Of a stretch of 60,469 nucleotides of DNA, positions 1 through 60,469 are shown piece after piece; within the stretch, counting starts at the first letter, position 1, and each line of letters starts with the position of its first letter. Below the pieces are notes generated by a model. That model searched no databases and had not been told where the DNA came from. It saw only the letters and a list, made by a program, of their open reading frames with translations. The DNA lies in contig CALUSL010000010.1 in the NCBI GenBank assembly GCA_944323425.1, positions 1 to 60,469 of the forward strand. Reading direction: 5' to 3'. This stretch comes from Candidatus Gastranaerophilales bacterium (GTDB lineage Bacteria; Cyanobacteriota; Vampirovibrionia; Gastranaerophilales; Gastranaerophilaceae). The position numbers and the translations under genes are program-made.

Positions 1-843
1 TTAAAAAACATGATAAGCTATATTTTCCCATTTTTACAGACTAATACTGCAGATACCATTGATATAGCCAAAATAAAAGAATCAAAAATATTTCCTGTTT
101 TCTTCGCCTATTTTAATGATGATACCATCACCGGAGAGTATGAAAATGCAAAAATTAAAATTGCAGAATCAACACTCAGCTATTTTTTTACCGGAACTTC
201 AAAGAAAATGAATCTCAAAAACATTGACCCAAAAGCATTCATTGTACCAGTGATACTATGTATATTAGGTTTATTTGTTTTTCCAAATCTACAATTTATT
301 TTTCCTGATTTAATATATGGTCCGGGTATACAGCCAAAGCTTCCAATGATTCTTATTCTCTTAAACTGGACAATACTTGCTGTATACCTGATTATTCAGA
401 AATTCAAAGGGGTCATTGTTGATATTGAATTTAATAAAAATTTTTCAGGTCACACAATTATTGTCCCTAAAAATATAATGCCGCCTCCTCTTGGTAAAGA
501 ATACAAAAAAGTTCTGCTTGAAGATGTGAATTTTATGAAAGAATATAACGTCTATTCAACATCACAGATAGAAGCCAGATATATTTTGACAACAGCTTTT
601 ATTAAACGTTTTCATGATATAAAACTTTCATTTAACGTAAAATCTCTAAAATGTTCTTTCAAACACAACAAAATGCTCATTGCGATTGCAACAAAAAAAG
701 ATTTGTTTTCAATATTCAATTATTCATTCTCAACACACAAACCCAAACCTGCAAAAACAAACTGTCAGAGAGCTTTTAATGAGGTTTATTCTCTGTTAGC
801 AATTATACAGGTATTAAAACTAAATAAAAAAATAGGTTTGTAA
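1..843 (+). CDS. DUF3137-type membrane protein, 5' end outside window
   Basis: The frame is open from base 1 (three sense codons before the first ATG at 10) and no ribosome site is visible, so the true start probably lies outside the window. The visible part has a soluble N-terminal stretch with a GEYENAKIKIAE segment (about residues 42-53, counted from the ATG), two hydrophobic segments (about 77-91 and 111-130) and a C-terminal domain with FSG..I.VPK and a YSTSQIEARY segment (about 182-191). This layout matches my recall of the DUF3137 family (bacterial membrane proteins of unknown role). The stop lies 5 bases from the converging next gene, with no obvious terminator between them. Confidence 0.6.
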   Translation, partial: LKNMISYIFPFLQTNTADTIDIAKIKESKIFPVFFAYFNDDTITGEYENAKIKIAESTLSYFFTGTSKKMNLKNIDPKAFIVPVILCILGLFVFPNLQFIFPDLIYGPGIQPKLPMILILLNWTILAVYLIIQKFKGVIVDIEFNKNFSGHTIIVPKNIMPPPLGKEYKKVLLEDVNFMKEYNVYSTSQIEARYILTTAFIKRFHDIKLSFNVKSLKCSFKHNKMLIAIATKKDLFSIFNYSFSTHKPKPAKTNCQRAFNEVYSLLAIIQVLKLNKKIGL

Positions 844-847
844 CTTT

Positions 848-1897
848 TTAGCTGACGGCCCCATCTAAAATTCTTTTCATAGCCGCATAGCTTCGTGTAT
901 ACATATCACCGTTTGCCTCACGGTCATCGATTCTTTTTATAAACGCCGTGAAAACTTCTTCATCTGAGTGAATTTTGTGTTTTTGAGCCGCAATCGAACA
1001 TTTTTCCGCTATACGTTTTGTTGCATCAATATATTCAGCCTTCTGCACATCATTCATTACATTATAGAATTTTTCAAAATTCGGGTAATCAACAAGCGGA
1101 CACAGTAAATCATATTTTGTATTTAAATGAGCATCAACATTATATTTGTATGCATCCACTATAAAAATCTCTTTTTTCGCATAATTAATCATATAATTAT
1201 TGGGGTTAAAACTATCTGCCTTATAGCCCTTATCGTCAATTATTTTTAACCTGCCTGCATATGAATCAAAAGATTTTTGCGGGAATAGTGATATTTGTTT
1301 CACATCTGAAAGAAATTTTCCTGCATCTTCTGCAGTGATAGGCGTTCCTTCAGCTCTTCGAGTAGACCAATTGCCTATAGAATGAGACTTGCCGGGGATT
1401 TTTTTAAGGATTTGCACTCTTTCCCCTATTTCTGCTATTGCCTGTCCCATGTTTACACCGTCGAAATCATCGGAGATTTTGCTAATAGGCTGTTCAAAGC
1501 TTTCCAGAAGATCACTATCTTTTTTATTAACTTTCATAGCCCAATTATCAAGTAAAGGATTAGAAAATTTGTATACAACAGAATTTTGCCCCGAGCCAAT
1601 TATGTTTTCGTCTACACAATCATTCACTAAAGCCTTTGGTTCTTTTATATCTGCCTTTTTCAAGGCTGCCATAAAATCGTCAAATGATAACATAAGACTC
1701 TTTGCAGCATTCTTATTTCTTGCTCTTATCGCAATCAGCGCTGCACCGCCGGCAGCCATACAACAAAGACCGGTAATCAGTGCAATCTCTGACCTTTTAT
1801 CGGAATGTTTTTTGTAAGTTAAATTTTGCACATTATTACCCTCTGTCCCTCTGAAATGGACAGGAGCGTGCACACCTGATACCATAATAGAACGCAT
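848..1897 (-). CDS. Membrane-anchored protein with a degenerate kinase-like fold
   Basis: No family is recognised with certainty. After a short polar N-terminus carrying PVHFRG (residues 12-17) there is one membrane segment (about 38-57). The rest looks like a divergent protein kinase: a glycine-loop-like GSGQNSVVYK (101-110), a lysine in WAMKV (K122), and DSFNPNNYMIN followed by IFIVDA (D228, N234, D248), resembling the catalytic loop and metal-binding Asp. The usual HRD histidine and DFG triplet are missing, so it may be an inactive or atypical kinase. Start: AGGAG lies 9 bases before this ATG, while a second ATG four codons later is too far from it. A bacterial effector-type kinase is an alternative reading. 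Confidence 0.5.
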   Translation of the reverse strand: MRSIMVSGVHAPVHFRGTEGNNVQNLTYKKHSDKRSEIALITGLCCMAAGGAALIAIRARNKNAAKSLMLSFDDFMAALKKADIKEPKALVNDCVDENIIGSGQNSVVYKFSNPLLDNWAMKVNKKDSDLLESFEQPISKISDDFDGVNMGQAIAEIGERVQILKKIPGKSHSIGNWSTRRAEGTPITAEDAGKFLSDVKQISLFPQKSFDSYAGRLKIIDDKGYKADSFNPNNYMINYAKKEIFIVDAYKYNVDAHLNTKYDLLCPLVDYPNFEKFYNVMNDVQKAEYIDATKRIAEKCSIAAQKHKIHSDEEVFTAFIKRIDDREANGDMYTRSYAAMKRILDGAVS

Positions 1898-2005
1898 TTA
1901 TATATACTCCTAAATTTTGACCCTATACAATTATCATATCATAAGAGAACAGAAAAATGCAAAGTTTTAGTATTGCCCAGCAGATTTATTTTTTGTGGCA
2001 ATCTA

Positions 2006-2027
2006 TTGTGATTTAATAATATCACAA
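2006..2027. promoter_or_regulatory. Palindrome upstream of the SulP gene (candidate operator)
   Basis: Perfect 7-base arms TTGTGAT and ATCACAA are separated by 8 bases. The half-sites look like those of CRP/FNR proteins, but the spacing is 4 bases wider than TGTGA-N6-TCACA, so no regulator is assigned. It lies about 30 bases upstream of a TTGACA box, where an activator would fit. Confidence 0.35.
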
Positions 2028-2055
2028 CTTTAGCTTGCGAAATAAGCCGTAAATA

Positions 2056-2083
2056 TTGACAGAATGCCCTTTTATGTGATAGA
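2056..2083 (+). promoter_or_regulatory. Candidate promoter for the SulP gene
   Basis: A perfect -35 TTGACA (2056-2061) is followed after 16 bases by GATAGA (2078-2083), a weak -10. It sits about 50 bases before the TTG start of the transporter. A second TTGACA at 2101 has no usable -10. Confidence 0.35.
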
Positions 2084-2134
2084 CTCATACGTCCGAAACT
2101 TTGACAATTTAATTAAATTTACACGGGAGGAACA

Positions 2135-3670
2135 TTGATAAACATTAATTCTATAAAAAAGGATACTCTTGCATCGGTTATTGTTTTTTTAGTCGCACTT
2201 CCTCTGGCAATAGGTATTTCCATTGCCTGCGGACTGCCTGTATATTGCGGTTTGATATCAGGAATAATCGGCGGGATTATCGTCGGGGCTTTATCAGGAA
2301 ATTCGCTTCAGGTTTCAGGACCGGCCGCCGGACTTATACTTATAGTCGTTGATATAATTGGAAATCTTGGACTTGAGAAACTATTTCTTATAATATTTCT
2401 TGTCGGTATTATCCAGATAATTTTCGGGTTTCTCTCGTGGGGAAAATTTTTTCGTGCTATATCTCCGGCAATAATACAGGGAATGCTCGCAGGTATAGGT
2501 ATCTCCATTTTCCTTTCACAGCTCCACATAATGCTGGATAGTAAACCACAAAATACCTTCATCGAAAATATTTTAGACTTGTGGGATGTTTTTTACAATT
2601 CGGTTCTCCCCTTGAACGGTTCTGTTCATCACCTTGCTTGTTTAATCGGAATAATAACAATTTCCATCATAGTAATATGGGAAGCTCTGCCTTTAAAAAA
2701 ACTTAAAGCAATCCCTGCAGCTCTTATTGCTGTTATAGTAGCATCGCTTGTCGCAAACCTGCTTAATTTTAATATAGAGTACATACAGGTCGGCAACGAT
2801 TTCTGGCAGAATGTGAAATTTCTTGATTTGTCAGCGGTAAAAAATATTTTTGATATAAAAATAATTATAGCTGCGCTAACTATCACGTTTATAGCAAGTG
2901 CAGAAACGCTTCTGACCTCTGCTGCTATTGACAAAATGAGTCCAAAATCAAAAACAGATTATAACAAAGAAATAATCGCGCAGGGAGTTGGAAATTCTTT
3001 TGCCGGTCTTGTCGGCGGACTGCCGATAACAGGAGTTATTGTCAGAAGTGCAGCCAATATAAATGCAAATGCTCAAACACGATTATCAGCAATGCTTCAT
3101 GGTGTATGGATTCTTTTATTCGTAAGCTTTTTCCCGGGAATATTAAACTATATTCCTATTTCCTCACTTGCTGCTGTTCTGGTTTATACAGGATATAAAT
3201 TAGTTGATATAGAAGCGGCAAAATATATATTAAAACTGAGCAAAGGCGAATTTGCCATTTATTTAATTACGCTTATTTCCATTCTTTTTACAAACCTTTT
3301 CGAAGGAATTGTTATCGGTTTTGCCTGTGCAATAGTAAAAAGTGCCTATAAAGTACTAAAAATTAATATAGAAACAGAAGAAACAGAGGATACAGTCACA
3401 GCCAAATTATACGGTAATATTACATTTATCCAGCTTCCGGTTTTGATTGAAGAGCTTGAAAAATTGCCGGAAAACAAAAAAGTCGTCCTGTGCGTTGACA
3501 AACTTCATTTTATCGACCATGCCTGTGTTGACTACATAAAAGAATGGGAACACGACAGGAAAAAACACAACCATTCAGTAGAAATAAACTGGCAGCAGAT
3601 GGAAAAAACTTATACTTCATTCAAATGGAATTTTTTCCATAAAACAACAAAATCAAAATCTTCACATTAA
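2135..3670 (+). CDS. SulP/SLC26 inorganic anion transporter with STAS domain
   Basis: Membrane transporter of the SulP family, which moves sulfate, bicarbonate or related anions. The N-terminus (SVIVFLVALPLAIGISIACG, then GLISGIIGG and SGPAAGL at about 61-67) is typical of the SulP core. Many hydrophobic segments follow, and a cytoplasmic STAS domain covers about residues 420-485. At 511 residues it is full length. No carbonic anhydrase is adjacent, so the substrate is open; bicarbonate and sulfate are both reasonable. Start: TTG, chosen because GGGAGG lies 4 bases upstream and no ATG is near. A palindrome and a TTGACA box lie upstream. Confidence 0.9.
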   Translation: MININSIKKDTLASVIVFLVALPLAIGISIACGLPVYCGLISGIIGGIIVGALSGNSLQVSGPAAGLILIVVDIIGNLGLEKLFLIIFLVGIIQIIFGFLSWGKFFRAISPAIIQGMLAGIGISIFLSQLHIMLDSKPQNTFIENILDLWDVFYNSVLPLNGSVHHLACLIGIITISIIVIWEALPLKKLKAIPAALIAVIVASLVANLLNFNIEYIQVGNDFWQNVKFLDLSAVKNIFDIKIIIAALTITFIASAETLLTSAAIDKMSPKSKTDYNKEIIAQGVGNSFAGLVGGLPITGVIVRSAANINANAQTRLSAMLHGVWILLFVSFFPGILNYIPISSLAAVLVYTGYKLVDIEAAKYILKLSKGEFAIYLITLISILFTNLFEGIVIGFACAIVKSAYKVLKINIETEETEDTVTAKLYGNITFIQLPVLIEELEKLPENKKVVLCVDKLHFIDHACVDYIKEWEHDRKKHNHSVEINWQQMEKTYTSFKWNFFHKTTKSKSSH

Positions 3671-3694
3671 AAAATCCGGTAAAAACCGGATTTT
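3671..3694. terminator. Bidirectional terminator between convergent genes
   Basis: A 10-base perfect stem AAAATCCGGT/ACCGGATTTT with an AAAA loop, followed by a T-rich run on the plus strand. The stop codon of the minus-strand gene overlaps the stem, so one hairpin serves both genes. Confidence 0.8.
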
Positions 3695-4982
3695 AGATTT
3701 TTTCAACAAGAAGTTTTTTTATTCTTCTGCCCTTAAATTCAATAACCTTTAACCTAAAACCTTCGATAAGAACTTCATCGTTCATTTTTGCAATCCTACC
3801 AAGAAGCTTCTGGACAAGTCCGCAAATCGTTTCTACATCATCTTCCTGCTGTTGTATCCCAAAATATTCAAAAAATTCATTCACACGTAAAAGTCCATTT
3901 ACTATATATTTAGCTTCTCCGACTTTTCTTATATCCTTTTCCTCTTCATCAAATTCATCCTGAACTTCACCAAATATTTCTTCAAGAACATCCTCTAAGG
4001 AAATTATACCAGCCATCCCCCCGAATTCATCAATTACTATTGCAATTTCCGTTTTATTATTTTTAAAATTTTGTAAAAGGATATCCGTTGTCATTGTTTC
4101 TGTAACGAATAGTGGCTTGCGCAAAATATTCACAAGGTTTACAACTTCATCTTTCATCTTGCAGGAATATAGATCTTTTACATGTAATATACCTGTTATG
4201 TTATCTATGCTGCCATCAAAAACAGGATATCTTGTATATTGATTATCAAGAATAATGTTTTTCAAATTCTCAAATGAAATATCTACCGGTATTGACACAA
4301 CATCACAACGAGGAACCATAATCTGTTTTGCCGTTAAGTCAGTAAATTTCAAAGTATTTTTTAACAAAAAGCTTTCTGTTTCATTTAAAACACCGCCTTT
4401 ATAGCTTGCATCGATTATCATATCAAGCTCTTCTTCTGTATGAACAGAATGAAGCTGAGACGCAGGAGGTATTTTCAAAATATGTAAAAGCCAGTTTCCA
4501 AAACCATTCAGCAGAAATATAAATGGAGTAAACAGCTTTGCAATAAAGACAAGAGGTCTGGTAATTACAAGAGTTGTTTTTTCTGGATACTGAAGCGCAA
4601 TTGATTTTGGCATTAGTTCACCTATAACCACATGCATAAATGTTATGAGAACAAAAGCTAAAGCTACAGCTACAGTATGAGTCGCAATTGAGTTTGATAC
4701 ATAAGGAAGAAAATCAAATAAAGGATGAATCAAACGAGCAAGTGTCGCCTCTCCTACCCACCCAAGCCCAATACTTGCTATAGTAATACCAAGTTGGGTA
4801 GCCGCAATATATTTGTCTAATTCTTTTAACGCATCAGATGTAATCTTAGCTGTATTGTTACCTTCTTTTGCCAGCTGATTTATTCTAGTTTGCCTTACAC
4901 TTACCAGTGCAAATTCAGATGCAACAAAAAAACCGTTAGCCAGCAATAAAAATACTATTAAAAATAAATTAATTACAATCAT
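3693..4982 (-). CDS. CNNM/CorC-HlyC family membrane protein (DUF21 + CBS pair)
   Basis: The order is DUF21 membrane domain (about 1-190, with the N-terminal FVASEFALVSVRQTRI signature), two CBS domains (about 205-330; KQIMVPRCDV marks the first) and a CorC/HlyC C-terminal domain (about 345-425; EDDVETICGLV). Such proteins are annotated as hemolysin-like or as Mg/Co efflux proteins; the CBS pair normally binds adenine nucleotides. Length of 429 residues is normal for the family. A GAGG lies 4 bases before the ATG. It is transcribed alone and ends in a shared terminator with the SulP gene. Real substrate is unproven; hemolysis is unlikely. Confidence 0.88.
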   Translation of the reverse strand: MIVINLFLIVFLLLANGFFVASEFALVSVRQTRINQLAKEGNNTAKITSDALKELDKYIAATQLGITIASIGLGWVGEATLARLIHPLFDFLPYVSNSIATHTVAVALAFVLITFMHVVIGELMPKSIALQYPEKTTLVITRPLVFIAKLFTPFIFLLNGFGNWLLHILKIPPASQLHSVHTEEELDMIIDASYKGGVLNETESFLLKNTLKFTDLTAKQIMVPRCDVVSIPVDISFENLKNIILDNQYTRYPVFDGSIDNITGILHVKDLYSCKMKDEVVNLVNILRKPLFVTETMTTDILLQNFKNNKTEIAIVIDEFGGMAGIISLEDVLEEIFGEVQDEFDEEEKDIRKVGEAKYIVNGLLRVNEFFEYFGIQQQEDDVETICGLVQKLLGRIAKMNDEVLIEGFRLKVIEFKGRRIKKLLVEKI

Positions 4983-5056
4983 ACGACCTCATAATAAACA
5001 CTATTTCGATTATTTTATTATACAGGTTATTATAAAGTTATCAAAATATTTAATTC

Positions 5057-5422
5057 TTATTTTAACTTACTTTTAATCCTGCAATATTCTTTGTAATCAG
5101 TACCCCACTGCGCCATAGAATCTAACACGGGAGCAATAGAATATCCGACATCCGTCAATGTGTATTCAACCCTCGGAGGTACTTCCGCAAAAACTTTGCG
5201 CTCAATAAGACCATCTTCTTCCATCTCGCGCAGCTTCACTGTTAAAATCTTTTGAGAACAGCCCGTAGACTTTTTTAATTCCCCGAAACGTTTTGTACCA
5301 GGAAGCAAATCTCTTATTATAAAGACCTTCCATTTACAGCCAATCAGCTTCAATACAACAGCAATGGGGCACTCCTGCAAGTTTTTCTTCAAGTTCACAG
5401 GTTTTTTGGGCATTTCATACAT
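5057..5422 (-). CDS. HxlR-family winged-helix transcriptional regulator
   Basis: A 121-residue DNA-binding protein. CPIAVVLKLIGCKWKVFIIRDL is followed by a helix-turn-helix with FGELKKSTGCSQKILTVKLREM and a wing-like VEYTLTDVG, the full HxlR signature. HxlR proteins respond to thiol, aldehyde or redox signals in characterised cases; the retained Cys in the CPIA segment is the usual sensing residue. It is divergent from the transglycosylase at 5577, and a TATAAT (5472-5467, minus) lies about 45 bases before its start. What it regulates here is unknown. Confidence 0.88.
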   Translation of the reverse strand: MYEMPKKPVNLKKNLQECPIAVVLKLIGCKWKVFIIRDLLPGTKRFGELKKSTGCSQKILTVKLREMEEDGLIERKVFAEVPPRVEYTLTDVGYSIAPVLDSMAQWGTDYKEYCRIKSKLK

Positions 5423-5498
5423 CCAATCTACAGTTTCTTTTTGTAACCAGACAACCGAAAAATACTATTATACATTTTATACAGAAAATGATAAAAAT

Positions 5499-5527
5499 TT
5501 GCAATGATTTTATCAATTTTTTATAGC
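5499..5527 (+). promoter_or_regulatory. Candidate promoter for the transglycosylase gene
   Basis: TTGCAA (5499-5504), 17 bases, then TATAGC (5522-5527), about 50 bases upstream of the ATG at 5577. Both boxes match the consensus at four of six positions, with ideal spacing. Confidence 0.4.
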
Positions 5528-5576
5528 TCAATGTTTTTATATTTATATAGAGAGTATATACAAAGAGAGAAATTAT

Positions 5577-6197
5577 ATGTCAATAACAGGAACAAATGAA
5601 GCTTCAACAACTTACGCAACCACTCCATTTTACAGCCTAACCCCTGTTAATAGAAAGAAAGCAGAGCATATAAAACTGTTTTCAGAACAATTTGATATAT
5701 TTTTCAGAACAAAAACCCGGGACGACGATGGTGCTAAAGTAATGGCAATCATAAACGAAGATAAGGATTGCCCCAAAGGTGTCGACCGATATAATATGAC
5801 ACAAATGATACTAAAAGTCGCAAAAGAATTTGATATGGATCCGGTTATACTTGCTTGCATTTTAAGAAAAGAAACTCATTTTAATCATGTCAACGGCAAA
5901 AACGGACAAGGACTTATGCAATTAACAAAAATATCAATAAAAGACATGTTTCAAAGACCTAATATATATGACAAAAAATTGGACGAAATAAAAAAGAAAT
6001 ATCCGACAACAGAAATGTTATACGAAGCAATTAAAACGGATCCTGAACTAAATCTCAAAGTCGGAACAATTCTTTTTAAAGCTAAATATGAGGCAGCAAA
6101 CGGGAATCTAGCCAAAGCCCTGGAAAATTATAATGGCAGCCCGCTAAAAAAAAGTTACTCAAAACATATTATGGATATGATTAATAGTTATGCTTAA
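5577..6197 (+). CDS. Lytic transglycosylase-like (SLT domain) protein
   Basis: Peptidoglycan-cleaving enzyme of the soluble lytic transglycosylase fold. The domain starts near residue 75: MDPVILACILRKETHF holds the likely catalytic Glu (E99), GQGLMQLT (111-117) is the second motif, and ALENYNGSP and YSKHIMDMINSY close it. There is no signal peptide or lipobox: the N-terminal 70 residues are polar, so export by a special route or a cytoplasmic role must be considered. Start supported by AGAGAG a few bases upstream. It stands alone and converges on the next gene. Confidence 0.75.
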   Translation: MSITGTNEASTTYATTPFYSLTPVNRKKAEHIKLFSEQFDIFFRTKTRDDDGAKVMAIINEDKDCPKGVDRYNMTQMILKVAKEFDMDPVILACILRKETHFNHVNGKNGQGLMQLTKISIKDMFQRPNIYDKKLDEIKKKYPTTEMLYEAIKTDPELNLKVGTILFKAKYEAANGNLAKALENYNGSPLKKSYSKHIMDMINSYA

Positions 6198-6211
6198 ACT
6201 TTCGTGCATAA

Positions 6212-7318
6212 CTACGCCCAATCACTCATAAATTTTTCATTTTGTTTTTTTATGTATTCTGTTTTAGCTTCTTGAATCAATGTCCACAGCTTTTCATTAG
6301 CAGCCTTTTGTGCATCAATAATTTTCTTTGCCGCTTCTCTGTCATACGGGAGATTTGTCGATTTATTATAAATTACTTCAAGCTTTCTTGCTGTGTTTTG
6401 CACCATAGCATCTCTTTTGGTATATAGTACATTGAATGCAGCTTTTATTTCCTCAATTTCAGGAATTCTGCTTTTATAATCTTTGTTTTCCTCAATAAAT
6501 TTATTTATCTCTGCTTCATTCTTATCCGCATACTTTATAGAGCGTAATAAAGAACCTGAATACATCTGCCGGGACAGGTGCATTGCTTTGTCCAGCTTTG
6601 TCGTACTTTTTTCTTTTGATTTTATAATATTCTCAACTTCTGTTTTAAAATGTAATGCCTCATTTACAGGCAGTACAATGATAGCAGCAACGGTCTCGTT
6701 ATAGAGATTGTTTAAATATTTTATCTTTTCATATTCCGGAAGATTTTTTATTGTCAAATGCCCTGCAGTATCGTCTAACATTGAAATTGCAGACTTATAA
6801 GCATTAAGCAACTCCTTTCTGCTGCTAAAAACAGCTTCATTACCATAAATTAACGGTTTTAAGGATTCTGCTTTATTTCGTATTTCCGGAGAACCATAAA
6901 CCGGACTATCCGCCATTTCCTTCATATGCTCATATTCTTTTATGTTCATTAAATATGCGGCATAATCATCTGTTTCTGATTTAACGGTGTCAAATATTTT
7001 ATATTTTTTCCTGTCTATAATTTCAGTACGAAAATACTCATTACTCTGTTTTTTTAACTCATCAGTTACAGCCTGAAGCTCCAGCCCGATATTGCCAATT
7101 TTGCGGTACCTGCCTTTGTATTTATTTATAAAAGGATCGATTTCATCCTCAATAGTATTTTGCAAATCAGTTAATGCTATATCAAGAACAGACGGTCCGT
7201 CATATCGGTCAGACTTAAAACTGAGTCTGTATGATGTATCAGCTTGTAATTTATTTTTAAGCGGTGAAGCATATTTTTTTGTGTATAATTTGTCAGATAA
7301 AATGGGGGCAACTTTCAT
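6212..7318 (-). CDS. Unknown helical protein downstream of gpsA
   Basis: Not recognised. About 368 residues, highly charged, predicted by eye to be mostly alpha-helical with possible coiled coils; no membrane segment and no signal peptide. The N-terminal 40 residues are different in character and include LSFKSD, similar in feel to the HFRG and AFGL segments of two other unknowns here. The gene follows gpsA with a short gap, so the two are probably co-transcribed. Start: two in-frame ATGs are close together; AAGGA lies 6 bases before the second (7318) and only 1 base before the first (7324), so I use the second. Confidence 0.6.
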   Translation of the reverse strand: MKVAPILSDKLYTKKYASPLKNKLQADTSYRLSFKSDRYDGPSVLDIALTDLQNTIEDEIDPFINKYKGRYRKIGNIGLELQAVTDELKKQSNEYFRTEIIDRKKYKIFDTVKSETDDYAAYLMNIKEYEHMKEMADSPVYGSPEIRNKAESLKPLIYGNEAVFSSRKELLNAYKSAISMLDDTAGHLTIKNLPEYEKIKYLNNLYNETVAAIIVLPVNEALHFKTEVENIIKSKEKSTTKLDKAMHLSRQMYSGSLLRSIKYADKNEAEINKFIEENKDYKSRIPEIEEIKAAFNVLYTKRDAMVQNTARKLEVIYNKSTNLPYDREAAKKIIDAQKAANEKLWTLIQEAKTEYIKKQNEKFMSDWA

Positions 7319-7328
7319 AATCATTCCT

Positions 7329-9701
<2,373 letters not shown>

Positions 9702-9721
9702 AATATCGATAAGCATAAAAC

Positions 9722-9757
9722 AAAAAAGCCGGACCTTATTTTGAGTTCGGCTTTTTT
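9722..9757 (+). terminator. Rho-independent terminator after ahcY
   Basis: Stem AAAAAAGCCGGAC (9722-9734) pairs with GTTCGGCTTTTTT (9745-9757), with one G-T pair; the run of T follows directly. Lies 20 bases after the ahcY stop. Confidence 0.9.
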
Positions 9758-9926
9758 ATATTTTCGTTGGTGCACATACCGCAAAACGAGTAAGCAATCC
9801 AGTCAGCGTCGCAGTTTCTACAATCTACACGCCATGTCATGCTGAAGCGATAATTCTGTAGCGCCATTATTATCGTCTGTATTCAGCATCTTACCTACTT
9901 TGAGTTTTGCTCTACATTTCGCGTCC

Positions 9927-10013
9927 GTAAGATCCTGAAACTAGTTCAGGATGACACTTTGAGATGTTTTTATGGATTGCCGCGGTCGTCCTTCGGACTC
10001 TCGAAGCAATCCA
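9927..10013. repeat. Dispersed repeat, copy A
   Basis: The first 30 bases (9927-9956) are identical to 57982-58011 and include the palindrome GATCCTGAA..TTCAGGATGAC. The likeness continues through TATGGATTGCCGCG. In this copy TGGATTGC (9973-9980) and GCAATCCA (10006-10013) form a second hairpin. Confidence 0.8.
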
Positions 10014-10052
10014 GTCTACCGGCGCGGGTGTTTCGTGCCCGACTCATGACCT

Positions 10053-10123
10053 GTAAGATCCTGAAATCTCTCGTTTCGCGTATCATTCCTAATTTTGTGC
10101 TTCAGGATGACAGTTCGACTTTG
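10053..10123. repeat. Dispersed repeat, degenerate copy
   Basis: GTAAGATCCTGAAA (10053-10066) and TTCAGGATGACAG (10111-10123) are the two ends of the same palindromic unit as copy A, but about 45 bases of unrelated sequence separate them here. Confidence 0.6.
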
Positions 10124-10310
10124 GTTCTTTTCTCTATTCACTTTTCATTTTTTTACAATGGTGTTTTTTTCACCTTGTTTTCACAATGCGACGATTTCGC
10201 TTTGTTTTTCAAAACAGGGAACTCTTGAGCAATTTTTTCATGCTCCCTGTTTCTCTTTTAGTTTATACTCTTTTCAGCTCTTTTTCTATTCTTATTTAGT
10301 TGGATTTTTC

Positions 10311-10324
10311 TCATACTTTGGGTG
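10311..10324. repeat. TCATACTTTGGGTG motif, first copy
   Basis: This 14-base motif is repeated at 58182-58195. In both places it lies about 40 bases past the stop of a minus-strand gene and at the right edge of a GATCCTGAA repeat cluster, so it may mark an element boundary. Confidence 0.5.
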
Positions 10325-10363
10325 GAAGAAATACAAATTCAAAATCAATCACAAGAATTCCTT

Positions 10364-11311
10364 TTATTTCTTTGTATGTAAAATATCCAAAAGACAAAAC
10401 TGCAATTTTTTAGCTTTATCATCCAGCGGATGATTTACAGCTAATTCAACATTTTTTAAATGTCTGCATTCCAGATATTGAATTTGAGAATAGTCATCAA
10501 AACTCTGCGTCGCAAGCAACCAATCCATATCTACAAGTTGATTATTAAGACTGTTGTATTTAGCCGGAAGATTATCCGCAATAATATTTAAGACTTTATT
10601 AAGCTTAATAAAATGTATATTAGAAGAGCTGAGACCAACGGTCTTGTCTGTTAATATTCTTTTAAATGCAGACAGGCTGTTTCCTGATTGTGCATAATCA
10701 CAAAAAAGATAATCTTTTTGTGATTTCTTTATTTTTTCCGGAGACAGTCCTTCTCTGTTTAAATATTCAATATATTTGTCAAAACCCGTCTGATGTAATA
10801 TTTCCCAAAGTTCACTTTTTTCAGTAATCCCTGAAGCGCCGGAAAAAGGAATACATCTGGTTTCACATCCCATGTACTCCAGACATTTTGCGAGAGTAGA
10901 AAAAGATCTGCCTATAGAAATAAAAACATAATTTCCTTCACCATACTGGTCATCAAAAATTTGTTTCACAAGTTGTGCTGTTTTTACTACTGTTTCTGCC
11001 GTCTGCGCTGTATCAACAGAGATATTCGCCCTTATTGCAGTAAGTTCTTTTTTTGTCAGTACTTCATAGTTGTGATTTGAAAACTGTTTCACACTGTTTA
11101 AAATACTTTTACAAATATAGCCGTCTCCGGGATTATTCGGAGATTGAAGAATGATTTCCGCGTATTCCGTTTTTTTAAAAATATCAGTATTTAAAGATAT
11201 TTTTTTTACAAAATTTGCATAACCTTCATTGTTATTTATTGGATAAGATTTTATAGTTTTTAAGCAAGATTTTATGCTTGATGTGATATTTCGGATAGCG
11301 GGTATTTTCAT
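10364..11311 (-). CDS. Unknown protein with a phosphoribosyltransferase-like core
   Basis: Not assigned to a named family. Residues about 120-220 resemble a PRTase or P-loop-like Rossmann core: YVFISIGRSFSTLAKCLEYMG, then IPFSGASG, then YLFCDYAQSGNSL. The last segment recalls the PRPP-binding loop (acidic residue, then small residues before T/S), but the two adjacent acidic residues of a true PRPP loop are missing, so the function is uncertain. No signal peptide or membrane segment. It lies 39 bases downstream of the radical SAM gene in the same direction and may be co-transcribed with it. It ends beside the repeat region. Confidence 0.5.
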   Translation of the reverse strand: MKIPAIRNITSSIKSCLKTIKSYPINNNEGYANFVKKISLNTDIFKKTEYAEIILQSPNNPGDGYICKSILNSVKQFSNHNYEVLTKKELTAIRANISVDTAQTAETVVKTAQLVKQIFDDQYGEGNYVFISIGRSFSTLAKCLEYMGCETRCIPFSGASGITEKSELWEILHQTGFDKYIEYLNREGLSPEKIKKSQKDYLFCDYAQSGNSLSAFKRILTDKTVGLSSSNIHFIKLNKVLNIIADNLPAKYNSLNNQLVDMDWLLATQSFDDYSQIQYLECRHLKNVELAVNHPLDDKAKKLQFCLLDILHTKK

Positions 11312-11350
11312 ATTTTATGTCTAATGTGGAACTAATAAATTTTGTTGATA

Positions 11351-11974
11351 TTAATACCCGTTCTCAATCCAGGGGCGTTCTCTAAATTTTGCGCCTAAAG
11401 CTTCGATTTGGGATTTGCAACTTTCAAGGTCTACTTTATAATTTTTGTAGCCTGTGACTATCGTTCCTGTTGTATCTATATTGTGTTTTACGCATTCTTT
11501 AATAAATTCTTTCATGCCCTCATAGGCATGAGGAAGTTTGGGTAAAGAAATTGCATTATATACCTCTTCATTTTCACCGTTAAAGCTGACGGATACACTG
11601 TCAATCAGTCCAACCAGCTCAGGTACAACATTTCTTTTATAAACAAGATTTGCCTGTCCGTTTGTGTTTATTCTGATTTTTAAATGCGGATATTTTTCTC
11701 TAATGTACTTTGCAGCTTCTTTGAGTTCCTCAAGTCTGAGCATGGGTTCCCCGTACCCGCAGAATACAATTTCTTCATAATTTTCAGGCTTTATTGCGTC
11801 CAACTGTTTTTTAAGTTCTTGCATATCAACTTTTTCTTCTGATAGGAACAAATTCGCTCCGACAACGTCATCCTTAATGGCACGTATGCAGAACACACAG
11901 TCGTTTGTGCATAAATTAGTCAGGTTTATATAAATTTTTCCGTACAAAAGGTATACAAAATTATTTTCTTTCAT
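11351..11974 (-). CDS. Radical SAM protein, TatD-associated family
   Basis: A small (207-residue) radical SAM enzyme. The cluster motif C-x3-C-x2-C is seen in LCTNDCVFCIR (about residues 17-27), followed by IVFCGYGEPMLRLEE, RINTNGQANL and VSVSFNGENEEVYN. These segments match my recall of the family named for linkage to TatD nucleases. The substrate is not known for the family. No tatD gene is next to it here; its neighbour is the PRTase-like unknown. No good Shine-Dalgarno is seen before the ATG. Confidence 0.82.
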   Translation of the reverse strand: MKENNFVYLLYGKIYINLTNLCTNDCVFCIRAIKDDVVGANLFLSEEKVDMQELKKQLDAIKPENYEEIVFCGYGEPMLRLEELKEAAKYIREKYPHLKIRINTNGQANLVYKRNVVPELVGLIDSVSVSFNGENEEVYNAISLPKLPHAYEGMKEFIKECVKHNIDTTGTIVTGYKNYKVDLESCKSQIEALGAKFRERPWIENGY

Positions 11975-12165
11975 AAGTCTAATTTTTGCACAACCATAAA
12001 GATATAATCAAGTATTGTTATTTTTTTAGTTTTGTGTATACTTGTATTAAGGTAACTGTTTAATTAATAGTTTTGGTTACTGTGAGGGGATTGAGTAAAA
12101 AGAAACTTCTTTTTATGTCAGTCGAAATGTTGCTTTTCAGAAAGCTTTTTCTGATTAGGTTATTT

Positions 12166-15100
12166 ATGAAGAAACAAAAAGAAATTAACGCTTGCAAATT
12201 TAATTATAAGTATATCAAAGACAGATCAACTCCCGGAAGCTGGCGCAGGGGATATGAAAGCCACCAGAAAGGTATCGTTCTTTCTTATGAAACCAGACTT
12301 GCCGGAGTAGACGCAAAAGTAAAGGGCAATTTCAAAGATGCCTATGAAACAAGTCTGACTTTTACACGCGATGGTGTAAAGGCAGATTGCAGCTGCCCGC
12401 TCAAAGAAGAATGGTGCAAACACGCTATTGCTGTTGGATTGAAAGTAATTGAAGACAAAGTATACGACCAATACCTAGAAAAAACCCACAAAATAAAAGT
12501 GGAATATCCTGATGAATATATCCCCGAGGTTGAAAATCCGCAGGGTAATTATATTTTTCATTTCAATCCAAAGCGCCGACAGAATTTCTTTTCAATCCTT
12601 GTTATGGATAGAACAACGGGAAAAGTTATCCGTGATTTAGAAGCTATTTTGAGAGCTTTAATTGAAGTACAAAAGAACGATCCGACTTTTGAATTGAATA
12701 ACGAGCAAAAAGTTGAAGTTTCTATTTTTCAACTTCTTCTGCAACGCTCAAGACTCGATAAAAAAGCCGGATGGTATGACGTTCCAATAAGCAAATTTGA
12801 CGGATTTTTCCAGCTTCTTTCAAAAGCAGAAGAAGTAATAGACGGAAAGACAAAAGAAAGATTAAGATTCGACGACAAAGAATGGTCACTGACTCTTTCC
12901 GTAAACTTTTCTATGGTCGGCAATGTACTTCTCTCTTTAACTTGGGACAGACCGGACGGAAGCGATTCTTATCCGTTTGAAGAAATAAGATATTTTTCAC
13001 GCCAACTGAAATGGGGCAGATATAAAAATGTTATTTTCCCGACGACAACACAGGTCTCAGCTCTTCCGCAAAATCTTATAAAAGCAAGTTTTACGGATGT
13101 ACGAGATTCGGACGGCGCAAAATTTTTATACGAAGAATTGCCCAAACTTCAACAGGCAATGCATGTTGAAGTAGCGGAAAATATAGAAAAACTGTTCCTT
13201 GAGCAAAGACCGCCGATTAATGTCGTAACTCTGGGACTGGATTACGACGGTTCATTAAAAGCTTCGCTCGAGTTTGATTATGACGGAACAAGAGTACCTT
13301 ATACAAAACATATTGAAAAAACGCCGTATGTAACTATTAAAAAGCCGCAAGAAGACTTGCTTTACTGGGTAAAAAGAAATCCGAAACATGAAGAAGCTGC
13401 ATACCACATGCTTCTTGCCTGCAAGTTCGCACCTATGCAGACAAACAATCTTGCACTGGAAAAAGAAAATGCAATTGATTTTTACAACTATTATATTCAA
13501 CAGGCAGGCGACGGATGGCTTTTTGAAGAAAAAGACGACATGTCGTTTTTCAAACTTACCAAAGACAAGTTCGAACTCTGTGCGGATATTGATTTCGCAA
13601 TAAACACAACAGACAGTTTCGAAATTGATTTGTACGGTCGTGTGGGTGAAGAAATATTGCCATTTGATGAAGTTTATTCTTTAACAACCGACGGCAGCAA
13701 ATATATAAGAATTAAAAACCTGGGCTTTGCGGAAGTTCCGACTGACGCCGTATACTCACTGTTAAAAGCATTTAACACGTTCGATGTATACAGGAATGAC
13801 GAAAATAAATATATTGTAAAAACGTACCGTGCCGGACTTCTTTCCGAAATGGAAAACCTCGGAATGACCATAAAAATGAGCCGTAAGTTTTCAAAATTCT
13901 GGAAACAGATTTCTACATTCTCGACTATGGATGTGCCTGCATTGCCCCGCGGTATTAATGCTGAACTTAGAGAATATCAGACCAGAGGTTTTGGATGGTT
14001 ATGGTTCCTGTATCAATACGGTTTGAACGGGATACTGGCTGATGATATGGGTCTTGGTAAAACATTACAGGCTCTGGCATTGCTTCAAAAAGCTAAAGAA
14101 AAGAACAAGAAAGAAACTTCTCTTGTTGTATGTCCGACATCAGTCGTGTTTAACTGGGAAAATGAAATTGAAAAATTTGCACCCGGTTTGAGCTGCCTGA
14201 AACTATCCGGAACAGATCGAAAAGAGCTTTTTAAAGAAATACCTAAATATGATATTGTAATAACCAGCTATGCACTTGTAAGACGTGATATTAAAGAACT
14301 CAAAAAACATGAATTCAGATATGTAATTCTTGATGAATCACAGAATATCAAAAATGCTGACTCACAAACAGCCCAAGCCGTAAAAGAACTCCGCTGCAAA
14401 CATAAACTTGCACTTTCAGGTACACCGATTGAAAACAGACTGGAAGAGTTATGGTCAATTTTTGATTTTCTTATGCCGGGCTTTTTGTTTGACAAGTCTG
14501 AATTTAATTACAGGTATGTTAATCCAATTACAGAACGTGAAGACAAGACTGTTGAAAAACGTTTGAAATCACAGATATACCCGTTTATCTTAAGACGTAT
14601 GAAAAGGGATGTCGCAAAAGACCTGCCGGATAAAATTGAAAACGTTGCATACTGTGAACTCACTCCGGATCAAAAAGATTTCTATATGGAAGTTCTTGAT
14701 TCAACAAAAGAAGAATTGTTCAAGAGTATTGAAGAACATGGTATTGAAAAGAGCCGTATGTCAATATTCTCTGCCCTTCTCAGATTGCGTCAGATATGCT
14801 GTCATCCGAAATTGTATGACAAAGAAAATATTAAAGGCATAAAAGAATCAGGAAAATTTGAACAGCTGAAAGAAATGCTGAAAGAAATTATTGCAGAAGG
14901 TCACAGAGTTCTTTTGTTCAGCCAGTTTGTTGATATGCTCGATATAATCAAAGAATGGCTGGAAAGAGAAGGCATAAAACACGAATATCTTACAGGAAAA
15001 ACGAAAAACAGACAGGAAGCTGTCGAAAACTTCAACAGCAATCCGACAATTCCTATATTCCTTATCAGCCTGAAAGCCGGCGGCACGGGATTGAACCTGA

Positions 15101-15360
15101 CCGGTGCGGATTATGTAATACACTACGACCCGTGGTGGAATCCTGCTGTAGAAGATCAGGCTACTGACAGAGCATACCGTATAGGTCAAACTAAGAAGGT
15201 CTTTGTTTACAGAATGATAACAAAGGGCACTGTTGAAGAAAAAATTCAAAAACTCAAATCAAGAAAAAGAGATCTCGTCGATTCGGTAATTTCTGTTGAC
15301 AGAAATATCGGAAAATCTTTAACTTACGAAGATTTGAAAGATATATTCTCTTTGGACTAA
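12166..15360 (+). CDS. SWIM zinc-finger SNF2-family helicase/ATPase
   Basis: DNA-dependent ATPase of the bacterial SNF2 type. A SWIM zinc finger C-x-C-x6-C-x-H (C75, C77, C84, H86) lies near the N-terminus, followed by a long middle region and two RecA lobes: DDMGLGKT (626-633), a DESQ box (about 723), SGTPIENRLEELW, HYDPWWNPAVEDQATDRAYRIGQ-type motif VI near the end. An earlier in-frame TTG (12073) and ATGs at 12115 and 12127 exist; I prefer 12166 because the family starts shortly before the SWIM domain, but no strong ribosome site decides it. First gene of an operon with ldpA, tilS and hpt. Confidence 0.88.
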   Translation: MKKQKEINACKFNYKYIKDRSTPGSWRRGYESHQKGIVLSYETRLAGVDAKVKGNFKDAYETSLTFTRDGVKADCSCPLKEEWCKHAIAVGLKVIEDKVYDQYLEKTHKIKVEYPDEYIPEVENPQGNYIFHFNPKRRQNFFSILVMDRTTGKVIRDLEAILRALIEVQKNDPTFELNNEQKVEVSIFQLLLQRSRLDKKAGWYDVPISKFDGFFQLLSKAEEVIDGKTKERLRFDDKEWSLTLSVNFSMVGNVLLSLTWDRPDGSDSYPFEEIRYFSRQLKWGRYKNVIFPTTTQVSALPQNLIKASFTDVRDSDGAKFLYEELPKLQQAMHVEVAENIEKLFLEQRPPINVVTLGLDYDGSLKASLEFDYDGTRVPYTKHIEKTPYVTIKKPQEDLLYWVKRNPKHEEAAYHMLLACKFAPMQTNNLALEKENAIDFYNYYIQQAGDGWLFEEKDDMSFFKLTKDKFELCADIDFAINTTDSFEIDLYGRVGEEILPFDEVYSLTTDGSKYIRIKNLGFAEVPTDAVYSLLKAFNTFDVYRNDENKYIVKTYRAGLLSEMENLGMTIKMSRKFSKFWKQISTFSTMDVPALPRGINAELREYQTRGFGWLWFLYQYGLNGILADDMGLGKTLQALALLQKAKEKNKKETSLVVCPTSVVFNWENEIEKFAPGLSCLKLSGTDRKELFKEIPKYDIVITSYALVRRDIKELKKHEFRYVILDESQNIKNADSQTAQAVKELRCKHKLALSGTPIENRLEELWSIFDFLMPGFLFDKSEFNYRYVNPITEREDKTVEKRLKSQIYPFILRRMKRDVAKDLPDKIENVAYCELTPDQKDFYMEVLDSTKEELFKSIEEHGIEKSRMSIFSALLRLRQICCHPKLYDKENIKGIKESGKFEQLKEMLKEIIAEGHRVLLFSQFVDMLDIIKEWLEREGIKHEYLTGKTKNRQEAVENFNSNPTIPIFLISLKAGGTGLNLTGADYVIHYDPWWNPAVEDQATDRAYRIGQTKKVFVYRMITKGTVEEKIQKLKSRKRDLVDSVISVDRNIGKSLTYEDLKDIFSLD

Positions 15361-15364
15361 AAAT

Positions 15365-16282
15365 ATGAAAAAAAATCTTTTAGAAATTTTAGATGAAAGA
15401 AAAATATTTAAACTTGTTCTCGGTCTCGGAAATCAAAGTGAAGAAAGTATAATTTCTAATGTAAAAATATACGCATCTGCCGGATGTGATATGTTTGATA
15501 TAAATGCGTCAGAAAAGGCGATACAGGCTGTGTACAAAGGTATTGAACAAGCAGGAAAAAAGAAAGAGGATTTTCTTTTATGCCTGAGCATCGGCGTATC
15601 CGGAGATGCACATATTAACAAGGCTGAAATTATAAAAGAAAAATGCACCAAATGTTCCGCTTGTGTAAATGTCTGTCCTCAGGATGCAATTGTACTCCTC
15701 GATGACGGATATCCGTTCGTACAAAAAGAAAAATGCATCGGTTGTAAACGCTGTAAGTGTAAAGCTATTTCTTTTTTTGAAAAAGAAAGCGATTTTGATG
15801 AAGCTCTAAAATTGGCTGAGAAATATAATATAGATTGTATAGAAGTGCACCTTGCATCAAAAAAACCGCCTTATGACAAACTTAAATACCTTATAAAAAG
15901 AGCTAAAACACCATTGAGCTTTTGTCTGGACCGTAAATACTACAGTAATGAAAAAATAAGAAAAATTGTTGAAAAAATAAAAAAATGGATAGGCGGTTCT
16001 GATTTTATTATTCAGGCAGACGGTGTACCCATGTCAGGCGGAGAAAACAATTTCAATTCAACATTACAGGCTGTAGCAATGGCACATATCGTTGAAAAAT
16101 TCGGAACATATGTTATTCTCTCCGGAGGAACAAACGAAAAAACTGCACAGCTGGCAAAAATGTGTGATGTGAAATATAATGGAATAGGTGTAGGCTCATA
16201 CGCAAGAGAAATAATCAAAGGTAAAGATGCTGATGAAGCTATTGCATGCGCCAAAAATCTGGTTACAAAATGCAAAGAATAG
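15365..16282 (+). CDS. ldpA: LdpA-like iron-sulphur protein
   Basis: Resembles cyanobacterial LdpA, a redox-sensing Fe-S protein that feeds light and redox information to the circadian clock. Seen: N-terminal ERKIFKLVLGLGNQ and GCDMFDINA, two cysteine clusters (C94, C97, C100, C104 and C124, C127, C130, C132) and a C-terminal domain with IIQADGVPMSGG, ILSGGTNEKT and GIGVGSYAREI, segments I recall from LdpA. The second cluster is CxxCxxCxC, not the usual CxxCxxCxxxC. At 305 residues it is somewhat shorter than my recall of cyanobacterial LdpA. It starts 4 bases after the helicase stop and overlaps tilS by 13 bases. No clock genes are seen, so the role here is probably general redox sensing. 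Confidence 0.75.
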   Translation: MKKNLLEILDERKIFKLVLGLGNQSEESIISNVKIYASAGCDMFDINASEKAIQAVYKGIEQAGKKKEDFLLCLSIGVSGDAHINKAEIIKEKCTKCSACVNVCPQDAIVLLDDGYPFVQKEKCIGCKRCKCKAISFFEKESDFDEALKLAEKYNIDCIEVHLASKKPPYDKLKYLIKRAKTPLSFCLDRKYYSNEKIRKIVEKIKKWIGGSDFIIQADGVPMSGGENNFNSTLQAVAMAHIVEKFGTYVILSGGTNEKTAQLAKMCDVKYNGIGVGSYAREIIKGKDADEAIACAKNLVTKCKE

Positions 16283-17601
16283 TTGCTTTTTTAGAAAAAT
16301 ATAAAATATTTAATTCCGGAAAAACGTTTTTGGTCGGCTTTTCCGGCGGATTTGATTCAATGTGTCTGCTGGATATTTTGTTTAAACTGTCATCAGAACA
16401 TAATTTTAAACTTATCGCTGTGCATTTGAATCACAATTGGCGAGCAAATGAGTCGGATAAAGAAGAAAAAAATTGTGAAAAATTTTGTAATGAAAGAAAC
16501 ATTCAATTTTATTCGGAAAAACTTTCTGATGATGTAAAAAAAACAGAAACCGCAGCAAGAGAAGCAAGGCAGGAGTTTTTTAGAAATTGTAGTAAAAAAT
16601 TTCACGCAGACGGCGTATTTCTGGCACACAATAAATCTGACAATACGGAAACGGTATTGTACAGAATTGCGTATGGAACCGGAGTCAGAGGTTTGGGAGG
16701 AATTTCTGAATACACGGATTGTTTTGGCTACAAAATATACCGTCCGCTGCTTTTCTGGACCCGTGATGAAGTTGAAGAATATTGCAAAATCAACAATTTA
16801 AGTCCGAATAACGACTCGAGCAATTATAATACAAAATATAAAAGAAATTTTTTACGTCACAGGGTAGTGAAAGATTTAAAACAAATAAATCCGGATATTG
16901 ATAATGCGGTTATGCGACTCTCTGATATTGCACGTTCGGAACAAAATATTATTAAAGAATATCTGGACAATATCCGGGCTGAAATATCTTCAAAAGAAAA
17001 TATCAAAACCCAAAACTTTTTGTCGTTATCTTTAGATGTAAAGAAAAAACTGGTGCATGAACTTTTTATCGAAAAAGACCTCGAGTATGACTCAAAAAAA
17101 ATTGAGGATGTTTTGTCTTTTATTCAGGAAAATCATGATTCTGCTGCAGGTAAGACACTTTCTATAACTGATAACCTTTGGCTGTTTGTCTGTAAAAAAT
17201 ATTTTACTTTTATAAAAAAAGAAGAAAAAATACATGATGAAATTTTAATAAACAACGAAGGAGTTTATGTATTTGGAGACAAAATATTTGAGATAAAAAA
17301 AATCAAGAATATTCCTGAAAAATTTCCGTCAGAAACGGAAAAACAAGCATACGCAAATCTGTCATTTCCTTTATATCTGAGAACACGCAGAGACGGTGAT
17401 ATTTTTAACCCTTTTGGTATGAAAGGAAGCATGAAACTTAAAAAATATTTTATAAACAAAAATATAGAAAAACACATGCGTGATAAAATTGTGTTATTAT
17501 GCAATGAAAGAGAAGTACTCTGGATACCGGAAATAGGATTAAGCGAAAAAATACGGGTTGCGAAAACGCCGCTTTACCATATTTCAATGAAAGAAAGATA
17601 G
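16270..17601 (+). CDS. tilS: tRNA(Ile)-lysidine synthase
   Basis: Adds lysine to C34 of the AUA-reading tRNA(Ile), using ATP. The PP-loop SGGFDS (25-30) and the following HLNHNWR segment place it in TilS; a C-terminal TilS domain follows (FPLYLRTRRDGDIFNPFGM). About 444 residues, typical of the long form. Two ATGs are possible; 16270 overlaps ldpA by 13 bases and gives the usual short lead-in, while 16246 adds eight residues. Its neighbour hpt is the classical partner. The gene is essential in most bacteria. Confidence 0.93.
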   Translation: MQRIVAFLEKYKIFNSGKTFLVGFSGGFDSMCLLDILFKLSSEHNFKLIAVHLNHNWRANESDKEEKNCEKFCNERNIQFYSEKLSDDVKKTETAAREARQEFFRNCSKKFHADGVFLAHNKSDNTETVLYRIAYGTGVRGLGGISEYTDCFGYKIYRPLLFWTRDEVEEYCKINNLSPNNDSSNYNTKYKRNFLRHRVVKDLKQINPDIDNAVMRLSDIARSEQNIIKEYLDNIRAEISSKENIKTQNFLSLSLDVKKKLVHELFIEKDLEYDSKKIEDVLSFIQENHDSAAGKTLSITDNLWLFVCKKYFTFIKKEEKIHDEILINNEGVYVFGDKIFEIKKIKNIPEKFPSETEKQAYANLSFPLYLRTRRDGDIFNPFGMKGSMKLKKYFINKNIEKHMRDKIVLLCNEREVLWIPEIGLSEKIRVAKTPLYHISMKER

Positions 17602-17604
17602 TTT

Positions 17605-18141
17605 ATGAAAAAAAGTGTTAAAGATTTAAAAATTTTGTTTAATGCTGATGAAGTTCTAAAAAGGACAAAAGAACTTGCCGAAGAAATAAACAGAGATTTT
17701 GGCATTGACGAGGATTTAACAGTTATATGCGTTTTAAAGGGTTCAAGTATTTTTTGCTGTGACTTGATAAAATATTTAAAGATGCCGGTTCAATTAGAAT
17801 TTATAAAAGTATCCAGCTACGGTAACGAACAAAAATCTTCCGGTAATGTAAAAGCGCTTGATTTAACACTTCCGATACTGGAAGGTAAAAATGTAATAAT
17901 TGTAGAAGACATTATAGACACAGGATGCACGCTAAAATTTTTATGTGATATGATACAACGGACACATGCTCCGAAACATCTTGGGATTATTACATTTTTA
18001 AATAAAAAGATTGCGAGAATTACTGATATCCAGCCTGATTATTACGGCTTCGAAATAGATGACAAATTCGTTGTCGGCTACGGTCTGGATTATGAAGGCT
18101 ATTTTAGAAATTTACCGTATATCGGATATTTTCCGGATTAA
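17605..18141 (+). CDS. hpt: Hypoxanthine phosphoribosyltransferase
   Basis: Purine salvage enzyme making IMP (and usually GMP) from PRPP and the base. The PRPP loop VIIVEDIIDTGCTL (97-110) with paired acidic residues, the early CVLKGSSIF, and VKVSSYG-like IKVSSYGNE are seen. Length 178 is normal. It follows tilS by 3 bases and ends 4 bases inside the converging acyltransferase gene. Confidence 0.95.
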   Translation: MKKSVKDLKILFNADEVLKRTKELAEEINRDFGIDEDLTVICVLKGSSIFCCDLIKYLKMPVQLEFIKVSSYGNEQKSSGNVKALDLTLPILEGKNVIIVEDIIDTGCTLKFLCDMIQRTHAPKHLGIITFLNKKIARITDIQPDYYGFEIDDKFVVGYGLDYEGYFRNLPYIGYFPD

Positions 18142-18962
18142 ACTCCAGAATTCGTAACTTTAACACGTTTAAGACGTTTTTCGAGTTTTCTGTACCATTT
18201 CAATTTTTGTCTGAAAACATATTCATTGCCTTCAACACAGCCGTGTCTGATACTTTGAAGATGTTCATCACATAAAGCTTCAAAATTTGTTTCAAGAATA
18301 TGTGTTAACTCTTTTCTATCAACTTTTGCATCAGTCAAAGTATATGGCTCTCCGACTTTTACCAGCACTTCAGGTCTGTCCTCTCTTAAAAAAACATAGT
18401 TCACAGACACCGGTATTAAATTAACCCCGCCTGCTTTTTTAACTACATTTTTAGCAATATATGCCATACCGGTCTGAAACTCAATAGGTCTAAACATCGG
18501 AGGTCGAATTATTCCTTCAGGGAAAATCCATAATGAAATATCTTTATTACAAAGCTGATCAACAGCATACTGCAATGCTTTCATGGATGCTTGCGGAGAT
18601 TTTTTATTTACCGCAAAGGCACCGGCTTTTGCAAGAATAGGAAATCTGTTCAATTCCTCAATCATCATACGGATAGTAGTATGAAAAACCCTTCTGCAGA
18701 GGTTATACCCGACAATACCGTCCCACCAGTTGCAGTGAGGTGCATAAATTATAGATGCATATTCAGGATTTCGTTTTTCAAAATTTTCTTTATTTTTCAC
18801 CTGCATCGAATAGAATCTGTTTTCGAGCATTCCATAAAAGAAGCGGTCAGCAAGCCAAATCCAAAATGGACCTGTGTGAGCCTCTCTAAATTTTTCATCC
18901 CTATTTCTAAGTTTTGTTGGTGGTACGTCTGAATATAACGTCTGTTCTACGTATTTTTCCAA
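18138..18962 (-). CDS. PlsC-type lysophospholipid acyltransferase
   Basis: Glycerolipid acyltransferase of the PlsC/AGPAT fold. The HX4D motif is H76-CNWW-D81, and FPEG is at 147-150, followed by a conserved GMAYIA and VNLIPVSVNYVF. No strong membrane segment is seen, so peripheral attachment is likely. 274 residues. Start: TTG at 18962; AGGAG lies 13 bases upstream, longer than usual, and no better codon is near, so the exact start is doubtful. It lies 81 bases after the TPR gene in the same direction and converges on hpt. Confidence 0.82.
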   Translation of the reverse strand: MEKYVEQTLYSDVPPTKLRNRDEKFREAHTGPFWIWLADRFFYGMLENRFYSMQVKNKENFEKRNPEYASIIYAPHCNWWDGIVGYNLCRRVFHTTIRMMIEELNRFPILAKAGAFAVNKKSPQASMKALQYAVDQLCNKDISLWIFPEGIIRPPMFRPIEFQTGMAYIAKNVVKKAGGVNLIPVSVNYVFLREDRPEVLVKVGEPYTLTDAKVDRKELTHILETNFEALCDEHLQSIRHGCVEGNEYVFRQKLKWYRKLEKRLKRVKVTNSGV

Positions 18963-19043
18963 GATATAACTAACTCTCCTTAGTATTATTTTACTCGCTT
19001 TTTTTATTTTTGAAAATAATGTTAAGTTATATATTTACAAATA

Positions 19044-20315
19044 TTATTTGTGCATTTCAAAAGAAAAAACTGTAAATTTTCTCATGTTTTGTTTTTTAGA
19101 AATATTAAAATCAAAAATAATATTCCGTGTATTCACAATATCCTTTTCATCATCAAATTTTAGTTCAAAGCTGTATATATCAGATGTTGCAAGTGGTTTT
19201 AGCGGATTCTTTTTTGAAAACAAAACTTCATTGAATGCAATGTCTGTTTTGTCATTATATTTTGCTTCAACAACGACAAATAATGTATTCAGATTTTCTT
19301 TTGTTTTATTTTTTATTCTAAATTTTACATTTATTGTTTTTTTATTGCCAAAAATATTTGTTTTCAATTTATGTGAAACAATTTCTATTCCGTAATCCTT
19401 ATCAGTAAAAATGTAACGTTTCCTGAATTGTTTTACCATTTTAAATTTTTGATAATAAAGCTGTGCTTCTGTGTACAGATTCTGTGCCTGCGCCTGTTTT
19501 ATAGCTTTAATAAGGATTTTTTCATACAAATCATAATTTATTAATGAAGGATCCACAGAATATGTTTTTTCTAAAAATTCTACTGCTTTAAATACATCAA
19601 CATCCTGATATAAAAGAGCAAGTTTGTAATTCAAAACCGGAGTTTCTTTATATATCAAAGCTGTTTCAATATCATGAATAGCAAGCGGTATATTATGCTC
19701 CATAAAATGTTTTGACGCCAGCCTGCTATAACAGTCTAGAATTCCGGTAATCGCCATTTCTGATTTTTCCGAATCAACCTTTTTATAAAAGAACAAAGCC
19801 ATTTTATACTGTTTTAATGCACCTTCATAGCTTGCCTTTTTCCAGAAGGCATCCCCAAGTTCCATATAGAAATTACCCTTCGCAATAAGCAGGGGCTTAT
19901 GGTCAATATTTTTCAATTGTTTTATTGTTAGTTGAGCTTTGTCAAATTTTTCCATCTTTATATAAAGTCTTGCCAGCCCGATATAAGGGCTGTAAACCCC
20001 GTACGGAGCTTTTGACATAGCCTGTTTGTAATTTTTTTCCGACTGTTCATAACTGAACAAAAGTTCATAGAGCTCACCGAGTCTTACATTCAGAATATAA
20101 TTAGACGGATCTTTCTGAAGTTCCTGTTCATATTTTGAAATCAAAAAACCGAGCATCTGATTATCCTGCTCTTTGTTCTGAACTTTTGAAGCAAGTCTGT
20201 AATGATGTTCGGCTATTACATTAGAAAATCCCGTGGCAACAGCAGCGATAATCAATGCTGCTATCAGCGAAATTATTATTGTTCTTAAATATTCCAGGAC
20301 TTCTGTTTTATTCAT
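19044..20315 (-). CDS. Membrane-anchored TPR protein
   Basis: One N-terminal membrane segment (about 12-34) is followed by a series of tetratricopeptide repeats (about residues 55-290, for example NYILNVRLGELYELLFSYEQSEKNYKQAM) and a C-terminal beta-rich domain of about 120 residues with no assigned family. TPR proteins scaffold protein complexes; no partner can be named. Its start overlaps the end of the mgtC-like gene by 8 bases, and the oppBC genes are further upstream, so it is the last member of a four-gene unit. Confidence 0.75.
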   Translation of the reverse strand: MNKTEVLEYLRTIIISLIAALIIAAVATGFSNVIAEHHYRLASKVQNKEQDNQMLGFLISKYEQELQKDPSNYILNVRLGELYELLFSYEQSEKNYKQAMSKAPYGVYSPYIGLARLYIKMEKFDKAQLTIKQLKNIDHKPLLIAKGNFYMELGDAFWKKASYEGALKQYKMALFFYKKVDSEKSEMAITGILDCYSRLASKHFMEHNIPLAIHDIETALIYKETPVLNYKLALLYQDVDVFKAVEFLEKTYSVDPSLINYDLYEKILIKAIKQAQAQNLYTEAQLYYQKFKMVKQFRKRYIFTDKDYGIEIVSHKLKTNIFGNKKTINVKFRIKNKTKENLNTLFVVVEAKYNDKTDIAFNEVLFSKKNPLKPLATSDIYSFELKFDDEKDIVNTRNIIFDFNISKKQNMRKFTVFSFEMHK

Positions 20316-21015
20316 ATAACTCTTGTATCGAAATCGATTCTATACCTTCAATTTTTTCTAACGCGTTATGAATATATTGTATAGGATTTTTTGTTTGAAG
20401 GCACAATTTAAAACTGATTTTTTTGTATTCATCAGAATCTGCAGAATTCTTCTGCTTTATTTCATATATTGATTCAAAAGTACTGAGAACTTTTTTGTAT
20501 GCATCCTCCATTATGTCCTTACGGCAAAAGAATGCAACGCTCATTCTTCTTATAATTTTTGAACCTCTGTGTATAAATTGTTTTTCAAATATTCTTATAA
20601 GAACAAGAACACTGACTACAATAATTGTAGACACAATAGCAAGATTATTAAAACCGCAGCCGCACGCCATACCTATACTGGCTGTAATCCACAGCGCCGC
20701 AGCAGTAGTCAAGCCGTATATTGCAGAACCATGTTTTAGAACAGTACCACCGCCGATAAAACCTATACCGGTAAGCACCTGCGCGGCAATACGGGCAGGG
20801 TCTGCCTGCGGACTGTGCGCAAAAACAGGAAAGGCATGTATTGACAATAATGTAAAAATACACGAACCCATACAAACAAGCATATGAGTCCTCAGCCCCG
20901 CCCATTTATTTGTAAGTTCACGTTCAAACCCTATGGCAAAGCCTAAAATCATCGCAAGCAAGATATCAAGCAGCATATTCTTTTCTAAAAGAACTGTTGT
21001 TATAAAATTCTCCAT
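20308..21015 (-). CDS. MgtC/SapB-family inner-membrane protein
   Basis: Four to five membrane segments with FAIGFERELTNKWAGLRTHMLVCMGSCIFTL and GIGFIGGGTVLKHGSAIYGLTTAAALW, the MgtC/SapB core, and a C-terminal cytoplasmic ACT-like tail of about 90 residues. MgtC proteins affect Mg and ATP balance in characterised cases; many homologues have no proven role. Start: ATG at 21015 has GGAGAG 1-3 bases upstream; a TTG at 21024 is in frame but lacks a ribosome site. It follows oppC by 30 bases and overlaps the TPR gene. Confidence 0.85.
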   Translation of the reverse strand: MENFITTVLLEKNMLLDILLAMILGFAIGFERELTNKWAGLRTHMLVCMGSCIFTLLSIHAFPVFAHSPQADPARIAAQVLTGIGFIGGGTVLKHGSAIYGLTTAAALWITASIGMACGCGFNNLAIVSTIIVVSVLVLIRIFEKQFIHRGSKIIRRMSVAFFCRKDIMEDAYKKVLSTFESIYEIKQKNSADSDEYKKISFKLCLQTKNPIQYIHNALEKIEGIESISIQELYE

Positions 21016-21045
21016 ACTCTCCAATTTCCGTTTTTGGTGTTATGT

Positions 21046-22128
21046 TTATCTCATTTTACTTTTTGGATCTAATATGTCTCTTATTGTATCACCAATCAGG
21101 TTAAAAGATAAGACCGCAATAAAAATTAAGAAACCGGGTGTCAAAAGCCAGGGACGATAAAGAATATTTACATATTCCTGTGCTTCCTTAAGCATATTAC
21201 CCCAGCTTGCATCGGGTTGTTGTATGCCCAGACCGAGAAAGCTCAAACCGGACTCGGAAAGAATATAAGAAGGTACACTCAAAGTCATTGCAACAATAAC
21301 ATAACTGAGTGTCTGCGGCAGTAAATGTTTAATAATAATCCTCTTTTTAGAAGCGCCTATTGCTTCAGCTGCCTGCACAAATTCCTGATTTTTTATAGAC
21401 AGAACCATCCCTCTCACTACTCTTGAAAATCCGGCCCATCCTATTAACGCAAGGATTACAACAATCAGCGCAAACCTCTGAATACTCGTCATGTTAGCCG
21501 GAAGTATTGCGGCAAGAATGATTAAAAGATAAAAACTGGGAATAGACATTATGGCTTCAGATATTCTCATCATTATATTATCGACAAAACCGCCTAAATA
21601 TCCGGAAATTCCTCCATATAACATACCAAGCGGGAAAGAAATAAACAAAGCAAGAAATCCGATTGTCAAAGAAATTCGTCCACCGAAGAGTATTCTGGAA
21701 AAAACGTCTCTTCCGTTTATATCCGTTCCTAACAGAAATAGCCTGCCTTCAGGCTCAACAGTCACAAGGTGTCTGTCCATTGGAATAAATCCAAGAAATT
21801 TATATTTCTCTCCACGACCAAAAAAATTAAGATAAAATTTTTTGCTTCTGTCCAGTTTATATGTAATTTTAAATTCGTCCGGATCAAAGTAACGTTTGTA
21901 ATTGTAAGTATACGGACGTGAAAGCTTACCGTTTTCATCTATTGTAAAAATTTTTGACGGCGGAGCATATGCCCTGTGACGATCAGAAAATTCTTTTGAA
22001 TAGGGCGCAAGAAAATCAGCAAAAAATATAGCAAGATATAACAGCAATAGAATGATAAGAGCCCAGAGAGAATATTTGTCTCTGACAATCTGGCGTAATA
22101 TGCTGTCTTTTTTCTTTTCGTCCGTCAT
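21046..22128 (-). CDS. Peptide/nickel-type ABC transporter permease (OppC/DppC)
   Basis: Second membrane subunit of an oligopeptide-type importer. It has an N-terminal membrane segment, a periplasmic stretch of about 100 residues (longer than in textbook OppC) and about five more membrane segments. LLGTDINGRDVFSRILFGGRISL and the EAA-type loop AAEAIGASKKRIIIKHLLPQ are the family marks. Its ATG shares one base with the oppB stop codon, so translation is coupled. No ATPase or binding protein is beside it; these must be encoded elsewhere. Confidence 0.88.
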   Translation of the reverse strand: MTDEKKKDSILRQIVRDKYSLWALIILLLLYLAIFFADFLAPYSKEFSDRHRAYAPPSKIFTIDENGKLSRPYTYNYKRYFDPDEFKITYKLDRSKKFYLNFFGRGEKYKFLGFIPMDRHLVTVEPEGRLFLLGTDINGRDVFSRILFGGRISLTIGFLALFISFPLGMLYGGISGYLGGFVDNIMMRISEAIMSIPSFYLLIILAAILPANMTSIQRFALIVVILALIGWAGFSRVVRGMVLSIKNQEFVQAAEAIGASKKRIIIKHLLPQTLSYVIVAMTLSVPSYILSESGLSFLGLGIQQPDASWGNMLKEAQEYVNILYRPWLLTPGFLIFIAVLSFNLIGDTIRDILDPKSKMR

Positions 22129-23105
22129 TAACTTACACTCACCCTCGGATCAACCATTTTTAGCAATATATCAGCAATCAGATTGCCTAAAATCAGCATT
22201 AGCGTTCCCATCATCAAAGACGCCATAACAAGATTTATATCAGATTTCATTACCGCCTCGAGAATCAAACGCCCGAGCCCGGGATATTGAAACACATATT
22301 CAGTTAAAGCAGCTCCGCTGAGTAAAGAAGCAAACTCAAAGCCGAGCAGTGTAACCATAGGATTTATTGCATTTCTCAGAGCATGTTTGTACACAACTTT
22401 GTTTTCACTCAATCCCTTAGCACGCGCAAACTTCACGTAATCAGAACCAAGCACATCTAACAAATTTCCCCTCATTTGTCTCTGCAGCCCCGATAAAGAC
22501 AGAGTAAACAGTACAGTTACGGGCAAGACAAGATGGTGCATAACATCCAGAATTTTGTGAACCGGAGAATATGTTGAAAAGTCATAACAAGTCAAACCTC
22601 CGGTCGGAAACCATCCTGTTTTCACAGCGAATATCAAAAGCAGAAGAGCAAAGAAAAATGACGGAACAGCCATACCTATACTTGTCAAAATTGTCATTAT
22701 CCTATCTGCCGGTTTTTTCCAGTTTAGTGCGGCATATATCCCGAGCGGTATTCCGACAAGCCATGTCAAAAATATAACGACACTGGTAAGCAGCAGTGTA
22801 TTTGGTATTCGTTCTTTTAGCTTGTCACTAACCTTTTCGCCCGTAACACTAACACCTAAATCTCCTTTCACAAAGCTTTTCAGCCACAAACCATATTGAA
22901 TTATCAAAGGTTTGTCCAGCCCGAGTCTTTTTTCTTCAGCCCTTAGTGTCTCCTGAGATATTGAAGGGTTTATTCGAAGCTCTGCAAGCGGATCCACAGG
23001 ACTAAGTCTAATTATGAAAAAGCTTATAATAGACACAAGAAACAAAAGCGGTATCGCCTGTATTAATCTTTTTATTATATATATAAATAACTGTGCGTTT
23101 AGCAT
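22128..23105 (-). CDS. Peptide/nickel-type ABC transporter permease (OppB/DppB)
   Basis: First membrane subunit of the importer: six membrane segments, the N-terminal IIKRLIQAIPLLFLVSIISFFIIRL and the EAA loop YVKFARAKGLSENKVVYKHALRNAINP. 325 residues, normal for the family. No Shine-Dalgarno is seen, and a good -10 box lies only 6 bases before the ATG, so the mRNA may lack a leader. First gene of the oppB-oppC-mgtC-TPR unit. Confidence 0.9.
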   Translation of the reverse strand: MLNAQLFIYIIKRLIQAIPLLFLVSIISFFIIRLSPVDPLAELRINPSISQETLRAEEKRLGLDKPLIIQYGLWLKSFVKGDLGVSVTGEKVSDKLKERIPNTLLLTSVVIFLTWLVGIPLGIYAALNWKKPADRIMTILTSIGMAVPSFFFALLLLIFAVKTGWFPTGGLTCYDFSTYSPVHKILDVMHHLVLPVTVLFTLSLSGLQRQMRGNLLDVLGSDYVKFARAKGLSENKVVYKHALRNAINPMVTLLGFEFASLLSGAALTEYVFQYPGLGRLILEAVMKSDINLVMASLMMGTLMLILGNLIADILLKMVDPRVSVS

Positions 23106-23111
23106 AATATA

Positions 23112-23139
23112 ATTTTATAAGATAGTTTGAGTTTTGCAA
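23112..23139 (-). promoter_or_regulatory. Candidate promoter of the oppB operon
   Basis: On the minus strand: TTGCAA (23139-23134), 16 bases, TAAAAT (23117-23112). Only 6 bases separate the -10 from the oppB ATG, so transcription would start at or beside the start codon. Confidence 0.5.
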
Positions 23140-23344
23140 TTAGTTTGTTGTATTAAATTTGTAACGTTGTTAAGTATTGTAAAGTCAAATTTCTAAAGTG
23201 CAATTTTTTTTAAACTACAAATTTTTGCTTTTCATTTTTTTCATAAATTTTTAAATTTCATTTTATTTTATAAAAATTCTCTAAAATTTCATAAAAAATT
23301 TACTGGTTTTTAAAATTCCAATTTTCGTCTTAAACCCTTATAAA

Positions 23345-23373
23345 TTGCAATTTCTCAAAATCAGATGTAATAA
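23345..23373 (+). promoter_or_regulatory. Candidate promoter of the decarboxylase-sda operon
   Basis: TTGCAA (23345-23350), exactly 17 bases, TAATAA (23368-23373). The leader to the ATG would be about 78 bases. Confidence 0.5.
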
Positions 23374-23457
23374 TTGTGAACAGAGAGGGGATTCTAAAAA
23401 TCAAACTCCGCTTTAAAATACGCACACTACTGATTACATTAATAAAAGGAATTGCAA

Positions 23458-25125
23458 ATGAGCAAAATTACTGTTTCGGATTATCTGGTTCAAGAACTAA
23501 ATAAACTTGGCATAAAAGATTTTTTCGGGCTTCCCGGTGATTACAACTTCAATATTCTGAGCTCAATTGAAAATAATGAGAATACTAACTGGATTGGTTG
23601 CACAAATGAACTTAACGCCGGCTATGCAGCAGACGGATATGCGCGTATAAACGGTTATGGTGCACTGGTTACTACTTTCGGCGTCGGAGAATTGAGTGCA
23701 ATAAATGCTGTAGCCGGAAGTTTTGCAGAAAATATTCCAGTTTTTAAAATAGTTGGAGTACCCGCAACAAAATATATAGAACAGAATACATTGCTTCATC
23801 ATAATTTTAGCAATCCGGATTACTATGCTTTTCAGAGAGCTTATGCAAATGTAGTTGAAGCAACAGCATTTCTCGATTGCAAAAATGCTAAAAAAGAAAT
23901 AGACAGGATGATTCAAATTTTTATCAGAGAAAAAAGACCGGTCTACCTCGCTATTCCTGTTGATATTTGCAAAATGGAAATAGAAAACAATCCTGAAATA
24001 GAGAAACCAGCCAGCAATCAAAAGAATCTGGCAGAAGCTGCAGAACATGCACTAAACCTGATAAAAACCTCCGATTTCCCCGTTATTCTCGCCGATGTAT
24101 TAGCAAAAAGATTCAACGCGTTAGATGAAATGAAAAAATTTGCTAATACATCGGGACTCCCCATTTGTACATTGCTCATGGGCAAATCAATGTTCGATGA
24201 AGACAATGAAATGTATCTGGGAACATATTTGGGTTCATATGATAATTTATATGCCTATAAATATGTCAACAACTCCGATTGTGTAATTTCAATAGGCACT
24301 ATAATAAGCGATTTGAACACATTCAGTTTTGACATCAAATTTAACCCGTCACAATATATAAATATTCAGGGCACATATACAATCATTGAAAATAAAAAAT
24401 ATGACAATGTTCTGATGAAGGATATGATTGCAGAACTTTGCAAAAAAATTGAAAAAAGACATATTTTAATTGAACATGATGAAAGAGGATTTGAGAAAGT
24501 CGATTCTCCGACAGATGCAAACCTTCGTGCTGATTATATTTATCCGAGATTACAGGAATTTTTTAAACCCGGAGACATAATTTTTTCAGAAACAGGACTT
24601 GTCAAATTTGGTATTGCACCGATGTCACTTCCTCAGGATTGTATATTAAACAATCAGGTGCTCTGGGGCTCAATCGGATGGGCAACACCTGCTGCATTCG
24701 GAGCTGCTATAGCAGACAAAAACAGGAGGGTTGTATTGATTACAGGGGAAGGCGCTCATCAGTTAACAGCGCAGGAAGTAAGCACAATAATGAGACATAA
24801 TTTAAATATGGTGATTATTGTTTTAAACAACTCCGGCTATACAATAGAACGCATCCTTTCAGATGACCCTATGGACAAATTTAACGACATAGCAAACTGG
24901 AACTATTCAAAGCTTCCGTCCGTATTCGAAGGAAATTGCTGGAGTGCCTGTGTTCATACAGAAGCTGAGCTCGATGAAATATTAAAACAGACTGAGATTG
25001 AGCAAAAAGACAGATTGTGTTATATTGAACTTTTTACGGAAATGATGGACGTGCCGTATTTGACGAAACGTGTTGTCAAAAAATTGAGAGATAAAAGCGG
25101 AGCGTCAGTTTGTCAGGTAAGATAG
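23458..25125 (+). CDS. ThDP-dependent 2-oxoacid decarboxylase (pyruvate/indolepyruvate decarboxylase type)
   Basis: Non-oxidative decarboxylation of a 2-oxoacid to an aldehyde and CO2, with thiamine diphosphate. The active-site set of pyruvate decarboxylase is all present: D28 in GDYN, E51 in NELNAGYAADGYA, the pair H114-H115 in LLHHNF and E464 in NNSGYTIE; the ThDP-binding GEGAHQ..NN motif is there too. 555 residues is the normal length. Start: AAGGA lies 7 bases before this ATG; a TTG two codons upstream is less likely. Substrate cannot be read from sequence: pyruvate, indolepyruvate, phenylpyruvate and branched 2-oxoacids are options, but the serine dehydratase genes 4 bases downstream make pyruvate attractive. 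Confidence 0.88.
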   Translation: MSKITVSDYLVQELNKLGIKDFFGLPGDYNFNILSSIENNENTNWIGCTNELNAGYAADGYARINGYGALVTTFGVGELSAINAVAGSFAENIPVFKIVGVPATKYIEQNTLLHHNFSNPDYYAFQRAYANVVEATAFLDCKNAKKEIDRMIQIFIREKRPVYLAIPVDICKMEIENNPEIEKPASNQKNLAEAAEHALNLIKTSDFPVILADVLAKRFNALDEMKKFANTSGLPICTLLMGKSMFDEDNEMYLGTYLGSYDNLYAYKYVNNSDCVISIGTIISDLNTFSFDIKFNPSQYINIQGTYTIIENKKYDNVLMKDMIAELCKKIEKRHILIEHDERGFEKVDSPTDANLRADYIYPRLQEFFKPGDIIFSETGLVKFGIAPMSLPQDCILNNQVLWGSIGWATPAAFGAAIADKNRRVVLITGEGAHQLTAQEVSTIMRHNLNMVIIVLNNSGYTIERILSDDPMDKFNDIANWNYSKLPSVFEGNCWSACVHTEAELDEILKQTEIEQKDRLCYIELFTEMMDVPYLTKRVVKKLRDKSGASVCQVR

Positions 25126-25129
25126 TTAT

Positions 25130-25807
25130 ATGGAAAAAACGAAAACTTTATTTGATGTAATAGGACCGGTAATAATAGGTCCATCCAGCTCTCATACTGC
25201 CGGCGCCGTAAGAATAGGTCTGCTTTCAGGTAAAATATTCGGAGAAAAACCGGATAATGTAAAATTCAAACTGTATAATTCTTTTGCAAAAACAGGAAAA
25301 GGGCACGGCACGGACAAAGGGCTTCTAGGCGGCGTGCTCGGATTTGATGTTGACAATGAAAACATTAAAAACGCCTTTGAAATTGCCGGACAAAAGGGTA
25401 TAAAATACGAATATGAATATCTGGAAGATTTATCCAGACATCCTAATTCCGTTGATGTAATTTTTAATAACGGAGAAATGGAAATTTCCGGTGATTCAGT
25501 AGGCGCAGGAGAAGTTTGTATTAACAGAATTAATGGCTACAACTTTAATATTAATGGAGATTATGACACATTGATATTGATTTACAAAGATAAACCGGGT
25601 ATGGTTTACAGAGTAACAGCACTAATACAGGGGCAGGATGTTAATATTGCATCAATGCATTGCGACAGGCATGACAAAGGGAAAGAAGCGTCAATGGGGA
25701 TATGTCTTGACTCTCCGTTGCCTGAATATATATTAAGAAAACTGCATGAAATAGACGAAATATACTTGATAAGGAATATAGAAGCATTTAAACAATGGCA
25801 AAATTAG
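25130..25807 (+). CDS. sdaAB: L-serine dehydratase, beta subunit
   Basis: One half of the [4Fe-4S] L-serine dehydratase, which turns serine into pyruvate and ammonia. VIGPSSSHTAGAVRIG (about 14-29) and HGTDKGLLGGVLGF are the substrate-side motifs; an ACT domain covers about 140-222 (LILIYKDKPGMVYRVTALIQ). 225 residues, as in the two-subunit Bacillus type. It starts 4 bases after the decarboxylase stop and overlaps the alpha gene by 13 bases. Confidence 0.93.
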   Translation: MEKTKTLFDVIGPVIIGPSSSHTAGAVRIGLLSGKIFGEKPDNVKFKLYNSFAKTGKGHGTDKGLLGGVLGFDVDNENIKNAFEIAGQKGIKYEYEYLEDLSRHPNSVDVIFNNGEMEISGDSVGAGEVCINRINGYNFNINGDYDTLILIYKDKPGMVYRVTALIQGQDVNIASMHCDRHDKGKEASMGICLDSPLPEYILRKLHEIDEIYLIRNIEAFKQWQN

Positions 25808-26694
25808 AAACATTTGAAGATTTATTAGAACTGTCTTCAGTTAAAAATAAAAGAATATATGAAATTTGTCAGGAATACGAAGCTGAGAGATTCGAAACAT
25901 CTGTCGAAAATATAAGGAAACAGGTGAGATACAATCTCGAAGCAATGAAACATGCAATAGACGAAGGGTTAAAATCTTCTGAAAAATCTGTCAGCGGACT
26001 ATGCGGCAATGATTGTGCAAAACTTCTGGAAAGATATAAAAACGGAAAATCATTTTTTTCTGAGACATATCAAAATGTTTTGTTATATGCACTTGCAACA
26101 ATTGAACAAAATCTAAGAATGGGAAAAATAGTTGCTTGTCCTACAGCGGGATCCTGCGGAATTGTTCCTGCTGTTATTAAATCAATGACAGAAGCGATTA
26201 GTGCGGATATTGAAACAGAAATTAATGCTCTTTTGACTGCAGGAATAATCGGTGAAATTATATCAAATAAACTTGCGCTTGCAGGTGCCGTTATGGGATG
26301 TCAGAGTGAATGCGGCGTTGCTGCAGCCATGGCAGCCGGTGCTATGGTCGAAATATACAACGGTACATCAAATCAAATACTCAATGCAGCTGCCCTTACG
26401 CTTAAAAATGTAATGGGGCTTGTGTGTGATCCTGTTGCAGGACTGGTGGAAGTCCCGTGTGCAAAAAGAAATGCTTTTCTGGCTATTTATGCTGTAACCG
26501 CTGCAGAAATGGCAATGGCCGGTATAGAATCAGTCATTCCTATAGATGAAGTGGTGGATGCAATGAAGCAGGTGGGTGAATTGATGAACCCCTGTCTGAA
26601 AGAAAGTTCGGAAGGAGGACTTGCAACAACAAAAACAGGATTGAGAATAACACAGGAACTTTCTGAAAAATGGAAAAATACTGATTGTGTTTAA
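25795..26694 (+). CDS. sdaAA: L-serine dehydratase, iron-sulphur alpha subunit
   Basis: Cluster-bearing half of serine dehydratase. VACPTAGSCGIVPA (113-126), MGCQSECGVAAAMAAG (about 167-182), VCDPVAGLVEVPCAKRN (about 210-226) supply the conserved cysteines of the oxygen-sensitive [4Fe-4S] centre. 299 residues, the normal length. Overlap with sdaAB points to coupled translation. The cluster fits an anaerobic lifestyle. Confidence 0.94.
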   Translation: MAKLETFEDLLELSSVKNKRIYEICQEYEAERFETSVENIRKQVRYNLEAMKHAIDEGLKSSEKSVSGLCGNDCAKLLERYKNGKSFFSETYQNVLLYALATIEQNLRMGKIVACPTAGSCGIVPAVIKSMTEAISADIETEINALLTAGIIGEIISNKLALAGAVMGCQSECGVAAAMAAGAMVEIYNGTSNQILNAAALTLKNVMGLVCDPVAGLVEVPCAKRNAFLAIYAVTAAEMAMAGIESVIPIDEVVDAMKQVGELMNPCLKESSEGGLATTKTGLRITQELSEKWKNTDCV

Positions 26695-26760
26695 TAGTAC
26701 AACAGGGCTTTAAAGAACTTGTTTTTTGTTGTAATATAATTTCAGCAGAGGATTTTTTAT

Positions 26761-28200
26761 ATGTTGAAATTATTTAATTCATATTCGGACAAAATTGAAG
26801 AGTTTGTTCCTTTAAACGGAAACAAGGTTAATATGTATGTTTGCGGACCGACTGTATACGATCATCCGCATCTCGGACATGCCAGATGTTACATAACCTG
26901 GGATGTTGTATACAGATATTTAAAGTTTTTAGGCTATGACGTAACATACTGCAGAAATGTCACGGATGTGGATGACAAAATACTTGCCCGTTCTGAAAAA
27001 GAAGGTATTACGCCAGATGAAGTGGCAAAAAAATACTATGATATTTTTTCAGAATCAATGAAAAAATTGAACAACTCAAAACCTGACATAGAGCCTTTTG
27101 CTACAAAAAATCTCGGAGAAATGATTTCTATTGTAAAAAAATTAATAGAAAAGGGATTTGCTTACGAAGTAGACGGTGACGTGTATTTCAGAGTTAAAAA
27201 ATTCCCGAAATACGGAGCTTTGAGCAAACAGCCTATAGACGACCTGATTGCAGGAGCAAGGGTGGAAGCTTCATCGAAAAAAGAAGATGTGCTTGATTTT
27301 GCTCTGTGGAAAAAGGATGAAAAACACGGTTACAAAAGCCCGTGGGGTATAGGAAGACCGGGCTGGCATATTGAATGTTCTGCAATGGCAAGAAAACATC
27401 TTGCACCTGAAATCGATATACATGCCGGCGGAGCTGATTTAATATTTCCTCACCACGAAAATGAGATTGCCCAGTCGGAATGTGCAAACGGCTGTCAGTT
27501 TGTTAAATACTGGCTGCATAATGGTTTCGTGACAATAAATAAAGAAAAAATGTCCAAATCTTTAGGTAATTTCAAAACCATAGACAGTATATTAGAGAAT
27601 TATGACGCAAATACAATCAGATTTTTCATACTAACAAATCACTACAGAATGCCCGTTGAATTTAATGATGAAGCATTAGAAGCGGCAGCAGCCGGAGTAA
27701 AAAGATTGAGAAATGCGGCTAACAATCTTCTGAATTATATTGGCAAAGAAAATCTTTCTGATAATGTTGAGTGCGAAGAAATAGAACAATTTAAAGATGC
27801 AATGAACGATGATTTTAATACATCAAAAGCTCTTGCCGTGATGTTTGATATTGCCACAAAAGGAAACAAAGCAAAAGACGCTGATGACAAAGAAAATGCA
27901 AAAAAATATATTTCAGCATTGATGAAACTTGCACGGGTGCTCGGATTTGATTTTGAAAAAGTTGAGCTTGATGAAAACCAGCTCAAAGAAAAATTGGACT
28001 GCATCATAAATGAATTTGACTTTGTAACCGACAAAAATGCCCCTGCATGTGAGATAATGAAAAAAATTATCGAAGAAAGAAATAAAGCCAGAGCTGAAAA
28101 GAACTGGGCGGTTGCGGATAAAATAAGAAACGAACTGGATAAAATAAATATTGTGTTAAAAGATACTAAAAACGGTACCACTGAATGGGAGGTAAAATAG
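26761..28200 (+). CDS. cysS: Cysteinyl-tRNA synthetase
   Basis: Class I aminoacyl-tRNA synthetase charging tRNA(Cys). HLGH (37-40, the HIGH box), zinc ligand C28 in YVCGPTVYDHPH, and KMSKS (263-267) are present; GWHIECSAMA and HAGGADLIFPHHENE are diagnostic. 479 residues, full length. GAGGA lies 8 bases before the ATG, and a TATAAT lies at 26735-26740, so it may have its own promoter after the sda genes. No T-box leader is seen: the gap is only 66 bases. Confidence 0.96.
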   Translation: MLKLFNSYSDKIEEFVPLNGNKVNMYVCGPTVYDHPHLGHARCYITWDVVYRYLKFLGYDVTYCRNVTDVDDKILARSEKEGITPDEVAKKYYDIFSESMKKLNNSKPDIEPFATKNLGEMISIVKKLIEKGFAYEVDGDVYFRVKKFPKYGALSKQPIDDLIAGARVEASSKKEDVLDFALWKKDEKHGYKSPWGIGRPGWHIECSAMARKHLAPEIDIHAGGADLIFPHHENEIAQSECANGCQFVKYWLHNGFVTINKEKMSKSLGNFKTIDSILENYDANTIRFFILTNHYRMPVEFNDEALEAAAAGVKRLRNAANNLLNYIGKENLSDNVECEEIEQFKDAMNDDFNTSKALAVMFDIATKGNKAKDADDKENAKKYISALMKLARVLGFDFEKVELDENQLKEKLDCIINEFDFVTDKNAPACEIMKKIIEERNKARAEKNWAVADKIRNELDKINIVLKDTKNGTTEWEVK

Positions 28201-28204
28201 TATT

Positions 28205-28795
28205 ATGCTAAGAATAGGTCTCACCGGCAACATTGCATCCGGAAAATCAATAGTTGAAAGTTATTTCGAGAAAAAAGGTATTCCTGTTATAAATGCAGAC
28301 GATGTCTGCCATGAGTTAATTGACAATGACACAAATGTTATAGCAGAAATCGAAAAAATATTTAAAGATGAAGATGTACACAACGAAAACGGAACTTTGT
28401 CCAGATTCAAAATCGGACAGATTGTTTTTTCAAATCCAGAAAAGCTAGAAGAGCTTGAACATATCCTGCATCCTCCTATAGAACAAAAGATAAAAGATTT
28501 TTTTGAGAAAAATCAGGATAAAGATATTGTGGTCGCTTCTGTTCCCTTGTTGTTCGAGACCGGTATGCAAAATATGTTCGATACAACTGTTCTTGTTTGT
28601 GCGGATAAAAAAATAAGACTTCAGCGTTTGATGAACAGAAACGGATATAGCCTTGAACATGCAATGAACAGAATAAATTCACAGGTTTCTCAGGAAGAGA
28701 AAAGATATATGTCAGACTACATTATTGAAAACAATAATGATTTGATAGAGCTGGAAAGACAGATTAACAAAATTATTGAAAGACTGGGTGCATGA
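28205..28795 (+). CDS. coaE: Dephospho-CoA kinase
   Basis: Last step of coenzyme A synthesis, phosphorylating the ribose 3'-OH. P-loop GNIASGKS (8-15), INADDVCHEL, and VPLLFETGM with a lid RLMNRNGYSLEHAMNRI are seen. 196 residues is normal. It starts 4 bases after cysS and overlaps the next gene in an ATGA. Confidence 0.94.
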   Translation: MLRIGLTGNIASGKSIVESYFEKKGIPVINADDVCHELIDNDTNVIAEIEKIFKDEDVHNENGTLSRFKIGQIVFSNPEKLEELEHILHPPIEQKIKDFFEKNQDKDIVVASVPLLFETGMQNMFDTTVLVCADKKIRLQRLMNRNGYSLEHAMNRINSQVSQEEKRYMSDYIIENNNDLIELERQINKIIERLGA

Positions 28796-29208
28796 AAATA
28801 TCGGACAATTTTGTTTGCGGACTTGTCTTTGTATTATTGTTTATATTTTCTTTTCAATATTTATCATTGCTAATCAAAGTCCCATTCTCACTGCTTTTTG
28901 TTCCATACAGACAGGTAAATATGTTTGAGAGCAAATCAGCTGTATTGAAAAAAAATCGTGATTTTTTCAAAGGAGAAAAATACGTCGGGTACATAAGCGA
29001 CGTTGATTCAGAAAAAGTCTTTTTACAATCAGATTCAATATTTGATTTTTTTTCAGCGCAATATGCAATTGTTCCTTCTATACTGGTAAATGACACCGAA
29101 GAGAAATATGTAATAGGAATTTTTTACGGAAAAGATTTTGAACAAAAAAATATGAAATTGCTGAAAAAACTGGATAATAGAACATATATTTTTGAGGGGA
29201 CAAAATGA
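28792..29208 (+). CDS. Small membrane protein of unknown function
   Basis: Not recognised. 138 residues: an N-terminal signal-anchor-like membrane segment (about 8-36) and a soluble, probably exported domain of about 100 residues with mixed strands. Its ATG overlaps the coaE stop, and its end overlaps the start of the next gene by 4 bases (ATGA), so it is made together with the polytopic protein that follows and may be its partner. Confidence 0.6.
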   Translation: MKISDNFVCGLVFVLLFIFSFQYLSLLIKVPFSLLFVPYRQVNMFESKSAVLKKNRDFFKGEKYVGYISDVDSEKVFLQSDSIFDFFSAQYAIVPSILVNDTEEKYVIGIFYGKDFEQKNMKLLKKLDNRTYIFEGTK

Positions 29209-30521
29209 TTGGATTTTTAGGTTTTCTCTATTCTGTGTTTACGGCTTTATTTTTCGGTATGATTAATAAAGAAAAAGAGTTCAGATGGTTTTTTGCAATT
29301 CCATTAGGATTTGGGTTTTGTTCAGTTTTGTACTTTTTGTTTCTTTTAACTGGTATATGCAATATTAATATTTATAAAATATTTGAATTTTTACTGATTA
29401 TTGGTCTGGGGTTTGTAATTTTTACAAATAAAAAATATCACAATCTGCAATTTAAACTACCGGAAAAGATATCTTTGCCGCTAGCATGTGCAAACTTGCT
29501 TGCGCTTATGATATTTCTAAAGTTTTATATTAACAGCCCGCTGGGGAACTGGGATGGATTCCGGATGTGGAACACAAAAGCAGAGTTTATGTTCAGGGAT
29601 ATCACCCTGTGGAAAAATATGTTCCTCCAACCACACTTTCTTTCACACAATGATTATCCGCTGTTTGTCCCGTCTTCAATTGCGAGAATCTGGCAGTATG
29701 CAGGCTCTGACAACAGTGTATTTAATGCAATTTTTTGTATGTTATTTACTTTTGGTATTATTTATTTTTTATATTTTGCGGTTAAATATTTTAAAAACAA
29801 TAAATTGGCAATGCTGGTAACACTTATACTTATGCTTGCCCCTGCTTTTCTTGTCAAAGGTGCTGCTCAATGTGCAGACATACCGTTGGCGTATTTTATT
29901 CTTTCATCAATTGTTGCAATGTTTTTGTATTTTGAAAAGAAACAGAGCTCTTTTCTGGTATTAAGCACAGTATTTGCCGGATTTTGCGGATGGGTAAAAA
30001 ATGAGGGATTAATGTTTTTTGCAATATTTTTGATGGTGTTGACAGCGTACTTCCTGATAAAAAAATATTATAAACAAATAGGTATTATATTTTTGTCTGC
30101 ACTTCCTTGTGTGATTCTCATCGGAATATTCAAAGCAATATGCAAAACCCCGAATGATCTGATTCAGGGATTTTTTGTTCTGAAATCATATACCCATCTT
30201 TTTCAACCTCATTATTATTTAATGATTATAAAAACATTTGTGCATATGTTTATTGAACGCTTTGCGATACTTTTTGTATCAATTGTGCTGATGCTGAAAG
30301 GTTTTTCAGTACCGGTAAAAATCAAAACACCGCTAATTTTATCAGGAACAATTTTTATTTTGACATGCGGTGGATATTTTATGACCTATGTACTATCACC
30401 GCATGATTTAGACTGGCTTTTGACTTATTCTCTGGATAGAATTATATTGCATGTGCTGCCGCTGTTTTTATTCTTGTATGCTTTATGTTTAAAAATAGGT
30501 CAAGAAGATACAGAAAACTAA
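29205..30521 (+). CDS. Polytopic membrane protein, GT-C (GT39/ArnT-like) glycosyltransferase candidate
   Basis: About 10-12 hydrophobic segments over 438 residues. Between the early segments lies an exterior loop with GNWDGFRMWNTKAEF (about 113-127), and NDYPLFVPSSIARIW follows; an Asp in such a loop is the typical acid residue of GT-C transferases that use lipid-linked sugars. No named family is certain; PMT-2/ArnT-like is the best guess. Translation is coupled with the small membrane protein before it. The acceptor and donor are unknown. Confidence 0.55.
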   Translation: MIGFLGFLYSVFTALFFGMINKEKEFRWFFAIPLGFGFCSVLYFLFLLTGICNINIYKIFEFLLIIGLGFVIFTNKKYHNLQFKLPEKISLPLACANLLALMIFLKFYINSPLGNWDGFRMWNTKAEFMFRDITLWKNMFLQPHFLSHNDYPLFVPSSIARIWQYAGSDNSVFNAIFCMLFTFGIIYFLYFAVKYFKNNKLAMLVTLILMLAPAFLVKGAAQCADIPLAYFILSSIVAMFLYFEKKQSSFLVLSTVFAGFCGWVKNEGLMFFAIFLMVLTAYFLIKKYYKQIGIIFLSALPCVILIGIFKAICKTPNDLIQGFFVLKSYTHLFQPHYYLMIIKTFVHMFIERFAILFVSIVLMLKGFSVPVKIKTPLILSGTIFILTCGGYFMTYVLSPHDLDWLLTYSLDRIILHVLPLFLFLYALCLKIGQEDTEN

Positions 30522-30589
30522 TTATTACTATTTTGCCAATATGTGATAATATGTAATTGACTCTAATAAAAAAACAAAAAGGGGAAAAA

Positions 30590-31108
30590 ATGAAAAATAA
30601 ATTTTTAATAATAGCATTGTCAGCAGTAATCGGTTTTGCAGGATTAAATTTTGTTGCGGATAAAATTACCGCTGCTCCGGCAACCCAAACAAAACCCGCT
30701 GAAGTAAAACTGGAAACAAAAACAACAGACAATACGTCATATGTTTCAGTATGTCCGTTAGACGTTGTTGCGAATCCGGATGCCTACCTTGGTAAAAATA
30801 TAAAAATGAAAGCTACGTTTGACAAATTTGCTACACTCGGTCTTGATTACAAACCGGCATTCAGAAGTTCTCAGGATTATATCTCTTTCTTGATAAAAAG
30901 AGATGATGTAACAGATCACACTATACCGCTTTCAGAAATGAAAATTTTTATCAAAAGAACAGAAGCTGAAAAATTCATAGACCTTGACTCCGGTGATGTA
31001 ATAGATATTTACGGCAAGGTTTTCTCAACAGCTCTGTCTGATCCCTGGATTGATGTAACAAAACTTGTTGTTGTTCAGAAAAAAACACCTGACAAGAAAA
31101 AGGTCTAG
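30590..31108 (+). CDS. Exported protein of unknown function, possible OB-fold
   Basis: 172 residues with a signal peptide (about 1-28: KNKFLIIALSAVIGFAGLNFV, cleavage near TAAPA), a short Lys/Thr/Pro-rich linker, then a domain of about 110 residues with SVCPLDVVANPDAYLGKNIKMKATF and DVIDIYGKVFST, which recalls OB-fold stress proteins, but I do not name a family. Start: AAGGGG lies 5 bases before this ATG; an ATT/TTG-like upstream frame start is less supported. It precedes the GH57 gene by 43 bases. Confidence 0.6.
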   Translation: MKNKFLIIALSAVIGFAGLNFVADKITAAPATQTKPAEVKLETKTTDNTSYVSVCPLDVVANPDAYLGKNIKMKATFDKFATLGLDYKPAFRSSQDYISFLIKRDDVTDHTIPLSEMKIFIKRTEAEKFIDLDSGDVIDIYGKVFSTALSDPWIDVTKLVVVQKKTPDKKKV

Positions 31109-31151
31109 GATTCTTTTGAGTAAAGCATTCTAAGTTGTGGAGTTTTAAAAG

Positions 31152-33662
31152 ATGAGTAAAAATCCTATTTATTTAACAATACATGGTCATTTCTATCAGC
31201 CGCCAAGAGAAAATCCCTGGCTCGAAGCTATAGAACAGCAGGATAGCGCATATCCTTATCATGACTGGAATGAAAGAATAAATCTCGAATGCTACAATCC
31301 GAACTCTGCCTCAAGAATTGTTGATGATAAGAATAGAGTTCTTGATATAGTCAATAATTATTCTTTAATGAGTTATAATTTCGGACCGACTCTGATGTCA
31401 TGGCTTGAAACACATGCTCCTCTTACATATGAAAGAATTATAAAAGCTGATGTTATCAGCCGTAATAATTTTTCCGGACACGGAAACGCAATTGCACAGG
31501 TATACAATCACATGATTATGCCGCTTGCTAACCGCCGTGACAAAGAAACTCAGGTAAAATGGGGCATAAGAGATTTTCAGTACCGTTTCGGACGGAATCC
31601 GGAAGGCATGTGGCTCGCAGAAACAGCTGTTGATGATGAAACGCTCGAAGTACTTGCGGACAATGGCATAAAGTTTACCATTTTATCTCCTTTTCAGGCT
31701 TTAAGATGCAGAAAAATAGGAACAAAAGACTGGCAGGATGTTAGCTGGGGAAATATTGATCCGGCTCGCCCGTACAGATATTTTATAAAATCCAATCCGA
31801 AAAAATATGTGGATTTATTTTTCTATGACGGTGCAATCTCAAAATCCGTAGCCTTTGATAATATTTTAAAAGACGGAAACAAATTTGCACGGAGATTAAA
31901 AGACGGTGTATCGGCAGAAAGAGATTATCCTCAAATTATAAACATAGGAACTGATGGTGAAAGCTACGGACACCATACAAAATTTGGAGATATGGCGCTT
32001 GCTTATGTATTAAAAGTAAAAGCAAAAGATGAAGGTTTCACAATTACAAATTATGGAGAATATCTTGACCTGCACGGAACAGACTACGAAGTTGATATAA
32101 AACAAGCTTCTTCATGGAGCTGTTTCCACGGAGTCGGTCGATGGAAAGAGGATTGCGGCTGTTCTACAGGCGGACAGGCAGGATGGAATCAAAAATGGAG
32201 AAAACCACTCAGAGATGCGTTTGACTATTTGAGAGACAACCTGGCTATTCTGTTTGAACGTGAAGGGCAAAAATATTTTATAAAAAATCCGTGGGATGTA
32301 AGGAATGAATATATAGACGTTATTCTTGACAGAAATGAGATGAACGTAAAATATTTTATTCAGCAAAATACAAGACCCGAACTAAATGATGAGCAAAGAG
32401 TTCTTGCGATGAAACTTCTGGAAATCCAACGCCAGGCAATGCTGATGTATACAAGCTGCGGATGGTTTTTTGCAGATATTTCCGGTATTGAAACCACCCA
32501 GATAATGAAATATGCAGCAAGGGCTATGCAGTTGGCTGCTTACTTCACGGATGAAGATTATGAAAAAACTTTTGTCCAAATACTGGAAAATGCCCAGAGC
32601 AATATAAGAGAATTCGGCACAGGCAGAGACATATATGAAAAATTTGTAAAACCGTCCATCGTGAATGTAAAACAAATTGTCAGCCTGTGGGCAATATCAT
32701 CGATGTATGAAGATATAGAGGATGAAAGCACATTTTACTCATACAAATTCAAACGACTCGGATACAAAAAAGCTTTCAACGGTAAAAACAAATTCGTTGT
32801 TGGCAGAATTGAAGTTCAATCGAGAATTACACTCGAGAAATACGACATGGTATTTGCTTTGTTAAAATTTTCCGGAGAAGATTTCCATTGCACAATGAAA
32901 GAATTTTCGGATGAGGCTGATTTTGCACGAATCCAAAAAGATTTGATAGCCATTTTCAAAGACAATCCAATTACAGAAATCATAAGACATATGGATGCAG
33001 AATTCGGCTCAGAATACTATACGCTGAAAAATATATTTCTCGAAGAAAGAAGAAAAATTCTTACTATGCTGCTCAAAAGCAAAACAAATAAATTTACCCA
33101 GTTGTATAAAGAGATTTATGACGAAGGTAAAGGCTCTATATACCATTATAAAAGTTTGGGTCTTGATCCTCCGAATGAATTTAAAATTGCTACAACATAT
33201 ACTCTCGGAAGAGAATTTAATGAGTATATTGAGAAAAGCAAAGATGAAATCAATATTAATGACATCATGTCAGCAATAGATATAAACAGTGAAGCAAAAA
33301 ATATAGGCATAAAACTCGATAAAAAATATGCAAATTCCGTATTCACTGAAAAAATAACTGATGCTGTTTTTAATGTTGCCAAAAGTCCGGAAGTCCACAG
33401 ACTGGAAATTGCACTTGAGTTGTTCAAGTATGCTGACTTGCTGGACATAAATCCGGATATCACGGAAGCTCAAAATATTTATTACAACAGAATGAAAGAA
33501 CTTCTTGACGAATTTGCGGAAAGCAACAGCACTGCACGCGACGATTATGACAGAAAGTTCATATTACTTTTGTTTGATTTAGGCGTAAGACTCAATATTA
33601 ATACGGATTTTTACAAAGACAAATTTGATATATTAATGTCTCCGTTAAATCAAAGCAAGTAA
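31152..33662 (+). CDS. GH57-family glycoside hydrolase with DUF3536
   Basis: Alpha-glucan-acting enzyme of glycoside hydrolase family 57. The N-terminus LTIHGHFYQPPRENPW, a likely nucleophile E157 in GMWLAETA and an acid D268 in IGTDGESYGHH fit the GH57 catalytic pattern. The C-terminal half (from about residue 400) is mainly helical and matches DUF3536 from memory. 836 residues, no signal peptide, so it probably acts on internal glycogen or a similar storage glucan. GGAG lies 9 bases before the ATG. Substrate (amylase, branching or other) cannot be decided from sequence. Confidence 0.85.
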   Translation: MSKNPIYLTIHGHFYQPPRENPWLEAIEQQDSAYPYHDWNERINLECYNPNSASRIVDDKNRVLDIVNNYSLMSYNFGPTLMSWLETHAPLTYERIIKADVISRNNFSGHGNAIAQVYNHMIMPLANRRDKETQVKWGIRDFQYRFGRNPEGMWLAETAVDDETLEVLADNGIKFTILSPFQALRCRKIGTKDWQDVSWGNIDPARPYRYFIKSNPKKYVDLFFYDGAISKSVAFDNILKDGNKFARRLKDGVSAERDYPQIINIGTDGESYGHHTKFGDMALAYVLKVKAKDEGFTITNYGEYLDLHGTDYEVDIKQASSWSCFHGVGRWKEDCGCSTGGQAGWNQKWRKPLRDAFDYLRDNLAILFEREGQKYFIKNPWDVRNEYIDVILDRNEMNVKYFIQQNTRPELNDEQRVLAMKLLEIQRQAMLMYTSCGWFFADISGIETTQIMKYAARAMQLAAYFTDEDYEKTFVQILENAQSNIREFGTGRDIYEKFVKPSIVNVKQIVSLWAISSMYEDIEDESTFYSYKFKRLGYKKAFNGKNKFVVGRIEVQSRITLEKYDMVFALLKFSGEDFHCTMKEFSDEADFARIQKDLIAIFKDNPITEIIRHMDAEFGSEYYTLKNIFLEERRKILTMLLKSKTNKFTQLYKEIYDEGKGSIYHYKSLGLDPPNEFKIATTYTLGREFNEYIEKSKDEININDIMSAIDINSEAKNIGIKLDKKYANSVFTEKITDAVFNVAKSPEVHRLEIALELFKYADLLDINPDITEAQNIYYNRMKELLDEFAESNSTARDDYDRKFILLLFDLGVRLNINTDFYKDKFDILMSPLNQSK

Positions 33663-33733
33663 CTATTGGCTTTTATTCCTTGCTGGTGGTAAAATTAAAT
33701 TTGATAGAGAAAACTATTAGATAGAGTGAAAAA

Positions 33734-33943
33734 ATGGCAAGGATTGTTATAAATAAGGATTTGTGTAAATCTTGTAAGATTTGTATGAATGCTTGTCCGA
33801 AAAAACTGATAAAAACTTCATCCAGTGTAAACTCTATAGGAGTACACTATGCGAAGTTTGATGATGAAAACAGGGAATGTCTGGGCTGTGCATTATGCGC
33901 AGAAAGCTGCCCTGAAGCGGCAATAGTTGAGGTTTACAAATAG
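33734..33943 (+). CDS. korD: 2-oxoacid:ferredoxin oxidoreductase, delta (ferredoxin) subunit
   Basis: A 69-residue ferredoxin with two [4Fe-4S] motifs: CKSCKICMNACP and CLGCALCAESCP. It passes electrons from the ThDP enzyme to free ferredoxin. First of four genes, delta-alpha-beta-gamma; its stop overlaps the GTG start of korA. Gene order and companions fit 2-oxoglutarate:ferredoxin oxidoreductase, though 2-oxoisovalerate oxidoreductase (Vor) has the same layout. Confidence 0.85.
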   Translation: MARIVINKDLCKSCKICMNACPKKLIKTSSSVNSIGVHYAKFDDENRECLGCALCAESCPEAAIVEVYK

Positions 33944-35010
33944 TGGCAAAGGTTTTATGGAAAGGTAATCAAGCTATTGCACAAGCAGCTATAAATGCAG
34001 GCTGCATGTGTTATTTTGGCTACCCGATTACACCTCAGAGTGAAATCGGAGAATATATGGGCGACAAAATGCCTGAGCTCGGTCGTACTTTTATTACGGC
34101 AGAAAGCGAACTTGCTTCGATAAGCATGGTCATAGGCGCCGGCACTACAGGTACAAAAGCAATGACTTCATCCTCTTCTTGCGGTATTGCACTAATGCAG
34201 GAGGCTATTTCTGCTATGTGCTGTGCTGAAGTTCCCGGGGTAATAGTCAGTGTTATGCGCGGAGGTCCGGGACTCGGAAATATAGCAAGTGCACAAGGTG
34301 ACTATTTTCAGGCGGTGCGCGGTGGTGGAAACGGAGACTACAAAACTATAGTTCTCTCGCCTTCCACAATTCAGGAAGCAATTGATTTAATGTATAAAGC
34401 TTTTCACATCTCAATAAAATACAGAAATCCTGTTATGCTGCTTGCAGATGGTATATTAGGGCAGATGATGGAACCTGTTGAATTCGGAGAGTATCCTTAT
34501 CAGGATGATGATGTTTCTACATGGGCACTCTCAGGAGCAAAAGGAAGAGCCCCGAGAAATCTTGTTTCTTTACACATGGCTGACGGAGAACTGGAAAAAA
34601 TATCTGACAGAATTTTCCAAAAATATAAAATTGTTGAAGAAAAGGAAATGCTTGTTGATAAGTTTATGACAGACGATGCTGAACTTATAGTCACAGCATT
34701 TGGAACAACCGCCAGAATTGCAAAATCTGCAGTCAAAAAGGCAAGAAAAGCAGGAATGAAGGTTGGATTGTTCAGACCTGTTATGCTTTCACCATTTCCG
34801 GAAAAAGAGCTTTATGAAACAGCAAAATCAGCACAAATGATTTTGGATATAGAACTAAACCAGGGACAAATGCTGCTTGATGTGAAAGCATCGGTATTCG
34901 GAGCATGTCCTGTAGAGTTTCTGGGAAGAAGCGGAGGCGGTCTGCTCACAGACACGCAGATGCTTGAACGAATTACGACATTATATAATAAGATAGGTGT
35001 TAGAGTGTAG
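33943..35010 (+). CDS. korA: 2-oxoacid:ferredoxin oxidoreductase, alpha subunit
   Basis: Oxidises a 2-oxoacid, with CoA, to acyl-CoA, CO2 and reduced ferredoxin. KGNQAIAQAAINAGCMCYFGYPITPQSE (about 6-33) and TSSSSCGIALMQEAISAM are the alpha-subunit signatures, together with SVMRGGPGLGNIASAQGDYFQ. Starts with GTG overlapping the korD stop by one base. 355 residues. Substrate is probably 2-oxoglutarate, but branched 2-oxoacids are possible. Confidence 0.88.
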   Translation: MAKVLWKGNQAIAQAAINAGCMCYFGYPITPQSEIGEYMGDKMPELGRTFITAESELASISMVIGAGTTGTKAMTSSSSCGIALMQEAISAMCCAEVPGVIVSVMRGGPGLGNIASAQGDYFQAVRGGGNGDYKTIVLSPSTIQEAIDLMYKAFHISIKYRNPVMLLADGILGQMMEPVEFGEYPYQDDDVSTWALSGAKGRAPRNLVSLHMADGELEKISDRIFQKYKIVEEKEMLVDKFMTDDAELIVTAFGTTARIAKSAVKKARKAGMKVGLFRPVMLSPFPEKELYETAKSAQMILDIELNQGQMLLDVKASVFGACPVEFLGRSGGGLLTDTQMLERITTLYNKIGVRV

Positions 35011-35013
35011 ATA

Positions 35014-35778
35014 ATGAACGGGGAGACTTTAGTATATAAAAGACCTGATACATTGATAAAAGACAAAGGGTTTACATTTTGTCCCGGATGCGGACATGGA
35101 GTTGTGCTAAAAATTATAGCAGAACTTATTGATGAATTTGGTATAAGAGAAAATACCATAGCAATATCGTCTGTAGGATGTTCAATATTTCTTGAAAAGT
35201 TTTACGAGCTGGATGTTGCAGGTGCATCTCACGGACGTTCGCCATGTGTTGCAACTGGTATAAAACGTTCTTTACCTGACAAATTTGTTTTTACATATCA
35301 GGGTGATGGCGATGCAGCGACTATTGGATTTAATGAAACAATTCATACTGCTTGCCGCGGAGAAAAAATAACAACAATTTGTATCAACAATACAACATTC
35401 GGAATGACCGGCGGACAGGCGAGTGCAACCACTCTTGTCGGGCAAGTTACAACAACAACCCCGAGAGGAAGAAAAGCAGAGCTAACCGGTTATCCACTAA
35501 GAGTTGCTGAGACTGTAGCAAATTGCGAAGGAGCAGCTTATGTTGCAAGAGTTGCCATAAGTTCTCCTAAATACATAAAACAGGCAAAACAAGCGATAAG
35601 AAAAGCTTTTGAAATGCAGCTAAAAGGGCTCGGATATAGTTTTGTTGAAGTTATTGCATCCTGCCCGACAAACTGGCATATGACACCGGTTGAATGTATT
35701 AATTATATAGAAAACACTGTTGAAAAAGTTCACAAGCTGGGAGTTTTCAAAGACATAACCAAGGGAGAAAACATCTGA
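35014..35778 (+). CDS. korB: 2-oxoacid:ferredoxin oxidoreductase, beta subunit
   Basis: Thiamine-diphosphate-binding subunit. FCPGCGHGVVLK (about 22-33) and GDGDAATIGFNETIHTA with NNTTFGMTGGQ are the family's ThDP motifs. 254 residues. Starts 3 bases after korA and overlaps korC by one base. All subunits of the complex are cytoplasmic and oxygen-sensitive. Confidence 0.9.
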   Translation: MNGETLVYKRPDTLIKDKGFTFCPGCGHGVVLKIIAELIDEFGIRENTIAISSVGCSIFLEKFYELDVAGASHGRSPCVATGIKRSLPDKFVFTYQGDGDAATIGFNETIHTACRGEKITTICINNTTFGMTGGQASATTLVGQVTTTTPRGRKAELTGYPLRVAETVANCEGAAYVARVAISSPKYIKQAKQAIRKAFEMQLKGLGYSFVEVIASCPTNWHMTPVECINYIENTVEKVHKLGVFKDITKGENI

Positions 35779-36335
35779 TGGAAACCAGTATAATTATATC
35801 GGGATATGGAGGACAGGGCATACTATTTGCGGGAGCATTACTATGTCATGCTGCGGTTATTGAGGGGAAAAATACAACCTGGATACCATCCTACGGGGCT
35901 GAAATGAGAGGCGGTGCAGCAAATTGTTCAGTAAATATTTCTGACGATGAAATATCCTCTCCGGTCATAGACAAAGCAGATGTTCTTTTTGCTTTAAACC
36001 TTCCGTCAGAGTTGAAGTTTGAACATAGAATAAAACCTGGCGGTTTAATGCTTTTGAATACGTCCCTTGTCAAAAAAATTCCCGAAAGACACGATATTGA
36101 ATATTTAAATATGCAACTCAACGAGATGGCTGAAGAACTCGGGGGAGCAGGATTTGCTAATGTTATTGCCGTAGGAGCTTTTGTTGAAAAAACAAAAATT
36201 CTTTCTGTTGAAAGTCTAAAACAGGCATTAAAAGAAATGATTCCTGAAAAAAGACGCAACCTGCTGCCGGGAAATCTGGCATCACTTGAGTATGGAGTAA
36301 ATTTTATAAAAAATTTGACTAAGGTAAGTTTATGA
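35778..36335 (+). CDS. korC: 2-oxoacid:ferredoxin oxidoreductase, gamma subunit
   Basis: Gamma subunit, which completes the CoA-dependent enzyme. SGYGGQGILFAGALL near the N-terminus, SYGAEMRGGAANCSVNIS and PVIDKADVLFALN are typical. 185 residues. Overlaps the PNP gene by 4 bases, so the operon is korDABC-punA. Confidence 0.9.
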   Translation: METSIIISGYGGQGILFAGALLCHAAVIEGKNTTWIPSYGAEMRGGAANCSVNISDDEISSPVIDKADVLFALNLPSELKFEHRIKPGGLMLLNTSLVKKIPERHDIEYLNMQLNEMAEELGGAGFANVIAVGAFVEKTKILSVESLKQALKEMIPEKRRNLLPGNLASLEYGVNFIKNLTKVSL

Positions 36336-37138
36336 TAAATGAAACTGTAAAATATATTCAGAAAAAAATTAAAGATTACAAACCTCAAATCGGAATAATT
36401 CTCGGTTCCGGACTGGGTGATTTTGCAAATGATTTTGAACCGGTACAAACAATTTCCTATGCGGATATACCGGGATTTGAGAAATCTACGGTTATCGGAC
36501 ATAAGGGGCAACTTGTATTCACTAAAATCAAGAATAAAAATACAGTTATAATGCAGGGACGTTATCATTTTTACGAAGGATACAATATAAGCAAAATAGT
36601 TTATCCGACAAAAGTAATGAGAAAACTCGGAGTCGAGCATCTTATTATTACAAATGCCGCAGGCAGCGTAAACAAAGATTATAAAGCAGGCGACTTAATG
36701 CTTATAAAAGATCATATAAATCTTATGGGTGTAAATCCTCTTGTCGGTGAAAATGATTCGACGCTGGGTGACAGATTTCCTGATATGAGTGAAGTCTATA
36801 AAAAAGATTTGATAGAAATGGCAGAAAAAAAAGCAAAAGAAATCGGCTTAACCGTTCACAAAGGTGTATATGCAGCGATGAGCGGACCGAGTTACGAAAC
36901 TCCGGCTGAAATAAATATGCTTAGAGTAATGGGGGCTGATGCTGTCGGAATGTCCACTGTGCCCGAAGCATTAGTCGCAAACTATTGCGGTATGGATGTT
37001 CTCGGTATCAGTTGTATAACAAATTCAGCAGCGGGCGTACATCCCAGCAGACTGTCCCATATTGAAGTAGTTGAAACCGCAAACAAAGTTAAAGGCATGT
37101 TCAAAGAACTTTTGTTAAAAGTTATAGAAGAGATTTAA
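36332..37138 (+). CDS. punA: Purine nucleoside phosphorylase (trimeric type)
   Basis: Splits inosine or guanosine with phosphate into base and ribose-1-phosphate. GIILGSGLGDFAN (about 21-33), VIMQGRYHFYEGY, ITNAAGSVN and MSGPSYETPAEI are those of the trimeric PNP I family. 268 residues, normal. It is translationally coupled to korC, an unusual partner; the shared promoter may simply be convenience. Feeds purine salvage together with Hpt at 17605. Confidence 0.92.
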   Translation: MINETVKYIQKKIKDYKPQIGIILGSGLGDFANDFEPVQTISYADIPGFEKSTVIGHKGQLVFTKIKNKNTVIMQGRYHFYEGYNISKIVYPTKVMRKLGVEHLIITNAAGSVNKDYKAGDLMLIKDHINLMGVNPLVGENDSTLGDRFPDMSEVYKKDLIEMAEKKAKEIGLTVHKGVYAAMSGPSYETPAEINMLRVMGADAVGMSTVPEALVANYCGMDVLGISCITNSAAGVHPSRLSHIEVVETANKVKGMFKELLLKVIEEI

Positions 37139-37166
37139 AAAAAGACCTGTTATACAGGTCTTTTTT
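37138..37166. terminator. Bidirectional terminator after punA
   Basis: Stem AAAAGACCTGT/ACAGGTCTTTTTT with a 3-base TAT loop and a T run. It overlaps the 3' end of the minus-strand gene that stops at 37150. Confidence 0.85.
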
Positions 37167-37503
37167 CTTCCATAATTTTTTTAGCTTTGTGCTTGTAATA
37201 CAGATTCATTACCGAATCTATTGCAACAAAAGCGAGTCCGAGAACAGCGGCATTTGCCCCGATAGATTTCAATGACTGCTGCGGAGCTTTAGTTATATAG
37301 TTATAACCGGCTCTAACCGCATCGAATATAGCACTGACAACAGCACCAAAAACGAACTGCCCGCCCATTCTTTTTAAAGTCTTTTTTGTCGAACTTTCTG
37401 GTTTTTCATAATAGGACAGACCGAATGCCGGTTTTTTGCAGCCTGTGCAATTACGGTTGCCATAGTTAGTTGAAACATTTGATGATGAAACTGATTGTAC
37501 CAT
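37150..37503 (-). CDS. Small two-helix membrane protein of unknown function
   Basis: Not recognised. 117 residues: a polar N-terminus with CTGCKKPAFGL (about 19-29), then two hydrophobic stretches (about 45-65 and 82-103) joined by a basic loop. GGAG lies 7 bases before the ATG, so the gene is real. The AFGL segment is similar in position to HFRG at 1839-1862 and LSFKSD in the gene at 6212. Monocistronic, sharing a terminator with punA. Confidence 0.6.
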   Translation of the reverse strand: MVQSVSSSNVSTNYGNRNCTGCKKPAFGLSYYEKPESSTKKTLKRMGGQFVFGAVVSAIFDAVRAGYNYITKAPQQSLKSIGANAAVLGLAFVAIDSVMNLYYKHKAKKIMEEKRPV

Positions 37504-37626
37504 TTTTTTACTCCACTTTTTTCAGTTATTATAAACCGCATGAATAAAAATTTTTGCTAAATTTAATATAAACTTTAACATATCTTTAATATTTATAATA
37601 TAATGTAAGAAAAAATGAGGGATATC

Positions 37627-38097
37627 ATGGACGATAAATACATACTGCTGGAACAATACAGAATATACAGCGAAGCAAAAGACAGATTTATAGACAGAAC
37701 ATTTCTTGTTAACAGATTTTATATAGTATTTTCTGCAGTGTTGTTTCTGTCAATGATTGCAATAAAATCTATTTTTGTGGACGCATACGCACTACTTTTG
37801 GGTATAGAGCTTTTCGGCATAGCCGTAAATTTTTTATGGGTATCAAATCAGGACGCTTACACATCGATAATAAAACTAAAATACAGCACGGTAATTGAGG
37901 GAATAGAAAACCAGATGCCAGCTTCTCCGAATAAAGACGAATATGCAAAATTATGTGAACTCCGCTCGAATAAAAAAATAGTTTTGTTAAAAGACATACA
38001 GAAATGGTTCGCAATAATTTTAATGCTGCTATTTCTCGGTAATGGATTGCTTGATTTTACCGGTTTTGTTTTGACAGCTTTTTTGAGTGCCCAGTAG
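37627..38097 (+). CDS. Membrane protein of unknown function
   Basis: Not recognised. About 156 residues with three membrane segments (about 29-48, 55-75 and 130-150) and a charged cytoplasmic loop of about 50 residues in between. Start: the first ATG (37615) is followed by GAGGGA, which sits 5 bases before a second ATG at 37627, so the second is taken as the true start. TATAAT boxes at 37594-37599 suit a promoter. It stands alone. Confidence 0.6.
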   Translation: MDDKYILLEQYRIYSEAKDRFIDRTFLVNRFYIVFSAVLFLSMIAIKSIFVDAYALLLGIELFGIAVNFLWVSNQDAYTSIIKLKYSTVIEGIENQMPASPNKDEYAKLCELRSNKKIVLLKDIQKWFAIILMLLFLGNGLLDFTGFVLTAFLSAQ

Positions 38098-38206
38098 AGT
38101 AGTATATACACGACTGATTAAAAAATTTCGTTAATGCAGAATAATTTTACTGTAAATATATTGTGATACGGGTTGATATCATCAGCCGGTTAGAACGGAG
38201 TTTTTT

Positions 38207-38476
38207 ATGGAAAATGATATAGAAATATACACACTTTCAACATGCCCGTTTTGCGTAAAGGCGAAAGAGCTTCTCAGAGATAATTACCTGGATTATACAG
38301 AACATGAAATATCAAAAAATGAAGATGCAATGCGAAAAAAACTGGGAGAACTTTTTCATATCTCAGGCAATGTAACTGTACCGCAAATTGTTATAAATAA
38401 CAAACATATTGGCGGATATTCAGACTTGAAAGAATTGATAAAATCAGGAAAAATTACTCAGTATCTTAATTCTTAA
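38207..38476 (+). CDS. grxC: Glutaredoxin
   Basis: A small dithiol glutaredoxin: redox motif CPFC (13-16), TVPQIVINNKHIGGYSDL (the cis-Pro and GG motifs). 89 residues. It reduces disulfides, normally with glutathione, although anaerobes may use other thiols. GGAG lies 6 bases before the ATG. Its end overlaps the converging PilZ gene by 11 bases. Confidence 0.9.
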   Translation: MENDIEIYTLSTCPFCVKAKELLRDNYLDYTEHEISKNEDAMRKKLGELFHISGNVTVPQIVINNKHIGGYSDLKELIKSGKITQYLNS

Positions 38477-39068
38477 ATTTCATACACTGCAGAGTAATAA
38501 AATTCATTTCTTCCTGAGAAATATCAATAAACGTCACAGCTGTAATAAACTTGAATGAATTATCAATTCTTGCCGGATTTATATAGACAATTTCACCTTT
38601 TGTTCTGATTTCTTTTCCTGCGAGAAAAAGTGTAACATCAAGAGAAGAATATGTTTTAATCTGTTTACCGGCAATGAAACATAAACCTTTTGCGCATAGA
38701 TTTTTCGTTTTTGTTTCAATCCTGTCAACTTCTTCATTCTCGAATTTTACAGACAGTATAAAATCCGTTTCAATATTTGCCCGGAGAAACTCCCGGCGCT
38801 GGGAATATCGTATACTTACGGGAAATGATAAGCGGTAAAAATACTGTCCGTTGAGTTCACTGACTGAGACTATGCGGCTGACCGCGCTGTAGACACCATC
38901 TTCGGCATAAATATTGATATCTATATTTTGCTCAGGCAGCTCTATGTTTTCATCAGCAATGACCGTCACTATATCATCTTCAACATAGTAAATAGTACAG
39001 TAGTAACTCTTATCGTTAATAACAATCCCGAGTTTGTTTGAAGGTTTTAAAAAGCTGTAATTTTGCAC
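38466..39068 (-). CDS. PilZ-domain protein (likely c-di-GMP receptor)
   Basis: An N-terminal beta-rich domain (about 1-85, YcgR-N/PilZN-like) followed by a PilZ domain (about 88-195) with RREFLR (91-96; R92 and R96 form the RxxxR element). The second c-di-GMP motif, usually (D/N)xSxxG, reads NLCAKG (123-128): Ser is replaced by Cys, which may weaken or alter binding. It lies just after the three prepilin-like genes, on the same strand but beyond a hairpin, and may link c-di-GMP to surface fibres. Confidence 0.8.
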   Translation of the reverse strand: MQNYSFLKPSNKLGIVINDKSYYCTIYYVEDDIVTVIADENIELPEQNIDINIYAEDGVYSAVSRIVSVSELNGQYFYRLSFPVSIRYSQRREFLRANIETDFILSVKFENEEVDRIETKTKNLCAKGLCFIAGKQIKTYSSLDVTLFLAGKEIRTKGEIVYINPARIDNSFKFITAVTFIDISQEEMNFITLQCMKFKN

Positions 39069-39108
39069 GTTTTATCCCTCTTATACACAAATTATAACAT
39101 ATAAGAAA

Positions 39109-39129
39109 CTGCGCCAATATATGACGCAG
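39109..39129 (-). terminator. Terminator after the prepilin-like gene cluster
   Basis: On the minus strand CTGCGTCA pairs with TGGCGCAG across a 5-base TATAT loop, with one wobble pair, followed by TTTCTT. Lies 23 bases past the stop of the last cluster gene and before the PilZ gene. Confidence 0.6.
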
Positions 39130-39152
39130 CCCTTTTGCTATAACAAAATTGC

Positions 39153-40655
39153 TTACCAGGAAACAATGACAGCACCGGCAGCACCTCTGCCACCGTCACC
39201 ATAAGTTGTTCTTGATTTAATATAATCCTGCTGGTGATTTTTATATGATTTTACTTGATCTTGTGTAAGATTAATTGCGACGCCGCCGCCGCCGCCGCCG
39301 GAGCCAAAGCCCTGTCCGTCACCGCCGTTACCTGCTTTTGCAACATTATAGCCACCTTTACCGCCAACACCGCCAATAGAGTCTACCTCTGCGTAGGTCA
39401 TAGCATCAGCGCCATCAGAACCTGTTCCTAGTTTATCACCATATCCAATTTGTGTATATGAAGAACAGCCTCTGCCTCCATTTGCAGTAACGTAGTTAAA
39501 TACGGTAGTACCGCCATTACCTCCGGATTCACCCGGTTTTCCGATAATTAAAGTAGTTTCTTCTGTTTGTCTCGGGAATATAACTGTATTGACAGAGCCT
39601 GCAGCACCGCCGCAACCGCCTCTCATTTCGACCCCGACAGACGTAACATGTACATTGTTTCCAACACCGCCAGGTGTTATAGTGGTACCCGGAGGCATTT
39701 TTTTCACAAGAGATTGATAACCAGCTGTGTTATATTTTCTCAAAACAGGTATATATCGCTTGCAATGCAAATAGTTGCAGCCTTGAGGGTCTTTGTTGTT
39801 CGTATACGCACCTCCTGATGTTCCTTCTATTATAGCGACATCATTTGTTGCTCCTGTTTCATAGATTTTTTCCATAAAGTAAACGTCATCGCCGTTTTTT
39901 CCGGGCATTTTTGTATATGTTGAAAAGTTCATATTGATAAGTTCACTTGAGCCGTCACTGAACAAACCTGTCATAAGATGGTTTCCGCCCAGTCTTTCCT
40001 GGTCGCAATCTTTTATGGTCGTCGTTTGAGTATTATTAGGCACAGGTCTTATCCATATTTGGTCGCCTGCTTTGTATTCCTTTTTAAATCTAATGGAAGC
40101 GTTCGCCGTATCAGGAGGCGCACCGGGGTATGGACACGTATCTTTTACATATCCGTTTATAGTAAATTTCATACCCGGAGGGCTAAGTACACCTTCCTCC
40201 CCGACTCGTCCGGCAAGGGTAACTTCATACTCGCCGTCTGCAGGGACTTCAAGCGTTCCGTCATCTTCATCCGGTAAAGTATAATCATCATTGACATCAA
40301 TAAAGTTGAGCGTCGGAGGACCTCCGGGGGTATTTCCACCGGCACCGCCGCCGACTACCTGAACTAAGACATAAGGTACATTACTCGGCAATGAAGGAAA
40401 TTTACATCCTAATTTCCATTTTCCGGAATCAAAAGACGGCATTTTAGAATTTTGGTTTGCAGCGGTAGCAGAATATTCAACACCGTTTATCAACGTACAA
40501 ACCCATTTGCCATGAGGTCCTCTTTTAGGAAGAATCAAGTGTTTTTTCGTGATAACAGGCATTGTAGCCGCAAGAACCAATGCCGCAATTAATAATGCTA
40601 TCATTGCTTCAGCAAGAGAAAATGCTCGTATTAAATGTTTTTTTGAATATTTCAT
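39153..40655 (-). CDS. Prepilin-like leader + glycine-rich surface protein (third of cluster)
   Basis: An 11-residue positive leader ends in A11, followed by F12-SLAE with Glu at +5 and a hydrophobic helix (12-34): a type IV prepilin/pseudopilin leader with Ala instead of Gly at -1. Next comes HGKWVCTLINGVEYSA (about 48-63), shared with the two sisters. The rest is rich in Gly (VVGGGAGG, then GGNGGTT, GGKGG, GSGGGGGG) and ends GAVIVSW. 500 residues, far longer than a normal pilin. Start: AAGGA lies 7 bases before this ATG; the ATG at 40682 that overlaps the preceding stop has no ribosome site. Probably a cell-surface fibre or adhesin; function unknown. Confidence 0.65.
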   Translation of the reverse strand: MKYSKKHLIRAFSLAEAMIALLIAALVLAATMPVITKKHLILPKRGPHGKWVCTLINGVEYSATAANQNSKMPSFDSGKWKLGCKFPSLPSNVPYVLVQVVGGGAGGNTPGGPPTLNFIDVNDDYTLPDEDDGTLEVPADGEYEVTLAGRVGEEGVLSPPGMKFTINGYVKDTCPYPGAPPDTANASIRFKKEYKAGDQIWIRPVPNNTQTTTIKDCDQERLGGNHLMTGLFSDGSSELINMNFSTYTKMPGKNGDDVYFMEKIYETGATNDVAIIEGTSGGAYTNNKDPQGCNYLHCKRYIPVLRKYNTAGYQSLVKKMPPGTTITPGGVGNNVHVTSVGVEMRGGCGGAAGSVNTVIFPRQTEETTLIIGKPGESGGNGGTTVFNYVTANGGRGCSSYTQIGYGDKLGTGSDGADAMTYAEVDSIGGVGGKGGYNVAKAGNGGDGQGFGSGGGGGGVAINLTQDQVKSYKNHQQDYIKSRTTYGDGGRGAAGAVIVSW

Positions 40656-40681
40656 ATTAAAATCCTTATGTATTATATTCA

Positions 40682-42124
40682 TTACCAGGAAATAACGATA
40701 AGCCCATTCGTACCGTTACCGCCTTTACCTTGATACCATTTTTGTACACCGTTTTGTATAGGTTGTTTATTTTGCGATTCAGTTAAATAATAGTTATACG
40801 TTGGTTTGGAGGTATAATAAATCGCACCGCCGCCGCCGCCGGCACCAAAACCTCCGCCATTAGTTCCGTTAACTTCAGAAGCAGAAGCCCCCGGCTCACC
40901 AGCTCCTTTTGCTCCTATACCAGCAATTGAGAGCAAATTTTTCAAACCGCTTGCTTTGTCACCATCAGAACCACTGGTCGGCAAACTTCCGGTACAAACT
41001 CCCCCGTTTCTGCCACCAGGTGCCGGATAAGTACCAAACATTGTCGCAGTTGCTGATGTGGTTGGAGTACCGCCCAGACCAATTTTTATACTGGGAATAT
41101 TATCAGTAAATATCGGATATAATGTTGCATTAGTAGCTCCGGCTTCTCCGCCGCAGCCGCCGTTTGGCGTAAATTCTTTCGTTGACGGGTTCAAATCTTC
41201 AGAATATGAAATCTCAACTCGTCCATCATTCAATTCCTCTGTCTGTGCAGACGATGAAGTAGAGGGATCAAGAATTTTTAAATTTGAAAAACCGGTCGGA
41301 GCAATTATTGCTTTTCCGGGTTCACCCCTGTAAGGCTGATATCTGTCAACACAAGGAGGATTTAGCGGATTACATCTCAAATAACCTGCACCGCTTCCGG
41401 CTATTTGTGCAATAACTTGAGAATTAAGCTTGAGGATAGCTTCTCCCCCGTCTTTACCGATATAGTATTCACTTGATGTCGGAACAAACAAACCGTCAGT
41501 ACAAGCAAAGCTTGTCATTATATTGTCCAATTTTTCCGTCAAATTCAGAGTAAGCTTGTCCCCTCTTTTAAGCTGTATATCACCTTCAAAACGGTAAGTA
41601 TAACCGCCTTGCGGGCTTTCTGCAAAACAATCACCGTTTCTCCAAGGTGTTCTGTGAGTTTGTTCGCCTTTTTGACCGTACATTTTCACGTGATACCAGC
41701 CGTCATATTCAACGTTATATGAATCACCATCTGCTATAAGCAATCCGTCTGATATATCTTTTTCTTTTTCCCAAATAACAGAGGCGTCTTTTCCGGCACC
41801 ACCGCCGCCTATCATTGTTACAAGCAGCAAGTTGGCATATTTAGGAACTTTGAAATTTGTTTGACAACCTCCCTGTTTCCACTGCGGAGATGAGGGATCG
41901 GGAATTTCCGTATTACTTTTTGTCGAACTGAAATAATGCTCCTGACCGTTAATAACTGTGCAAGCATAAAGTCCTTGCGGTTTTATTGCAGCTTTAGGTT
42001 TCATTTTCCTTGGCAATATAATACCGGATCCCATTGCAAGAATCGCAACAAAAAGTAATATCATAATCATTTCAGCAAGTGAAAATGCATTATATCTTCT
42101 GGATTTAAAACTGTATATGCCCAT
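40682..42124 (-). CDS. Prepilin-like leader + glycine-rich surface protein (second of cluster)
   Basis: Same plan as its neighbours: leader up to A13, F14-SLAE (Glu at +5), hydrophobic segment (14-36), then GLYACTVINGQEHYFSS (about 51-67) and a long Gly/Ala/Ser-rich part with VTMIGGGGAGK, GGNGTNG and the ending GLIVISW. 480 residues, with a moderate number of Cys. AAAGG lies 7 bases before the ATG. The cleavage site and C-terminal SW agree with the other two. No prepilin peptidase or secretion ATPase is in the window, so export would depend on distant genes. Confidence 0.65.
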   Translation of the reverse strand: MGIYSFKSRRYNAFSLAEMIMILLFVAILAMGSGIILPRKMKPKAAIKPQGLYACTVINGQEHYFSSTKSNTEIPDPSSPQWKQGGCQTNFKVPKYANLLLVTMIGGGGAGKDASVIWEKEKDISDGLLIADGDSYNVEYDGWYHVKMYGQKGEQTHRTPWRNGDCFAESPQGGYTYRFEGDIQLKRGDKLTLNLTEKLDNIMTSFACTDGLFVPTSSEYYIGKDGGEAILKLNSQVIAQIAGSGAGYLRCNPLNPPCVDRYQPYRGEPGKAIIAPTGFSNLKILDPSTSSSAQTEELNDGRVEISYSEDLNPSTKEFTPNGGCGGEAGATNATLYPIFTDNIPSIKIGLGGTPTTSATATMFGTYPAPGGRNGGVCTGSLPTSGSDGDKASGLKNLLSIAGIGAKGAGEPGASASEVNGTNGGGFGAGGGGGAIYYTSKPTYNYYLTESQNKQPIQNGVQKWYQGKGGNGTNGLIVISW

Positions 42125-42164
42125 TTCTTTACCTTTTATTTTTCCAAATCATAAAATTATTTAG

Positions 42165-42198
42165 AAGTATAAGCCACATAATTCTGCGGCTTATACTT
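42165..42198. other. Hairpin between the first two prepilin-like genes
   Basis: Perfect 11-base arms (42165-42175 and 42188-42198) with a 12-base loop in the 87-base gap. The T run is on the plus strand, where no gene ends; on the minus (transcribed) strand the hairpin is followed by a weak AT-rich run, so it could be a partial terminator or an RNA-processing site that lowers expression of downstream genes. Confidence 0.5.
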
Positions 42199-42211
42199 TT
42201 TTTATTTGTTA

Positions 42212-44107
42212 TTACCAGCTCACGACAATCATACCGGTGCTGCCGCTTGATTTGCTGTTATCATAAGACCATCTGCCATTTGGTTCTTTATCATCTTCTC
42301 GCAGCTTATCATAATCTCTTAACGGCAAGCCATATTTATCGAGGGTAACACCCGGTTCACCATGAAATTTAAATGTACCGGCAATACCACCGTTTGCTAC
42401 ACCATTTGTACCGACTGTATTTAATCTTTTATCTGTATTTTTTACGCTTGTGCTGTTTACATCGGTTATATTTTCAGAGATACATCCGACCTCTGCACCG
42501 GCACCGCCCGATGCTTGTATCCAGCCAAAATATGTATCACCGCCGTTTTTGCTTACGTCACCGCCTTTTCCGACTGCAAATTTAAAGTTTCTAGTACCTG
42601 TAGCAGGGAACATTGCGGTTTTGACTTCACCGGCAATACCGTGACAGCCGACATGATATACAAACTTATCAAGACTTACATACAGACCTTCTTCTTTTGG
42701 AAGTGTGAACACAGGTCCAAAATGTTCCGTGTCGTGAATATCTGCATAGCCGTCCGTACCATTCTGGGCGCAGTGAGGAGAGCTGCCTGCAGAGTTCGGG
42801 AAAGAAGCTCTGTGTCCGCAGTTATAGCAGCATGAACCTGCGCCGGAGGAATTAAGCTTGCCTGCTTTACCGCCATGCATTGTTGCCAGCTTTATATCGC
42901 TTTCAACAGGTGTCCAACCTTGCCAGTCTACTTTTCTGTAAATATATTCATAGCTTTCCGCATCGGTCGAATCAGTGATTGCATAACCATTAACCGTACC
43001 GGCAGAATATTCTTTATAAGTGCCTAATGCGTTTTTAAATATTTTTTCACCTTCTTGCATAGTAAGCGTTCCGTGAGCGCCTCCGGACGCAGCACCATCA
43101 GCCGCATTCGGGAGAGTTCCGGTATTGCTCATACACCAGGCATCAGATAAAGACGTATAGTCGTATACACTGGCGCCTTCCCAATGGCTGCAGTCATATT
43201 CTTCACCGCCGCAAGTATCGCACTTATACGAGCAGTCGCTCGCCGCAGCACCTGTCAAGACACCTGAAGTCAAAGGTGTCCATCTTGGCCATCCGGCAGA
43301 ACCTGTGCTGCCGCCGCCACCTGAGCTGCCGCCACCACCTGAGCTGCTGCCTGAGCTTGAGCTTGAGCTTGAACTGGAGCTAGAGCTTGAACTGGAGCTA
43401 GAGCTTGAACTGCTCGACGGAGTACAGGAATTACCTTCGCTGTCCTTATAATCACAATTGCAGCTATATGTAGGTTTGTTACATGTTTTATCAACCCAAG
43501 TATGCTGAGCATCCCAATAATAGTGATCTTGCGGAGAGTGACATGGTCCTACTACCGGAGAAAATGTATTTTTATTATAACTTGAATATCCTTGATAATA
43601 AGTCTCATCATAGAAAAAGCCCTGGTTTCCGTTATGATAAGATGTATCATAAAGGCTGTTGCCGCCAGACCAGTCAGGAGAATTGGCGACTTCTGTGCTG
43701 CCCATATAAATATCATATTCCCCGTTTATCGGAACAGGTTCACCAAATTTTATATGCTCTATATAAGGAACCCATGGTTCTGCAAACGCAACGCTGGCTC
43801 CGCCGCCGCCGCCATAGACTTCAACATACATATATTTTACAGTATTACCTATGCCTTTAAAGACACAGCCTTTCGACCAATCTTTGTCTTCGGGCAAAGG
43901 TGAATCAATATCTTTCGCCATAGCGGAATGCAGCTCACCGTTTATATATTTACAAGCCCATTTTCCATGTTCAACATTGTTATCAATTGTTCTGTGTTTT
44001 TTAGTGAACACAGGAATCGACGCAGCTACAAGCAAGGCAACAACCAACATTGTTACCAATGCCTCTGCCATTGAGAATGCTCTTTTTTTCATCATTTTCT
44101 TTTTCAT
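42212..44107 (-). CDS. Prepilin-like leader + Cys/Ser/Gly-rich surface protein (first of cluster)
   Basis: The largest of three (631 residues). Basic leader MKKKMMKKRA ends at A10; F11-SMAE gives Glu at +5, followed by a hydrophobic helix (11-35) and HGKWACKYINGELHS (about 48-62). Then a Cys-bearing region, a tract of about 25 Ser (near residues 230-255) leading into GGGGSSGGGG, a second Cys-rich region (CSYKCDTCGGEEYDC) and the ending TGMIVVSW. The Ser tract is coded by an 18-base tandem repeat. A good promoter lies upstream at 44184-44212. The Cys pairs may be disulfides outside the cell. Function unknown; a fibre tip or adhesin is only inferred. Confidence 0.62.
   Translation of the reverse strand: MKKKMMKKRAFSMAEALVTMLVVALLVAASIPVFTKKHRTIDNNVEHGKWACKYINGELHSAMAKDIDSPLPEDKDWSKGCVFKGIGNTVKYMYVEVYGGGGGASVAFAEPWVPYIEHIKFGEPVPINGEYDIYMGSTEVANSPDWSGGNSLYDTSYHNGNQGFFYDETYYQGYSSYNKNTFSPVVGPCHSPQDHYYWDAQHTWVDKTCNKPTYSCNCDYKDSEGNSCTPSSSSSSSSSSSSSSSSSSSSSSGSSSGGGGSSGGGGSTGSAGWPRWTPLTSGVLTGAAASDCSYKCDTCGGEEYDCSHWEGASVYDYTSLSDAWCMSNTGTLPNAADGAASGGAHGTLTMQEGEKIFKNALGTYKEYSAGTVNGYAITDSTDAESYEYIYRKVDWQGWTPVESDIKLATMHGGKAGKLNSSGAGSCCYNCGHRASFPNSAGSSPHCAQNGTDGYADIHDTEHFGPVFTLPKEEGLYVSLDKFVYHVGCHGIAGEVKTAMFPATGTRNFKFAVGKGGDVSKNGGDTYFGWIQASGGAGAEVGCISENITDVNSTSVKNTDKRLNTVGTNGVANGGIAGTFKFHGEPGVTLDKYGLPLRDYDKLREDDKEPNGRWSYDNSKSSGSTGMIVVSW
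43353..43412. repeat. In-frame tandem hexamer/18-base repeat coding for serines
   Basis: On the plus strand GAGCTT occurs twice, followed by about two and two-thirds copies of an 18-base unit GAGCTT-GAACTG-GAGCTA. Read on the minus strand every codon is Ser. Copy-number changes would keep the frame and alter linker length. Confidence 0.85.
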
Positions 44108-44183
44108 ATCCTATCTTTTCTTCTATCGATTGCTGTCATACTAGTCATATATTTTGTATATGATATTATATATATAATTCCCA

Positions 44184-44212
44184 ATTGTATTCATAATATC
44201 ACACTTTGTTAA
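44184..44212 (-). promoter_or_regulatory. Candidate promoter of the prepilin-like cluster
   Basis: On the minus strand: TTAACA (44212-44207), exactly 17 bases, TACAAT (44189-44184). The leader to the ATG at 44107 would be about 70 bases. Confidence 0.6.
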
Positions 44213-44398
44213 TTTTTTATATGATATATTAGGAGTATTTGCCGCAATTACTACATACATCTGCTTGCTAAAGCAATATATATTAATTATTTACATATTT
44301 TATTAAAACAATATAACAGAAACTAATGTTTAAATTTTTAATGATTTTTTTTACAAAATTTTATATAATATAATAATTATTTATTGAGGAATTAAAAA

Positions 44399-45916
44399 AT
44401 GACAAGACAGCCGTTTTTTTATGACATAACACTTCGTGACGGTAATCAATCACTAAAAAAGCCATGGAATCTTGAGGAAAAAGAATTTATCTTCAACAAA
44501 CTTGTTGATTTTGGTGTACAGGCTGTAGAGGCAGGATTCCCAGCTGCATCGGAGATGGATTTTGAGGCTTGCCGACGATTGGCAGAAATTGCTCCGAAAC
44601 ATCTTGTTATAAGCGGTCTTGCAAGATGTGTGGATAGTGATATAAAAACGGCAGTTGAGGCAATAAATATTTGTGAAAAGCCAAGACTCCACACATTTAT
44701 TGCAATGAGTCCGTTTAATATGAAATATGTTTTGAATAAATCACCGGAAGAAGTCAGGAAAACGGCGATAGACGCTGTTTCTTATGCAAAATCACTTATG
44801 GGTAAATCAGGAGAAGTGCAATTTTCTGTTGAACACTTCGGAGATTGTATGGAAAATCTCGAGTTTGTTATTGATACGCTTAAAGAAGTAGTTAAAGCCG
44901 GCGCTACTGTGATTAATCTGCCGAATACAGTGGAAAGAACAAGAGTAAAAATATTTGTTGATATGGTAGAAAAAGTCTACAATTCCCTGCCTAAAGATAT
45001 AATGATTGCGGTTCACTGTCATAATGATCTCGGAATGGCTACAGCAGCGACTGTTGAAAGCTATTTTGCCGGTGCAACACAGCTGGAATGCTGTTTAAAT
45101 GGTATAGGAGAAAGGGCGGGCAATACAAATATGTATGAAGTAGCAGTAGCCCTTCACAATAGCGGAGTCGATGTGCCTTTAAAGCTTTCCGATATCTACG
45201 AACTGGCATTAACTATCTCAGATATGACAAAAATTCGCATCCCTGACCTTGCGCCTCTCGTTGGGGCAGAAGCTCTTGCACATAGAAGCGGCATTCATCA
45301 GGATGGTGCTATAAAGACTAAAGATATGGAAAAAGGCGCATACAGACCTATTCATCCGACGCTCATCGGACGAAAGGATGATGAAAAACTAGGTTTTACC
45401 AGTCAGTCCGGCAAAACTGCAATATTTGAAATTATTAAAGATGCAGGATATCCAATTACTATACAGGAGGCTGTTCGTATATCTCCGATTGTTAAAGAAG
45501 CGGCAGAAAAAGTCGGAGAGCTGCCAACAAGAAATATTATCGATATTTACTTTAATGAAGTTTTCAATGTAAAAGGCGATTTCAGGCTTGTTAGTTTTGA
45601 AAAACTTACAGACGGAATTTTCAATCTAAAATTTTTCCACAAAGATAAATGTTATGACCTTAACGGACATGGCAACGGTCCGGTTGACGCCTGTATTGAT
45701 GCTCTAAAACAAGCCGGATTTGAACAAAAATTGCTGGATTATGAACAATTCGCTATGGATGGTGAACTATTAGGTTCAGGTGCTGTCGCAATGACCGTTA
45801 TGCATTTTGAAGACAAAAACGGCAGAACCATTATCTCGCGAGGTAAGGACGAAAGTACGGCAAAAGCTAACGTCAAAGCGATATTTAACGGTCTGAATTT
45901 AATGAGGCAAGGATAA
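44399..45916 (+). CDS. leuA: 2-isopropylmalate synthase-type (LeuA/CimA family) enzyme
   Basis: Condenses acetyl-CoA with a 2-oxoacid (2-oxoisovalerate for leucine). The catalytic DITLRDGNQS (residues 9-18), the metal-binding HCHNDLG (about 212-218), GIGERAGNTNM and GAEALAHRSGIHQDG are seen; the C-terminal LeuA dimer/regulatory domain runs from about 385. DGNQ replaces the more common DGEQ. 505 residues matches LeuA. GAGG lies 11 bases before the ATG. Citramalate synthase is the main alternative. It converges on the next gene, overlapping it by 18 bases. Confidence 0.82.
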   Translation: MTRQPFFYDITLRDGNQSLKKPWNLEEKEFIFNKLVDFGVQAVEAGFPAASEMDFEACRRLAEIAPKHLVISGLARCVDSDIKTAVEAINICEKPRLHTFIAMSPFNMKYVLNKSPEEVRKTAIDAVSYAKSLMGKSGEVQFSVEHFGDCMENLEFVIDTLKEVVKAGATVINLPNTVERTRVKIFVDMVEKVYNSLPKDIMIAVHCHNDLGMATAATVESYFAGATQLECCLNGIGERAGNTNMYEVAVALHNSGVDVPLKLSDIYELALTISDMTKIRIPDLAPLVGAEALAHRSGIHQDGAIKTKDMEKGAYRPIHPTLIGRKDDEKLGFTSQSGKTAIFEIIKDAGYPITIQEAVRISPIVKEAAEKVGELPTRNIIDIYFNEVFNVKGDFRLVSFEKLTDGIFNLKFFHKDKCYDLNGHGNGPVDACIDALKQAGFEQKLLDYEQFAMDGELLGSGAVAMTVMHFEDKNGRTIISRGKDESTAKANVKAIFNGLNLMRQG

Positions 45917-46489
45917 AATCTCAAGATTTAAACGAACTGCCATATATAAAAATATCAAAGCGAATACCGCCATAACAACAAAATTCGGAGTCAAAGACTG
46001 ACGCTGATTTATGAGAGTTTTTTTATAAAGCTCGTTCACTTCAAGATATACGGGAAATCTGTCTTTAATGGCACTATAGATTAAACTTACGGAATCAACT
46101 CTGCTGCAAAAAATTTCTGTTACTTCAAATTCCTGCTCTATAGAAATTACTGTATCTGTTCCCCTCCCGTAATATTCACCTTTAATTTTTACGTTTTTTA
46201 TATCGTCAATGTTTATCAGTTTTTTACTGCCGTTAAAATATCTGACGGTTAAATACGAATCACCGATATAAACATATCGCGTTTTTTTTGATTTACAATA
46301 TTTGTATTGAAAAATTTCAACAATAATAAAAATAACAGGAGCTATCAGTGCAAACCAGGGCATCTGCGGAAATATTTTTACTGTCGGTAAGAACAAAAGA
46401 CTTATGATTATATACAAAAAAATTGAAAGTACCCGCCATATTTTATTGTCTATAATGTGAAGTTCAATAGCTTTTTCGCACTGATACAT
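45899..46489 (-). CDS. Membrane protein with PH-like domain, unknown function
   Basis: 196 residues: two membrane segments near the N-terminus (about 19-34 and 43-60), a beta-rich middle with YVYIGDSYLTVRYFNGSKKLINIDDIKNVKI (recalls bacterial PH/YdbS-like domains) and one membrane segment near the end (about 171-188). No role can be named. It lies 15 bases after the phosphomutase gene and may be co-transcribed with it. Its end overlaps leuA on the other strand. Confidence 0.6.
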   Translation of the reverse strand: MYQCEKAIELHIIDNKIWRVLSIFLYIIISLLFLPTVKIFPQMPWFALIAPVIFIIVEIFQYKYCKSKKTRYVYIGDSYLTVRYFNGSKKLINIDDIKNVKIKGEYYGRGTDTVISIEQEFEVTEIFCSRVDSVSLIYSAIKDRFPVYLEVNELYKKTLINQRQSLTPNFVVMAVFALIFLYMAVRLNLEILSLPH

Positions 46490-46504
46490 ACTATTTCACC
46501 TTTA

Positions 46505-47905
46505 TTAGAAAAAATTCTTTAGTTCTTCAGCCTTTTCCCTTGAATCTGTCTCAAAATAAATCCGTAAAAGCGGCTCTGTTCCGCTTGGTCGTACGAGTAC
46601 CCAAGTTCTTCCGTCCTCAAGATAATATTTTACACCGTCTTTCTGGTCCTTTGATTTGACTCTGTATCCGGCAATGTTTTTCAATGATGAATATTTGTCA
46701 AGCAGCAACTGCAGCTGTGATTTAGTTTCCAGTTTTATATCAACCCTGTTGTTTATAAATTCACAACCGGCTTCGTGTTTTAATTCTTCCTGCAATTCCC
46801 AGAGTGGTTTCTGTTCATAGGCAAGCATTTCCAATACCAGCAAATCAGCAAGTATGCCGTCTTTCTCCGGTATATGCCCTTTTATACTCAAACCGCCGGA
46901 TTCTTCTCCGCCTATTATTACGTCATTATCCCGCATTGCCTGACCTACCCATTTAAACCCAACGGGAGTTTCTATGATTTCCACGTCATATTTTTCAGCG
47001 ATAATATCAAGCATTCTGCTTGCACCAACGGTTTTTACAAGCTTTCCGCCATAGTGTTTATTCTTTTTGAGATGTTTTAAAAGCAAAGCGATAATTTCAT
47101 TCGGAGTTACAAATTCAGCCTTTTCGTTAATTACACCGAACCTGTCGCCGTCTCCGTCATTGCTCAAACCTATAGCATTTGTACGTCTTGCTATGAGGTC
47201 AATCAATTCACATAAATATTGAGCCTTAGGTTCTGGCATTCCTCCGCCAAAATTCACATCATGCTCCATATGAAGTGTCTCGAAATTTATTTCATTTCGC
47301 TTCAACAATTCGTCGAAATATCCTATGCTTGCGCTGTACAAACCGTCATAAACTATCTGAATTCCGGCATCTCTTATCCTGTCAAAATCAATTATTTTTT
47401 CTATATGTCTGAAATAAGCTTCCTTAAATGATTTAAATTCTACCGGATAAACTTTTTTCGCTGAAAAATCAATATTTTGATTGATATTAGAAACGATTTT
47501 GTTCGTTATTTCAGAAGTTGCAGGACCTGCATAATCAGGAATAAATTTTATTCCAAGATATTCAGGAGGATTATGCGATGCAGTGAACATTATTGCATTT
47601 GCATTAAGATGTTTTGCATTATACGCCAGCACTGGTGTAGGGATAACTGCATCCGAAACCCACACTTGAAAACCGGCTCCGGACAGAATATCAGCAGAAA
47701 ATTTTGCGAATTCCCGAGCCTTATTCCGAGGGTCATAGCCTATTATAAACAGCTTTCTAATTCCGTCTTTTTCAAGCACATATTTTGCAATTGCGTTTAT
47801 AACTTTCTCAACATTTTTTTCGTTAAACTCTTTACCGACGATAGCACGCCAGCCGTCTGTTCCAAATTTTATACTCTCGCTTTCTCCTGCCCCTGTATTT
47901 GCCAT
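46505..47905 (-). CDS. Phosphoglucomutase/phosphomannomutase family protein
   Basis: Alpha-D-phosphohexomutase: interconverts hexose 1- and 6-phosphates. Active-site TASHNPP (S110 is the phosphoserine), metal-binding DGDGDRFG (about 248), GEESGGLS (about 335) and the phosphate-binding RPSGTEPLLR near the end are all present. 466 residues is the normal length. Whether it prefers glucose, mannose or glucosamine phosphate cannot be told. It would supply sugar nucleotides and link to the GH57 glucan enzyme. Confidence 0.92.
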   Translation of the reverse strand: MANTGAGESESIKFGTDGWRAIVGKEFNEKNVEKVINAIAKYVLEKDGIRKLFIIGYDPRNKAREFAKFSADILSGAGFQVWVSDAVIPTPVLAYNAKHLNANAIMFTASHNPPEYLGIKFIPDYAGPATSEITNKIVSNINQNIDFSAKKVYPVEFKSFKEAYFRHIEKIIDFDRIRDAGIQIVYDGLYSASIGYFDELLKRNEINFETLHMEHDVNFGGGMPEPKAQYLCELIDLIARRTNAIGLSNDGDGDRFGVINEKAEFVTPNEIIALLLKHLKKNKHYGGKLVKTVGASRMLDIIAEKYDVEIIETPVGFKWVGQAMRDNDVIIGGEESGGLSIKGHIPEKDGILADLLVLEMLAYEQKPLWELQEELKHEAGCEFINNRVDIKLETKSQLQLLLDKYSSLKNIAGYRVKSKDQKDGVKYYLEDGRTWVLVRPSGTEPLLRIYFETDSREKAEELKNFF

Positions 47906-47970
47906 TTCCTTTGCCTTTTTGTAATATTAATGAATAAATCTATTTTATCAGATAATATAAATATACACAA

Positions 47971-48825
47971 ATGACTGAAGTTCTAAAAAAAATTTTATAT
48001 CTCGGACCAAAAGGTTCTTACTGTGAAATTGCCAAAAATAATTTCTGTAAACATTCCGGTTATGAAAACACAGAACAGGTGTATTTTCCCACAGTAAAAA
48101 AGATTATAAAGTATGTTGAAAAAAACAAAAATGTCGGCGGCGTCATACCAATAGAAAACTCAATAGAGGGCGTAGTCAGAGAAACTATGGACAATTTGCT
48201 GACAGTAGACGATAAAAGCCTGCAAATTACCGCAGAATCTGTAATACCGGTCAACCACTGTTTAATTTCAAAATCATCAGATATTAAAAATATAAAAAAA
48301 ATCATTTCCCACCCTCAGGCGCTGGCGCAGTGTCAGAATTATATACAAAAAACTTTCGGCGCAGATATAGAACAGATTGAAAAATCCTCCACAAGCAGAG
48401 CAGCAGAAGAGTTAACAGCTTTAGGAAGTGAATATGCAGCTATTGCAAATGCTTCAAATGCAAAAATCTACGGCTTAAACATACTTGCCGAAAATATAAA
48501 CGATGAACCTGACAACAAGACCCGTTTTGTTTTTATTTCCAGAAATACTACACAGGCTACCGGTTTTGACAAAACAAGTATTGCATTCGCAACAAAAAAT
48601 ACAGCAGGCGCACTTGTTAAAGTCTTGAATGTCTTTGATTCAATGAGCATAAATCTTCTGTATATTGACTCGAGACCTTCTAAGAAAAACCTTGGAGAGT
48701 ATGTTTTTTTTCTGGATTTTGAAGGTCACATTTCCGATGAAAAGACGAAAAGAGTACTGGATTTAATAAAGTTAAATACAAACTACATAAAAATTCTCGG
48801 CTCATACGAAAGAAAAGTTTTGTAA
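47971..48825 (+). CDS. pheA: Prephenate dehydratase
   Basis: Makes phenylpyruvate from prephenate in phenylalanine synthesis. YLGPKGSYCEIAK (10-22), IPIENSIEGVVRETMD, the TRF motif in DNKTRFVFI (about 185) and a C-terminal ACT domain (about 200-280) with YIDSRPSKKNLGEYVFF, the Phe-sensing ESRP-like site. 284 residues, a stand-alone PDT-ACT without chorismate mutase. Feedback control by Phe is expected. No clear ribosome site is seen before the ATG. Confidence 0.93.
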   Translation: MTEVLKKILYLGPKGSYCEIAKNNFCKHSGYENTEQVYFPTVKKIIKYVEKNKNVGGVIPIENSIEGVVRETMDNLLTVDDKSLQITAESVIPVNHCLISKSSDIKNIKKIISHPQALAQCQNYIQKTFGADIEQIEKSSTSRAAEELTALGSEYAAIANASNAKIYGLNILAENINDEPDNKTRFVFISRNTTQATGFDKTSIAFATKNTAGALVKVLNVFDSMSINLLYIDSRPSKKNLGEYVFFLDFEGHISDEKTKRVLDLIKLNTNYIKILGSYERKVL

Positions 48826-48861
48826 TAGCAAAAAAAATATTTACAAGTCTTGTATGATTGT

Positions 48862-49620
48862 ATGCAAGTTAAAAATATCGTAACAAAAAATATTCACGGG
48901 TTAGTTTCCCCTGTAAAAATGCAGTGGGAAAAAGGTTTTGTAAAAACCCAAAAAGCTTTTGATTTATTTGATGAAAAGCTGGGTAATCTGCATATCTCTA
49001 TTGACAAAAAATTTGATGAAACAGGTTTGAATGAAAAAGTTTTTCTTAACATCTTCAATGACTCCGAAAAAGTTCCTATTGTACAGGAAATCATTGAATT
49101 TTTCAGAAACAAAAATATACTCGGACATAATATTGAAGTTCTTGAAAAATACAGGGAAAAACATTACGGCCTCGGTGAATTAATGAGACTTTTGAGTATT
49201 GCACAAATGAATGAAAACGGCTCCGAAGCTTTTAAATTGTATTCCAAAAATACGGCAATAGGCTTTCATACCAAATATAAATTTCATCCGCATATCAGTA
49301 ATCCGGATATTATCGAAGCTTTCTTAAAAAAAATTTCATATGAGAAAACTCCGGGTCTTAAAGATTTATCAAATAGCGCAAAGATATTTGAAGAAGAAAA
49401 CTGGACAAATATTTCTTACACTTCTGAATGGATAAATAGAGTAAACAGTCTCATTTATTCATATTTAAATAAAATGTTAAAAGTAAAGCAACCCTCTAAC
49501 AAGCAGTACAGCGAAATTCCTTTTATTATAGATATGGAATTAACGAGAAACGAACTTTTGCAAAACAGAAATTTCTATAACTCACTTTTTGAGAAACGAG
49601 GTATTGATTATAAAATTTAA
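48862..49620 (+). CDS. Unknown soluble protein
   Basis: Not recognised. About 252 residues, mixed helical, Lys/Glu/Asn-rich, with no membrane segment or signal peptide. HISNPDIIEAFLKKI and FIIDMELTRNELLQNRNFYNSLFEKRGIDYKI are the most structured stretches. It lies 36 bases after pheA on the same strand and may be co-transcribed. Start uncertain: a TTG at 48850 is in frame, but I use the ATG at 48862; neither has a good ribosome site. A terminator follows. Confidence 0.5.
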   Translation: MQVKNIVTKNIHGLVSPVKMQWEKGFVKTQKAFDLFDEKLGNLHISIDKKFDETGLNEKVFLNIFNDSEKVPIVQEIIEFFRNKNILGHNIEVLEKYREKHYGLGELMRLLSIAQMNENGSEAFKLYSKNTAIGFHTKYKFHPHISNPDIIEAFLKKISYEKTPGLKDLSNSAKIFEEENWTNISYTSEWINRVNSLIYSYLNKMLKVKQPSNKQYSEIPFIIDMELTRNELLQNRNFYNSLFEKRGIDYKI

Positions 49621-49621
49621 G

Positions 49622-49642
49622 AAGCCCCGTAAAACGGGGCTT
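49622..49642. terminator. Bidirectional terminator
   Basis: Stem AAGCCCCGT/ACGGGGCTT with an AAA loop between convergent genes (the unknown at 48862 and lysS). T-rich sequence follows on the plus strand. Confidence 0.75.
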
Positions 49643-49646
49643 GCAC

Positions 49647-51170
49647 CTATTTTTCTATTTTTCTCATTGTCGGGAACGCTATAACGTCTCTTATTGACGG
49701 AGAGTCTGTCAGCAGCATAACAACCCTGTCAATACCGATACCGAGACCGCCGGCCGGAGGCATTCCGTGCTCAAGAGCACAAATAAAGTCCTCATCAATT
49801 TCCATTGCTTCTTCATCACCATTTACCTTAGCAAGTGCCTGCGCTTCGAATCTTGCTCTCTGATCAATAGGATCCGTTAATTCAGAGAAGGCATTAGCGA
49901 TTTCCCAGCCATTAACTCTTGTTTCAAAACGTTCGGTCAATCTGTCATTGTCTCTATGAACTTTAGCAAGAGGAGATATGTCTCTGGGGTAATCAATTAT
50001 ATGCACCGGTTGAATAAGGTGAGGTTCAACTTTTTCTTCGAATATTAAATCAAGAACCTGCCCCCAATTGTCACAATCATCAGCGTGGATACCTATTTCC
50101 TGAGCTTTTGATTTTGCATCTTCAACCGTATAAACTTCACCAAAATCAATACCGGTATATTCCTGAATTGCCCCTATCATTGTTTTTCTATCCCACGGAG
50201 GTGTCAAATCAATTTCTTTTCCCTGATAGGTTATTTTCATAGTTCCAAGAACATCCTGGGCAATTGAGCTTATCAGATTTTCAGTCAATGCCATCATTTC
50301 ATTGTAATCAACATATGCCTGATACAATTCCATCATTGTAAACTCAGGATTATGTCTTGTATCAATTCCCTCATTTCGGAAGCTTCTGTTGATTTCAAAT
50401 ATTTTTTCTGACAATCCACCGACCATTAAACGTTTCAAATACAATTCCGGAGCGATTCTCATATACATGTCCATATCAAGAGCATTATGATGAGTGATGA
50501 ACGGTCTGGCATTTGCACCGCCTGCCTGTGGGTGAAGCATAGGTGTTTCTACTTCCAGAAAGCCTTGTGCTGTAAGATATTCTCTTATTTTTTGAATAAT
50601 TTTACTTCTTTTTTTGAAAGTTTCTCTGACATCTTCATTTACAATAAGGTCAACATATCTCTGACGATATTTGTTCTCTACATCAGAAAAAGAGTTAAAA
50701 TTCTCAAGCTGTTCTCTTACTTCTTTGCTTATCTGTTTATTGGGAAGCGGAAGCAGAGATTTCGACAAAAGTTTCAGAGACGTTGCTTTTATTGAAAGCT
50801 CACCTCTCGGGGTTCTTCTAATAGTACCCGTAAAACCGACAATATCACCAATATCAAGAAGTTTTAACAATTTCATCTGTTCTTCTGAAAGATTTTCTTT
50901 ATGGCAGAAAATTTGAATTTTGCCGGAGTCATCCATAAGATCAATGAACATGCCCGAATTTCTCATTGCCATGACACGACCTGCCACAGAATAAACATCC
51001 TGAGTTTCTTCGCCTGCAGTAAGATTTTCATATTTTTTCTGCAGAGCTTCTGCTGATGCATTTTTGTCAAATGAATAAGGATATGGATTTATTCCCTTAT
51101 CCGCAAGTTCTGTAAGTTTTTGAATTCTTGTATTTCTTATTGCATTTTGTGTATGATTTTGATCCTGCAT
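49647..51170 (-). CDS. lysS: Lysyl-tRNA synthetase, class II
   Basis: Charges tRNA(Lys). An N-terminal OB-fold anticodon domain (about 60-150: YSVAGRVMAMRNSGMFIDL) precedes the class II core with FLEVETPMLHPQAGGANARPF (motif 2 region), RSFRNEGIDTRHNPEFTMME and the terminal GLGIGIDRVVMLLT (motif 3). 507 residues, full length. GAGGAA lies 5 bases before the ATG. Divergent from rsgA with a 94-base gap. Confidence 0.96.
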   Translation of the reverse strand: MQDQNHTQNAIRNTRIQKLTELADKGINPYPYSFDKNASAEALQKKYENLTAGEETQDVYSVAGRVMAMRNSGMFIDLMDDSGKIQIFCHKENLSEEQMKLLKLLDIGDIVGFTGTIRRTPRGELSIKATSLKLLSKSLLPLPNKQISKEVREQLENFNSFSDVENKYRQRYVDLIVNEDVRETFKKRSKIIQKIREYLTAQGFLEVETPMLHPQAGGANARPFITHHNALDMDMYMRIAPELYLKRLMVGGLSEKIFEINRSFRNEGIDTRHNPEFTMMELYQAYVDYNEMMALTENLISSIAQDVLGTMKITYQGKEIDLTPPWDRKTMIGAIQEYTGIDFGEVYTVEDAKSKAQEIGIHADDCDNWGQVLDLIFEEKVEPHLIQPVHIIDYPRDISPLAKVHRDNDRLTERFETRVNGWEIANAFSELTDPIDQRARFEAQALAKVNGDEEAMEIDEDFICALEHGMPPAGGLGIGIDRVVMLLTDSPSIRDVIAFPTMRKIEK

Positions 51171-51228
51171 ACTCTTTCCTCGTATTGTTCTTCTCTTCTT
51201 AAATCTATTTTATCAAAAATATGAAAAA

Positions 51229-51257
51229 TTTACATTGCATGTTGAATAAGCTATAAT
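51229..51257 (+). promoter_or_regulatory. Strong promoter directly before rsgA
   Basis: TTTACA (51229-51234), exactly 17 bases, perfect TATAAT (51252-51257). Only 7 bases separate the -10 from the rsgA ATG, so transcription should start at or next to the start codon. Confidence 0.75.
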
Positions 51258-51264
51258 TAGTAAG

Positions 51265-52287
51265 ATGAAAGGGCAGATTTTTAAAATACATTCAGATTTT
51301 TATTATGCAAATACAACTGAAGGCGTGTTTGAATGCAAGATAAGAGAAATTCTAAAAAAACAGCGCGAACAGATATTTGTCGGCGACTATGTAGAACTTG
51401 AACAGGAGAATACAGAATCAAAACAGGCTTTCATATCTAAAATTCTGCCCCGTAAAAACTATATTACAAAACCCAAAGTCGCCAATATAGACAGAGTTAT
51501 AATTGTCTCCGCAATTAAAGAACCGTCTCTCGACTTTGAGCAGCTAAACAGATATTTGTGCTTCTGTGAATACTACAAAATAAAACCGGTACTTTGTTTT
51601 AATAAAAATGACCTGTGCGAAACTTCTGATATTATTGAAAAAATCAAAAACATATATGAACCGCTCGGTTATGAAACGGTTTTCACATCAGCATTGAACA
51701 AAAACGGAATAAATGAGCTTGAAAATATTCTGACAGGAAACACTACGGTTTTGTGCGGTGCATCGGGAGTGGGAAAATCTTCTATAGCTAATGCCCTGAA
51801 CTCAAACCTGAATCTCAGAACAAAACCAATAAGCGAAAAAACAGGCAGAGGAACTCATACAACAAGACATTGTGAAATTATTGAGCTTGAATTTGAGGAC
51901 AAAAGAACAGCCAGGCTCGTGGATACACCCGGGTTTAGCCATTTAAAGTTTGATTTTCTCATGCCTGCTGGAATCGGTGCATTATTCCCTGAAATAAACG
52001 AACTGGAAGGCGGATGTAAATTTAAAGATTGCTTACATATCTCAGAGGTTGGATGTAATATAATAAAACATAAAGACAAAATCGATGAGACCAGATATGA
52101 TAGCTATCTGAAATTTGTTGACGAAGCAAAAGAATATAAAACTAAAGTTACATACTCAGGCACGAAAACAGAAAGTGGTTCGAAAATATTACATAACAAG
52201 ACTTTTACAAAAATAAGCAGTAAAAAGAGAGTTACATCCAGAAAAAGAGAAAATCAGGATACACATAAAGGAAAATACGATGAATGA
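51265..52287 (+). CDS. rsgA: Ribosome small-subunit biogenesis GTPase RsgA
   Basis: GTPase that helps mature the 30S subunit. It has the circularly permuted order of RsgA: G4 NKND (113-116), then the P-loop GASGVGKSS (165-173), then DTPG (220-223); an N-terminal OB-fold and a C-terminal zinc knuckle (CKFKDCLH..C) frame it. 340 residues, with a basic C-terminal tail of about 40 residues. No ribosome site; the -10 box is 7 bases upstream, suggesting a leaderless mRNA. Overlaps ispA by 8 bases. Confidence 0.94.
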   Translation: MKGQIFKIHSDFYYANTTEGVFECKIREILKKQREQIFVGDYVELEQENTESKQAFISKILPRKNYITKPKVANIDRVIIVSAIKEPSLDFEQLNRYLCFCEYYKIKPVLCFNKNDLCETSDIIEKIKNIYEPLGYETVFTSALNKNGINELENILTGNTTVLCGASGVGKSSIANALNSNLNLRTKPISEKTGRGTHTTRHCEIIELEFEDKRTARLVDTPGFSHLKFDFLMPAGIGALFPEINELEGGCKFKDCLHISEVGCNIIKHKDKIDETRYDSYLKFVDEAKEYKTKVTYSGTKTESGSKILHNKTFTKISSKKRVTSRKRENQDTHKGKYDE

Positions 52288-53161
52288 TAAGACAAAAGTA
52301 ATAATTGACGAATATAAAAATGCCGTAAACAAAAAACTGGATGAATATTTAAAAATTAAGTATCCGGAAGAAATATGGGAGTCAATGAGATACTCCGTAC
52401 TTGCTGACGGAAAAAGAATTCGTCCGGTTATGGCGTTAGAAACCTGCAATGTCTTATCTGGAAGCTATGAAAAAGCACTTCCTGTTGCTTGCGCAATAGA
52501 AATGCTTCACTGCCAGAGTCTTATCCATGATGACTTGCCCTGCATGGACAATGATGACTACAGACGGGGTAAATTAACAAATCATAAAGTCTTTGGCGAA
52601 TCTACAGCTGTACTTGCAGGAGATGCTCTCCTGTCTTTTGCACCGCAAATGATAATTCAGCATACGGAATGTGAAAATTCTATAAAACTTAAAATTCTTG
52701 AAGAATTTCTTGTCAGCGCGGGGGCTGAAAAGTTGATAGCAGGTCAGGTTGTTGACATTGCCTCTGAAGGAAAACAAATAGATAAAGAAACTCTTGATTT
52801 TATTCATAAAAACAAAACAGGCGCACTTTTCAATCTTTCCATTAGAGCCGGTGCAATGCTCGGCGGAGCTGATGAAAAGACGCTGGCAGCATTAACAGAA
52901 TTTGCTGAAAAATTGGGACTCGCATTTCAGATTTCCGATGATATTCTTGATGAAACAGCCACACTGGATACTCTTGGCAAAACTCCCCACAAAGACAAAG
53001 CCGCAGGCAAAGTTACGTATTTAAGCTTTTACGGTATGGATGAAGCAAAAAAACGTCTGGCATTTCTTTGTGAAAGTGCTTGTGATATACTTAATACGAA
53101 CAATATAAATTCGGAAGTATTACGAGAAATCGCATTGGGTATCAATGAAAGGGTGAGGTAA
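52280..53161 (+). CDS. ispA: Polyprenyl (farnesyl/geranylgeranyl) diphosphate synthase
   Basis: Short-chain isoprenyl diphosphate synthase. First Asp-rich motif DDLPCMD (84-90), KRIRP (45-49) for IPP binding, and the second DDILDE (about 227-232) are present. 293 residues, in the FPP synthase range. The chain length of the product is not certain. Within an operon: overlaps rsgA and shares one base with the DUF212 gene. Confidence 0.9.
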   Translation: MNDKTKVIIDEYKNAVNKKLDEYLKIKYPEEIWESMRYSVLADGKRIRPVMALETCNVLSGSYEKALPVACAIEMLHCQSLIHDDLPCMDNDDYRRGKLTNHKVFGESTAVLAGDALLSFAPQMIIQHTECENSIKLKILEEFLVSAGAEKLIAGQVVDIASEGKQIDKETLDFIHKNKTGALFNLSIRAGAMLGGADEKTLAALTEFAEKLGLAFQISDDILDETATLDTLGKTPHKDKAAGKVTYLSFYGMDEAKKRLAFLCESACDILNTNNINSEVLREIALGINERVR

Positions 53162-53616
53162 TGTACGAAATCAATACGGGGTCAGAGGTTTTAATAAACG
53201 GTATAATTGCCGCCTGCATTGCTCAGGCACTAAAAGTAATGTTTTTCTTTATAAAAAATAAAAAAATAAACTTTAAAATATTCACAACCACAGGCGGTAT
53301 GCCCAGTTCTCACAGTGCAGGAGTCATTGGAATCGCGACCTCAGTCGGATTAATCGACGGATTTAATTCTGTAACTTTTGCAATTGCGTTCGGATATTCA
53401 CTTGTTGTAATGTATGACGCAGCAGGTGTCAGACGTTCTGCCGGAAAAATCGCAGCATCGCTCAATAGAGTCATGGAGGATTTTTATGCTCACCGTCCTT
53501 CCGCTGCCGGAGAAAAATTAAAAGAATTACTCGGGCACACACCTTTTGAAGTTTTTGTAGGTGCAATACTCGGAGCAGCCATCGCATTTGTACTTCATTT
53601 TTACGTTTTATCATAA
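53161..53616 (+). CDS. DUF212 / divergent PAP2-family membrane protein
   Basis: 151 residues with four hydrophobic segments. GGMPSSHSAGV (about 45-55) is the PAP2-like phosphatase motif and DAAGVRR with a following RPSAAGEKLKELLGHTP is typical of DUF212. It follows ispA in a TAATG stop-start overlap and could dephosphorylate isoprenoid phosphates, but that is inferred only from the context. The family has no settled role. Confidence 0.85.
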   Translation: MYEINTGSEVLINGIIAACIAQALKVMFFFIKNKKINFKIFTTTGGMPSSHSAGVIGIATSVGLIDGFNSVTFAIAFGYSLVVMYDAAGVRRSAGKIAASLNRVMEDFYAHRPSAAGEKLKELLGHTPFEVFVGAILGAAIAFVLHFYVLS

Positions 53617-53629
53617 ATAATGATATTAT
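53600..53629 (+). promoter_or_regulatory. Weak candidate promoter for the histidine kinase gene
   Basis: TTTACG (53600-53605) within the 3' end of the upstream gene, 18 bases, TATTAT (53624-53629), then 6 bases to the ATG. Same close spacing as at rsgA and oppB. Confidence 0.35.
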
Positions 53630-53635
53630 ATTTGT

Positions 53636-55312
53636 ATGGTAAATCTGGCTAAATTTGAATTTTTTAATAATTTTTCCGCTGCGGTGCTCGTTGTTGACTT
53701 GAGCGGAAAAATTGTTTTTCGCAACTTTCAGTTTACAAAAACATTCGGAAATATAAAAAATTTAGAACGATTCGCAAATTATTTCAATTTTGATATATGT
53801 CTGCTCGATACGGATAATATTCAGAAAGCAAATCCAATAAGTTTTGCCCTTTCGTCAGCCGAAAATTTTTTCGCAACATCTGTTTATCAAAGGACAAAAG
53901 AACTCTTTCAGTATTTTGAAATCTCATCATTTTTTTATGACGAAAACAAAGTCATTATTTTAAACGATATTACCGCAATAAATAACTACAATGAACTCTC
54001 AAAGCGCTATGAAAATCTAAAAAATGATTACGGCAAAATTCTGGAAGAAAATAAAGATTTTTCAAATTTTCAACAAAAAGCTCAGAATCAAGCCATAAAA
54101 ATGGCGCTAATGCACAGAGTCTCAAATGTTATAAGAGAATCTATAAATATCTCAAAAATTATAGGCTCAGCGCTAAAAGAATTATACAATTTATTTGCGG
54201 CCGTAAAAGTCTACTACGCAAAAACTGAAGATACAAATTATGTAATAGAATATGTCTATCCTCAAAAATACAGATCTTGTATAGGCTCCGTTATAGAGCT
54301 TGAAAAAGAAGCCACAAAAGAAATACTTTCAAAAAATATAAGAACAAACCCGTGCATGAAAGAATTTCTAAATAGTGAAAACACATATCCCATGCCTGTA
54401 ACAAGAATTATTGTTCCTGTATACAGATTGAATGAATCTCTGGGTATATTGATAATTTATACAGCGCAAAAAAATGCGGCAGACCTTCAGAATGATATTT
54501 TGCAATCAATCGCCACACAGCTGGCAACTGCGATTGTACAGGCTTCATTATTTGAACAAATCACCGCAAAAAATGAAGAACTCCAAAATACATTAACAGA
54601 ACTAAAAGAAACACAGATTCAACTTATAAATTCTGAAAAAATGGCATCACTGGGGCAGCTGGTCGCAGGAGTTGCTCACGAAATCAATACACCGCTCGGC
54701 TCTATAAATTCAAACAATGATATTTTAAATAAACTCATTAAAAGACTTGATTGTGTAGATATTGCGGAAACAATGCTGAAAATCAACGAAATAGATAAGG
54801 AGGCAATCAAACGTATAAGCCAGATTGTTCAAAGTTTGAAAAAATTTGTAAGATTGGACGAATCAGAATTACAATTTGCAGATATAAACAAAGAAATAGA
54901 TTTGACCCTTGAAATAATAAAACATGAAACAAAAAACAAAATAAAAATTATTAAAAACTATTCCAATCTGCCTCAAATAAAATGTTACCCGAACATACTG
55001 AACCAGGTTTTTATGAATCTTCTTGTTAATGCTTGCCAGAGTATTGAAACAGAGGGAGAAATAGTTATTACTACGGAATTTGCTGATGGTATGCTGACGG
55101 TAAAAATAAAAGACAACGGCTCAGGTATAGATGAATCAATAAAGGATAAAATCTTTACCGCCGGAACAACAACAAAAAAAGTAGGAATAGGCACCGGACT
55201 CGGGCTTGCTATTTCTCAAAAAATAATTCAAAAACACAACGGCACAATAACTTTTTCATCAAAAAAGGACAAGGGAACAGAATTTACTATAAAAATCCCT
55301 CAAATGCAGTAA
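53636..55312 (+). CDS. Cytoplasmic sensor histidine kinase (PAS-GAF-HisKA-HATPase)
   Basis: Order: PAS-like N-terminus (about 1-120), coiled coil (about 120-155), GAF domain (about 160-310), a second coiled coil, a dimerisation/phosphoacceptor domain with H348 in GVAHEINTPLG, and an ATPase domain with N box NLLVNACQSIE, DNGSGI (G1) and GTGLGLAIS (G2). 558 residues. No membrane segment, so it senses an internal signal. No response regulator is adjacent: an orphan kinase. It has no ribosome site. Confidence 0.9.
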   Translation: MVNLAKFEFFNNFSAAVLVVDLSGKIVFRNFQFTKTFGNIKNLERFANYFNFDICLLDTDNIQKANPISFALSSAENFFATSVYQRTKELFQYFEISSFFYDENKVIILNDITAINNYNELSKRYENLKNDYGKILEENKDFSNFQQKAQNQAIKMALMHRVSNVIRESINISKIIGSALKELYNLFAAVKVYYAKTEDTNYVIEYVYPQKYRSCIGSVIELEKEATKEILSKNIRTNPCMKEFLNSENTYPMPVTRIIVPVYRLNESLGILIIYTAQKNAADLQNDILQSIATQLATAIVQASLFEQITAKNEELQNTLTELKETQIQLINSEKMASLGQLVAGVAHEINTPLGSINSNNDILNKLIKRLDCVDIAETMLKINEIDKEAIKRISQIVQSLKKFVRLDESELQFADINKEIDLTLEIIKHETKNKIKIIKNYSNLPQIKCYPNILNQVFMNLLVNACQSIETEGEIVITTEFADGMLTVKIKDNGSGIDESIKDKIFTAGTTTKKVGIGTGLGLAISQKIIQKHNGTITFSSKKDKGTEFTIKIPQMQ

Positions 55313-55335
55313 TAAAAATATGATATATTATTATT

Positions 55336-56352
55336 ATGGCGAAGATTAGAACACTTGCATTCAGCGATTTACAAAAAGTTAAAAAAATGATTTCTATGCT
55401 TCCCACAGCGGAGAGCGAAAATTTTTATTTCGGGCTTGGCGAAGCATATGTTCCTTTTCCGCTAAATTTTTTGCATGATCTTCTACCATTAAAATTCAAG
55501 TTCTGCAATGAATCTTATGTTGCAACAGAAAAAAGAGAAATAAACGGAATGATTTCTCTAAATCCAATTCCAGGAAATCATTGTTGCTGGCGAATAAATA
55601 AACTGATACTAAAAGAGAATGCTTATGAAGTCGGAAGACAACTTGTAGACTATGTTGTCGCCAGATATGGAGCGGCAGGTGCAAATACGTTCGTGGTGCG
55701 GGTAGATGAACACCATGAAGAAATTATTGAGCTTTTTTCAAAAGGCTGTGGATTCAGAGTCTGTTCATCAGAGCAGCTCTGGAAAATGAAAGAAATCAAT
55801 CTACAGCAGCCTTTTTTCGACAAAGGTTTCTTCCGCCCGTTTAAAAATTCTGATGCTTTTCAGGTAGCATCACTCTGTAACGAACTGATTCTTCCATATT
55901 TTAGATATTCGCTTGAAAAGAAGAAACAGGAATTTTATGATGTTTTATTTTCCGGATTAAGTAAAAATACTTATTTCAAATACGTTTTAGAGGACAACAG
56001 CCGAAATCCGATAAAGGGCTATTTTTCTATCCAAACCGATGATAATGTAAATTTTATTCTTGATATAAATCTTATACAGCCGTATATTGAACATTACCCT
56101 GATATAATAAATTTCTGCATAGGGCAAATACTTATGCGCAAAAAAGATTTTAATCTTTATATTATCAATAAAAAATACCAGAATACAGCATCAAAAACAG
56201 AAGAATATTTGAATACAAACGGTTTTGAATGTATAAATCACAGAATAGTAATGGTAAAAGATTTCTACAAAAAAATTCAAGAACCTGAAAGACTTGCAAA
56301 ACCCGCAATTGTGTTTAATGACATCGGGCGAAAACCGGCATTTAAGATTTAG
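55336..56352 (+). CDS. GNAT-fold protein of two GNAT-like halves
   Basis: 338 residues. The N-terminal half (about 1-155) and the C-terminal half (about 165-320) each read like a GNAT acetyltransferase: KIRTLAFSDLQKVKKMI and RPFKNSDAFQVASLCNELI at their starts, and FSKGCGFRVCSSEQLWKM and LNTNGFECINHRIVMVKDF at their ends. The acetyl-CoA loop (Q/R-x-x-G-x-G/A) is not clear in either half, so activity is uncertain. It follows the histidine kinase by 23 bases and has no ribosome site. Confidence 0.6.
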   Translation: MAKIRTLAFSDLQKVKKMISMLPTAESENFYFGLGEAYVPFPLNFLHDLLPLKFKFCNESYVATEKREINGMISLNPIPGNHCCWRINKLILKENAYEVGRQLVDYVVARYGAAGANTFVVRVDEHHEEIIELFSKGCGFRVCSSEQLWKMKEINLQQPFFDKGFFRPFKNSDAFQVASLCNELILPYFRYSLEKKKQEFYDVLFSGLSKNTYFKYVLEDNSRNPIKGYFSIQTDDNVNFILDINLIQPYIEHYPDIINFCIGQILMRKKDFNLYIINKKYQNTASKTEEYLNTNGFECINHRIVMVKDFYKKIQEPERLAKPAIVFNDIGRKPAFKI

Positions 56353-56373
56353 TATTAATTTAAAAAATATTAT

Positions 56374-56928
56374 CTATTCATTATCGGTATTTTCATCAAT
56401 AGGAACACTATCATCCTCATGACCGTCATCTTTTGCCTGTTTTTCCAAATCCATAATTTTCGCCAGAGTCTTAGCATCTCCCTTTAATTTAAAATATTCT
56501 GCAAATTTAGGGGTAGTTTTCAGATTGAAAGAACGTCCGTTTTTATCTTTATGACGTGATATCAATCCTTTTTTCAAAAGCTCCTGAACATGTTCATAGG
56601 CATTTGATCCTCTGAGCTCTTTTAAATAAGACTGTCTTATTGGCTCTTTCAGAGCAATTACAGTTAAAGTTTTAAGCACCGAAGGTTTCAATTCAACAGG
56701 ACAAAGTTGTTCAACAATATCCATAAACTCTTCTTTTACTTGCAAGATATAACCGTTTTCATCATCAATTTCTAGAGCACCATCTCTTGCAGAATAATCC
56801 ATAATCAGCTCAAGAAGAGCATTTTCGACTTCTTCTTCATCAGCCTTCAATATTTCTGCAATATCCTTAACTTCCAGTGCCTGAGCTGTGATGAACAACA
56901 CTGCTTCAATTCTAGTTTTTAGTGACAT
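56374..56928 (-). CDS. scpB: Segregation and condensation protein B
   Basis: ScpB partners ScpA and SMC in chromosome condensation. The two winged-helix domains are seen in LKTRIEAVLFITAQALEVKDIAEIL, LSVLKTLTVIALKEPIRQSYLKELRGSN and LLKKGLISRHKDKNGRSFNLKTTPKFAEYF. 184 residues, plus an acidic tail. AGGAA lies 9 bases before the ATG. scpA is not beside it in this window. Confidence 0.93.
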   Translation of the reverse strand: MSLKTRIEAVLFITAQALEVKDIAEILKADEEEVENALLELIMDYSARDGALEIDDENGYILQVKEEFMDIVEQLCPVELKPSVLKTLTVIALKEPIRQSYLKELRGSNAYEHVQELLKKGLISRHKDKNGRSFNLKTTPKFAEYFKLKGDAKTLAKIMDLEKQAKDDGHEDDSVPIDENTDNE

Positions 56929-56948
56929 ACTTTTAAATTCCTGCCTGA

Positions 56949-56977
56949 ATTATACCAAAACCCCTCGTTCTAAGCAA
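56949..56977 (-). promoter_or_regulatory. Promoter for scpB
   Basis: On the minus strand: TTGCTT (56977-56972), exactly 17 bases, TATAAT (56954-56949). The leader to the ATG is short, about 20 bases, and holds AGGAA. Confidence 0.6.
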
Positions 56978-57009
56978 TTCAAACAGCAAAAAATCATTGA
57001 TTAAGCGTA

Positions 57010-57038
57010 TTGACAGATATGAGTAAGAAAGTTATTTT
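57010..57038 (+). promoter_or_regulatory. Candidate promoter of the pseudopilin-like gene
   Basis: A perfect TTGACA (57010-57015), 17 bases, TATTTT (57033-57038), about 35 bases before the ATG at 57073. A TATAAT at 57049-57054 has no matching -35. Confidence 0.4.
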
Positions 57039-57072
57039 AAAGTAGTATTATAATAAATTCCCCGCGAAGACT

Positions 57073-57993
57073 ATGAAAAAAAAGATATTTTCGTTAACAC
57101 AAATTTTGACTACAGCATTTATGTCAGTGATTATACTTTGCGTATCTCAAGAAATTCTGGCAAATGGTATAACATCAATAACAGACACCTCCGAAACATC
57201 ATATGGAAATAAGCTGAATTTTTATAATTCCAACGCAAAAAATGATATTGCAAAACTAAAAAAAGCATACCTGATAATCACAGACAATTTTCAAAATATG
57301 ATGAAAGAGGAAAAAAAAGATGATTTGGGAGAAACCTCATTTTTCAAAAATATGCCGGCAGAAAGAAGCCTTGAGGCAGAAACACAGGTATACTTGGACG
57401 AAGCACTGTCAGGCTTGAATATTAGAAAAACCTGCTACAACTATCTTGATGACTGTAAAAAGATAAAATATGGCGGCTTAAAATATCCATCCTGGATAAA
57501 AACAGCATTCCCTTCTCACTATAGAATTTATACAAATGACGGTATGCTTTATTATTTTGATATATACAAAAATGGAATCGCGCAAGAGGCACCGGCAGAA
57601 GACATAATAAAAGCCGGCGGAAAAATGACAAAAATTTACGGTCTTGTTCAAATTGATATTAATGGAAACGAAAAACCTAATGTCTGGGGCAAAGATCTTT
57701 TCGGATATTACATTGCACAGGACGGACGTCTTTACCCGTACTACGGCAAAGATAGAGCCATATACAATGCCGGTACAAATTGGAAAAATAACAATTTATA
57801 CTGGAAAAATAGAAAAATACTTTGCGGAGGTAAAGATATAAACAAAACACTATTTGTCTCCGGTGAAGGGTGTACAGCCAGAATTATGGAAAATAACTGG
57901 AAATATGATTACACAGTAAAGAATTTTTCTGAGTTTTTAAGCATTGTAGGACAAGCAACAATTCAAAAGACATACGCGCTTGTAAGATCCTGA
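57073..57993 (+). CDS. Divergent pseudopilin-like protein whose end lies in a dispersed repeat
   Basis: Basic start MKKK, then IFSLTQILTTAFMSVIILCV, a prepilin-like helix in which Gln stands where pseudopilins have Glu at +5, so processing may be lost. KLKKAYLIITDNFQNM and the C-terminal VQIDINGNEKPNVWGKDLFGYYI and GCTARIMENNWKYDY agree with my recall of the pseudopilin-like proteins common in Gastranaerophilales. The last codons and the TGA stop (57991-57993) fall inside the repeat that begins at 57982, so the natural C-terminus may have been replaced. No strong ribosome site is seen. An ordinary exported protein is the alternative. Confidence 0.5.
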   Translation: MKKKIFSLTQILTTAFMSVIILCVSQEILANGITSITDTSETSYGNKLNFYNSNAKNDIAKLKKAYLIITDNFQNMMKEEKKDDLGETSFFKNMPAERSLEAETQVYLDEALSGLNIRKTCYNYLDDCKKIKYGGLKYPSWIKTAFPSHYRIYTNDGMLYYFDIYKNGIAQEAPAEDIIKAGGKMTKIYGLVQIDINGNEKPNVWGKDLFGYYIAQDGRLYPYYGKDRAIYNAGTNWKNNNLYWKNRKILCGGKDINKTLFVSGEGCTARIMENNWKYDYTVKNFSEFLSIVGQATIQKTYALVRS

Positions 57994-58064
57994 AACTAGT
58001 TCAGGATGACAGTTTGTGATGTCTCTATGGATTGCCGCGCTCACTTCCTTCGCTCGCAATGACA
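57982..58064. repeat. Dispersed repeat, copy B
   Basis: The first 30 bases equal 9927-9956, and the likeness goes on through CTATGGATTGCCGCG and TCGCTCGCAATGACAG. It overlaps the last 12 bases of the gene before it. Confidence 0.8.
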
Positions 58065-58174
58065 GAGAAAAAATGCGACAAGTAGTGCGTCATTGCTAGG
58101 AATTGCATTGAGATGCTATCCCTTCAATTGTATTATGACGTAAAACGCTGAAAAAAGGAATTAAACAAAGTTTG

Positions 58175-58202
58175 AACTTTTTCATACTTTGGGTGAAAAG
58201 TT
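58175..58202. repeat. Hairpin around the second TCATACTTTGGGTG motif
   Basis: Arms AACTTTTTCA (58175-58184) and TGAAAAGTT (58194-58202) enclose the loop of the motif also found at 10311-10324. It lies about 30 bases past the stop of the CcdA-like gene and may act as its terminator. Confidence 0.5.
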
Positions 58203-58232
58203 GAACTTACGGTAATTAGCCGGATATAGAAT

Positions 58233-58943
58233 TTATGAAATAAAATTACTGAATATTTTATAAAACAGAAATACAGAAAAAAGTATCAAAATAAGTCCGC
58301 TTGCTCTGGTAAGCCATTCAGAAAAAGAAGCAAATGACTTTAAATTTTTAAGCACCGACGTAAACAATCCCGCAAAAAGAATGATTACACCCTGTCCAAG
58401 AGAAAATAGAAAGAGCATTAATGCTGAATATCCAATATTATCAGACATTGATGCAGTAGCCATAATACCTGCAAGAATAGGTGTAGAACACGGTGACGTT
58501 GCCAGTGCAAACACAGAACCCAATATTATCGGATATGTTATAAAGTTATGCTTTGAATTCTCGGGAAATTTTTTAACAAGTACCGGAAAATTTATATCTA
58601 GCAGACCTAACAGATTCAGCCCGAATATCATTATTAAAGAAGCCAAAACCAGAACAAGATACGGGTTCTGAGTTCCTCCAAAAACCTTCCCTGTCAAAGC
58701 ACATGCAATTCCGACAACTGTCAGTGTCAATGACAACCCGAGTATAAAAAACAAAATTTGTACAGCTATTTTGGAAGTTTTTTCGTTTGAATATCCTCCG
58801 ACATAACTGACTACTATAGGCAACACCCCTATACCGCAAGGCGAGAGGCTTGCAACTATCCCGCCTAAAAAACACAGCAGAAGAATCAATAAAGAAAATT
58901 CTCCCCTAACATTATTTTGAAAAAACTGTATCAGGCTATCCAT
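58233..58943 (-). CDS. ccdA: CcdA/DsbD-type thiol-disulfide membrane transporter
   Basis: Six membrane segments over 236 residues; the two redox cysteines lie in SLSPCG (C36) and ATSPCSTP (C152). Moves reducing power from cytoplasmic thioredoxin across the membrane. Its start overlaps the thioredoxin-like gene by 8 bases, which suggests that the two work as a split DsbD. Confidence 0.88.
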   Translation of the reverse strand: MDSLIQFFQNNVRGEFSLLILLLCFLGGIVASLSPCGIGVLPIVVSYVGGYSNEKTSKIAVQILFFILGLSLTLTVVGIACALTGKVFGGTQNPYLVLVLASLIMIFGLNLLGLLDINFPVLVKKFPENSKHNFITYPIILGSVFALATSPCSTPILAGIMATASMSDNIGYSALMLFLFSLGQGVIILFAGLFTSVLKNLKSFASFSEWLTRASGLILILFSVFLFYKIFSNFIS

Positions 58944-59334
58944 TTATTATACCTTTCAAATATTTTTCAAATTCCTGTTTGTCATATGCGCCTTCCGTTT
59001 TTTTATAGACACTTCCGTCTTTTTTCAGGAATATTACTGTTGGAACAACGGTAACATTATATTTTTTTATCATAGATTGTGTATGTCTGTCATTTGACTG
59101 GGAATTTATTTTTTCATATACAACCTCTTCAGAATAATCGGGCATTACCTCATTCATCATTGCTTCCATCTTCTTGCAATCAAGACACATTGTTGAACCG
59201 AATTTTATGACAGCAGGTTGTCCTACAGCAGCAACGGCTTCAAAGTTGGTTTTGTCCCCGTTTGTTTTATCCAGTACAAAATAGGTGATTATAGGTAATA
59301 ACAAAACAGCTAATGCAACAATCCAATTTCTCAT
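58936..59334 (-). CDS. Membrane-anchored thioredoxin-like protein
   Basis: 132 residues: one N-terminal membrane anchor (about 4-20), then a thioredoxin fold with the redox pair CLDC (50-53) in FGSTMCLDCKKME and the cis-Pro in VTVVPTVIF. Likely exported face, partner of the CcdA-like protein that overlaps it. AAGGAG lies 6 bases before the ATG. Confidence 0.85.
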   Translation of the reverse strand: MRNWIVALAVLLLPIITYFVLDKTNGDKTNFEAVAAVGQPAVIKFGSTMCLDCKKMEAMMNEVMPDYSEEVVYEKINSQSNDRHTQSMIKKYNVTVVPTVIFLKKDGSVYKKTEGAYDKQEFEKYLKGIING

Positions 59335-59472
59335 TTTTATCTCCTTAATCTAGCAGATATCAATCCGGATTTGCCGGAAGAATCTTATTTAAATATAACA
59401 TACAATAAGCTCAGTGTATTAATATCAGCCGGGTGTTTAGTATAATGTAATAGTATAAATAGAGGGAAAATT

Positions 59473-60141
59473 ATGTTCGAATTACAAAAATGGATTGAAG
59501 AATTATCAAAAAAATTACAAAAACACTATGGCAACAGCCTGTGTTTTATCGGATATCAAGGGAGCTACAGAAGAAATGAAGCTAACGAAAACAGCGATGT
59601 TGATATGGTCATAATCCTTGACAAAGTTGATACAAAGCTTTTAGCCGACTACAAAAACATAATCAATTCTATGCCCTATGCAAAAAAGGCTTGCGGATTT
59701 ATCTGCGGAAAAGAAGAATTAAAAAATTGGTCCGGATATGAACTGTTTCAACTACTCAATGACACCCTTCCGGTCTATGGAGAACTAAAAGATTTAATAC
59801 CTCAAATCACCAAAAATGATGCAAAAACGGCAGCAAAAATCGGTGCAGAAAATATTTATCACTTTGCCTGCCATAGTTTTATATATTCACAGGACCCAAA
59901 AGAAGGTTTAAACCAGATTTACAAGAGCATTGTATTCGTAATCCAAGCAAAGTATTTCTATGAATCCGGAGAATATATTTTAACAAAAAAAGAATTGCTC
60001 AATAGAATCTCCGGCATTGAAAAAAACATACTTGAGACTTCGATTAACCGTAATGATATACCCAATTTTTCAGAGGACAAGATTGAAAACAGTTACTCCT
60101 GTATAATCAACTACTGTTCATACATAATAAAGGATTTTTAG
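59473..60141 (+). CDS. Nucleotidyltransferase-domain protein
   Basis: N-terminal nucleotidyltransferase domain (about 1-110) with the signature GSYRRNEANENSDVDMVIIL (30-49): the GS and the Asp pair D42, D44 are catalytic. The C-terminal half (about 120-222) is helical, like HEPN-type or kanamycin nucleotidyltransferase tails. Substrate unknown: it could modify a small molecule, a protein or be part of a toxin-antitoxin pair, but no partner gene is seen. GAGGG lies 6 bases before the ATG; TATAAT at 59441-59446. Confidence 0.8.
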   Translation: MFELQKWIEELSKKLQKHYGNSLCFIGYQGSYRRNEANENSDVDMVIILDKVDTKLLADYKNIINSMPYAKKACGFICGKEELKNWSGYELFQLLNDTLPVYGELKDLIPQITKNDAKTAAKIGAENIYHFACHSFIYSQDPKEGLNQIYKSIVFVIQAKYFYESGEYILTKKELLNRISGIEKNILETSINRNDIPNFSEDKIENSYSCIINYCSYIIKDF

Positions 60142-60175
60142 ATAAGAACATTTCACAACTTTAGCAACAAATTAT

Positions 60176-60204
60176 TTGTAAAAAAGATTTTTTTTTGGTA
60201 ATAT
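60176..60204 (+). promoter_or_regulatory. Possible promoter of the tRNA gene
   Basis: TTGTAA (60176-60181), 17 bases with a long T run, TAATAT (60199-60204), 22 bases before the tRNA. The -10 is weak (four of six). Confidence 0.3.
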
Positions 60205-60226
60205 TATCTTACATTGACATCTAAAT

Positions 60227-60316
60227 GGAAAAGTGGCCGAGTCGGCTGAAGGCGGCACCCTGCTAAGGTGTTAGGTGGAGTAATCTGCCTCGAGGGTTCG
60301 AATCCCTCCTTTTCCG
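60227..60316 (+). tRNA. tRNA-Ser (anticodon GCU)
   Basis: A 90-base class II tRNA. The acceptor stem GGAAAAG pairs with CTTTTCC, with discriminator G at 60316; the D arm, a long variable arm and the GGTTCGAATCC T-arm are all present. The anticodon GCT is at 60262-60264 in the loop CTGCTAA, reading AGU/AGC. CCA is not encoded. Confidence 0.95.
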
Positions 60317-60320
60317 AATT

Positions 60321-60352
60321 AAAAAACATCCGGTCTTTGCCGGGTGTTTTTT
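60321..60352 (+). terminator. Terminator after the tRNA
   Basis: Stem AAAAAACATCCGG/CCGGGTGTTTTTT (one wobble pair) with a TCTTTG loop, starting 4 bases after the tRNA. The remaining 117 bases to the window edge hold nothing that I can identify. Confidence 0.85.
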
Positions 60353-60469
60353 AATATAGAAAAAATAGGAATAAGTGTAATAAAGTGAGTGCTTTGCGTA
60401 TGACAGATGGTGCGATTATTTCGGGCAATCGGCTTGTGTAGCGGATTTTAGGGGTAGGAAATAATCAAA

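Follow-up and report, generated by a model that had tools for sequence, protein, structure and literature searches.

What are the three giant glycine-containing proteins encoded side by side in a Candidatus Gastranaerophilales genome, each opening with the leader of a prepilin, and what might such a trio do? Most of what is known of Gastranaerophilales, gut bacteria related to the cyanobacteria, comes from metagenomes. We analysed a stretch of 60,469 nt (CALUSL010000010.1, positions 1 to 60,469; hereafter the window, on whose scale all positions are given unless another contig is named), for which an earlier note had proposed a surface fibre or adhesin with a pilin-type leader, exported by a machine like that of the T2SS or the type IV pilus. 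Sequence and models together leave an adhesive fibre exported in the type IV pilus manner as the best-supported reading: we consider the three proteins, with a probability of roughly 0.6, to be modular type IV pilins that form a tip adhesin with phage-fibre-like heads, maybe as a heterotrimer. The genes, named A, B and C in their order of transcription, and the features next to them are:

42212-44107, minus strand: gene A, giant pilin-like protein of 631 aa (open reading frame), ending VVSW
42165-42198, minus strand: 14-bp hairpin in the 87-nt gap between A and B (z -6.8), no T-run after it
40682-42124, minus strand: gene B, giant pilin-like protein of 480 aa (open reading frame), ending VISW
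39153-40655, minus strand: gene C, giant pilin-like protein of 500 aa (a longer open reading frame reaches 40682), ending IVSW
38466-39068, minus strand: PilZ-domain protein, directly downstream of gene C and adjoining the triad in this genus

The open reading frames span 631, 480 and 509 codons, all on the minus strand; for gene C the internal ATG at 40655 is the likelier start, since AAGGA lies shortly upstream of it, and C then has 500 residues rather than 509. All three leaders (the dot marking the putative cleavage point), MKKKMMKKRA·FSMAE in A, MGIYSFKSRRYNA·FSLAE in B and MKYSKKHLIRA·FSLAE in C, follow the plan A·FS(L/M)AE and then a hydrophobic helix, with Pro +22 in A and C only. The elements first noticed in these adjacent genes, namely Ala -1 and Glu +5 in the leader, a glycine-containing body and a C-terminal SW, were all confirmed, and a cysteine motif, (K/L)(W/Y)xCx3NG, is likewise common to the three, at mature residue 39 instead of about 35. 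The first gene is indeed both the largest and the Cys-rich one, with 18 cysteines against 8 each in B and C, most of them in an inserted region that also carries a poly-Ser linker. Pairwise BLASTP (B/C 1e-15; A/B 2e-10; A/C 8e-15) gives matches that fall separately in the N-terminal and C-terminal parts, which shows A, B and C to be true paralogues, related by homology rather than chance. An artefact of low complexity could be ruled out, the genes being intact and alignable in other species and the paralogues aligning at both ends. The hairpin between A and B is perhaps a site of RNA processing or attenuation.

Glu +5 is the residue used in pilin filament assembly, and each of the three proteins has a prepilin leader ending in Ala followed by a hydrophobic helix that carries it. 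The Pfam N_methyl model (cut-off 21.2 bits) scored A at 15.0 and C at 15.6 bits in the protein scan, with no match for B, and gene C at 21.8 bits, above the cut-off, in the genome scan. A search of solved structures by sequence returned pilin helices as the best matches when the profile was built from 57 proteins, and nothing useful with a gene C profile. AlphaFold places the N-terminal helix at residues 14-31 in C and 16-32 in B, with pLDDT below 50 in the adjoining linker. The earlier note had named two outcomes that would count against it, a named family with another function covering the whole protein and the lack of a pilin-like N-terminal helix; family searches found no named family spanning the whole of A, B or C, and an N-terminal helix is present in the models with modest confidence. 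The scan of related genomes that it had suggested shows the same plan kept, with Glu +5, several glycines and the final Trp invariant across 57 aligned relatives.

The models of B and C show no canonical α1-C/β-sheet module, unlike other modular pilins (the linker, where confidence is low, being the part concerned), and a helix of only about 18 residues joins the head. This invites the reading that A, B and C are membrane-anchored surface adhesins whose helix serves solely as anchor or export signal and never enters a filament; we regard this as unlikely, because Glu +5 would then hardly be invariant in all 57 relatives, and because sister genera carry the genes alongside two ordinary pilin genes. 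At most sister loci these two smaller pilins adjoin the triad; D has about 200 aa and E about 270-340 aa, and both were identified from their leaders and positions rather than from a tree. In the window genome their homologues (L080 and L077) lie away from the triad. E stands by itself there, at a second site where G169 and L096 have A-B-C together with E.

Two further proteins have pilin-like starts. One, of 216 aa (L074:7213-7863, equivalent to G000:C7:12212-12862), has the leader KKA·FSIAE, a tail-collar-like motif GQEKCPDGWMLSNGS recognized by eye and a weak match to a 5-fold beta-flower, and may be a further pilin that carries a module of phage-tail type. The other, of 306 aa (window 57073-57993), begins KKKI·FSLTQ like a prepilin leader, with Gln for Glu at +5; it has a DINGNEKPNVWGKDLFGYYI stretch in its body that resembles the small pilins of the window genome, gave no family match and is possibly a tip-type pilin.

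Which machine might assemble such proteins? A census of the window genome by family searches found one operon encoding a weakly GspC-like protein, the only secretin in the genome, a PilB-like protein and a GspF/PilC-like protein, together with two PilT family proteins above cut-off and a prepilin peptidase gene. The operon's ATPase scores best against PilB and its membrane protein best against GspF; none of these machine genes is adjacent to the triad. With one secretin operon, its PilB/PilC-like proteins and two PilT proteins, the set resembles that of a type IV pilus more than a classical T2SS, and of the two kinds of machine named earlier the type IV pilus is favoured. A termite-gut member of the group has been reported to have type IV pilus genes (PMC5877343). 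Across the order, T2SSE matches occur in all 192 genomes, four of which have only a single, weak one; the giants are found in none of these 4 and in 77 of the other 188, so that the co-inheritance with pilus genes that the earlier note had suggested checking is suggestive in direction and not significant (p 0.15). The pilus may be under c-di-GMP control: a PilZ-domain protein stands beside the triad, and the PilB-like ATPase carries a c-di-GMP domain of MshE type (NF053729, above cut-off; L073:7141-9171).

The same inventory bears on a second alternative, that A, B and C are T2SS pseudopilins in a short pilus that works as a piston, with heads that hold or select secreted cargo. The GspC-like start of the operon, the preference of its membrane protein for GspF and a weak match of D to GspI all point that way. 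GspH-I-J-K, in T2SS and type IV pili, are similar in being a small set of minor pilins that is thought to occupy the tip. Two retraction ATPases of the PilT family are foreign to a classical T2SS, however, the operon's own ATPase resembles PilB, and A, B and C are far larger than any known pseudopilin except GspK. GspK itself has an alpha-domain and lacks Glu5 (PMC9934059), whereas A, B and C all have Glu +5 and so do not share the mark of a GspK-type tip pseudopilin; no tail-fibre head has been described for GspH-I-J-K. We judge this reading improbable, and return to the modular tip pilin with the part of the proteins that sets them apart, the head.

AlphaFold models of B and C, built on 7-8 sequences (pLDDT 75.0 and 74.6, pTM 0.50 and 0.60, respectively), show the N-terminal helix, the low-confidence linker and then a mainly beta body. 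By VIA-align the top-ranked match of both is the tail fibre gp24 of cyanophage Pam3 (7YPX; Z 13.0, rmsd 3.1 over 163 aligned residues for C; Z 13.4, rmsd 2.6 over 159 for B), which spans residues 43-500 of C and 48-480 of B, that is, the body to its last residue. The Bxb1 tail tip ranks second (Z 8.9 for C and 11.3 for B), and the glycine-rich domains of ALK/LTK match the middle of the proteins (about 120-340; Z 6.2-8.0 for C and 7.2-9.7 for B); the next rows start at Z 3.8 (C) and 4.5 (B), and matches below Z 5 (C1q, TNF, VP8*) we take as the common TNF-like jelly roll. Foldseek E-values by themselves are weak for these models; in BFVD most of the matches are to proteins of phage tails or to glycine-rich proteins. 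We therefore predict, from the models, a TNF-like and glycine-rich head of tail-fibre type in B and C, with a second ALK/TNF-like domain inserted right after the first Gly loop. Alignment and model ranges make GGGAGG (102-107) and GGGGGG (453-458) of protein C the likely equivalents of the Gly motifs in the first and last loops of gp24. The model divides gene C as follows:

40512-40622, minus strand: residues 12-48, pilin helix at the mature N-terminus, with the linker; highest conservation
40302-40511, minus strand: residues 49-118, first outer TNF-like strands with the C-C motif, ending at the Gly loop GGGAGG
39624-40301, minus strand: residues 119-344, the ALK/TNF-like insert; lowest conservation
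39156-39623, minus strand: residues 345-500, glycine-rich (27% Gly) with the last TNF-like strand, ending IVSW

Family models agree with this fold in relatives of the three proteins. A, B and C themselves stay below the cut-off of Pfam Gly_rich_2 (PF21722, 24.3 bits), which three relatives (L045, L047 and L050) exceed; at E<=0.01 the model matches 22 of the 57 relatives, the lowest E-value being 3.7e-17. L045 and L047 also match PHROG 863 (tail), at 4.3e-16 and 1.2e-9. Since the best Gly_rich_2 stretch of L045 (114-308) lies within the outer head and its PHROG 863 match covers the C-terminal part, one glycine-rich domain appears to be nested inside another. The tail-fibre chaperone family Caudo_TAP gave no match above its cut-off. 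The pointer of the earlier note to glycine-rich domains of phage tail fibres is thus borne out, by fold comparison and by the Pfam and PHROG matches of the relatives. An origin of the triad as prophage genes is not supported, the neighbours in the window, apart from the PilZ protein, being housekeeping genes; no viral contigs encoding relatives of the gene C alignment were found, and tblastn of C and two relatives against phage records gave no match.

The insert is the least conserved region in all three proteins. Mean pairwise identity within the close group, for helix, first TNF-like part, insert and glycine-rich end in turn, is 0.76, 0.81, 0.38 and 0.54 in A, 0.65, 0.63, 0.47 and 0.62 in B, and 0.83, 0.65, 0.36 and 0.55 in C, with region borders in A and B set by eye on the alignments. 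Such low conservation would be expected of a ligand-binding tip, and also of relaxed constraint. That the three are minor pilins of a competence pilus with DNA-binding heads, as the weak resemblance of their N-termini to ComGC and ComGE might hint, is very unlikely, for those matches come mainly from the shared helix, the likeness of the head is to phage fibres that bind receptors and to ligand-binding domains of ALK/TNF type, and a poorly conserved insert suits a variable ligand better than DNA.

How widespread are proteins of this plan, and why three? Among named organisms the nearest relatives come from metagenome-assembled genomes of Candidatus Gastranaerophilales. Of 192 genomes from the order, a first profile matched 126, in many of them by the helix only; a more selective profile of the N-terminal part, built on 57 proteins, matched 77 of 192 at 1e-10, one (G016) outside the window's family, and in a sample of 292 genomes from the phylum all 97 positives at 1e-8 belong to that family. 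A contig scan of genomes with gene C alone as query gave no match. Counts read by hand from the N-terminal profile results give exactly three copies in 26 of the 29 genomes with matches in four sister genera (g4, g5, g10 and g11), while in a fifth (g14) the copies are mostly scattered, so that the rule of three is not universal.

In ten three-copy sister genomes the first, second and third genes fall into a clade each, to which every genome contributes one member, and the three positions likewise form three clades in the window's genus together with G154. Between the two sets, a clade of A with A was rejected (p 0.009), C with C was borderline (0.052) and B with B was not rejected (0.34); the window triad as a single clade was not rejected either. 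The triads of the window's genus and of the sister genera may hence not be one-to-one orthologues, and the rejection of the A clade, with a single clade allowed for the window triad, suggests that the set of three genes may have more than one origin; independent triplication is favoured on these trees, and not settled. One genome (G169; L037 and L038) has the A-B-C set three times: one copy lies at the same site as in the window, and at a second site two tandem copies flank E. A contig filed as uncultured Lachnospiraceae bacterium (L100) carries the A-B-C set of the window's genus, its C being 48% identical, and is probably mis-binned.

Computation supports the leader, the fold predicted for B and C, the pattern of three genes and a genome that contains the machine genes; these could be joined as follows. 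The short pilin N-terminus, with its leader, helix and Glu +5, would insert each protein in the inner membrane, where prepilin peptidase would cleave after Ala -1 and Glu +5 would dock A, B and C into the base of a pilus of PilB/PilC/PilT type. Bulky subunits fit the tip best, and we would place these there, their heads being too large for the shaft. Since their counterpart in the phage tail fibre is homotrimeric, and since there are three paralogous genes that have diverged, the heads of A, B and C might form one heterotrimer, perhaps with the small pilins D and E. The inserted TNF/ALK-like domain would sit distally, where Pam3 is proposed to bind its host; the heads would adhere, to a ligand that we guess to be glycans or other cells of the gut, and PilT would then retract the pilus. 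In its fullest form, a retractile type IV pilus tipped by a heterotrimer of three pilin/tail-fibre chimeras, with receptor-binding loops enlarged to domains and a three-gene set assembled apparently more than once in one family, the proposal is a possibility that we hold only tentatively.

Modular pilins have been described as a class of many different architectures (PMC8179133), in which a domain not specific to pili lies C-terminal to the pilin N-terminus, as the gp24 fold match of the models indicates here. PilB and PilC of Streptococcus sanguinis are modular pilins and proposed tip adhesins (PMC8179133, PMC9934059), similar in the bulky C-terminal domain and in belonging to a small set of minor pilins; unlike them, the present proteins have a TNF-like/glycine-rich head, a short helix, no visible pilin beta module and three paralogues. 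Pam3 gp24 is a trimer with a helical shaft and TNF-like and glycine-rich receptor-binding domains (PDB 7YPX, PMC9608196); it shares with the predicted heads the TNF-like domain with a glycine-rich loop bundle (Z 13), the N-terminal helix (in gp24, the shaft) and Gly-rich motifs in the first and last loops, but it is a homotrimeric phage protein, attached with a chaperone to a baseplate, and has neither a prepilin leader nor a second inserted domain. The glycine-rich (TG) domain of ALK/LTK resembles the insert by predicted fold only (Z 6.2-9.7) and belongs to the ectodomain of an animal receptor kinase. The mosaic adhesive trimer (MAT) fibres of Bdellovibrio (PMC10769870) are likewise phage-like surface fibres, some with TNF-like ends and one sugar-bound; they have trimeric beta-prism stalks and about 1,000 aa, and in the part of that account available to us no pilin leader is described.

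The earlier note knew of no described system of this exact plan. Modular pilins as such are already known; searches of the open-licence PMC literature found neither a pilin described as having a TNF-like/glycine-rich head nor such a three-gene set, itself weak evidence of absence. The same literature held nothing on how Gastranaerophilales attach to their surroundings. If the reading of A, B and C as modular tip pilins is true, a pilus tipped by phage-like fibres would be a concrete, testable attachment device for these bacteria; it would mean that receptor-binding folds of phage type occur on pili too, and would suggest a reason why such pilins come in threes.
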